A stretch of 36,497 nt of DNA from Bacteroidota bacterium (GTDB lineage Bacteria > Bacteroidota > Bacteroidia > UBA7662 > JAIXUI01), in contig JAIXUI010000121.1 in assembly GCA_027484125.1 (NCBI GenBank), positions 1 to 36,497 of the forward strand, written 5' to 3'. The notes below the pieces were generated by a model. The model saw only the letters and a list, made by a program, of their open reading frames with translations, searched no databases and was not told where the DNA came from. Shown piece by piece: positions 1 through 36,497 of the stretch; the first letter of the stretch is position 1, and each line of letters begins with the position of its first letter. The translations under genes were made by a program, and so were the position numbers.

Positions 1-209
1 AGGGTTTGAACCGGCAAATTGTATTGGCTAAAAGAGGCCATTAAGTTGGGAGCTTGACTGATGGGTTGACCGGCATGACAAGAGGTACAATTCCCTTCGC
101 CCGGCGCTCCGGAATGACCAGCAGGTGCCCCGGCAAGGTTGGTTTTAGCCGTATAATGAAAAAGGATAATGAGGGCTAAAAGTAGGCTAGTGAGTAGTTT
201 ATGTTTCAT
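1..209 (-). CDS. Secreted CxxCH-motif protein, N-terminal part only (cut by window edge)
   Basis: Reading the minus strand from the ATG at 209-207 gives an open frame of 69 codons that runs off the left edge. It begins with a signal peptide (MKHKLLTSLLLALIILFHYT), followed by a Gly/Pro-rich stretch and a single haem-type CxxCH motif (C41, C44, H45) in the context GEGNCTSCHAG. The same arrangement is found in the next gene upstream (367-2190), so the two look like tandem paralogs of the choice-of-anchor V / Reeler-like secreted family common in Bacteroidota. Export to the periplasm or cell surface is inferred. Whether the CxxCH really holds haem is unknown. The C-terminus, where a T9SS sorting domain would be expected, lies outside the window. 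A -7-like box with one mismatch (TATTTTTA, 225-232) lies 15 nt upstream. Confidence 0.75.
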   Translation of the reverse strand, partial: MKHKLLTSLLLALIILFHYTAKTNLAGAPAGHSGAPGEGNCTSCHAGQPISQAPNLMASFSQYNLPVQT

Positions 210-296
210 AGTAAGATATTTCCTTAAAAATATTCTGACCTCATTTAAAATCAAAACAAATTCAAATGCATTGCATGCAAGCTTCTCTAAAAACAA

Positions 297-324
297 CAAG
301 AGCTGCCAAAATCGGCAGCTCTTG
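297..324 (-). terminator. Intrinsic terminator of the 607-aa CxxCH gene
   Basis: A perfect 11-bp inverted repeat (297-307 with 314-324, 6-nt loop) lies 42 nt after the stop codon at 367. On the minus strand it is followed by a T-rich stretch (TTGTTTTT within 289-296), as expected of a Rho-independent terminator. It separates this gene from the paralog at the left edge, so the two are probably transcribed separately. Confidence 0.8.
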
Positions 325-366
325 TTTCATGGTTTATCAGTGAGCGTGGTTATGGAAATGCAGAGA

Positions 367-2190
367 TTAATGCTGCACCACCAATTTTACGCGTTGGTTT
401 TGGTGCTGAAGCAGGTAAATGCCGTTGGGAAGCGAAAGCGTTTCAATCACAATGGAATGGCTATTTTCTTGGTGCATAGCAGCCACTATTCGCTTTCCAT
501 TTAAATCAGTGAGGATAATGTTGGAAAGCTGCAAAATTTCATTGCTAACCAGGGTGAAGCGTTGGTTGGCTGGATTGGGGAACAAGCTAAGCTGCCCATT
601 TACTTCTGTCACGGAAGTGCCGATGAAAGCGAGCGTGTCAGAATTAGGTGAGGTACAGTTGCCATTGCTGCTCACCACCCAATATTGACCACTTTGAGTG
701 GGGTTAAATTTCTGACCGGTTGCATTTGGTATGGCACCTTGACCCAAACGGAACCATTGATTTCCAGAAGGATTGCTTGAAATCAAAGTGTCTAAACTGC
801 GGGTAATAATGGGTTTAGCGGGCTGAAAGTTTACCGAAAAGGCAGGGCTTTCAGGGCTTAAGTAGAAAGGATTAGTGCCTCTGATTCTGACTTTATAGAG
901 ATTAGAAGGGGCCAGGTTTGGGGGGAAGTTTAACGGCCAGGTGGGAGGAATTGAGGTTAATGCTTGCGAAAGAAGCAATATTGGATTGGGCTGAAATTGT
1001 CCATTGGCGTCGCTTAACTCTACACTAAGGTTGTTTCCTGTGTCGAAATCGCCGCCACTGAGCGGTGACTGCCATTGTACATTGGCAGGCAGACAAACAC
1101 CAGGCATTACAAAATTGGCCAGTTGTGGTTTAAGGGTGTCGTAAGGAGAGAATAGGAATCTTGTCGGGCAATTGGTATTGGACGCCCTTATGGAGTAAGC
1201 TCCAAAAACGCCTGGATTAAGGGTGTTGTTGATGGCATTAGGGATTAATGTGCCATTTTTAAACCATTGATAAGTATGGTTGGGAGAGGGATTGGTCAGG
1301 CTGAAGGTAGTAGAGAATAGAAACATGGTTGGAGGCACCAGTTGGCTGACACTAATCATGCGGTTGGTTGAAGTTGCCACTGGATTGGTAGATACCACCC
1401 GAAGTTGATAATTGGCGCTCGAAAGCTGTGGTAAAGTTCCGGTTATCACTAGGTTATTTCCTCCTGTTGAGGCAAGAGTTCCAATGGGGGTGGTGTTGGT
1501 GAAGTTTCCAAACACATCGGATAGTTGGAGTTGAAACACATTGCCATTGTTAAAGCTGCCGGTTGTGGAAAAGTCGAATGTTACCTGACTACTATCACAG
1601 GCGGTGGAAGTTGCAGTATTAGGAGTAATGGTTGCCTGAACCGGAACAGCTTCGGGAAAGTTGAAGGTTTTCAAATAAACCACATCACCGCTGTTGTTGT
1701 TGTTTTGATTGGCACGCATCCCGGAAGCATAAAAGTTGATGCTTCCGAAACCGGAAACGGCGGGAGCTGTCCAATTGAATGACCAACTTCTTCCTTGACC
1801 TGTAGCGGAGGAAGTGCCTTGGTTGTTGTGGTTGATAAATGCTCCATTAAGTGCGCTTCCTGTTCCGGCAGAAAAACTCCCTGCCGGGAGGTTGGTGGAA
1901 GCTAAACGCGCGGCCATTTGAAAACCGAATCGTGGGCCAGCGGTGGTGATGGTGAACGTAAGATTATAAGTTTGGCCAGCGGTCAGGCTGGTAACCGGAT
2001 TTCCCCCTTGTGTGATGGTTAAGCTTAATTCCGGGGCATTGGATTGGGCGGTTCCGCCATGGCAGTTGGTACAATTTCCGCCTCCGGGTGCACCTGCGGT
2101 GTTTTGTGGGGGGCCTCCGGAGTTGGTATAGCTTTCTTTTACTGCAAATACAATCAGTAATAAGCTGATTATGAGGGTAGTTTTCTTCAT
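367..2190 (-). CDS. T9SS-secreted protein with one CxxCH motif (choice-of-anchor V-like)
   Basis: A 607-residue secreted protein. I chose the ATG at 2190 because it directly precedes the signal peptide (MKKTTLIISLLLIVFAVKES); the frame stays open for nine more codons upstream. After the signal comes a Gly/Pro-rich linker with one CxxCH motif (C40, C43, H44), then a beta-rich domain to about residue 180 that resembles the choice-of-anchor V/Reeler family. Ig-like or repeat-like beta regions follow, with a Tyr-Gln-Trp-Phe segment occurring twice in variant form. The last 70 or so residues form a typical T9SS type A sorting domain (LSLFPNPANQ, then NGIYLL near the end). It is therefore probably delivered across the outer membrane. 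The CxxCH could bind haem, but a lone motif without other redox features could also be structural. No operon partner; a terminator follows. Confidence 0.85.
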   Translation of the reverse strand: MKKTTLIISLLLIVFAVKESYTNSGGPPQNTAGAPGGGNCTNCHGGTAQSNAPELSLTITQGGNPVTSLTAGQTYNLTFTITTAGPRFGFQMAARLASTNLPAGSFSAGTGSALNGAFINHNNQGTSSATGQGRSWSFNWTAPAVSGFGSINFYASGMRANQNNNNSGDVVYLKTFNFPEAVPVQATITPNTATSTACDSSQVTFDFSTTGSFNNGNVFQLQLSDVFGNFTNTTPIGTLASTGGNNLVITGTLPQLSSANYQLRVVSTNPVATSTNRMISVSQLVPPTMFLFSTTFSLTNPSPNHTYQWFKNGTLIPNAINNTLNPGVFGAYSIRASNTNCPTRFLFSPYDTLKPQLANFVMPGVCLPANVQWQSPLSGGDFDTGNNLSVELSDANGQFQPNPILLLSQALTSIPPTWPLNFPPNLAPSNLYKVRIRGTNPFYLSPESPAFSVNFQPAKPIITRSLDTLISSNPSGNQWFRLGQGAIPNATGQKFNPTQSGQYWVVSSNGNCTSPNSDTLAFIGTSVTEVNGQLSLFPNPANQRFTLVSNEILQLSNIILTDLNGKRIVAAMHQENSHSIVIETLSLPNGIYLLQHQNQRVKLVVQH

Positions 2191-2365
2191 GGAACTTCTT
2201 TTTGTGAATATAACCACTCTTAAGTTACGAAAACGAAGGGAAGATGTTAAGGTGAATTTATTCTATGCTGAGAGAATTAGTATGAGCGATAAAGCAGGGA
2301 ATTTGATCCATTGAGAAAGAATAAGATAGCCTAATTGGGTATTCATCAAACCAATTCATACCCCA

Positions 2366-2391
2366 ACAAAAAAGCCGCCCGAAGGCGGCTT
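2366..2391 (-). terminator. Intrinsic terminator of sucC
   Basis: An 8-bp GC-rich stem (AAGCCGCC, 2372-2379; GGCGGCTT, 2384-2391) with the tetraloop CGAA lies about 22 nt past the sucC stop. On the minus strand it is followed by TTTTTGTTGG. This is a strong Rho-independent terminator and explains why sucC is a single-gene unit. Confidence 0.88.
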
Positions 2392-2413
2392 GGTGTATTT
2401 AGAAGGAGGAAAC

Positions 2414-3607
2414 TTAGTTAGCTAATACTTGCTTAACCAAGTCTGCAGCTTCCTGAAGTTTTACAGCAGGAAGAATTTTCAGGCCGGAAGCATCGAGGAT
2501 GGCTTTGGCTTCTTCTGCATTGGTTCCTTGAAGACGTACAATGATAGGCACTCGGATGTCGCCAATTTGTTTGTAGGCATCCACAATTCCGTTGGCAACA
2601 CGGTCGCAACGAACGATACCACCGAAGATGTTGATCAAGATGGCCTTAACGTTCGGGTCTTTGAGGATGATGCGGAAGGCATTGGCTACGGTTTCGGCAT
2701 TAGCAGTTCCACCCACATCAAGGAAGTTGGCAGGATCGCCACCAGAAAGTTTGATAATGTCCATGGTTGCCATGGCAAGACCTGCACCATTGACCATACA
2801 ACCTACGTTTCCATCAAGTTTCACGTAGTTAAGGTTGTACTGACCTGCTTCAACTTCGGTTGGATCTTCTTCGTGGAGGTCACGAAGTTCTTTGAGGTCT
2901 TTGTGGCGATAAAGTGCATTATCATCGAGGTTTACTTTCGCATCAACGGCAATGATTTTATCGTCAGAGGTTTTGAGAACCGGGTTAATTTCGAAAAGAG
3001 CCGCATCGATAGACTCGTAAGCTTTGTATAAGTTGGTAACGAAGGTTACCATTTCCTTGTAAGCGTTTCCGCTCAACCCTAAGTTGAAAGCGATTTTGCG
3101 TGCTTGAAATCCTTGGAGACCTACGGTTGGGTCAATTTCTTCTTTGAAAATCAGGTGAGGAGTTTTTTCTGCTACCTCTTCGATGTCCATTCCACCTTCG
3201 GTAGAATACATGATGATGTTGCGACCGGTAGAACGATTCAGCAACACACTCATGTAAAATTCTGAATGGGCAGAAGGGCCTGGGTAGTAAACATCCTGAG
3301 CGATCAGCACTTTGTTAACTTTCTTGCCTTCAGGACCGGTTTGTGGCGTGATGAGTTGCATACCAATGATGGCTTTCGCTTTCTCGGTAACTTCATCTAG
3401 GTTTTTAGCCAATTTCACCCCACCGCCTTTTCCGCGGCCACCAGCGTGAATTTGAGCTTTAACCACCCACCAGTTGGTGCCTGTTTGTTTGTTCAGTTCT
3501 TTGGCTGCTTCTACAGCTTCCTCCGGATTGGTTGCCACAATGCCTTCCTGGATTGCTACGCCGAACCCTTTGAGGATGTTTTTTGCCTGATATTCGTGGA
3601 TATTCAT
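2414..3607 (-). CDS. sucC: Succinate-CoA ligase (ADP-forming), beta subunit
   Basis: This 397-residue protein matches the usual length of SucC and starts with the family signature [17 protein letters not shown]. The N-terminal two thirds form an ATP-grasp domain: [12 protein letters not shown] lies in the nucleotide-binding region, and FEINPVLKT and [12 protein letters not shown] hold the metal ligands. The C-terminal third is the CoA-ligase domain, including [12 protein letters not shown] and [17 protein letters not shown]. It forms the nucleotide-binding half of the TCA-cycle enzyme that interconverts succinyl-CoA and succinate with substrate-level phosphorylation, in the cytoplasm. The alpha subunit gene sucD is not adjacent, a split often seen in this phylum. 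The gene has its own promoter (box 3627-3634) and terminator, so it appears monocistronic. Confidence 0.97.
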
Positions 3608-3626
3608 GATCGCTTTTTTCGCGTGC

Positions 3627-3657
3627 CAAAAGTAAGCCTTATAGGGCGTTTTATCAA
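3627..3657 (-). promoter_or_regulatory. Bacteroidota-type promoter for sucC
   Basis: On the minus strand the sequence TACTTTTG (3634-3627) matches the -7 consensus TAnnTTTG. A TTG (3657-3655) lies 20 nt upstream at the expected -33 position. The gap from the box to the sucC ATG is 19 nt, giving a short leader of about 15 nt. Confidence 0.7.
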
Positions 3658-3700
3658 TTTCTTCCAGGAATTCCTTCGAAGAAAAACTTTTTTGAGAATG

Positions 3701-3731
3701 TTTGAATTTTAGGTTTGTGCTGTTATTTTTG
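3701..3731 (+). promoter_or_regulatory. Bacteroidota-type promoter for tRNA-His
   Basis: TTTG at 3701-3704, a 19-nt spacer and TATTTTTG at 3724-3731 match the -33/-7 arrangement of the phylum. The tRNA begins 12 nt after the box. This is the best-formed promoter in the window. Confidence 0.78.
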
Positions 3732-3743
3732 CACCCGTTTCAC

Positions 3744-3818
3744 GGAGATTGTAGCTCAGTTGGTTAGAGCGCCAGATTGTGGTTCTGGAGGTCGCGGGTT
3801 CGAGACCCGTCTATCTCC
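3744..3818 (+). tRNA. tRNA-His (anticodon GTG)
   Basis: A 75-nt cloverleaf with the anticodon GTG at 3779-3781 in the loop TTGTGGT, a 5-bp anticodon stem (CCAGA/TCTGG), D-stem GCTC/GAGC, and T-arm GCGGG-TTCGAGA-CCCGT. The extra 5' G (position -1, 3744) is encoded and pairs with C73, the identity element for histidyl-tRNA synthetase. The acceptor stem has one apparent U6-U67 mismatch. CCA is not encoded, so it must be added after transcription. It has its own promoter and is followed by a terminator-like hairpin. Confidence 0.96.
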
Positions 3819-3825
3819 CTTCAAT

Positions 3826-3856
3826 AAGGGTGTCTTACTTTTAAGGCGCCCTTTTT
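3826..3856 (+). terminator. Terminator or attenuator between tRNA-His and prfB
   Basis: An 11-bp stem (3826-3836 with 3843-3853, including two G-U pairs) with the loop ACTTTT is followed by TTTAATTT. It begins 8 nt after the tRNA and ends 13 nt before the prfB ATG. It should end the tRNA-His transcript. Partial read-through could link tRNA-His to prfB, which is inference. Confidence 0.72.
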
Positions 3857-3868
3857 AATTTGAATAAC

Positions 3869-4960
3869 ATGCGTGCCGAACATCTCCAAGACCTCAAAAG
3901 CAGAACCGAAGATTTATTTCGTTTCCTCGGAATCGAATCCAAGAAAGAGGCCATCGACGAAGTTGATGCGCTATCTCAGGCACCTGATTTTTGGGATAAT
4001 CCGGCTGAAGCCGAGAAAACTCTTCGTTCTGTAAAAACGGCTAAGGTTTGGGTAACTGATTATCAGTCGCTTCAAACTCAAGTGGATGAACTAGCGCTTG
4101 CGTTAGAATTTCATGAGCTTGGCGAGATGGAGGAAACGGAGTTAGAGGAAATTTATCAAAAGACGCTCAAAATGGTAGAAGAGCTCGAGTTCCGCAATAT
4201 GTTGAGCTCTGAGGAAGACCAAATGAGTGCGGTGCTTACCATCAACTCTGGTGCTGGTGGAACTGAAAGCCAGGATTGGGCGCAAATTCTGATGCGCATG
4301 TACCTCATGTGGGGTGAAAAAAATGGGTTTAAAATTCGTGAACTCGATCTCCAATATGGTGATGATGCCGGAATTAAGTCGGTTGCTTTGGAATTTGAAG
4401 GGGATTTTGCTTATGGTTATCTAAAAGGCGAAAATGGCGTTCATCGCTTGGTGCGTATTTCGCCTTTCGACTCTAATGCACGTCGGCACACTTCTTTCGC
4501 TTCGGTTTTCGCCTATCCACTCGTTGACGACAACATCGAAATCGAAATCAACCTCAGCGACATCACATGGGAAACTTATCGTTCTGGTGGGGCAGGTGGG
4601 CAAAACGTTAACAAGGTAGAAACCGCAGTTCGCCTTCGCCATGCGCCTTCCGGTATCATTGTAGAATGTCAACAAGAACGTTCTCAGCTTCTCAACAAAG
4701 AAAAAGCGCTGAAAATGTTAAAGTCGCAGCTTTATGAACTTGAGATTCGTAAGCGAAACGATGAGAAGGAAAAGCTGGAAAGCGGCAAGAAAAAGATAGA
4801 ATGGGGGTCTCAGATTCGTTCTTATGTGTTGCATCCTTATAAAATGGTGAAAGACTTAAGAACCAATGTGGAGACTTCTGATGCTCAAGGTGTGCTGGAT
4901 GGGGATTTAGATCCCTTCATCAAGGCGTACTTGATGGAGTTTTCAGGAAACAAAGCCTGA
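3869..4960 (+). CDS. prfB: Peptide chain release factor 2 (RF2), without programmed frameshift
   Basis: A 363-residue class I release factor that reads UGA and UAA and releases the finished peptide from the ribosome. RF2 rather than RF1 is shown by the SPF recognition tripeptide (residues 198-200, in [15 protein letters not shown]). The catalytic GGQ is at 243-245 ([14 protein letters not shown]). The ATG at 3869 is preferred over an upstream TTG because it lies 6 nt after a near-consensus -7 box (TTAATTTG, 3855-3862). Most bacterial prfB genes carry a CTT-TGA-C +1 frameshift site near codon 25. Here the aligned point ([12 protein letters not shown], about codon 20) reads CTC GGA in a single open frame, so autoregulation by frameshifting is absent. 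It heads a same-strand run with the YdcF-like gene, the symporter and xseA. Confidence 0.96.
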
Positions 4961-4990
4961 TTTTCTCAGGATTGCGAGTAACTTCCCTTC

Positions 4991-5749
4991 ATGATATTAC
5001 TCGGAAAAATAGTCGGCTGGCTACTCACGCCGGTTACGCTCTTAGTTCTGCTTACTTTATTGACTTTTTCCAAAAGACGCCTTCCAACATTCGGTTTTTG
5101 GCTTAAGATGACCGTGGCCGGTTGGATTTTCTTCACCAACCCCATGTTCGTGAATGTCATTTTTAGGTGGTGGGAGGGGAGGCCTGAGCCTCTTGAATCG
5201 TTGAAGGAGCCTTATGAGGCCGCCATTTTACTGACAGGCTTTCTTGAAACGCCGGAGGTTACCGACCGCCCTTTTTTAGGCGAAGATGGCGACCGCTTGA
5301 TGCAGGCGTTGAATTTATACCGAGCTGGTAAGGTGAAACGAATTCTAATCTCCGGTGGTAAGGTTTTTCAATCGGATGTCCCTTCAGAGCCGGACCTGGT
5401 TCGTCCTTGGCTACTTCAGCAGGGTGTTCCGGACTCCTGCATTTGGATAGAAAACCTTTCTCGAAATACTTATCAGAGCGCTTCAGCAGTTTGGACGCTT
5501 TTAGGCGAAATTCCTGGCGCCCAGTCTAAATCCTATTTATTGGTAACTTCTGCCTATCACATGAGAAGATCTGCAACGATGTTTCAGAAAACACCCCTAA
5601 AATTTCGGTGCTGGCCGGCAGGATTTCAATCGTTGAAATTAACTTGGCATCCTACTAAGTGGTTGATTCCCTCGCCTTTAGCACTTAATATGTGGCATTT
5701 GCTGTTCAAAGAATGGATTGGAATGGCGGTTTACTCCCTGAAATCATGA
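4991..5749 (+). CDS. YdcF/SanA/ElyC-family (DUF218) membrane-anchored protein
   Basis: A 252-residue protein with two hydrophobic N-terminal segments (about residues 3-22 and 36-56), followed by a soluble alpha/beta DUF218 domain. Recognisable family elements are AAILLTGF, then GDRLMQALNLYRAGKVKRILISGGK, SRNTYQSA, and LVTSAYHMRRS near residue 190. The family includes E. coli YdcF, SanA and ElyC; several members affect envelope integrity or peptidoglycan precursor handling, but no reaction can be assigned here. The active domain would face the periplasm if the two segments span the inner membrane. It lies 30 nt after prfB and 23 nt before the symporter gene, so co-transcription is likely. No distinct promoter is seen. 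Confidence 0.85.
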   Translation: MILLGKIVGWLLTPVTLLVLLTLLTFSKRRLPTFGFWLKMTVAGWIFFTNPMFVNVIFRWWEGRPEPLESLKEPYEAAILLTGFLETPEVTDRPFLGEDGDRLMQALNLYRAGKVKRILISGGKVFQSDVPSEPDLVRPWLLQQGVPDSCIWIENLSRNTYQSASAVWTLLGEIPGAQSKSYLLVTSAYHMRRSATMFQKTPLKFRCWPAGFQSLKLTWHPTKWLIPSPLALNMWHLLFKEWIGMAVYSLKS

Positions 5750-5772
5750 GTGGCTTCGTATTTTAGCCCGGC

Positions 5773-7131
5773 ATGAAATCTAAATGGATCCCTAAGTTGA
5801 CGGTTTTGATGACTGTCATCACAGCGCTTTTACATGTACTTCAGTATAAGGGCGTACTTGGTTTGTACGAGCCGGTATTGATGACCAGTCGCTGGAGTTT
5901 GCTGGTTCTCATTGTGTTGTATGGTTGGCAGAAGAAATCGCTGACCACTTGGATTTTTATTTCCATGTTGCTAGGCATTGAGCTTGGCTATGATTTCAAG
6001 GAGGTGGCCTTGCATGCCAATATCTTGAGTAAGATTTTTCTAAAGCTGATCAAAACCATCATTACGCCATTGCTATTTGGTACGTTGGTGGTGGGCATTG
6101 CCGGCCATTCCAACATGGCTCAGGTTGGCAGAATGGGCTGGAAATCGCTGGTTTATTTCGAAATCGTAACCACTATAGCGCTGTTCGTTGGTCTTGCGGC
6201 CATTAACTTAAGTGAAGCAGGAGTAGGCGTAGATGCTGGCCTGATGTCAACTGGTGGAATTCCTACAGTGGCCAAACAAACAGCGGAAGAGGTGATTCTG
6301 CACATATTCCCAGAAAACTTCGCCAAATCATTTGCAGAAGGTCAAGTCTTGCAAGTCGTTGTTTTCAGTATTCTTTTCGGCATTGCCATGGCCATGCTAC
6401 CGGAAGATAAAAAACGCCCAATGCTGGAGTTTAGCGAGAGTTTGTCGGAAGTCATGTTCAAGTTTACCGGCATTGTGATGTATGCTGCCCCATTTGGTGT
6501 GGCTGGCGCCATTGCTTACACGGTTGCAAGCATGGGCTTGGGCATTTTATCGAATCTTTTCTTGCTCTTAGCTACCCTGTACTTAGCGTTGATTGCCTTT
6601 GTATTGCTGGTGTTGGTTCCCATCATGTTGCTGTTGAAAATTCCCATTCGAGGGTTTGCTAAGGCGGTCACCGATCCTGTTTCTTTGGCATTTGCTACAG
6701 CTTCATCGGAAGCAGCACTTCCCAAAGCAATGGAGAAGATGATAGCATTTGGAGTGCCCAAGAAAGTTGTGGCGTTCGTGATGCCTACCGGTTACTCCTT
6801 TAACCTCGATGGTACAACGCTTTATCTTTCTTTAGCTTCCGTATTTGTTGCACAAGCTGCCGGAATTCATCTCAGTATAAGCCAACAATTAATCATGGTT
6901 TTTACACTCATGCTTACTTCTAAAGGAGTTGCTGGGGTGCCGAGAGCTTCGCTTGTCATTCTATTAGCTACCGTTGCATCGTTCAATCTCCCTGAATGGC
7001 CGGTTTACATCATTTTAGGGATTGACACCCTCATGGACATGGCGCGTACTTCCGTGAATGTTATTGGAAACTGCTTGGCTTCTGTGGTTATTGCCAAGTG
7101 GGAAGGCGAGTTCAATCCTCCTCAGGAGTAA
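5773..7131 (+). CDS. Dicarboxylate/amino acid:cation symporter (SLC1/DAACS family)
   Basis: A 452-residue polytopic membrane protein of the glutamate/aspartate transporter family. Signature elements are the serine-rich hairpin ATASSEAALPKAMEKM, the NxDGT motif in GYSFNLDGTTLY (sodium and substrate site), and SKGVAGVPRASLVIL in the second hairpin. The N-terminus carries roughly 100 residues with extra hydrophobic segments before the conserved scaffold (ILSKIFLKLIKTIITPLLFGTLVVG). The likely substrates are C4-dicarboxylates or acidic amino acids driven by Na+ or H+; the exact one cannot be read from sequence. The gene ends 2 nt before the xseA start codon, and its last codons contain the CAGGAG that could serve as the xseA ribosome binding site, so translation is probably coupled. 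Confidence 0.93.
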   Translation: MKSKWIPKLTVLMTVITALLHVLQYKGVLGLYEPVLMTSRWSLLVLIVLYGWQKKSLTTWIFISMLLGIELGYDFKEVALHANILSKIFLKLIKTIITPLLFGTLVVGIAGHSNMAQVGRMGWKSLVYFEIVTTIALFVGLAAINLSEAGVGVDAGLMSTGGIPTVAKQTAEEVILHIFPENFAKSFAEGQVLQVVVFSILFGIAMAMLPEDKKRPMLEFSESLSEVMFKFTGIVMYAAPFGVAGAIAYTVASMGLGILSNLFLLLATLYLALIAFVLLVLVPIMLLLKIPIRGFAKAVTDPVSLAFATASSEAALPKAMEKMIAFGVPKKVVAFVMPTGYSFNLDGTTLYLSLASVFVAQAAGIHLSISQQLIMVFTLMLTSKGVAGVPRASLVILLATVASFNLPEWPVYIILGIDTLMDMARTSVNVIGNCLASVVIAKWEGEFNPPQE

Positions 7132-7133
7132 GT

Positions 7134-8249
7134 ATGGCATACAGATTTACGGTTACAGAGCTGAACCAGCATGTCAAAAACTTGCTTGAATCAGCTCCTT
7201 TTTTCCGCGGAGTAGAGGTGAGTGGAGAAATTGCTGATTTTAAACAGCACTCCTCCGGTCATCGCTATTTCACCATAAAAGATGAGTCCGGACAGTTGAC
7301 CTGTGTGATGTTTCGCACCCAACGCCTCGACTTTGTTCCAAAGAATGGGGATAAAGTACTGATTACTGCTGATTTAACGGTGTATGCTGCAAGAGGAATC
7401 TATCAGCTGCAGGTTGCCAGTATGAAGCTGGAGGGAATGGGGACACTGTTTCAGCAGTTCATTGAACTTCGGGATAAATTGGCAAAGGAGGGGCTGTTTG
7501 AAGAGTCGAGAAAACGTTCTTGGACGCGCTATCCACGCGCAATAGGGGTAGTGACTTCCGCAACAGGAGCTGTAATTGAAGACATACAAACTACGCTTGC
7601 ACGCCGTCATCCATTAACTCGAATCTTGCTGGCGCCGTCCTTGGTTCAAGGGCCAGATGCGCCAGCCAACTTGATTTTGTCGCTTCGTCAACTTGAAAGG
7701 GTTGAAGAGGTAGATCTCATCATCATCGGTAGAGGAGGAGGTTCAATGGAGGATTTATGGTGCTTCAATGATGAGCATTTGGTGCGGGCAATTGCAGCTT
7801 GTAAAAAGCCTGTTATCGCAGCCATAGGGCATGAAACTGACTTTACACTTTCTGATTTTGCAGCTGATCGGCGGGCTCCTACGCCTACTGCTGCTGCTGA
7901 AATGGCAGCCGCTGACTTGAATGAAGTCAGACAGTGGTTAGTGGATGCTGCTCACAATCAGCAAAAACGCATGGAAAACCGCTTTTTGCAGCGCAGTCAA
8001 TGGTTGGATGATATGGAAGATAAGTTGACGATGCAGGTGGAAGGTAGGATGAAAATGATTCGTCAGTTTTTAGACAGCAAGGAGGCTCTGCTCAAAGCAT
8101 CGCATTTCGAAACGGTACTTCAACGTGGTTACTCCATTACCTTAAAAGACGGTAAAGTGCTCCAATCAGTTTCTGGCATCAAAGCAGGTGATGAAATCAC
8201 TACTCGATTTTCAGACGGCACGGTTACCAGTACCGTTACTCACCAATAG
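7134..8249 (+). CDS. xseA: Exodeoxyribonuclease VII large subunit
   Basis: A 371-residue XseA, somewhat shorter than the 456-residue E. coli protein and typical of the compact form. I chose the ATG at 7134, since MAYRFTVTELNQHVKNLLE is the normal family start and CAGGAG precedes it; an upstream GTG would lie within the symporter gene. Residues 1 to about 100 form the OB-fold DNA-binding domain (SGEIADFKQHSSGHRYFTIKD). The catalytic domain follows, with GRGGGSMEDLW at 199-209 and GHETDFTLSDFAADRRAPTP from 232. The C-terminal helical region binds many copies of XseB. With XseB it degrades single-stranded DNA from both ends. xseB is not adjacent but lies 1.7 kb away, beyond an opposite-strand gene. 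The last 14 bp overlap the end of that converging gene. Confidence 0.96.
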   Translation: MAYRFTVTELNQHVKNLLESAPFFRGVEVSGEIADFKQHSSGHRYFTIKDESGQLTCVMFRTQRLDFVPKNGDKVLITADLTVYAARGIYQLQVASMKLEGMGTLFQQFIELRDKLAKEGLFEESRKRSWTRYPRAIGVVTSATGAVIEDIQTTLARRHPLTRILLAPSLVQGPDAPANLILSLRQLERVEEVDLIIIGRGGGSMEDLWCFNDEHLVRAIAACKKPVIAAIGHETDFTLSDFAADRRAPTPTAAAEMAAADLNEVRQWLVDAAHNQQKRMENRFLQRSQWLDDMEDKLTMQVEGRMKMIRQFLDSKEALLKASHFETVLQRGYSITLKDGKVLQSVSGIKAGDEITTRFSDGTVTSTVTHQ

Positions 8250-9927
8250 GTTTTTTTACTACAAATAGCCCATGTAAGTGTCCATAAACGGGCGCTTTTT
8301 CTTTGTCTTTTTCCTCCACCATTTCGGTAGGCCTATTCCACTGCACCCCTGCCTGTTTTAGCCTACTTTCGTCGGTCCCCATCCAACCGAGAATGATGAT
8401 GTTTTGCCTATTTCTCTTTAAATCATCCATCCAGGCATGAAAGGCTCGGTCTTCATTGATCTGATGACTTATCAATCGGACATGCACAATCAGTAAATTG
8501 ATGCCGATGAGAATCATCAACCAATAGGATAAAATACCCGGTTTGCGTTTGTTGGTTGCATGCCATAAGAGCAAAAGAGGGGCAAACCAAAGTTGTGGAA
8601 TATAACGAGCCATCCAGTTTTGCTCTAGCCAAAAGACTGGAGAAATCAACAACAGAAAAAGAATCCATGCAGGAAATGGCATTTTTTGTTGCAAAAGGAG
8701 GGCAAGCAAGAGAATGAATGTGAATAATAGAATTTCTTGAAAAAAAGGAACAAAGCTGTTTAATTCAGGAGCAGCCCCATCGTAAATGCCAAGGTCTAAT
8801 GGAATTTGAAAAATTGGGCGTTGCTTGTTTTTTTCTGGTGCCCTTATGAAAAGAGGTTCGGCAGTGTGCGATTTATAAAAACGTTCGAATCTGTTGGTAT
8901 TGAAAAAATCGGCGGGATAGCAGGTTTCTGAAACTTGCTTATTGACATTGTTTTCTCCTAAAAGCGGGTAGAACATATGGCCTTTTTCGAGGTGGTTTCG
9001 CACATAAGTTGGATATCCTAAACCTCCTATGCCAAGTAATCCGAATAACAGACCTACAATAACAAGCATTCCGGGCGACAACTGTGCTATCCACATCTGC
9101 CTCCAGGTCCAAGCGCCTCCTATGAGCACAACATAGAGGAGCCCGGTGAATTTTAAATTGGCAATAAATACAGCTAGAATCAAAATCGAAAATCCAAAGT
9201 ATCTGGAGCCGGTTTTTTCAGCCTGATAAAATCCAAACATCATTAAAAGCAGCCCCGACGCCAGCTCTCCGTCGATGTAGTGACTGAACATCAGGTTCAC
9301 TGATACCGGATTAAATGCTGCAAATACAACTAGGATTGCTTTAAGTAATCGATTGCGTTTTTCTTGCAAAGCCACAACAAGCCCGCTTCCCAAAGCGGCG
9401 AGCATCATAATCCACTGATTAATCCTTCCTGCATCTTGAATGTCAAGCAGTTGAACCCAGCTTGCTCCAGCTATCCATGAGCCTTTTGCATAGTGATTGA
9501 CGTATAATTCAGCGAATGGAAACGTGTCTTGTGGTAAATATTGATAGAATGGATTCCAACCTTCCCAAGCTAAGGCTTGAATGGCTTTGAGGTGGTACCA
9601 ATTGCCATCGTAACTGTGGTCGAAGGTCCAGCTGGCTAAAGGCACCATGGAAGAAATAGCCAAAACTGTTAACACAATCCCCGCGGGAAGAATACGAGCC
9701 GGAGATTTACATGCTAATCGTGAACCTAACAACTGAAAGGCTACCCAAATTAGGCCGCCTGTGAGAGTAGAAAATTTACTGATTGGTCCAAACCAAGCAA
9801 GCCATGCTGCATTGGTAAGGGCAAAAAAAGCAGGTAAACAGCCAAGGCTGAAAAACCACCAGAAAAGAAGGGGAAGGTCCGGCTGTTGCCTAACCATGAG
9901 GGGAGTCAGTATGGGCTTCCGGTGCAT
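8236..9927 (-). CDS. Polytopic membrane protein, GT-C glycosyltransferase-like
   Basis: A 563-residue protein dominated by hydrophobic helices, about ten to twelve by eye, with a soluble C-terminal tail. After the first membrane segments comes SYDGNWYHLKAIQALAW, which recalls the acidic motif in the first luminal loop of GT-C enzymes (PMT/ArnT/GT39 type). GT-C enzymes transfer sugars from polyprenyl-phosphate donors. A dolichol-phosphate-mannose-synthase-like gene is present at 32712-33443, so a donor may exist in the cell. The function is inferred from this general architecture only. I chose the ATG at 9927 (MHRKPILTP) because a perfect -7 box ends 6 nt before it; the longer frame would overlap that promoter. 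It converges on xseA with a 14-bp overlap. Confidence 0.62.
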   Translation of the reverse strand: MHRKPILTPLMVRQQPDLPLLFWWFFSLGCLPAFFALTNAAWLAWFGPISKFSTLTGGLIWVAFQLLGSRLACKSPARILPAGIVLTVLAISSMVPLASWTFDHSYDGNWYHLKAIQALAWEGWNPFYQYLPQDTFPFAELYVNHYAKGSWIAGASWVQLLDIQDAGRINQWIMMLAALGSGLVVALQEKRNRLLKAILVVFAAFNPVSVNLMFSHYIDGELASGLLLMMFGFYQAEKTGSRYFGFSILILAVFIANLKFTGLLYVVLIGGAWTWRQMWIAQLSPGMLVIVGLLFGLLGIGGLGYPTYVRNHLEKGHMFYPLLGENNVNKQVSETCYPADFFNTNRFERFYKSHTAEPLFIRAPEKNKQRPIFQIPLDLGIYDGAAPELNSFVPFFQEILLFTFILLLALLLQQKMPFPAWILFLLLISPVFWLEQNWMARYIPQLWFAPLLLLWHATNKRKPGILSYWLMILIGINLLIVHVRLISHQINEDRAFHAWMDDLKRNRQNIIILGWMGTDESRLKQAGVQWNRPTEMVEEKDKEKAPVYGHLHGLFVVKKPIGE

Positions 9928-9933
9928 GCAGCG

Positions 9934-9941
9934 CAAAAGTA
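9934..9941 (-). promoter_or_regulatory. -7 box for the GT-C-like gene
   Basis: The minus-strand sequence TACTTTTG fits TAnnTTTG and ends 6 nt before the ATG at 9927, implying an almost leaderless mRNA. No clear -33 TTG is visible at the usual distance. It lies back to back with the xseB box. Confidence 0.55.
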
Positions 9942-9979
9942 CAGATTTACGCATTCCGCAGTTGTTCAGATGTGCTGCT

Positions 9980-9987
9980 TATCTTTG
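9980..9987 (+). promoter_or_regulatory. -7 box for xseB
   Basis: TATCTTTG fits TAnnTTTG and lies 4 nt before the xseB ATG at 9992. If transcription begins at the normal distance, the mRNA would start at or next to the A of the ATG. A TTG at 9962-9964 is only 15 nt upstream, shorter than usual. Confidence 0.58.
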
Positions 9988-9991
9988 AAGT

Positions 9992-10195
9992 ATGCAAATT
10001 CGGATTGAAGAAAAACTCAAACGTATTCGTCAGATTTCAGATCTGCTTCAGCAAGAACAAACAGACTTAGATCAGGCTTTAGCCCTTTATCATGAGTCTA
10101 TGGAGTTGATTCAGGCTTGTCGTGCTTCACTTGATCAGGCTAGTCTTCAGTTTGAAATGCTTAAAAGGCCAAACAAGCCTGATGACCACGCCTGA
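9992..10195 (+). CDS. xseB: Exodeoxyribonuclease VII small subunit
   Basis: A 67-residue, mostly helical protein that fits XseB in size and layout. The conserved pattern is a first amphipathic helix (EEKLKRIRQISDLLQQEQTD), then DLDQALALYHESMELIQACR, equivalent to the family's ExG-x-L-x-L-E-E-S-L-x-x-Y-E-x-G-x-x-L core, and a third helix. Several copies coat the large subunit's C-terminal helix in exonuclease VII and modulate its activity. The partner gene xseA lies 1.7 kb upstream on the same strand, separated by an opposite-strand gene, so the subunits are made from different transcripts. The 3' end overlaps the start of the next gene by 14 bp, suggesting translational coupling. Confidence 0.85.
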   Translation: MQIRIEEKLKRIRQISDLLQQEQTDLDQALALYHESMELIQACRASLDQASLQFEMLKRPNKPDDHA

Positions 10196-10571
10196 TTGGT
10201 ATCAAGGAATTGGGCCTGCCGATTTTAACGCTCACCTGCTTACAGCTTGTGTACGCCAATTGTTGGTAGATATTGCTCGTTCAGGACTCGAGTTTCATTG
10301 GGAAGAGAATACTGAACAAGATTTGGGTCAGTTGCACCCTCGATTAAGTCAGTTTTTGGAGGGACTTCAGCGCAGCTCAGGGGATGTTTTACAACGGCTG
10401 ATGTATCGCATTGATGTCTCAGAATCAGCTTTGCGGGCGGTTTTGCGCAACCATCCTACTAGCCGAGGTTCTGCTGATGCTTTAGCTACTTTGGTGCTTA
10501 AGCGTGAAATGCAAAAAGTAATGATAAGAGAATACCTAAGTGGAGGCTCCGGAAATAGCACTAAGGCATAA
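10182..10571 (+). CDS. Uncharacterised 129-residue protein coupled to xseB
   Basis: I do not recognise this gene. The ATG at 10182 starts MTTPDWYQGIGPADFNAHLL inside the end of xseB (14-bp overlap, different frame); a longer frame open from 10122 would lie wholly within xseB. The predicted protein has no signal peptide or membrane segment. It appears mainly helical, with several acidic and Leu-rich stretches (QFLEGLQRSSGDVLQRLMYRI) and a basic C-terminal helix (LVLKREMQKVMIREYL). The overlap suggests it is translated with xseB, and so might act in DNA metabolism, but it could equally be an accident of compaction. Its last 11 bp overlap the end of the converging LysE-family gene. Confidence 0.7.
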   Translation: MTTPDWYQGIGPADFNAHLLTACVRQLLVDIARSGLEFHWEENTEQDLGQLHPRLSQFLEGLQRSSGDVLQRLMYRIDVSESALRAVLRNHPTSRGSADALATLVLKREMQKVMIREYLSGGSGNSTKA

Positions 10572-11184
10572 ACGCCTGTCCCGCTAGAACTTTATACAGA
10601 ATAGTGCCTCCTCCGATTACCAGCACTGCCCCTGAAAATTGGTTGATGCGAAGTAGCACTTGTGCATTTAGAACTTTTTGTAATCGCTTGGCTATATAAG
10701 CTTTGGCTAAATCTGTACCGAATACCACTCCCAAGGCACCTGTGAAAAACAGGGGGACTTCTGAAGTGTCAAAAACACTATTGACCCAACTTACATTTCC
10801 TAACCAATAGGTGATGGCAAAGGGGTTTAACGTGTTGAGTAAAAAGCCTTTAAGCAAAGGTCCTCCTTTACGAAATTTACTGTCGTCAGCGGGTTTTACT
10901 TCAATACGTCGTTTAAGTAACATACTTAGACCATACAAGGTCATGAAAGCACTTCCTATTAAACCTAAGTATTTCATAAATACGGGGTCGTGGAATAAAC
11001 TCACTAACCCGAAGTAAGAAATTGCTACACAAAGTGCGTCACTTAGGAGAATACCGAGTGCCATAAAAGCGCCTGCTGAAAATCCGCGGGTAATGCTTGT
11101 TTGCATTAAGGCAAAGAAAACAGGGCCTCCTAGCATCAATGCTACTAAGAAGCCGAAGCCTATGCCTTGCCAGAGGGCGTCCAA
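10561..11184 (-). CDS. LysE/RhtB-family amino-acid exporter
   Basis: A 207-residue inner-membrane protein with about six hydrophobic segments, the normal size for the LysE superfamily. The N-terminal signature GFLVALMLGGPVFFALMQTS, with its Gly-Pro turn, and GAFMALGILLSDALC are typical. A basic loop (LKRRIEVKPADDSKFRKGG) lies after the third segment, followed by GFLLNTLNPFAITYW. Members export amino acids or derivatives by proton antiport; substrates vary, and none can be named here. The start codon lies 3 nt after the stop of the GH3-family gene, so the two form a tight operon. That suggests the exporter may handle a product or substrate of that enzyme, which is inference. Confidence 0.9.
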   Translation of the reverse strand: MDALWQGIGFGFLVALMLGGPVFFALMQTSITRGFSAGAFMALGILLSDALCVAISYFGLVSLFHDPVFMKYLGLIGSAFMTLYGLSMLLKRRIEVKPADDSKFRKGGPLLKGFLLNTLNPFAITYWLGNVSWVNSVFDTSEVPLFFTGALGVVFGTDLAKAYIAKRLQKVLNAQVLLRINQFSGAVLVIGGGTILYKVLAGQAFMP

Positions 11185-11187
11185 AAC

Positions 11188-12723
11188 TTAAATAGAGATT
11201 TTTCTGGAAGCTAAAAAGGTCTTCCAATCTTGAACAAATGATTTATTTAAAACACGGGGGAATTTGTGTTGTCCACCCATCTTCCCTTTACTTTCCAACC
11301 AATCAAAAAATATTTGATTAGGAAGTACGATGACTTCTACTTTTTCTAAAGCATGCAGTCGTTCGGTAGCGTAGTCATCGTTGATTGATTTTAGCTGAAT
11401 GTCGATGGCTTGGCTTAAGGTACTGGCTTCAATCGCATCGTCGCAGCCAATGTACCAACGATGTCCGAATAGATTGTTTTCAGTGGTATAACCTTCCGTG
11501 GTAAACTCTTTGATTTTCAGATTGAATTTCTCGCTTACGTGATGGATAGCATTATTCATATTATCCACCGAAAGGTGCTCTCCACAAAGGGAAAGGAAGT
11601 GCTTGGTTCGTCCACAGATTCTGATTTCGCTATGTTTGAGCGAGGTGAATTGAATCACATCGCCAATTAAATAGCGGTAAGCACCTGCACAGGAGGTGAG
11701 CAATAAAGCGTAAGGCTTATTTTCTTCTACTTGACCAATGTGCAGGGTTTTCGCTTCTGGTTTTACGTTGCCTTCTTCGTCAAAATTTTCTTCGTTGAAA
11801 GGGATAAATTCATAGTAGATGCCGTTGTTCAGAATCAGCTTCATGCCGGTTCTTTCAGAGCGAGCATCGTAAGCGATAAATCCTTCAGAGGCCAAGTAAG
11901 TTTCGAAATAGATGAGCGGGTGATCCAATAAGCGTTCAAAACCTTGCTTGTATGGTTCGAAACTCACGCCACCGTGGGCATATACTTTAAGATTTGGCCA
12001 GATTTCATGGATATTCTTGAGGTTGTATCGCTCAATGATTCGCTCCATGATGATTTGAAGCCAAGCCGGAACGCCTGCAATTATCCAGATGTCCCATTCT
12101 TTGGCATGCGAAACGATGCTTTCAATCTTTTCTTCCCAGTCTTTTACTTTGGCAATCTGCTTTCCTGGTTTGTAGAAACGTTCGAACCAGAATGGGATTT
12201 TGCTGGCGTTGATACCACTTAAGTCGCCGGAGAAGTAGGAGCCGTTAAAGTTGAGGTGTGTACTTCCACCCACCATCAACATCCCTTTTTCGAATAAATT
12301 CGACGGAAGGTTGTAGTGAGCGAGGGTGTAAATTTGTTTGAAGCTGGCCTTCCGCATGGCTTTAATCATGTCTTCCGTAACCGGAATGTATTTGGAAGAA
12401 GCTTCTGAAGTGCCAGAACTAAGTGCAAAGTAACGAGTAACTCCAGGCCAAGTAACATTTGGAACAGAATCTAACTGTTTGTGCCACCAAGCTTTATAGA
12501 TGGAGTTGTAATCGTAAATAGGCAAACTACCGCTGTAAGCTTTTAAGATATCCGGGCTCTTTAGGATGTCATCGAAGTGAAAATGCTCTCCTATTTGTGT
12601 TTTTTCGGCGGTTTTCAGGAGTTTTCTCAATACAAGTCGTTGTTGTTGTTCGGCATCGAATAACTGAAAACTCAGCGCGGTTCTGAGTTTGAGACTCTTC
12701 TGAAAAATCGTTCCTAATAACAC
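11188..12723 (-). CDS. GH3-family acyl-adenylating / amino-acid-conjugating enzyme
   Basis: A 511-residue protein of the GH3 (auxin-responsive promoter) family within the ANL adenylating superfamily. Motifs seen are the phosphate-binding loop FALSSGTSEASSKYIP (around 100-114), YFETYLASEGFIAYD (the second adenylate-binding motif, GH3 T/SEG pattern), and YRYLIGDVIQFTSL followed by ICGRTKHFLSLCGEHL. Plant GH3 enzymes adenylate a carboxylic acid and join it to an amino acid; bacterial members are largely uncharacterised. I chose the GTG at 12723 (LLGTIFQKSLKLRTAL follows), since the frame further upstream crosses the divergent rfbA promoter and start. A -7-like box with one mismatch (TATTTTCG, 12753-12746) lies upstream. 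It is followed 3 nt later by the LysE-family exporter gene. Confidence 0.88.
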   Translation of the reverse strand: MLLGTIFQKSLKLRTALSFQLFDAEQQQRLVLRKLLKTAEKTQIGEHFHFDDILKSPDILKAYSGSLPIYDYNSIYKAWWHKQLDSVPNVTWPGVTRYFALSSGTSEASSKYIPVTEDMIKAMRKASFKQIYTLAHYNLPSNLFEKGMLMVGGSTHLNFNGSYFSGDLSGINASKIPFWFERFYKPGKQIAKVKDWEEKIESIVSHAKEWDIWIIAGVPAWLQIIMERIIERYNLKNIHEIWPNLKVYAHGGVSFEPYKQGFERLLDHPLIYFETYLASEGFIAYDARSERTGMKLILNNGIYYEFIPFNEENFDEEGNVKPEAKTLHIGQVEENKPYALLLTSCAGAYRYLIGDVIQFTSLKHSEIRICGRTKHFLSLCGEHLSVDNMNNAIHHVSEKFNLKIKEFTTEGYTTENNLFGHRWYIGCDDAIEASTLSQAIDIQLKSINDDYATERLHALEKVEVIVLPNQIFFDWLESKGKMGGQHKFPRVLNKSFVQDWKTFLASRKISI

Positions 12724-12785
12724 AGTGCTTCCTTGTTGATTTTTGCGAAAATACAGGATTATTAAATTGGAATGAGCCCAACTGT

Positions 12786-12793
12786 TAGATTTG
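12786..12793 (+). promoter_or_regulatory. -7 box for the rfbA-galE operon
   Basis: TAGATTTG fits TAnnTTTG and lies 17 nt before the rfbA ATG. A TTG at 12767-12769 lies 16 nt upstream, slightly close. The divergent GH3-family gene shares this short intergenic region. Confidence 0.55.
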
Positions 12794-12810
12794 TATAACT
12801 GCCCACTACT

Positions 12811-13674
12811 ATGAAAGGAATTATTCTTGCCGGAGGTTCCGGAACCCGCCTTCACCCCATCACCCTTGCCATGAGCAAGCAACTGATGCCGGTTTACGAC
12901 AAACCCATGATTTACTATCCTTTGTCCATTTTGATGATGGCCAATATTCGGGATATTTTGATCATTTCAACGCCCCACGATTTGCCCCATTTCAAGCGGC
13001 TGTTGGGAGATGGAAGCAGATTGGGAATGAATTTCGATTATGTAGAACAACATGTTCCCAATGGACTTGCTCAAGCTTTTGTATTGGGTGAACAGTTTAT
13101 CGGTGGCGATAAAGCCGCTCTTATTCTTGGTGATAACATCTTCTATGGCTCAGGTATGAAGGAATTATTGCTCGAAAATAACAACCCTGATGGAGGGGTT
13201 GTCTTTGCTTATCATGTGTCTGATCCTGAGCGCTATGGCGTAGTGGACTTTGACGAAAACAATAAGGCTATTTCTATCGAGGAGAAGCCTCTGAAACCAA
13301 AATCAAACTACGCAGTTCCAGGTCTCTACTTTTATGACAATGAAGTAGTGGAAATTGCTAAAAACCTTCAACCTTCTGCTCGAGGCGAATATGAAATTAC
13401 GGATGTCAACAAGCATTATCTCGAAAGAGGCAAGCTTAAGGTTGGTATTCTAAATCGTGGTACTGCCTGGCTTGACACTGGAACTGTTCCTTCTCTCATG
13501 CAGGCAGGTGAGTTTGTTCGAGTTATTGAAGAAAGACAAGGACTGAAAATTGGTTGTATTGAAGAAATCGCCTGGAACATGGGCTTTATCACCACCGATC
13601 AGTTAGCCGCATTAGCTGAACCTTTGATGAAGAGCGGTTATGGTCAGTACATCATGAATCAAATTAAACGCTGA
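12811..13674 (+). CDS. rfbA: Glucose-1-phosphate thymidylyltransferase
   Basis: A 287-residue nucleotidyltransferase of normal RmlA length that makes dTDP-glucose from dTTP and glucose-1-phosphate, the first step to dTDP-rhamnose and related surface sugars. It shows the start [18 protein letters not shown] (GGxGTRL at 8-14), [18 protein letters not shown], and the metal/nucleotide motif LGDNIFYG (D108). [19 protein letters not shown] and [10 protein letters not shown] are also typical. The other dTDP-sugar genes (rfbB, C, D) are not in the window, so the sugar made is unknown. Its stop codon overlaps the galE start by 1 nt (TGATG), so the two are translationally coupled. Confidence 0.96.
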
Positions 13675-14714
13675 TGGCAAGAATTCTCGTCACAGGTGGT
13701 TGTGGTTTCATCGGTTCACATACCGTGGTGGATTTGGTTGAAGCCGGACATGAAGTAATCAGTGTTGATAATTATTCAAACTCCTATCCTTGGATTGAAG
13801 ATCGAATTGTTGAACTCATTGGCAGAGAGCGCTATGAGCACCAGGAAGTTGACCTTCGCGACTATCACCAACTTGCTGCTTTGTTAACTAATTGCAAGGC
13901 TATTGATGGGGTGATTCATTTCGCGGCTTTCAAAAGCGTGGCAGAGTCGGTTAAAAATCCACTCAAGTACTTCGATAATAACCTGATTGGACTTAACAAC
14001 ATCCTTCGGGCGTGTGATGAATTTGCCATACCTTATTTGGTTTTTTCCTCATCCTGCACAGTTTATGGTAATCCACCAGAGCTTCCTGTAACGGAGCAAA
14101 CACCGCTTCCTGAGCCGGAATCACCTTATGGAAGAACCAAACGCATGGGAGAAGACATCCTCAAGGACTATGTAAAAGCCTCCTCTACCCACGTGGTTTC
14201 CTTGCGTTATTTTAATCCGGTAGGTGCGCATCCTTCCATTAGAATAGGGGAGTTGCCCATTGGAGTGCCTTCTTACTTGGTGCCTTATATCACTCAAACC
14301 GCCATAGGATTAAGAGAGAAGCTCACCATCTTTGGAGGAGATTATCCTACCCGCGACGGAAGCTGTATTCGCGACTTCATCCACGTTTGCGATATTGCCG
14401 CGGCTCATACCCAAGCCTTGGAGTTTTTGTTGAACAAGCGGTTCACTTCCCAATTGGAAATCTTCAACTTAGGAACTGGCAATGGGGTAACAGTTAAAGA
14501 AGCCGTTCAGTCTTTTCTGAAAGTTTCTGGGGTAAATCTTAATTATGAAATAGGCCCACGCCGCGATGGGGATGTGGTCGCTATTTATGCTGACAATACC
14601 AGAGCGCGAGAAATACTCGGCTGGACTCCTCGACTTACCCTCGACGACATGATGGACTCAGCTTGGCGTTGGGAAGTTTCACTCAAAGAAATGAACGATC
14701 AACTGATTCGATAA
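13674..14714 (+). CDS. galE: UDP-glucose 4-epimerase
   Basis: A 346-residue extended short-chain dehydrogenase/reductase of standard GalE length. It has the NAD-binding GGCGFIGSHTVVD (8-20), DNYSNS after the second strand, the catalytic YGRTK (Y152, K156), and the late motifs RYFNPVGAHPS and YPTRDGSCIRDFIHV. It interconverts UDP-glucose and UDP-galactose for Leloir metabolism or surface polysaccharides. Coupling to rfbA through a 1-nt overlap favours a role in polysaccharide precursor supply. The downstream phosphoribosyltransferase gene starts 9 nt after the stop codon. Confidence 0.96.
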   Translation: MARILVTGGCGFIGSHTVVDLVEAGHEVISVDNYSNSYPWIEDRIVELIGRERYEHQEVDLRDYHQLAALLTNCKAIDGVIHFAAFKSVAESVKNPLKYFDNNLIGLNNILRACDEFAIPYLVFSSSCTVYGNPPELPVTEQTPLPEPESPYGRTKRMGEDILKDYVKASSTHVVSLRYFNPVGAHPSIRIGELPIGVPSYLVPYITQTAIGLREKLTIFGGDYPTRDGSCIRDFIHVCDIAAAHTQALEFLLNKRFTSQLEIFNLGTGNGVTVKEAVQSFLKVSGVNLNYEIGPRRDGDVVAIYADNTRAREILGWTPRLTLDDMMDSAWRWEVSLKEMNDQLIR

Positions 14715-14723
14715 TCAATAGCT

Positions 14724-15218
14724 ATGTCTTCAACCTTAATCCTCGATAAACAGAAAGTAGAGCAGAAGATTCTTCGGCTTGCGTGGCAGATTTTCGAAAA
14801 ACATGCTTCTGAAAATAAAATCATGCTCTTCGGTATTAAGAATCGCGGTTTGCAATTGGCAGAACTTTTAGCAGAAAAACTGCGCGCTATCTCTGATTTG
14901 GAAGTGGTGGTTGGAAGTATCAGGATGAATAAAAGAAATCCGGTTCATGATGAAATAACCCTTTCACATGAACCGGACTTTTGGAAATCATTGCCCATTG
15001 TTATTGTGGACGATGTGGCGAATTCCGGTCAAACGCTGATGTACGCGCTTAAGCCTTTTATGGGCGAATTGCTTAGTCAGTTGCATATGGCAGTTTTGGT
15101 TGACCGGGCACATAAAAAATTCCCGATTAGCCCTGACTTCGTCGGTTTGTCGTTAGCCACTACCTTGCAAGAGCATATAGAGCTCAGGATGGAAGAAGGC
15201 CAAGTTTATCTTACCTGA
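14724..15218 (+). CDS. PyrR-like phosphoribosyltransferase
   Basis: A 164-residue type I phosphoribosyltransferase. The PRPP-binding motif VIVDDVANSGQT is at 93-104, and an upstream strand-loop FGIKNRGLQLAELLAEKL is typical of the PyrR subgroup, as are MAVLVDRAHKKFPISPDFVG and the short C-terminal tail. PyrR proteins regulate pyrimidine genes by binding RNA or act as uracil phosphoribosyltransferases. The flanking nucleotide-sugar genes suggest a role near UTP supply, but no pyr gene or RNA attenuator is visible. Hence the precise substrate is open. It is the last gene of the rfbA-galE run and converges on the DsbA-like gene with only 4 nt between stop codons. Confidence 0.8.
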   Translation: MSSTLILDKQKVEQKILRLAWQIFEKHASENKIMLFGIKNRGLQLAELLAEKLRAISDLEVVVGSIRMNKRNPVHDEITLSHEPDFWKSLPIVIVDDVANSGQTLMYALKPFMGELLSQLHMAVLVDRAHKKFPISPDFVGLSLATTLQEHIELRMEEGQVYLT

Positions 15219-15222
15219 AGGA

Positions 15223-15867
15223 TTAGGCGTCTTCCCATGCTTGCAGCAATGCTTTTCGCATCACTTCGCTGCCTCTAGCTCCAGAAATGCCCCACTTTCT
15301 GTCAATTACTATAAATGGGACTCCTTGAACTCCCAGTACTTTAGCTTCTTGAACATCTTTATTTAAATCGCTTTTTAAGGATTCTATTTGAAGCTTGAAT
15401 TCATCCCAGTTCAGTTCATGTTGAGAAGCGATACCTTGAAGCAATGAATCATCTTCTAGGGATAAACCATCGGTGAAGTATGCTTTGAATAAGCTTTTGT
15501 AAACCTGGTGGTCTTGATTACTCTTTTTTGCAAATTGTAATAGACAATGAGCCTTTGCAGAATCAGCCGGAATGGCTGCATCTAGGTTAAATTCAAGCCC
15601 TTCTTTTTGCGCAAAGGAAGAAACATGCTCTGTGGCTTCTTGAGCCCATTCAACCGATTGCCCTTTGGTTCTGGCAAGATGTTCTATCAGGTTCTCCCCT
15701 TCTTTTTTATTGAAATGGGGGTTCAATAGATAGCCTTTCCATTCAATACGATAATCAGTGTCTTCAGGAAGTGATGATAAGGCTCTGCTGAGTTGTTGAT
15801 GTCCGATGTAGCAAAATGGACAAACTACATCAGACCAAACTTCAATCTGTATGGGCTTTTTACGCAT
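15223..15867 (-). CDS. DsbA/FrnE-family thioredoxin-fold oxidoreductase
   Basis: A 214-residue cytoplasmic-type DsbA-like protein; there is no signal peptide. The active site CPFC is C16/C19 in EVWSDVVCPFCYIGHQQLSRA, followed by the helical insertion domain and the late cis-Pro region LGVQGVPFIVIDRKWGISGA. These are features of the FrnE subgroup, whose members act as disulfide oxidoreductases/isomerases; some protect against oxidative stress. Length matches the family. The gene stands alone, divergent from the secreted nuclease (93 nt between starts), with no good -7 box of its own seen. Its 3' end faces that of the PyrR-like gene. Confidence 0.9.
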   Translation of the reverse strand: MRKKPIQIEVWSDVVCPFCYIGHQQLSRALSSLPEDTDYRIEWKGYLLNPHFNKKEGENLIEHLARTKGQSVEWAQEATEHVSSFAQKEGLEFNLDAAIPADSAKAHCLLQFAKKSNQDHQVYKSLFKAYFTDGLSLEDDSLLQGIASQHELNWDEFKLQIESLKSDLNKDVQEAKVLGVQGVPFIVIDRKWGISGARGSEVMRKALLQAWEDA

Positions 15868-15948
15868 GGTTATGAATCTCTCGGATTAACTATACATGAA
15901 TAAACCTATAATTTCTCTGTGTGTTTTTCCTGATTTCCATTTTTCTGA

Positions 15949-15956
15949 TAGCTTTG
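15949..15956 (+). promoter_or_regulatory. -7 box for the nuclease gene
   Basis: TAGCTTTG fits TAnnTTTG and lies 4 nt before the ATG at 15961, the same spacing as at xseB, implying a leaderless transcript. No TTG is found at the usual -33 distance, though the region is T-rich. Confidence 0.57.
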
Positions 15957-15960
15957 ATGC

Positions 15961-17322
15961 ATGAGAAAAGTGTATTTACTCGCACTAGGTCTTTCCTTAC
16001 TGGCATTTACTTCCTGCCAGAAGGAGGATTCACTGGTTCCAGCTCAGTACAATGAGCAAGGAAATGTGGACAATGTTGCCCGTACAGCGGCAATCGCTTT
16101 GACAGAAGGATTCGAAACTGGAACTAAAACATCTTATGCTTCAGCAACTGTAACGCTTGCATCCGGAAGTTGGACCATGGCCGACGCCCTCATCGGTACA
16201 TCAACTTCTGACCGTAAGTCCGGATTAGCCTCCGCTCGGTTGGTGAACACAGGGTCGCTAACCATGAATTTTAATTTGTTGAATGGTGCGTCTTCAGTCA
16301 GTATTCAATCAGCCAAGTTTGGGACAGATGCTAACTCTTCTTATGAGTTATGGTCATCCACCAATAGTGGTAGCACCTGGACGAAAGTCGGCAACACGGT
16401 TACGGTATCTGGAACTACTCTCGTAACAACCAACTTCACGCTCAACATTACTGGAAATGTTCGTTTCCAAGTTAGAAAAGTAAGTGGTGGAGCTGCAAGG
16501 CTTAATATCGACAACATTCAAGTAACGGATAATCCCGGAACAACCTCCACAACACCTACCAGGGATAACAATATGGCACTTGGAAACCCTAGTGGTGCTA
16601 CCAACCTTGTAGCCAATGAGAATAACTTCCTCATGGATAAGCAGATGTACACGCTGTCGTACAATCGTTCGCGTGGTATTCCTAATTGGGTAAGCTGGCA
16701 CCTCAGCCCGGCATGGAAAGGTTCAGCTCCACGCTCTACTTCTTTCACCACTGATAATACTTTACCAACCGGATGGTACCGCGTTACTACTAGCGATTAC
16801 ACCAATTCTGGATTTGACCGAGGCCATATGTGCCCTTCTGAAGACAGAGATTTCTCTTCAACTGAAAATCAAATCACCTTCACCATGACGAATGTGGTTC
16901 CACAGGCGCCAATCAATAATCAGCAAACTTGGAGACTGCTTGAAGAATATTGCCGCACACTCATGAATGCCGGCAATGAACTTTACATTGTTTGTGGTGG
17001 CCGTGGAAATGGTGGTACCGGCTCTAATGGTGGTACTACCAATTGGATTGCAACCAACAAAGTCGCCGTTCCAGCCTCTGTCTGGAAGGTTATTGTGGTT
17101 CTTCCTACCGGTTCCAACGATGCTTCCCGTGTTACCACTTCTACTAGAGTTATTGCAGTGAACGTACCTAACACTCAATCGGTAAGCCCTACCAATTGGG
17201 GTCAATACCGAGTGAGTGTGGATGCGCTGGAAAGTTTGCTCGGCTACGACTTCCTTGCCAACGTACCAACTACAGTTCAATCTGTTATTGAAGCTGCGGT
17301 AGATAACGGACCTACGCAATAG
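15961..17322 (+). CDS. Lipoprotein DNA/RNA non-specific endonuclease
   Basis: A 453-residue exported nuclease. The N-terminus is a lipoprotein signal with lipobox LAFTSC (Cys19). Residues from about 45 to 190 form a beta-sandwich-like module that ends RLNIDNIQVTD, a pattern of binding domains in secreted Bacteroidota proteins. Residues from about 205 on form the NUC1-type domain with YNRSRGIPNWVSWHL, the catalytic DRGH (286-289), TMTNVVPQAPINNQQTW (Asn near 319-320 as metal ligand) and LYIVCGGRG. Such enzymes cut DNA and RNA with Mg2+, for nutrient or phosphate scavenging or biofilm DNA breakdown; the role here is inferred. A terminator lies just after the stop, inside the end of the converging gene. 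Confidence 0.94.
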   Translation: MRKVYLLALGLSLLAFTSCQKEDSLVPAQYNEQGNVDNVARTAAIALTEGFETGTKTSYASATVTLASGSWTMADALIGTSTSDRKSGLASARLVNTGSLTMNFNLLNGASSVSIQSAKFGTDANSSYELWSSTNSGSTWTKVGNTVTVSGTTLVTTNFTLNITGNVRFQVRKVSGGAARLNIDNIQVTDNPGTTSTTPTRDNNMALGNPSGATNLVANENNFLMDKQMYTLSYNRSRGIPNWVSWHLSPAWKGSAPRSTSFTTDNTLPTGWYRVTTSDYTNSGFDRGHMCPSEDRDFSSTENQITFTMTNVVPQAPINNQQTWRLLEEYCRTLMNAGNELYIVCGGRGNGGTGSNGGTTNWIATNKVAVPASVWKVIVVLPTGSNDASRVTTSTRVIAVNVPNTQSVSPTNWGQYRVSVDALESLLGYDFLANVPTTVQSVIEAAVDNGPTQ

Positions 17323-17339
17323 CGTAATTCATCGCACAA

Positions 17340-20300
17340 TTAAGGGCGAAAAATGGTGTTAACCCACTGTTTTTCGCCTTTTTTTATGTGAAGAATGGCC
17401 GGTGAACCATTCGGTATTTTAATGCTTTCTGAAGAAGAAGGAGATTTTCTTTCATCAATCAATTGCCCTTGTAAACTGTACAACTTCAGCCATTCCGCAG
17501 ATTCTGTTAGTACAATCTGGTCTCCTTGGATTCGATAAATGGGTTCTTCGGTATGGTCTGAAACAGCTACAGGCGCTTGTATCAAGTGAAGCGCCAATCT
17601 CTGACCTACCCAAAAGGGAATTCTTTTCAAATAGGTTTGACCCGGCATATGAAATTGCTGCGTTAAGGAATCATACAAAAACACCTGCCAACCGGGAGCC
17701 AGTTGTTTGATATTGAAATCAATGGCGAGGGTGTCGTTTTTCCAGGAGCTAACATACAATGGAATGGTAATGCCGGAAGTTAATTCGGGTAATAGCAATC
17801 CCTGTGCAACAGTACTAGGGTTAAACCAGCCAATTACCTCTTTTTCACCATCAGGAAGTGGGGGCATTCGCAACGTGTCAGCTTGTACGCCTGAAATGGT
17901 CTTGAGGCCTATCTTCTGCCTGATTCTTCTTCCAAGTCTTATGGTCAGTTCTATGTCGTGCTGTACTGTTTGAGTACTTCTGAAAGAAGCTGCGGTTGAG
18001 GCAGTTGACTTGTTTGACGCACTTCTTAATACGGTTTGTCCGGGGGCAACTCGATATACCAGTGCCGATTGAGAAGGCGCCAGTTGGGTTAAATCGGTAT
18101 TCAGGGCACTGTCAACAAGCAACATGTTGGGGGAAAAGAGCTGCCAGCCAGGATGTTGTAGCCCTCCCCATCTCCAATATGCTTGTTTAAGGCCGGTGCT
18201 GCTATGTCTGCTCGTGTCCAACAGGTGGAGATCTTGCAAAAATGGATTAGAGATGCATCTCCAACCTACCACATTATCAACAACTGATTTAATAACCGGA
18301 AGCTGATCGCCTGATATTTTGATAGAATCTGCCGTGGTTCTAAGTAGTCCAAATGAACCACTTTTGATCATCCAAGCTTCAGAAAATGGTGTAAAAAGGG
18401 TATCATTCCAAGTGATGGTCGGTGTTTTCTGGCTTAAAGCAACCCAGCTTGGAATTCCATGATGCACGCTATATCCTTTGATGGTAGGATTTAAGGTGTC
18501 TGTAAAGTTGTATCTAGATTTAAAACGATCTAAAGGGAAGGCCAATGGAAAGCCGGTTAATCGCCATCCTTCGCCAGCTAAGGGATGTCGGTAAATCCAG
18601 CTAATTGGGATAGCAACTGCCTGTGCATCATCGGTCCAAATTCTTCCCAAGTGTTGAACATTTAAAGTGTCAGCAAGCGAACGTTGGGTGATTTTTGCCC
18701 CATTTTGAAAAAAGAGGTTTCCAAAGAGTTGTGGTTTACCATTCAATAGTTTTACTCCATTGCGGAGGACTGCGTGGTTGATTCTGGGGATTTGTATTTT
18801 TTGCGTGTCTAAACCGCTGAAAATCAAAGTGTCAGGCAGGCGGAAGCTGCCTCCATTTATCGATAAATGACCTTTCACCACCAAGCGAGTTGGAAGTATT
18901 TTGGAGCTGTTTCCAATCAAAGTAAGATGATTGAATTCTAAAGAATCTATTCTTTGGGTACTGCTGTTTCGAGAATAAGTGATAAGGCCACTTCCTGTGA
19001 GTGTTGCGTGGTTTGCTCCGAAAGCAGAATGGGCCTGTCCGAACATTCCTGCCTGATGCCGGCATTCTAAACTTCCATTGTTTGTGAGGTTGAATCCGGT
19101 TGGCGGTACTCCAATCCAAGAAGAATCACTTATCTGAAATGATGCCCCCGTATCGATTTGTAGTAAATTACTCCCTGAATGGAAGGTTATGGTGTCATTG
19201 GCTTTAATCCAAAGTTCTCCTCTTTCAATAATCAGATTAGGGTAGCTCATGCCTGCTTTGATGAAGAAGGGCAAGGTGCTATTCGGTTTAAATTTGATGG
19301 TAGATTGGGGATGTACTTGCCAACTTCCGCCCGCTTCAGGTTGACTGCCGATGCCACGGATGTTTAAAATGGCCAAGGAATCTAGTTGTAACTGGGTATT
19401 CGTACCTGCATACCGATATTGTTCTGTAAAAAAGGCTGTACCGTATTTTACCTCTATGGAGGTTGGTGGCTGTGTGAGTGAACTACTCAAGTATTTACTC
19501 CCTTGGTTTGAGAAAACAAGCCGACCATATTTTCTACTGCCTCGCAATACTTGACTTCCACTGCCGGCTAACTCAATTATGGCAGAGCTATCAATCTGGT
19601 AAGTAGCACTATTTCCACTTAAGCCTGGAAGTAACTCGTTGTTTTTCCTTAAGATAAGATGACTTCCGTTCATCAATCTTAGGTTTCCACCACCGGATAA
19701 ATCCATGGTGTCGGCATCGAGAATGGCACCTGTTTCAAGTAAAAGTCTTCCTCCACTCTTTACACTCAAGTTATTCTGTAGCCATAATCTAGCTCCCGGT
19801 TTGACTTCCAGTGCATAAACTGTTTCAGTGTTCTGAAATCCGGAAGTTACAAATCGGGCTTGTGGATGGGTGAAAATTAACGTGGATTGTCCTTCAGAAA
19901 ATCCGTTTCCTGAAGTGCTGTTGATAATAAAGTCTTTTCCAATAACAAGGGTACAAGTGTCTGCGTCGAGGCGGGTGTTGGTGCCTTGAATGGTCAAGCT
20001 TCTTTTCACTTGAATTCCTTGTTCCAATGTTTTTAACCCTGTATTCCCTAAAATCAATTCGGGATAAAAAGGAATCGGGCTGATTTTCTGACTTCCTCCG
20101 TTGTAAATAACGCTCGAAGAATCACTAAGCTGTATTTGTTGATTCAATGCCCGTATTGAACCTGCTTGAGTTCCCACAAGCCCTTCGCTGTCTTGACATT
20201 CGAGGGTTCCTTGGCATTGAAGGTTGGCTTGGGGCGATAGCTGCAAAAATCTACTGTCTGGCAGTTCTAAGGTTCCATGTTTTTCTACCACTAAAGCTTT

Positions 20301-21674
20301 CTCAATCCAAGTACCGTTAAAACTTGTTCCTACCTCCCAACGGCTTGAATCTCCTATCGTTAGCCTTCCTAATTTTCTATTGGTAGAGTCAGGCCATTCT
20401 AATAATCCTTGTGTAAGGGGGGCGTAAAATAATTGCAGGTCTCCCGGATGAAGTACTTTCAGCCGACTTCCGGATGGCCATAATTTTCTTAAAGAGATGC
20501 TTTTTAACCGCAGTGTGACTTGGTTTTCGAGCGCTATGTTGCCAAACCCTAAATGACTTCCTTCCCAAATAAAGCCGGAGGTGTCGCTTTCAAAAACGCT
20601 CCGGTTCATAAGTAAAAGTTGGCTGCTTGTGGCCTGATTGCTCTTCATTAATCGGATGGGAGAGGTCAATTTGAGGTGTCGTTCTGGAAGCACGATGAGT
20701 CGGTCCAATTGAAAATTGCCGACTAATACACTGCTCGAATCTCCATTCCAAATTAAACTTCCAAGGGTAACCACGGAGGTATCAGCCTGAAGGCTTTTGT
20801 CGATCACCCAGTTACCTATTAATTTTCTTGAACCTCCTCCTGTGAGCATCAAGTGGGAAAAGAAAAGCGAGTCTCCAAGATTAATCCATTCGAGGTTTTG
20901 GGTGGACCTGTTGAAAACACTATCCGGAAAATGGCATTGAGGGGCATTTATCCGCAACGAATTTGTCAATTCGAGCTTGTTTACTTGAAACTGAACAGGA
21001 AAGGCACTTTCAATAGTAAGATTCCCGAGGATTGAACTGTATAGGGTAAATGGGGCTGAGGGGAAGACTTCTACAAAACAGCGGTGTCCATTTTTTATCA
21101 CAGCTTCTTTTGAACCGATAAATCGAACCCTCATGGAGTCTGGGCCTGTAATTTCATTTCCTCCAATGGTGTCGTTTATGAGCCAAAGCGAAGTGTCTGC
21201 CAATTCCCAGCGGTTAGGACTTCCCATGTCATTGACAGGAGGCTGATTCCCGGCATTTCTTGGCCATGTCAATGCACGCCAACCTGCTTGAAAGCCTGTG
21301 TGGAGGGTGTCATTCGATCCGGAGCCCGAGCTAATCCAGTGTCCTCCAATTCCTGTGACAGAAGGAGTGAAATCGAATCTTACTAATAATCTACCAAGAC
21401 CTATAGAGGTCCCTGTTGTAGGTTGCCAGCTTAATATTCCTCCTTGCTGAAGTCCTGCAGGTATAGAGAGTAACAAAGTGTCGCCTCTACTGGTATGATT
21501 TAAACTGGTTTGATTCAACCTAAGTTGGCCTCCGGAAGAAAATCCTGCGATGATCCAGCTGATTCGGTCACCGGATGTAACCACGAAGGTTGCTTCCGGA
21601 TTAGGAATGTTTTGGCCGTAGGCTTGTTGAAAAATTAATAGTAAAAGGATAAGTCCTTTAATTGTGCGAAACAT
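17340..21674 (-). CDS. Very large T9SS-secreted surface protein with repeated beta-rich units
   Basis: A 1444-residue secreted protein of unknown function. The ATG at 21674 precedes the signal peptide (MFRTIKGLILLLLIFQQAYG); the frame upstream is open only from a TTG. The body is rich in Asn, Ser, Thr, Gly and Leu. It carries a degenerate repeat of the form Gln-x-Ile/Leu, then Tyr-x-x-Leu-x-Leu-x-Asn-x-Gly-x-Lys-x-Leu, seen for example around 20022-20104, 19490-19570 and 18895-18967. This looks like a long beta-helix or repeated beta-sandwich. The last 70 or so residues resemble a T9SS sorting domain (LKLYSLQGQLIDER). Adhesin or surface-layer roles are possible but unproven. It is divergent from a histidine kinase, and its 3' codons contain the nuclease terminator. 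Confidence 0.82.
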   Translation of the reverse strand: MFRTIKGLILLLLIFQQAYGQNIPNPEATFVVTSGDRISWIIAGFSSGGQLRLNQTSLNHTSRGDTLLLSIPAGLQQGGILSWQPTTGTSIGLGRLLVRFDFTPSVTGIGGHWISSGSGSNDTLHTGFQAGWRALTWPRNAGNQPPVNDMGSPNRWELADTSLWLINDTIGGNEITGPDSMRVRFIGSKEAVIKNGHRCFVEVFPSAPFTLYSSILGNLTIESAFPVQFQVNKLELTNSLRINAPQCHFPDSVFNRSTQNLEWINLGDSLFFSHLMLTGGGSRKLIGNWVIDKSLQADTSVVTLGSLIWNGDSSSVLVGNFQLDRLIVLPERHLKLTSPIRLMKSNQATSSQLLLMNRSVFESDTSGFIWEGSHLGFGNIALENQVTLRLKSISLRKLWPSGSRLKVLHPGDLQLFYAPLTQGLLEWPDSTNRKLGRLTIGDSSRWEVGTSFNGTWIEKALVVEKHGTLELPDSRFLQLSPQANLQCQGTLECQDSEGLVGTQAGSIRALNQQIQLSDSSSVIYNGGSQKISPIPFYPELILGNTGLKTLEQGIQVKRSLTIQGTNTRLDADTCTLVIGKDFIINSTSGNGFSEGQSTLIFTHPQARFVTSGFQNTETVYALEVKPGARLWLQNNLSVKSGGRLLLETGAILDADTMDLSGGGNLRLMNGSHLILRKNNELLPGLSGNSATYQIDSSAIIELAGSGSQVLRGSRKYGRLVFSNQGSKYLSSSLTQPPTSIEVKYGTAFFTEQYRYAGTNTQLQLDSLAILNIRGIGSQPEAGGSWQVHPQSTIKFKPNSTLPFFIKAGMSYPNLIIERGELWIKANDTITFHSGSNLLQIDTGASFQISDSSWIGVPPTGFNLTNNGSLECRHQAGMFGQAHSAFGANHATLTGSGLITYSRNSSTQRIDSLEFNHLTLIGNSSKILPTRLVVKGHLSINGGSFRLPDTLIFSGLDTQKIQIPRINHAVLRNGVKLLNGKPQLFGNLFFQNGAKITQRSLADTLNVQHLGRIWTDDAQAVAIPISWIYRHPLAGEGWRLTGFPLAFPLDRFKSRYNFTDTLNPTIKGYSVHHGIPSWVALSQKTPTITWNDTLFTPFSEAWMIKSGSFGLLRTTADSIKISGDQLPVIKSVVDNVVGWRCISNPFLQDLHLLDTSRHSSTGLKQAYWRWGGLQHPGWQLFSPNMLLVDSALNTDLTQLAPSQSALVYRVAPGQTVLRSASNKSTASTAASFRSTQTVQHDIELTIRLGRRIRQKIGLKTISGVQADTLRMPPLPDGEKEVIGWFNPSTVAQGLLLPELTSGITIPLYVSSWKNDTLAIDFNIKQLAPGWQVFLYDSLTQQFHMPGQTYLKRIPFWVGQRLALHLIQAPVAVSDHTEEPIYRIQGDQIVLTESAEWLKLYSLQGQLIDERKSPSSSESIKIPNGSPAILHIKKGEKQWVNTIFRP
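17345..17385 (+). terminator. Intrinsic terminator of the nuclease gene, inside the converging gene
   Basis: A 9-bp stem (GGCGAAAAA, 17345-17353; TTTTTCGCC, 17370-17378) is followed by seven T (17379-17385). It begins 22 nt after the nuclease stop and lies wholly within the last codons of the opposite-strand gene that ends at 17340. The T-tract is good only in the + direction. Confidence 0.82.
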
Positions 21675-21810
21675 AAAATTGTATTTGCGACTAAAGTATA
21701 GATTAGGCAATAATTAGATATCAATATGATAAAGTGTAATAAAAATGTCAAACTAAAGTTCTAAGAGCATCCTGGTGTTGATTTGAAAATTGTCAAGTAA
21801 ATTGTCCACC

Positions 21811-24810
21811 ATGAACCGACTTTGGCCGTTTTTAGTCCTGTTGTTTGGACTTAGCGTGCAACAAGGCCATGCGGACGTGTTGGCAGATAATCTTCAACGG
21901 ATTAAGCATTTTACTAAGCTTAATGGGCTCTCACACAATTCTATTTATTGCATAGCACAAGACCAACGTGGCATGATTTGGGCCGGAACCAAAAGCGGGT
22001 TAAATCGTTACGATGGTTATCGCTTTAAGGTTTTCAGAAACCTTCAGCCTGATGGGCCTGTCTGGAATGACCACATAGAGGCACTGAGTATTTGGGGTGA
22101 CTCACTTCTTCTAGTTGGTCATCGTGGGGGCTTTTCATTTGTCAATGTTTACACACTGAAGTGGCGCCATGTTTTATTACCTAAGCCAAGAAAGTCGGAA
22201 AACTTGCGCAGGGTTTATGCAGTACAACCTTTAGATCAACATCGTCTATTTGTAAGTGGTGCCATGGGTGTTTATTGTTTCGATCTCCGCAAACCCAAGG
22301 CTATCAAACTACTAACCGATGTGGTAGCCAATCGATTTTTAGTGACTCAAAAGGGGGATTTTCATTATTTCAGTGCTTTTGATGGACTTTACTCTTTACA
22401 AAAATCCACTTTTATAGTTAAACGAGTTTATCATAACCCACTGTTTCCTGTTCAAGGACCTTTATTGGAATTGCAGAATGGGAACATCTTATCAGGTGGT
22501 TGGGCAAACGGGTTGGTGGTTTTTTATCCTAATACTCAAAAAGCAGAAGCGATTAAGGTAAAATTTCTTAATCAAAAGCTAGATAACCAATTCATTTCCT
22601 TTCAGTTTGCTAAACTTCCTGATGGAAGAATTGCCATTACCTCTCATACGAATGGGGTAATCTTGCTTAACCCACACAATTGGACCGCCACTCTATTACA
22701 ATCCTTCGATCCTAAGTTCAATATACCATTTACCATAGAACTCTATGGGCTTTTGTTGGATAAACAAGGACTACTTTGGGTATCCACCGATCGAGGTTTG
22801 AGTGTGATTTCTACCAGTCAACACTTTCTCCAACGTATTCCGATTCGTTTTCTGCCACGGAAAAGTGAAAAACCCGACTTTTTCCAACTACAAGTACTCA
22901 ATCAGCATTGGGTTATAGGAGTTGGGTACAGTGGGGCCTATGCCATTTCGAGGATTAATGGAAAATGCTGGCTTTTGAATCATGATTATCCCATTCCTCC
23001 AGGCGCTGTCTTTAATTGTTTTAGAATGAGTGCCCATGAGCTACTTCTCACAGGCTACATGGGATTGACTAAGTTGAAGGTAAAGGGTTCTTCTGTAGAT
23101 ACGTTGTATTTTGAAAAGCCGGAATCTAGGCATCCAGCGCTTAAATCTTACCTCGTGTTGCAGCTGTCGCCGGAACGCTATTTACTTGGTACAGTGGGGC
23201 AGCAAGTGATGTATTACCACTGGGGAAAGGATAGCTTGTCGATTCGTACTGCCGCTCAATTGAAACTTCCCGATATTAATTTTTCAGGTGGCGGCGTGGG
23301 ATTGCGTACCATTTGGTTTAACATCCATCACAATGGGTTAGGCCAATTGGATACCAACACCCTAACATGGCGCTCCGTTCGTTTTCCCGGTGATTATCAG
23401 CGAGAACCTTATGATCGGCCTACACTTTCCGCAGTTAAAGAAATGCCCGATCGCACACTTTGGGTTGGAACCGAGGAAACGGGCTTGTGGCATCGGCATA
23501 GCTCCGATTCGACTTGGACACATCTTACAGTAAACCAGGAAATTCCACACAGCAGAATATTAGATATTTTTCCTGACCCCTTTAAGAACGTTTGGATTCA
23601 GACCAATACAGGCTTTTTGGTTTATAAAAAACAACAACTCCATGCATTGAAGCTCGTCAATACATTCGATGGCATTGAAGACGAAGAAAATTTGACCAAC
23701 ACGTTGATGGACAATCGGTCGCTGGTTTTTGCTGACCCTCGCTACCTATACTCACTTGCGCTTCCACTGTATTTCAAAAACAAACCTGCTCCCGTTGCTG
23801 AAATTGCTTCCGTTCGAATCAACGGCAAGGAAAAAAGAATAGATGACCATCGCCATTTTACCTTGGAGCCCAATGAAAACTCCTTGGAGATTGATCTTTC
23901 TTCAACTGCTTTCGACGAGTCATCCAAAATTAGATACGCATACCGAATTCTTGAAAGAAGCGAAAACTGGCAAAGCATAGCAGAAGGACGAACCATAGCC
24001 TTGTCTTATCTGCCATCCGGTAAATTTCGTATTGAATACGCAGCTCGATATGATGGGGAAGCTTTTGGCCCATCGGGCACCCTCATCCTTAATGTAAAAG
24101 CACCTTTTTATGAAACTTGGTGGTTTTTTGCTGCGATAATAGGGTTCATATCAGCGATGATTTATGTTTTCTTACGCATCAAGGTGAAAAGAAAACGAGA
24201 GCTTGAAAAAGTTCGGCAACGGATTGCCTCGGATTTGCACGATGATTTGGGCGCAACGTTATCCAGTGTCAACATACTCACTGAGTTAGCGAAGCGAAAA
24301 CCTGCCAGTGCATCAGATTTGCTTGATAAAATAGGGGATAGCACCCAGGAGATGATGGAGCGTGTGGCGGACATTGTTTGGTCTATCAAGCCTGACAACG
24401 ATGCTTTGCCCGAATTGGTTGCAAGAATGCGGTCATTCGCAGCCCAAACCCTCGAATCTATGGGAGTAGAACTCACGTTTCAGGTAAAAGGTGATCTTCA
24501 AAAGCTACAAATTCCAATGGAAGTGCGCCAGCAACTCTATTTGTTGTTCAAGGAAATTGTAAATAATGCAGCGAAACATGCTCAAGCTACTGAAATGACA
24601 ATCAGCCTGGTTACTGACGGGCGGACTTTAGATATAAAAATGGAAGACAACGGCATTGGCTTTGATAGTACCCAAGTAAGAAGTGGTGGAAATGGTGTGA
24701 AAAATATCCGCCAGCGTGCTGCTCAGATTGATGCAGTTTGTGAGCTTCGTACCGCTCCTGGTTTAGGTACTACATGGATGATAAAATTGAAAAACATGGT
24801 TTCTGCGTAA
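21811..24810 (+). CDS. Histidine kinase with Reg_prop propeller and Y_Y_Y sensor domains
   Basis: A 999-residue sensor kinase. The ATG at 21811 precedes the signal peptide (MNRLWPFLVLLFGLSVQQG); the frame is open back to a TTG. Residues from about 25 to 640 hold repeats of the two-component propeller type (SIYCIAQDQRGMIWAGTKSGLNRYDG near the start; GLLWVSTDRGLSVIS; RTLWVGTEETGLWH). A Y_Y_Y domain follows (NSLEIDLSSTAFDESSKIRYAYRI), then one membrane segment (WWFFAAIIGFISAMIYVFL). The kinase core is HisKA_3 with phospho-acceptor H810 in ASDLHDDLGATLSS, then a HATPase domain (EIVNNAAKHAQA; EDNGIGFD). It probably senses an envelope signal. No response regulator is fused; the NarL-type regulator 54 nt downstream is the evident partner. 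Confidence 0.94.
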   Translation: MNRLWPFLVLLFGLSVQQGHADVLADNLQRIKHFTKLNGLSHNSIYCIAQDQRGMIWAGTKSGLNRYDGYRFKVFRNLQPDGPVWNDHIEALSIWGDSLLLVGHRGGFSFVNVYTLKWRHVLLPKPRKSENLRRVYAVQPLDQHRLFVSGAMGVYCFDLRKPKAIKLLTDVVANRFLVTQKGDFHYFSAFDGLYSLQKSTFIVKRVYHNPLFPVQGPLLELQNGNILSGGWANGLVVFYPNTQKAEAIKVKFLNQKLDNQFISFQFAKLPDGRIAITSHTNGVILLNPHNWTATLLQSFDPKFNIPFTIELYGLLLDKQGLLWVSTDRGLSVISTSQHFLQRIPIRFLPRKSEKPDFFQLQVLNQHWVIGVGYSGAYAISRINGKCWLLNHDYPIPPGAVFNCFRMSAHELLLTGYMGLTKLKVKGSSVDTLYFEKPESRHPALKSYLVLQLSPERYLLGTVGQQVMYYHWGKDSLSIRTAAQLKLPDINFSGGGVGLRTIWFNIHHNGLGQLDTNTLTWRSVRFPGDYQREPYDRPTLSAVKEMPDRTLWVGTEETGLWHRHSSDSTWTHLTVNQEIPHSRILDIFPDPFKNVWIQTNTGFLVYKKQQLHALKLVNTFDGIEDEENLTNTLMDNRSLVFADPRYLYSLALPLYFKNKPAPVAEIASVRINGKEKRIDDHRHFTLEPNENSLEIDLSSTAFDESSKIRYAYRILERSENWQSIAEGRTIALSYLPSGKFRIEYAARYDGEAFGPSGTLILNVKAPFYETWWFFAAIIGFISAMIYVFLRIKVKRKRELEKVRQRIASDLHDDLGATLSSVNILTELAKRKPASASDLLDKIGDSTQEMMERVADIVWSIKPDNDALPELVARMRSFAAQTLESMGVELTFQVKGDLQKLQIPMEVRQQLYLLFKEIVNNAAKHAQATEMTISLVTDGRTLDIKMEDNGIGFDSTQVRSGGNGVKNIRQRAAQIDAVCELRTAPGLGTTWMIKLKNMVSA

Positions 24811-24814
24811 TGCT

Positions 24815-24842
24815 CACATAAAAATGTGATTGTGAATCACAT
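24815..24842. promoter_or_regulatory. Overlapping inverted repeats between kinase and regulator
   Basis: A perfect palindrome ATGTGATT-GTG-AATCACAT spans 24824-24842. A second arm CACAT (24815-24819) can pair instead with ATGTG (24824-24828), so two hairpins compete in RNA. The palindrome resembles the CRP half-site TGTGA...TCACA but with a 7-nt rather than 6-nt spacer. It may be an operator for autoregulation, or an mRNA element between the cistrons. Confidence 0.5.
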
Positions 24843-24864
24843 AATTATCATGGTGCTTTGAGGT

Positions 24865-25503
24865 ATGGATAGCCCGCTTAGACTTTTGATTTATGAAGAC
24901 AATCCGGATTTGCGCCTGAGTCTGAGCCAACTCTTTGATCTAAGCGAAGATTTTGACCTCGTAGGCATGTTTGAAAATGGAGAAAACATTGCTACTGCAT
25001 TGGTTGAATTGTCTCCCGATGTTATCCTTATGGACATTGATATGCCGGTGAGCAATGGTTTAGATACCTTACAAAAAGCCAAGGCCATCAATCCGGCAAT
25101 TCCGGTGATTATGTACACCGTTTTTGACGACAACGATCACCTTTTTGAAGCCTTAAAGCGGGGAGCAAATGGTTATTTACTCAAGAAAACTCCACCGGCT
25201 CGCTTGCTCTCTGCAATAGTAGATATTCGAAATGGTGAGGTTCCAATGAGTGCTGCGATTGCACAGAAGGTGCTTCGCTTTTTTAGTGAACAGCCAATGT
25301 TTACGCCCGATTATGGATTAACGAATAGGGAAAAGCAGTTGCTTAAATTGTTAGTTGAGGGTTTTTCTTATAAAATGATTGCTGCCGAATTGCTGATTAG
25401 CATTGATACAGTAAGAAGCCATATTAAAAAAGTGTACGAGAAACTTAACGTACACTCGGTATCAGAAGCGGTCTCAAAGGCTATTCGTCAGAAGTTGGTT
25501 TAA
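24865..25503 (+). CDS. NarL/LuxR-family response regulator
   Basis: A 212-residue response regulator. The receiver domain spans residues 1 to about 120, with acidic pair E11/D12, phospho-acceptor D57 in VILMDIDMP, the conserved Thr85 and Lys107 (YLLKKT). The output domain (about 148-210) is a LuxR-type helix-turn-helix: LTNREKQLLKLLVEGFSYK followed by AAELLISIDTVRSHIKKVYEK. It is 54 nt downstream of the HisKA_3 kinase and almost certainly its cognate DNA-binding partner, as HisKA_3 kinases normally pair with NarL-type regulators. Targets are unknown; the flanking giant T9SS gene and serine hydrolase are candidates. The intervening palindrome at 24824-24842 could be its own binding site. Confidence 0.95.
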   Translation: MDSPLRLLIYEDNPDLRLSLSQLFDLSEDFDLVGMFENGENIATALVELSPDVILMDIDMPVSNGLDTLQKAKAINPAIPVIMYTVFDDNDHLFEALKRGANGYLLKKTPPARLLSAIVDIRNGEVPMSAAIAQKVLRFFSEQPMFTPDYGLTNREKQLLKLLVEGFSYKMIAAELLISIDTVRSHIKKVYEKLNVHSVSEAVSKAIRQKLV

Positions 25504-25513
25504 CTGTGTAACA

Positions 25514-25538
25514 AAAGTTCAATGAATGATTGAACTTT
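25514..25538. repeat. Perfect inverted repeat upstream of the serine hydrolase gene
   Basis: AAAGTTCAA and TTGAACTTT (9 bp each, 7-nt loop) lie 11 nt after the response regulator stop. There is no good T-tract, so it is a weak terminator at best. Its right arm overlaps a near -7 box (GAACTTTG, 25532-25539), which fits an operator as well. A second, 6-bp repeat (TTGAGA...TCTCAA) follows immediately. Confidence 0.5.
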
Positions 25539-25563
25539 GAGAGACATTGACAGTCTCAAGGCT

Positions 25564-26850
25564 ATGAAGCATATTGTTTTACTTCTTTTCCTTATCCTTC
25601 CAATTACTGGTCGGACGCAACCTCTTTATTTTCCACCAATTGCAAGCTCCCAATGGGATACCGTCAATCAAGCTTCAATGCCTTGGTGTTGGTCTTGTTT
25701 AGATACTGTTAGTAGTTTTTTAGCTTCCAAAAACACCAAAGGATTTTTGATTCTTAAAGATGGAAAAATAGCCTATGAGCGCTATTATGGAACATTTACC
25801 AAAGACAGTATTTGGTATTGGGCTTCAGCAGGGAAAACGCTCACTTCCATGCTTATTGGCATAGCGCAAGAAAAAGGGTTGCTTAGCATAACACATAAAA
25901 CATCCCAGTACTTAGGGCAAGGATGGACCAGCTTAACTCCACAGCAAGAGGATAGCATCACCATTCGACACCAGCTGACCATGACCACCGGTTTAAACGA
26001 CGCTGTGCCTGATGACGACTGCACTGCCGATACTTGTTTGATTTACCGAGCTCCGGCCGGAAGCAGGTGGGCCTATCACAATGGCCCTTATCTGCTTCTG
26101 CAATCGGTTTTAGATTCCTGTTCTCCCTTAACGCTTGCGCAATTAACCAACCAATGGATTAAACTGCGAATCGGAATGGCAGGTGCTTGGTTCGATGGCA
26201 CTTATTACAGCCGCCTCCGTGATTTTGCTCGCTTTGGTTTGTTAAACCTGGCTAAAGGTGTTTGGAATGGCCAATCTATTCTTGGAGACACTTCCTATTT
26301 CCGACAAGCTACTACTCCCTCTCAATCCATTAATCGTTCCTATGGCTATTTGTGGTGGTTGAATGGGCAGCCTTCGCACATGTTGCCTACAACTCAATTG
26401 ATTTTTCAAGGCCCCATGATTCCTAACGCTCCCATGGACTTGATAGCGGCATTAGGAAAAAATGATCAAAAAATTTATATAGTTCCTTCTATGAATATAG
26501 TGGTAGTAAGAATGGGAGAATCGGCTGGTCAGCCTGCTTTTGCCTTATCTTCCTTTGATAATGAACTCTGGGGATTGCTTAGGCTAGTCTTTCAACCACA
26601 AGTATCTACTCAAACCATTCCAGCTGACCTCCAAAGTATAGTGATGCAACGAAATGGAGATGGTAGCTGGATGCATAAATTGCCAGAATCGTGGTTAAAT
26701 CAGAAAATTGATTTATTTAATGTCTCCGGTCAAAAAGTAAAATCTATGCTGATAGAAAAGCTCAGTTGGAATCAAACCGACTGGCAACTTCAACCAGGAT
26801 TTTACTTGATAAAAAGTGAGCATGGAATAGGTAAATTGTTCCTCCCATGA
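25564..26850 (+). CDS. Secreted serine hydrolase (beta-lactamase/class C-like) with T9SS tail
   Basis: A 428-residue protein. The ATG at 25564 precedes the signal peptide (MKHIVLLLFLILPITGRTQ); the upstream open frame starts only at TTG. The catalytic domain has the SxxK motif S88-AG-K91 (WASAGKTLTSMLIGIA), the Y-x-N motif Y171-H-N173, and the later LIAALGKNDQKIYIVPS in place of a classical KTG box. It belongs to the broad serine beta-lactamase-like/esterase family whose substrates include peptides and esters; antibiotic resistance need not be implied. The last 60 or so residues resemble a T9SS sorting domain (IDLFNVSGQK; GFYLIKSE), so it is probably surface-exposed. The stop overlaps the next start codon as ATGA. 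Confidence 0.9.
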   Translation: MKHIVLLLFLILPITGRTQPLYFPPIASSQWDTVNQASMPWCWSCLDTVSSFLASKNTKGFLILKDGKIAYERYYGTFTKDSIWYWASAGKTLTSMLIGIAQEKGLLSITHKTSQYLGQGWTSLTPQQEDSITIRHQLTMTTGLNDAVPDDDCTADTCLIYRAPAGSRWAYHNGPYLLLQSVLDSCSPLTLAQLTNQWIKLRIGMAGAWFDGTYYSRLRDFARFGLLNLAKGVWNGQSILGDTSYFRQATTPSQSINRSYGYLWWLNGQPSHMLPTTQLIFQGPMIPNAPMDLIAALGKNDQKIYIVPSMNIVVVRMGESAGQPAFALSSFDNELWGLLRLVFQPQVSTQTIPADLQSIVMQRNGDGSWMHKLPESWLNQKIDLFNVSGQKVKSMLIEKLSWNQTDWQLQPGFYLIKSEHGIGKLFLP

Positions 26851-27605
26851 ACTTGAAAAGTATCCCTGTTCTGTTGTTGGTTGTTTTCAACGTTTTGAAG
26901 CTTGAAGCCCAAACCAGGTTGTACACCGACTTGCAGGGAAATCTTTATGAAATTAAGCCGGATAATGAAATACTTCGCATCGACACTTCTGGAAAAGTAA
27001 TAGCCAACTGGAGAGATAGAAACTTGGGAAAAATCTCCTCGTTTGATTTGCTGAACCCCCTTAAACCATTGGCTTTCTATCCCGAAACCTCAACCCTGAT
27101 AGAGTTCGATAACAACCTTTATCCGGTGAATCAGCGGGTGATAGAAGATGCGCGTAATGGTGCTAACCCTTTGTTTTGCAGAAGCGCTGACAATAGAATT
27201 TGGTTTTTTGACGACAGAACGTTAAGCCTAAAGAAGTATGATGCCGAGGGCATTAGCAGTGTAGAAGGCCCACGCCTCAACCAACATTTTCCTGCTTCAT
27301 TTCAGGCTATAGATTTGGTGGAGCATCAACGCCAGGTGTTTCTGCTGATTCAGAATGAAGGAGTCTGGATTTTTGACTTTTATGGAGCGCTAATTCGAAA
27401 AATACCTGCAAAAGGAGTTTCGGATATGGCTTTATATGGCCAATTTCTATGGTTGCAAACCCCACATGGATTATTACAATACAACCTTAAAACCCTCCAA
27501 ACTACAGATTGGCCTTTAAAGGAAGCACAAATTCCGGAATCAATTGCTCCAGCTGCAAATGGGTTATACTTTCTCAAGCAGGGAAGAGTAACTTTGTGGC
27601 CTTGA
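26847..27605 (+). CDS. Secreted propeller-like protein of unknown function
   Basis: A 252-residue protein with a signal peptide (MNLKSIPVLLLVVFNVLKLEAQ) and no membrane segment after it. The mature part consists of short beta-strand units such as LYTDLQGNLYEIKPDNEILRID, RIWFFDDRTLSLKKYD, VWIFDFYGALIRKI and LWLQTPHGLLQYNLK, consistent with a small beta-propeller. I cannot assign a function. Its ATGA overlap with the serine hydrolase gene points to translational coupling and perhaps a shared extracytoplasmic role. Its stop is 9 nt before prfA, so prfA may be expressed from the same mRNA. No T9SS tail is present, so it is probably periplasmic. Confidence 0.78.
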   Translation: MNLKSIPVLLLVVFNVLKLEAQTRLYTDLQGNLYEIKPDNEILRIDTSGKVIANWRDRNLGKISSFDLLNPLKPLAFYPETSTLIEFDNNLYPVNQRVIEDARNGANPLFCRSADNRIWFFDDRTLSLKKYDAEGISSVEGPRLNQHFPASFQAIDLVEHQRQVFLLIQNEGVWIFDFYGALIRKIPAKGVSDMALYGQFLWLQTPHGLLQYNLKTLQTTDWPLKEAQIPESIAPAANGLYFLKQGRVTLWP

Positions 27606-27614
27606 AAAACCTTC

Positions 27615-28688
27615 ATGTTAGATAAACTGGAAGCCATAAAGCAACGTTGGGAAGAAGTAGGGGAGATGCTCCTCGCCCCCGATGTATTCGATGATATGAA
27701 ACGCTATGCTCGTCTGAATAAAGAATATAAAGACTTGCAGAAGGTAGTGGATGCTTATCATGAATACCGAAAACTAACTGACAATATCATCAACAGTCAG
27801 CGCATGTTGCAGGAGGAAAAAGATCCTGACATGATCGAAATGGCTAAAGCAGAATTGGAAGAATTACTTCCCCAAAAAGAGCCAATGGAAGATGCCATTC
27901 GCTTCATGCTCATTCCCCAAGACCCGGAAGATGGTCGCAATGCGGTCCTCGAAATCCGAGCCGGTACCGGAGGCGACGAAGCTGCTCTTTTCGCGGGCGA
28001 CCTTTACCGCATGTACATGAGGTACTGCGAAAACAAAGGCTGGAAGGTGGAATTGGTAGATGAGAATGAAGGCACGGCAGGCGGTTACAAGGAAGTTGTC
28101 CTCAACATCATCGGAGAAGATGTTTATGGAATTTTGAAGTATGAATCCGGGGTTCACCGTGTTCAACGTGTGCCGGATACCGAAACCCAGGGAAGAGTCC
28201 ACACTTCTGCTGCCTCTGTAGTGGTACTACCCGAAGCAGACGAATTTGAAGTCACCATCAATCCGGCTGACATTGAAATGCAAACAGCTCGCTCTGGCGG
28301 TGCCGGCGGCCAAAATGTAAACAAAGTAGAAACCAAAGTAATGCTAACACACAAACCTTCAGGGATTGTGGTTACCTGTCAAGTGGAGCGTTCCCAAATT
28401 GCCAACCGTGAACGTGCCATGCAAATGTTGAGAACTCGCCTTTACGAACAGGAGCTCAATAAACGCCAAGAAGACGTAGCTCGCCGACGCAAAACCATGG
28501 TTTCTACAGGCGATAGATCCGCAAAAATCCGTACTTACAACTTCCCCCAATCCAGGGTTACCGATCATCGAATTGGGTTAACGCTCTATAACCTTTCACA
28601 ATTTCTCGATGGAGATTTGCAAGGGATGATTGATGCGCTTCAACTGGCAGAAAATGCGGAAAGACTCAAAGAAGGCGTAGAAGGATAG
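27615..28688 (+). CDS. prfA: Peptide chain release factor 1 (RF1)
   Basis: A 357-residue class I release factor that recognises UAA and UAG. RF1 is shown by the P-x-T recognition element (P187, D188, T189, in [15 protein letters not shown]) instead of the SPF seen in the RF2 gene at 3869. The catalytic GGQ is at 231-233 ([14 protein letters not shown]). The N-terminal helical domain contains [21 protein letters not shown], and the length is standard. It is co-directional with the serine hydrolase and propeller genes upstream (9-nt gap) and with menE downstream (2-nt gap). No separate promoter is visible. The usual neighbours hemA or prmC are absent. Confidence 0.97.
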
Positions 28689-28690
28689 TC

Positions 28691-29800
28691 ATGAAGCCCT
28701 TGTACTTTTCAGGGCAAGCTTTTCTTCCCGGACAAGCGTTGGCTTTAGCTACCGCTAATCTAGAGTCAACACTTATCTCAGAGCATGAGCGCGCTTTTTG
28801 GCAGTTGATTCAAAACTGGTTCAACCCTGCCTGTCGGTGGTTTACTTTACAAACTTCGGGCTCTACCGGGCAGCCGAAAACAATCTCTTTTCCTCGTGAG
28901 GCGGTAATACTAGCCGCTGAATCACAACTTAAGGCTTTATCTAATCTAACAATTAAGGCAGCCTGGCTGGCGCTCCCTGCCAACAAGGCAGGAGGGATGA
29001 TGCTGGTAGTTAGGGCGCTGTTGGCCGGTTGGGACATTCGCCTTTTACCTAACAAGCTCAATCCGCTGGAAACAGTTGATGAGACAATTCAATTTTCCGA
29101 ATACGCCATCATTTCGCTCCTTCCTAATCAGTTTGAGAAAATCCTCCAACAGCCCACTTCTTCGGATGTGTTGAAGCAGGCAAGTCTGATGCTTTTAGGA
29201 GGTGGGGCTGTCAGTCAGAGTGTAAAAGAACTGGCTCAATCCTGGAACTACGGAGAAATTTGGCATACTTACGGAATGACCGAAACTTTAAGTTTTGTGG
29301 CACTTCGTAATTTGAAGGAAGGGTCTGCTTTGTTTCGTCCACTGCCTGATTATCAAGCTGTGCGTCAGGAAAACGGTTGCCTGGCCATTCGTTTTCCTGA
29401 AACATGGGCATCTGTTTTGGACGATGTTTGGGTCTTCACTCAGGATGTGGTTGAAATTTCTGAATCTAACTTGTTTAGCGTATTAGGCCGAATTGATGAG
29501 GTGATCAATAGTGGCGGCTTGAAGTTGTTTCCATCAACTTTGGAAGCTGAATTAACCACATTGATTGGAGATATGCCGTATAAAGTATGCGTTGTTTCGA
29601 TGGATGATCCTCAATGGGGGCAGCGGCCATGCTGGGTATTTGAAGCTTCCATGCCCGACGCTGACTTACTCGCTTCTTGGTCTGATTCCGTTCACGCTCA
29701 TCACAGGCCGGCTGCCTGGACGGTTATCGAAAGTTTTCCCTTCAATGAAGGAGGAAAGCTAGACCGAAGAAAAATCAAACAATGCATAAAAAGTGCATAA
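28691..29800 (+). CDS. menE: Short AMP-binding enzyme, probably o-succinylbenzoate-CoA ligase
   Basis: A 369-residue acyl-adenylating enzyme. It shows the phosphate-binding loop TSGSTGQPKT (55-64), HTYGMTETLSFVALRNL (adenylate-binding motif), LGRIDEVINSGGLKLFPSTLE (hinge and CoA-binding motif) and a C-terminal lysine region NEGGKLDRRKIKQ. It is shorter than E. coli MenE (451) but matches the compact MenE form of Bacteroidota. MenE activates o-succinylbenzoate with CoA in menaquinone synthesis, the main quinone of this phylum. The other men genes are not nearby, so the assignment rests on fold and length; another small acyl-CoA ligase is possible. It follows prfA by 2 nt and ends at a bidirectional terminator. 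Confidence 0.8.
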   Translation: MKPLYFSGQAFLPGQALALATANLESTLISEHERAFWQLIQNWFNPACRWFTLQTSGSTGQPKTISFPREAVILAAESQLKALSNLTIKAAWLALPANKAGGMMLVVRALLAGWDIRLLPNKLNPLETVDETIQFSEYAIISLLPNQFEKILQQPTSSDVLKQASLMLLGGGAVSQSVKELAQSWNYGEIWHTYGMTETLSFVALRNLKEGSALFRPLPDYQAVRQENGCLAIRFPETWASVLDDVWVFTQDVVEISESNLFSVLGRIDEVINSGGLKLFPSTLEAELTTLIGDMPYKVCVVSMDDPQWGQRPCWVFEASMPDADLLASWSDSVHAHHRPAAWTVIESFPFNEGGKLDRRKIKQCIKSA

Positions 29801-29801
29801 A

Positions 29802-29833
29802 AAAGGCGTGTAATGCTTGAATTACACGCCTTT
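29802..29833. terminator. Bidirectional intrinsic terminator
   Basis: A perfect 13-bp stem (29802-29814 with 29821-29833, 6-nt loop) fills the 37-nt gap between the converging menE and barrel genes. Both ends are A/T-rich: the arms end in TTT on each strand, and on the minus strand the T-rich run continues. It can serve both genes. Confidence 0.88.
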
Positions 29834-29837
29834 AAAC

Positions 29838-30674
29838 TTACCAGGCTTGGAACAATAAATGCTCCAGCCTAATCATCACTAAGTTCGGTCCCATCCTTCT
29901 TACATTGGCATCTAGCTCAAAGCGATAAGCTAAGTCTAAGCATGTTTGAGAGTTGAAAATAAACTGAATTGCCGGTTGTAAATCAATCCAATGCCCGTTT
30001 TGAATTGGATGCGGACCAACTGTGCCTTCAAAGCCGCTGTTCCATCCTCCTAAAAACTCTGCGTACAGATTTACATTAGTTTTTTTAAAACTCGCGTTAT
30101 ATCGCAGCGGATACGCTAAAGCACCAATCGATAAACTGCCTGAGATGGTTCTTCCTTGGTCAAATCCGGACTCTTTCTGTGCGTAATAAACCCTGTTCCA
30201 GCCCCAACTTGTTGAGACAGCAACTTTATGAATTAATTGGGTTAGTGTACCACCTAAACTGATGCCGCTATGGTCGCCATTCAGGTTCAAGTCGCTCATG
30301 TGTTGCGGGTTAAGTGAGTGACTATAACGCGCCCACAAGGCACCTCGTAGGTGTTGGTGTACTTTGTCGATGGTGAACAGTCGGTATTGAGCGCCAATTT
30401 GAAGGCCTTCATACTGGGTTTTGAATTGGTAATAATCGGAAAACCCTACCGAGCCCATCAACATAAGCTTTTTTGTTATTCCTGCCCGTACTTCCGCCTG
30501 ATATCGGCTCATTGTCCGGCTTGGCGATTCCATCCCTTTGTAATTAAGTCGTAATCCTAATGCTTTCGCCGGCATATTAGAAGCAGGGTCAGTAGCGATA
30601 TAAAGCTCCTGACTTTGAGCAGTACCCCCTGCCAGCAATACAGCCGAAAGAAGGAACCTCAACCAAGATTTCAT
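29838..30674 (-). CDS. Outer-membrane beta-barrel candidate of a metal locus
   Basis: A 278-residue protein with a signal peptide (MKSWLRFLLSAVLLAGGTAQSQ). The mature region consists of alternating short beta-strands rich in aromatic residues (KLMLMGSVGFSDYYQF; VAVSTSWGWNRVYYAQ; VNLYAEFLGGWNSGFE) and ends in a strand with a terminal aromatic, LEHLLFQAW, a pattern of outer-membrane barrels. Its ATG overlaps the stop of the HMA protein gene by 1 nt (TAATG), so coupling is strong. I infer that it works with the HMA and HYC proteins in metal (perhaps copper) handling. It could be a channel or a structural barrel; no catalytic motif is seen. Confidence 0.72.
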   Translation of the reverse strand: MKSWLRFLLSAVLLAGGTAQSQELYIATDPASNMPAKALGLRLNYKGMESPSRTMSRYQAEVRAGITKKLMLMGSVGFSDYYQFKTQYEGLQIGAQYRLFTIDKVHQHLRGALWARYSHSLNPQHMSDLNLNGDHSGISLGGTLTQLIHKVAVSTSWGWNRVYYAQKESGFDQGRTISGSLSIGALAYPLRYNASFKKTNVNLYAEFLGGWNSGFEGTVGPHPIQNGHWIDLQPAIQFIFNSQTCLDLAYRFELDANVRRMGPNLVMIRLEHLLFQAW

Positions 30675-31219
30675 TATAGGGTAACGTGATAGATACGGCC
30701 TGATGGTTGATTGTCTGACTTACAGCAGGTGGCCATTTTGCCAGTTTGGTAGCAACCATGGGCGGTTTTGCCTTTGTATTGCTGAAATTGTTCTTTTTCT
30801 ACAAACTGTTTATCGATGAATTGTAGGTTAACTTTTCCTTCAACTGTTTTTCCTTCTGCATTGACAAAATGATACCAGCGCTGTCCCATTTTGAGGTGAT
30901 GATCTCGCTCAAGCAACACTTTAGGCATGGTTACCGTAATTGTTAATCCCGCAACGGCGAATCCTGCACTTTCCACTTCTTTCGCGATTAAATCGGGGTC
31001 AACGGTTTGTCCAGGTTTGAACTGAAGGACAAATTCTGCTTTTGCAAGGTCTGTTTCAATCGATTTCACGAAAGGCAATTGCATCAAAGCCTTGTAAGTC
31101 GATTTTTGACACATGGAACAGGTAAGTCCAGAAATTTGAAGGGTTGCTGAGGTCATGGTTTGTGCCTGGCTGCTCAGCATAGCCAGTAAGAGCGCGATGC
31201 TCAAGAGAAATTTTTTCAT
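30674..31219 (-). CDS. Secreted heavy-metal-associated (HMA) domain protein with a Cys-rich tail
   Basis: A 181-residue exported protein with signal peptide MKKFLLSIALLLAMLSSQAQ. Residues from about 24 to 95 form an HMA fold with the metal-binding motif GLTCSMC (C34, C37), as in copper chaperones. Unusually, the domain is followed by an extra segment of about 85 residues that contains H107/H108 and, near the end, C156, C165 and C166 (HGCYQTGKMATCC). That gives a second potential metal site. It lies 85 nt downstream of the HYC gene and overlaps the barrel gene. Copper or another soft metal is likely from the family; the precise metal is not shown by the sequence. Confidence 0.88.
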   Translation of the reverse strand: MKKFLLSIALLLAMLSSQAQTMTSATLQISGLTCSMCQKSTYKALMQLPFVKSIETDLAKAEFVLQFKPGQTVDPDLIAKEVESAGFAVAGLTITVTMPKVLLERDHHLKMGQRWYHFVNAEGKTVEGKVNLQFIDKQFVEKEQFQQYKGKTAHGCYQTGKMATCCKSDNQPSGRIYHVTL

Positions 31220-31247
31220 GGTTGGGTTTGGTTAAATAGGAAGTGGT

Positions 31248-31263
31248 GGTTGAATCATCAACC
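31248..31263. repeat. Small hairpin between the HYC and HMA genes
   Basis: GGTTGA-ATCA-TCAACC forms a 6-bp stem with a 4-nt loop, 29 nt before the HMA start codon. A second small repeat (CTTC-GCT-GAAG) lies nearer the HYC stop. No T-tract follows, so these are not clear terminators. They may tune expression or mRNA stability in the operon. Confidence 0.4.
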
Positions 31264-31304
31264 GACAAGCAACTACTATCAGCCTTCGCTGAAGCATTGA
31301 TATC

Positions 31305-31685
31305 CTATTTACGCCAAGCCGCAATCCAAGAAAGAAAAGTTTGAATTTTAGCCCAATGTGGCGGTCCTCGGTCAAAAAAACGAACAAAACGTTCTGTTTT
31401 TTCTAGGATGAATTGATTGTAAGAGGAGGGAAGTAAAACTTCCATGACCTGATACAAAGGGCTAAACTTCAGAAGAGCAGCAGGAGCATGTTCTGATTGA
31501 ACTTCTGATTGAATCGTTTCAGTGCTGCAACAGGTGTCTTCGGTATCAGTACAACTGCCGCAACCGGCATCTGAGCTTAAACTTACAGACGAAAGTTCGT
31601 CCGCGCAGTAATGGCGCACAATACTTACACCGCTCACTGCGAGCAGGTAAATAAGCACCAAGACCAGCCGAACTAACTTATTCAT
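31305..31685 (-). CDS. HYC_CC_PP-type small cysteine-rich membrane protein
   Basis: A 126-residue protein. The N-terminus is a hydrophobic signal or anchor (MNKLVRLVLVLIYLLAVSGV), followed by H25-Y26-C27, then C42, C45 and the pair C52-C53, and near the C-terminus P108-P109 in FDRGPPHW. This series of HYC, CC and PP is the hallmark of a family widespread in Bacteroidota and often found in metal-related loci. Its function is not established. It leads the transcript that continues to the HMA and barrel genes. A -7-like box (TATTTTTA, one mismatch) lies 4 nt before the ATG, and a palindrome (CTTAC-GT-GTAAG, 31721-31732) lies further upstream, a possible operator. Confidence 0.83.
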   Translation of the reverse strand: MNKLVRLVLVLIYLLAVSGVSIVRHYCADELSSVSLSSDAGCGSCTDTEDTCCSTETIQSEVQSEHAPAALLKFSPLYQVMEVLLPSSYNQFILEKTERFVRFFDRGPPHWAKIQTFLSWIAAWRK

Positions 31686-31689
31686 ATTG

Positions 31690-31732
31690 TAAAAATAGGT
31701 ATATAGAATAAAGAATCACGCTTACGTGTAAG
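31690..31732 (-). promoter_or_regulatory. Putative promoter and operator of the HYC-HMA-barrel operon
   Basis: TATTTTTA (31697-31690) differs from TAnnTTTG only at the last base and lies 4 nt before the ATG. CTTAC-GT-GTAAG at 31721-31732, centred about 30 nt upstream of the box, is a plausible binding site for a metal-responsive regulator. No regulator gene is adjacent. Confidence 0.42.
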
Positions 31733-31746
31733 TTTTTAGCAAAATG

Positions 31747-32709
31747 TTAACGAGCTAACTCATTCCAAATCAAGGCTGATGCACCTAGAACGGCTGCGTT
31801 TTTATCCTGAAGGCCAGAAAGCTGGAGCTTAACTTTATTCTTGAAAATGGGCAACAAGAACTTCTCCATGTGTAGCAAAGTAGGCTGAAACAGCAAGTCT
31901 TTCGCATTAGCTAGTCCACCAAATAGGAAGATGGCTTCAGGGCTGGTGATGGCAATGGCCTCAGCCAGCTTCATGCCCAAGATTCTCCCAGTATATTCGA
32001 AAGCTTCTAAGGCAATTTTATCGCCTCTAATAGCCGCTTCCGTAATCATTTTCGCATCCAAATCTTCAAAACTCAGGTTTCTTAGTTCGCTGTCAGAGAT
32101 GTAATCTGCCAAAAGCTTGAAAATGGTTCTTTTGATTCCAGTTGCTGAAACGTAGGTTTCTAAACATCCTTTGTTGCCACAGCCACATTGGCGACCATTT
32201 ACATTTACAATGGTGTGTCCAAGTTCTCCTGCAAATCCATCATGGCCGTAAACCAACTTGCCATTCACTACAATTCCACTGCCTAGACCGGTTCCAAGAG
32301 TTACAACGATAAAATCTTTCATTCCTTTGGCTGCGCCGAAGGTCATTTCACCTATTGCTGCGGCATTGGCGTCGTTGGTGAGTGCGCAAGGGATTCCGAA
32401 ATGCTCTCCAACAATTTCGCGCACTTCAACCACTTTGCCCCAATTTAAATTAGGTGGATTCTCAACAGTACCTCGATAATAATTGGCGTTAGGTGCGCCT
32501 ATTCCAATGCCTGCAAGTTCATAATCAGCCTGAAATTTCTTGCCCATTTCTTCCATTTTCCGAAAGAGCCTTGGCAAATATGAGCTGGCATCTTGTTCCC
32601 GATGGGTAGGGATAACCTCTTCAGTGAGAATATCTCCCTGTCTGTTAACTAAGCCTATGGAAGTGTTGGTGCCTCCAATGTCAACACCAAAACAGAGTTG
32701 TTCCTTCAT
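31747..32709 (-). CDS. ROK-family sugar kinase (glucokinase-like)
   Basis: A 320-residue ROK protein without a DNA-binding domain, so a kinase rather than a repressor. It shows the ATP-binding start GVDIGGTNTSIGLV, the catalytic NDAN (D113), TLGTGLGSGIVV, and the zinc motif with H165, C175, C177 and C182 (NGRQCGCGNKGC). It probably phosphorylates glucose or a related hexose in the cytoplasm; the exact sugar cannot be told. The start lies 2 nt after the stop of the glycosyltransferase gene, so it is the last gene of the PD40-GT2-ROK run. A 61-nt gap separates it from the HYC gene. Confidence 0.92.
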   Translation of the reverse strand: MKEQLCFGVDIGGTNTSIGLVNRQGDILTEEVIPTHREQDASSYLPRLFRKMEEMGKKFQADYELAGIGIGAPNANYYRGTVENPPNLNWGKVVEVREIVGEHFGIPCALTNDANAAAIGEMTFGAAKGMKDFIVVTLGTGLGSGIVVNGKLVYGHDGFAGELGHTIVNVNGRQCGCGNKGCLETYVSATGIKRTIFKLLADYISDSELRNLSFEDLDAKMITEAAIRGDKIALEAFEYTGRILGMKLAEAIAITSPEAIFLFGGLANAKDLLFQPTLLHMEKFLLPIFKNKVKLQLSGLQDKNAAVLGASALIWNELAR

Positions 32710-32711
32710 GT

Positions 32712-33443
32712 TTACTTTTTATAGGTGCGGAATATAGTACGCAGCCGCATCGAAATCACACCAAAAACGGCTTCTTTCACAATTCCTTTCGACATTTTAG
32801 ACTCTCCAACAGTTCTGTCGGTGAAAATAATCGGAACTTCCTGAAGCTTAAATCCATGTTTCCATGCGGTATATTTCATTTCTATCTGAAATGCGTATCC
32901 CACAAATTTGATTTTATCTAATCGTACTTTCTCCAATACTTGCCGTCTGTAGCAGATAAACCCGGCGGTTGCATCCATGATGGGCATTCGAGTGATGAAT
33001 CTTACATAAACCGATGCAAAATAGGAGAGCAGTACCCGAGAAATGGGCCAGTTTACCACATTAACGCCTGTAACGTAGCGAGATCCAATGGCTACATCGG
33101 CCCCATCATGCATACAAGCATGTTCTAAACGCAAAAGGTCGTCGGGATTATGGCTGAAATCTGCGTCAATTTCATAGATGTACTGATATGACCTTGCAAG
33201 CGCCCATTTGAAACCATGAATATAAGCAGTGCCTAATCCTTGCTTACCGCTTCTGCTTTCCAGAAATAACTTGCCATCAAAGTCATGTTGTAGTTTTCTC
33301 ACCAAATCAGCGGTGCCATCAGGCGAGTTGTCATCAACTACCAATACATGGAAGTGGTGCCCCAGCGCAAAAATGCGTTTCAGCATGGGTTCTATGTTCC
33401 CTTTTTCGTTGTAGGTAGGGATAACCACCAGATTACGGCTCAC
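32712..33443 (-). CDS. Polyprenol-phosphate mannosyltransferase-like GT2 enzyme
   Basis: A 243-residue GT-A glycosyltransferase of the dolichol-phosphate mannose synthase type. The start is VVIPTYNEKGNIEPML, followed by VVDDNSPDGTADL (37-46), GLGTAYIHGFKWAL, and the metal-binding D93-x-D95 in EIDADFSHNP. GSRYV and the late ATAGFICYRR and FTDRTVGESKMS complete the pattern. It has no C-terminal membrane domain, which fits the soluble or peripheral form that makes polyprenyl-phosphate sugar. The start is a GTG at 33443; no ATG lies near. It follows the PD40 gene by 19 nt. The GT-C-like protein at 8236-9927 could use its product, which is inference. Confidence 0.92.
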   Translation of the reverse strand: MSRNLVVIPTYNEKGNIEPMLKRIFALGHHFHVLVVDDNSPDGTADLVRKLQHDFDGKLFLESRSGKQGLGTAYIHGFKWALARSYQYIYEIDADFSHNPDDLLRLEHACMHDGADVAIGSRYVTGVNVVNWPISRVLLSYFASVYVRFITRMPIMDATAGFICYRRQVLEKVRLDKIKFVGYAFQIEMKYTAWKHGFKLQEVPIIFTDRTVGESKMSKGIVKEAVFGVISMRLRTIFRTYKK

Positions 33444-33462
33444 CGTTTATACCTTCCTGCTG

Positions 33463-34563
33463 TTAATCTTTCCAGTCAACCACAAAGATGTTGGTGTCGC
33501 GGGTTCCTTTGTTATTTCGGTTCGAAGAAAAAACCAATTTCTTTCCATTGGGAGAAAACATCGGAAAAGCATCGAATACTTTGTCGAATGAGATTTGCTC
33601 TAAGTCACTTCCGTCTTCATTTACCATAAACAAATTGAATTGGTAACCCCGTTTGCTGCGATGGTTGGATGAGAAGATGATTTTTTTGCCGGATGGGTGA
33701 TAAAATGGTGCCCAATTGGCTTTGCCAAGCTTTGTAACTTGCTTGAGATTGCTGCCATCTACGTTACATGTGTAGATTTCCATGTTGGTGGGAGCTACTA
33801 GTCCCTCTTTTAAAAGGGCTTTGTACTCGGCAATGTCACTATCTGAAGTAGGTCTTGATGCCCTGAAAACGAGTTTTTTAGAATCCGGTGAGAAGAATGC
33901 TCCTCCGTCATAACCAAGTCCTTTAGTGACTTGTTTCAGGTTTTTACCGTTGATGTCCATGGTCCAAAGCTCAAGGTCTCCACTGCGATCAGAAGTGAAA
34001 ACAATCTTTTTCCCATCAGGAGAAACGGTTGCTTCTGCATCATATCCAGGGTGGTTGGTGAGTTTCTTTTGGATTTTGCCTTTGAGGTCGGTTATGACGA
34101 TATCGAAGGTGGAATAAATGGGCCACAGGTATTTGCCATCGGCTCTTCTCTGTGGTTCTGGTGGACATGCTGCACCTCCACCTTCTGTTGTGGCGAAGAG
34201 AACGGACTTATTGCCCGGCATAAAGTAAGCACAGGTGGTTCGGCCTTTACCAGAACTCATCATGGCAGGCGCTATTTCGGCGGGTGCCGGGGTCTCGTCT
34301 TTGATCAGGAAAATCTGGTCGCACTGAACCCCCCATTTTTTATTGTTAGATTGGAATACCAGGTGTTTGTTGTCAAAACTCCAGTAAGCCTCTGCATTAT
34401 CCCCGCCAAATGTCAATTGACGGATGTTGGTGAAGTGTTTTTCTTCAGGATTTAATAAGGTGTCTGTCGTAAAAGCAGGCGTTGTTGTGGAGGAACGGAT
34501 TGGTTCGGTCATAAAGGCGAGTCCGCAAAGTGCCGCTGGCAACAACAACAGGTATTTGTTCAT
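33463..34563 (-). CDS. PD40 (TolB-like) beta-propeller protein, exported
   Basis: A 366-residue protein. The ATG at 34563 precedes the signal peptide (MNKYLLLLPAALCGLAFM), and a -7 box 5 nt upstream supports it; the longer frame starts at TTG. The mature part has PD40 repeats, each with a pattern like SPDGKKIVFTSDRSGDLELW, SPDSKKLVFRASRP, HPSGKKIIFSSNHRS and SPNGKKLVFSSNR, forming a six-bladed or similar propeller. A Cys pair is present (GVQCD; TCAYF; AACPPEP). Such proteins may bind partner proteins or peptides in the periplasm; a specific role is not known. It heads the run with the GT2 and ROK genes, whose joint expression may be only organisational. Confidence 0.88.
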   Translation of the reverse strand: MNKYLLLLPAALCGLAFMTEPIRSSTTTPAFTTDTLLNPEEKHFTNIRQLTFGGDNAEAYWSFDNKHLVFQSNNKKWGVQCDQIFLIKDETPAPAEIAPAMMSSGKGRTTCAYFMPGNKSVLFATTEGGGAACPPEPQRRADGKYLWPIYSTFDIVITDLKGKIQKKLTNHPGYDAEATVSPDGKKIVFTSDRSGDLELWTMDINGKNLKQVTKGLGYDGGAFFSPDSKKLVFRASRPTSDSDIAEYKALLKEGLVAPTNMEIYTCNVDGSNLKQVTKLGKANWAPFYHPSGKKIIFSSNHRSKRGYQFNLFMVNEDGSDLEQISFDKVFDAFPMFSPNGKKLVFSSNRNNKGTRDTNIFVVDWKD

Positions 34564-34568
34564 GTCCA

Positions 34569-34576
34569 CAAAACTA
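34569..34576 (-). promoter_or_regulatory. -7 box for the PD40-GT2-ROK operon
   Basis: The minus-strand TAGTTTTG fits TAnnTTTG and lies 5 nt before the ATG at 34563. The mRNA would be essentially leaderless. No TTG is seen at the usual -33 distance. Confidence 0.55.
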
Positions 34577-34693
34577 TAAAGCCAATTCAATCTACTTTGT
34601 ATTCTCGTCTAAATAAAACCGTATTCAAGCAAGTTCTTGACATAACTATGGATATTATTAAACGCTAAGCTTTTATGCTTGATGCTATCGCGC

Positions 34694-34701
34694 TAATTTT
34701 G
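34694..34701 (+). promoter_or_regulatory. -7 box for the TPR lipoprotein-thrS operon
   Basis: TAATTTTG fits TAnnTTTG and lies 7 nt before the ATG at 34709, giving a leader of about 3 nt. The intergenic region of 145 nt holds this box and the divergent one of the PD40 gene; nothing else clear is seen in it. Confidence 0.55.
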
Positions 34702-34708
34702 CCGCCTC

Positions 34709-35752
34709 ATGATTTGGAAATCTTTGCTGCGCCTGCTGCCAGTTGCTCTATTAGCGTTGAACCTTTTGGGTTGTTCCGGAGGTCAGTCAACCAAGGAAAA
34801 AGAGGTAGTTGCCAAGGATAGTCTTTTTACAGACAGCGTTTTTACGCTCAATGAAGAACTAATCGCACTCACTAAAACCATTAATCAGAGTCCGGAAAAT
34901 CCGGAAAACTACCACAACCGCGCGTTGGCCTTAATGAAAGTACGCCAATGGAAGCGAGCTCTGGCTGATTTAGAAATAGCTTTTCGTTTTGATACGCTTA
35001 ACGCAGCTTACTTCACCACCCTTCATACTTTAAACGTGAAAATGGGTGCACCGGTGCAAGCGGAAAATGCAATCGAAAAAGCACTTAAAATCAATCCTAA
35101 ATATGCGCTTGCTCATATCAAAAAGGGAGAGTGGTTGTTTTATAAACGCGAATACGAACCGGCTTTTACAGCCCTCAATCAAGGGCTGAAACTCGATCCA
35201 ACCATTGCTGAAGGGTATTATTGGAAAGGAATGATTTATTTGGAACAGAAAAATCCGGTAAAATCTATGTCAAGCTTTCAAACAACGCTTGAGCTCGATC
35301 CTTCCTTCTACGAAGCGTATCTTCAAATGGGGCTTTATTACTCCGCTAAAAATGATACGCTTGCCAGTCGCTATTTCCAAAATGCCATCAGAACCGATAG
35401 CACCAGGGATGAAGGTTGGTACGCTTTGGGCATGTGGCATCAAAACCGAGGTAGCTTCGACTTAGCTCGCGATGCTTATCTTCAACTTATTAAATTCCAG
35501 CCAAGTCAGCCTTTAGCCTTGTTCAACCTGGGCTATCTGGCGCTTGGTAATAACAAACTGGATGAAGCCATTGATTGGTTTTCCCGTTCATGGGAAGCCA
35601 ATAACCTCTACGCAGATGCATTGTTCAATAGAGGCTATTGCTTTCTCCTCAAAGGTGATAAAAACCGGGCTAAGCTCGACTTTCAAAAAACATTAGAAAT
35701 TGACCCCAAACACGCCTTGGCTAAAGCAAGGCTCTCAGAATTAAAATCATGA
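34709..35752 (+). CDS. TPR-repeat lipoprotein
   Basis: A 347-residue exported protein with a lipobox LLGC (Cys22) after the hydrophobic signal (MIWKSLLRLLPVALLALNL). From about residue 60 it is built of seven or eight tetratricopeptide repeats, for example NYHNRALALMKVRQWKRALA, AEGYYWKGMIYLEQKNPVKS, ADALFNRGYCFLLKGDKNRA, each ending near a DP-x motif (LKLDPT, LELDPS, LEIDPK). TPR arrays are protein-binding scaffolds; in this phylum TPR lipoproteins often serve envelope assembly complexes, but the partner is unknown. Its stop codon overlaps the thrS start (ATGA), so expression of thrS is probably coupled to it. Confidence 0.9.
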   Translation: MIWKSLLRLLPVALLALNLLGCSGGQSTKEKEVVAKDSLFTDSVFTLNEELIALTKTINQSPENPENYHNRALALMKVRQWKRALADLEIAFRFDTLNAAYFTTLHTLNVKMGAPVQAENAIEKALKINPKYALAHIKKGEWLFYKREYEPAFTALNQGLKLDPTIAEGYYWKGMIYLEQKNPVKSMSSFQTTLELDPSFYEAYLQMGLYYSAKNDTLASRYFQNAIRTDSTRDEGWYALGMWHQNRGSFDLARDAYLQLIKFQPSQPLALFNLGYLALGNNKLDEAIDWFSRSWEANNLYADALFNRGYCFLLKGDKNRAKLDFQKTLEIDPKHALAKARLSELKS

Positions 35753-36497
35753 TCACGGTAACCCTACCCGACGGTGCCCAGCGGCAATATCCTGCCGGAA
35801 CCACTGCGCTTGATGTTGCGAAAAGCATCAGCGAAGGCTTAGCCAGGCGCATGCTTGCTGCTAAAGTAAATGGAGAGGTCAGAGATCTTCTTCGCCCAAT
35901 TCAAGAAGATTGCTCCTTAGAGTTGCTTTCTTGGGAAAGTGATGAAGCCAAAAAAACATTCTGGCACTCTTCCGCTCACTTGATGGCTGAAGCTTTAGAA
36001 GCCTTATATCCTGGAATTAAATTGGGTATCGGACCAGCCATTGAAAGAGGGTTTTATTATGACATCGACTTCGGCGACCATGTTTTCTCTTCAGATCATT
36101 TCGAGCAAATTGAAGCAAAAATGCTCGAATTGGCAGGAAAAGGAAGTACCTACCTTCGTTCTGAAGTAAGCAAGAACGACGCTATCAAGTATTTCACGGA
36201 AAAAGGTGATCCCTATAAACTGGAGCTTATCCAAGATTTGAATGATGGTGATATCACCTTCTACCAACAAGGCGACTTCGTAGATTTATGCAAAGGCCCA
36301 CATATCCCCAATACTTCTGCAATCAAAGCAGTAAAACTGCTTAATACCGCCGGAGCTTATTGGAGAGGAAATGAAAAGAACAAACAACTTACCCGCATTT
36401 ATGCAGTAACCTTCCCCGATAAAAAGGAATTAAAGGAATACTTGCATGTGTTGGAAGAAGCGAAAAAACGAGATCACCGTAAGTTGGGTAAAGAACT
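35749..36497 (+). CDS. thrS: Threonyl-tRNA synthetase, N-terminal part (cut by window edge)
   Basis: An open frame of 249 codons runs from the ATG at 35749 off the right edge. It starts with a TGS domain (MITVTLPDGAQRQYPAG, then LAAKVNGEVRDL), followed by the editing domain with the zinc-type motif FWHSSAHLMAEAL, the HxxxH-like element HSSAH, GIGPAIERGFYYDIDF and DLCKGPHIPNT. This is the canonical beginning of ThrRS, which charges tRNA-Thr and clears Ser-tRNA-Thr. The catalytic and anticodon-binding domains lie beyond the window. The 4-nt ATGA overlap with the TPR lipoprotein gene indicates coupling. Confidence 0.96.
   Translation, partial: MITVTLPDGAQRQYPAGTTALDVAKSISEGLARRMLAAKVNGEVRDLLRPIQEDCSLELLSWESDEAKKTFWHSSAHLMAEALEALYPGIKLGIGPAIERGFYYDIDFGDHVFSSDHFEQIEAKMLELAGKGSTYLRSEVSKNDAIKYFTEKGDPYKLELIQDLNDGDITFYQQGDFVDLCKGPHIPNTSAIKAVKLLNTAGAYWRGNEKNKQLTRIYAVTFPDKKELKEYLHVLEEAKKRDHRKLGKE

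Follow-up and report, generated by a model that had tools for sequence, protein, structure and literature searches.

A conserved GH3-LysE gene pair in Bacteroidia and its possible role in making and moving aminolipids

The window analysed here, a stretch of 36,497 nucleotides from a Bacteroidota genome, carries a gene for a GH3 enzyme of a clade that we call A (GH3-A) and, just downstream, a gene for a LysE/RhtB-type six-helix membrane carrier (hereafter LysE), and this pair recurs widely within the class Bacteroidia. We suggest that GH3-A joins a lipid carboxylate to an amino acid and that LysE exports or flips the product, a proposal that draws on sequence, structural models and analogy and in which our confidence is about evenly balanced. 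GH3-A would use ATP to adenylate the carboxylate of a lipid, more likely an N-acyl amino acid or aminolipid than a long-chain fatty acid, and would pass the activated acyl group on to an amino acid, forming an amide with its amino group; the LysE protein of the same operon would then export this product or flip it across the inner membrane. Amide formation, the lipid nature of the acyl substrate, the identity of the amino acid and the cargo of LysE are the elements that we infer.

Both genes lie on the reverse strand. GH3-A (11188..12723, 511 aa; assigned by Pfam, orthologue alignment, tree and PDB fold matches) starts with GTG at 12723 and ends with the TAA stop at 11188-11190, and LysE (10561..11184, 207 aa; assigned by PF01810 and its model) starts with TTG at 11184, leaving an intergenic gap of 3 nt, GTT, at 11185..11187. 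The initial annotation had described a two-gene unit with a 3-nt gap at 10561-12723, and this is exact by ORF coordinates. In alignments, the GTG agrees with the starts of GH3-A orthologues and the TTG lines up with the ATG of LysE orthologues; a longer mechanical GH3 ORF reaching 12882 would enter the divergent rfbA-like gene that lies upstream, from 12811. At this locus the two genes are in one reading frame, with TAA-GTT between them, which is probably a coincidence, since the offset between GH3-A and LysE varies among relatives. A single GH3-LysE fusion gene interrupted by a stop was also considered and rejected, as orthologues show varying gaps and overlaps. At its other end, LysE converges with a forward-strand ORF of 149 aa (10122-10571) that overlaps it by 11 bp; searches of Pfam and NCBIfam at E ≤ 0.001 gave no match for this ORF or for a membrane-protein-like ORF of 572 aa (8236-9954).

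We are highly confident, on the strength of its sequence and predicted fold, that GH3-A is an adenylating amide ligase. Pfam detects the GH3 N-terminal domain (PF03321, 1.8e-26) together with GH3_M (PF23571, 1.8e-16) and GH3_C (PF23572, 1.3e-12), and these matches, like the PF01810 match of LysE (3.8e-22), are all above the gathering cut-offs, which bears out the identities first given to the two genes. The three nucleotide-binding motifs, as defined in PMC12493201, were located by alignment on the reverse strand and are intact and conserved across clade-A orthologues: motif 1 is SSGTSEASSK (residues 102-111, 12391..12420), motif 2 is TYLASE (residues 275-280, 11884..11901) and motif 3 is GAYRYLIGD (residues 347-355, 11659..11685). 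When an AlphaFold2 model of GH3-A (pLDDT 81, pTM 0.68) was compared with the PDB by Foldseek, the top 28 matches were all plant GH3 amido synthetases, the first being JAR1 (E 6.1e-22, TM 0.61), and the nearest solved proteins by sequence were also plant GH3s. These best matches by sequence and structure (JAR1/GH3.11, GH3.1, GH3.5, GH3.6, GH3.12 and GH3.15) have the three motifs in common with GH3-A, but they are ~14-16% identical to it in structural alignments and act on plant hormones and aryl acids; we know of no exporter partner for any plant GH3. Beyond the plant enzymes, the fold search gave weaker matches to PaaK-type CoA ligases, from which it could be argued that GH3-A is an acyl-CoA or acyl-ACP synthetase, or an ester-forming one, acting for example in fatty-acid recycling, and no amide ligase. 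This seems to us very improbable, given that GH3-A has the GH3-specific N-terminal, middle and C-terminal domains and that the GH3s of known activity, from plants as well as OlsH, make amides (PMC12493201).

OlsH is the one bacterial GH3 with known activity that we found. It comes from the planctomycete Singulisphaera acidiphila and was reported in 2025 to form N-acyl ornithine from a fatty acid, ATP and ornithine, with long-chain fatty acids as substrates (PMC12493201). Its nucleotide-binding motifs are the same as those of GH3-A, and its model, NF052613, is the sole NCBIfam relative of GH3-A (residues 18-494). The identification of GH3-A as OlsH itself was rejected on score, which at 322 bits is below the equivalog cut-off of 620. 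The two also differ in their surroundings: OlsH was described as sharing its operon with OlsG and OlsI, and not with LysE (PMC12493201), whereas the O-acyltransferase OlsI was not met at the GH3-A locus, where the partner is LysE. The joining of an acid to an amino acid, which the initial annotation had suggested from the plant enzymes, is well supported as a prediction by family, motifs, fold and the OlsH precedent. Its description of bacterial GH3 proteins as largely uncharacterised is still mostly true, and has to be qualified by the OlsH activity shown in 2025 (PMC12493201).

Conservation of the pair was examined in 197 Bacteroidia genomes spread evenly over the class, for which a completeness of at least 90% was requested (the class sample). 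GH3-A is present in 104 of them. A check for conserved adjacency, proposed when the pair was first noticed, has now been run: in 69 of these 104 genomes, LysE immediately follows GH3-A on the same strand, and the 69 cases span 22 of the 37 families possessing GH3-A. The aligned regions of the two genes are 7-222 bp apart in these cases, and wherever GH3-A and LysE are less than 400 bp apart in the class sample, they are on the same strand with LysE downstream. A LysE homologue is found anywhere in the genome in 95 of the 104 genomes with GH3-A as compared with 41 of the 93 without it, and the Fisher tests applied to the co-occurrence counts of the class sample ignore shared ancestry. The genes that flank the pair vary by lineage while LysE persists; therefore, the pair is maintained. 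We regard a functional link between GH3-A and LysE as very likely. That the two should be neighbors by chance or inheritance, with no such link, might be read from the 35 of the 104 genomes where GH3-A has no adjacent LysE, but this explanation is disfavoured and to our minds extremely improbable, because in 69 out of 69 adjacent cases LysE is on the same strand and immediately downstream, and because the flanking genes change from lineage to lineage. Since those 35 genomes are without an adjacent LysE and 9 of the 104 GH3-A genomes in the class sample have no LysE match, LysE would not be strictly required by GH3-A, or another carrier may serve in its place.

Closer to the source, 39 of 60 relatives (its own genome included) have a GH3-A orthologue, with intact orthologues scoring at least 438 bits, the best non-A protein 314 bits and one truncated A 323 bits; LysE is adjacent by coordinates in 21 of the 39. 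We also compiled 110 clade-A loci, 30 from relatives and 80 named ones, the latter being the best 80 of 586 and therefore biased as a selection. Among the 110, L081 and L096 have too little downstream sequence to be judged, while L072 and L101 duplicate L014 and L017, respectively, each pair being on one contig. LysE is downstream on the same strand in 77 of the 110, a count that includes the best 80 of 586 named loci, and at 8 further loci, from Spirosoma/Larkinella-type genomes, it is adjacent to GH3-A but convergent with it. These convergent loci (L056, L067, L079, L097, L103, L111, L119 and L125) look as if they had been locally inverted. Clustering of the neighbors of 93 of the 110 loci together with the window found LysE in 80 of 94. 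A third conserved operon member was sought among these neighbors, and only a YggS-like protein, the second commonest neighbor of GH3-A, recurs (33 of 94 loci). In one genus of the same order as the source (g6), all 8 loci examined are without an adjacent LysE.

The LysE of the window resembles the LysE/RhtB exporters in its family match and in its helical membrane build, its model (pLDDT 90) being a mostly helical, multi-helix membrane protein. It differs from them in scoring far below the cut-offs of the NCBIfam exporter models (RhtB-type, 44 bits against a cut-off of 184; LeuE, 38 against 165; RhtC, 33 against 288; L-lysine exporter, 20.5 against 214), and a fold search with the model returned no PDB match at E ≤ 0.001. 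Compared with 23 aligned relatives, it has one additional glycine in the conserved N-terminal GPVFF (LGGPVFF). Proteins of the PF01810 family classically export free amino acids, not lipids, and the cargo of LysE is arguably the weakest step of the lipid-plus-transport reading. It may be that LysE serves solely to export free amino acids or to keep them in balance, that its co-transcription with GH3-A is regulatory, and that what GH3-A makes remains in the membrane unaided. What the family is known to export would fit this idea, as would the nearest NCBIfam models, which, though far below cut-off, are threonine, leucine and lysine exporters, and the LysE homologues of genomes that have no GH3-A. 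However, the pair is kept through rearranged contexts, even in convergent orientation in the Spirosoma/Larkinella-type genomes, which argues for a closer link, and we consider the free amino acid explanation unlikely.

With regard to the acyl substrate, the closest solved structures being those of plant GH3s, GH3-A might act on aryl or short-chain acids, linking them to an amino acid, and LysE might export the conjugate as a signal or detoxification product, as was first put forward for this locus. Within Bacteroidota, Olivibacter produces tyrosine and phenylalanine that are N-acylated with short chains (PMC8433624), and GH3 homologues are reported from its genus (PMC12493201). Against this, OlsH, the only characterised bacterial relative, takes long-chain fatty acids (PMC12493201), and the retention of GH3-A over 37 families resembles an envelope function and not niche detoxification. 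We therefore judge a small-acid substrate to be quite unlikely. We found no support for a signal or detoxification product, and the evidence leans to membrane aminolipids. What stands of the synthesise-and-secrete module suggested at the outset is a conserved synthesis-export unit, for which secretion itself is plausible.

The source genome carries three GH3 genes, one each of clades A, B and C. These clades separate in a tree of 46 sequences, each supported 100/97 or better, and clade A is monophyletic. The clade-B gene (G000:C85:4438-5967, L036) is directly downstream of an lptB-like gene, and the clade-C gene (G000:C37:5878-7362, L037) adjoins dxr/rseP; among the loci examined, GH3-B also follows lptB at L040, L044, L045 and L046, and GH3-C also adjoins dxr and/or rseP at L049, L054 and L055. 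We take these neighbors to be lptB, dxr and rseP from reading their translations. Against the OlsH model (cut-off 620 bits) the paralogues B and C score 398 and 366 bits, respectively. In the class sample, B occurs in 184, C in 120 and A in 104 of the 197 genomes, where clade C was called at E ≤ 1e-135 and one genome (G201, of family f45, whose members score just above this line) may be a missed clade C.

The occurrence of GH3-C is closely tied to that of GlsB. GlsB and GlsA (NF053696/NF053697) were reported to make N-acyl glycine and its O-acylated form, a precursor of serine-glycine lipids (PMC10191378, PMC12746155); they are acyltransferases unrelated to GH3, and the source genome has GH3-C instead. 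The GlsB query was taken from a glsAB operon, both proteins of which pass the NCBIfam equivalog cut-offs, and OlsF-type matches in frames of 543-660 aa were kept apart from the GlsB count. In the class sample, GlsB was found in 75 of 197 genomes and GlsA in 72, every one of them with GlsB. Exactly one of GH3-C and GlsB is present in 191 of the 197 genomes (118 have C and 73 have GlsB), with both in 2 (G092 and G165) and neither in 4. Likewise, 29 of the 60 relatives have C only, 28 GlsB only and 0 both, and of the 3 with neither, two are < 90% complete and one has a 0.5-Mb genome. At the family level, C is the sole one of the two genes in 39 of the 63 families that have either, GlsB is the sole one in 17, and the other 7 are mixed; in five of these seven (f13, f17, f35, f40 and f42) each genome has C or GlsB, never both, the swaps being based on family labels, not a species tree. 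As repeated swaps within families are hard to explain by ancestry alone, GH3-C probably replaces GlsB functionally, by analogy with the replacement of OlsB by OlsH, on counts that are phylogenetically uncorrected. The exclusion supports the placement of the GH3 group in aminolipid synthesis, an argument that concerns paralogue C and not GH3-A. GlsA, GlsB and OlsF were searched for in the source genome and none was found, the sole PF13444 match being a frame of 152 aa (G000:C166:9151-9387) that scores at the cut-off of 22.4 bits. Its three GH3s are thus the only candidates recognised in this analysis for forming acyl-amino acids, and the genome may depend on them for this chemistry.

GH3-A and GlsB occur together in 62 genomes of the class sample, with GH3-A only in 42, GlsB only in 13 and neither in 80, so that the two co-occur above expectation. 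It would be tempting to take GH3-A from this as the serine ligase; the idea was rejected, as 42 of the 104 GH3-A genomes, the source included, are without GlsB. In several genomes of genus g6 (e.g., G012:C70, G010:C141, G020:C5 and G007:C149), GlsB is ~7 kb from GH3-A in a pyrE/pyrR-like neighborhood with no adjacent LysE; outside g6, GlsB and GH3-A are unlinked.

Flavolipin-type lipids are acyl-Gly-Ser, and the steps beyond glycine have been described as unknown (PMC10191378). A study of December 2025 that looked for the serine ligase in six Pfam families states that it "remains to be identified" (PMC12746155), and GH3 (PF03321) is absent from the six as named there. The GH3 clades are specific candidates for this serine-adding step and for neighboring steps of serine-glycine lipids, with GH3-B the candidate serine ligase of flavolipin, lipid 654 and doreamides. 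We speculate that three GH3s in series might build Bacteroidota lipopeptides without NRPS or ribosome: GH3-C, or GlsB where GH3-C is absent, would make N-acyl glycine, GH3-B would add serine, GH3-A would add a third residue, e.g. ornithine, and LysE would move the finished lipid. The assignment of GH3-A to the third residue of Gly-Ser-X lipids is, taken by itself, equally tentative. If the three-ligase reading is true, the GH3 set of a genome predicts its head group, acyl-Gly-Ser-X in the source genome and in Chitinophaga (A+B+C).

More broadly, if the lipid proposal is true, it would provide a function for a gene family that, among bacteria, is reported mainly from Bacteroidota: the authors of the OlsH study place almost 90% of its bacterial homologues in this phylum and expect several of them to use other amino acids (PMC12493201). 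It would also give a LysE/RhtB-type carrier a lipid-linked role and help close gaps in how Bacteroidota build immune-active lipids, their serine-glycine lipids acting on the immune receptor TLR2 (PMC12746155). In the literature searched, we found no paper that connects GH3 to LysE or to the replacement of GlsB. Nor did we see GH3 clade A, its LysE partner or the GH3-C/GlsB exclusion in it; the enzyme family itself has by now been described in part.

Acyl-Gly-Ser-Orn tripeptide lipids were reported as core metabolites common to Chitinophaga strains (PMC8433624). A single named isolate of the genus was searched, Chitinophaga rhizophila; its GH3 genes number exactly three, with each clade represented once, and LysE lies downstream of GH3-A. 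The correspondence between three amide bonds and three ligases in this species, possibly not a chemically analysed strain, is suggestive. The genomes of Algoriphagus, Mariniradius and Mongoliitalea searched alongside have no clade C, and the three Larkinella genomes searched have four GH3 genes apiece.
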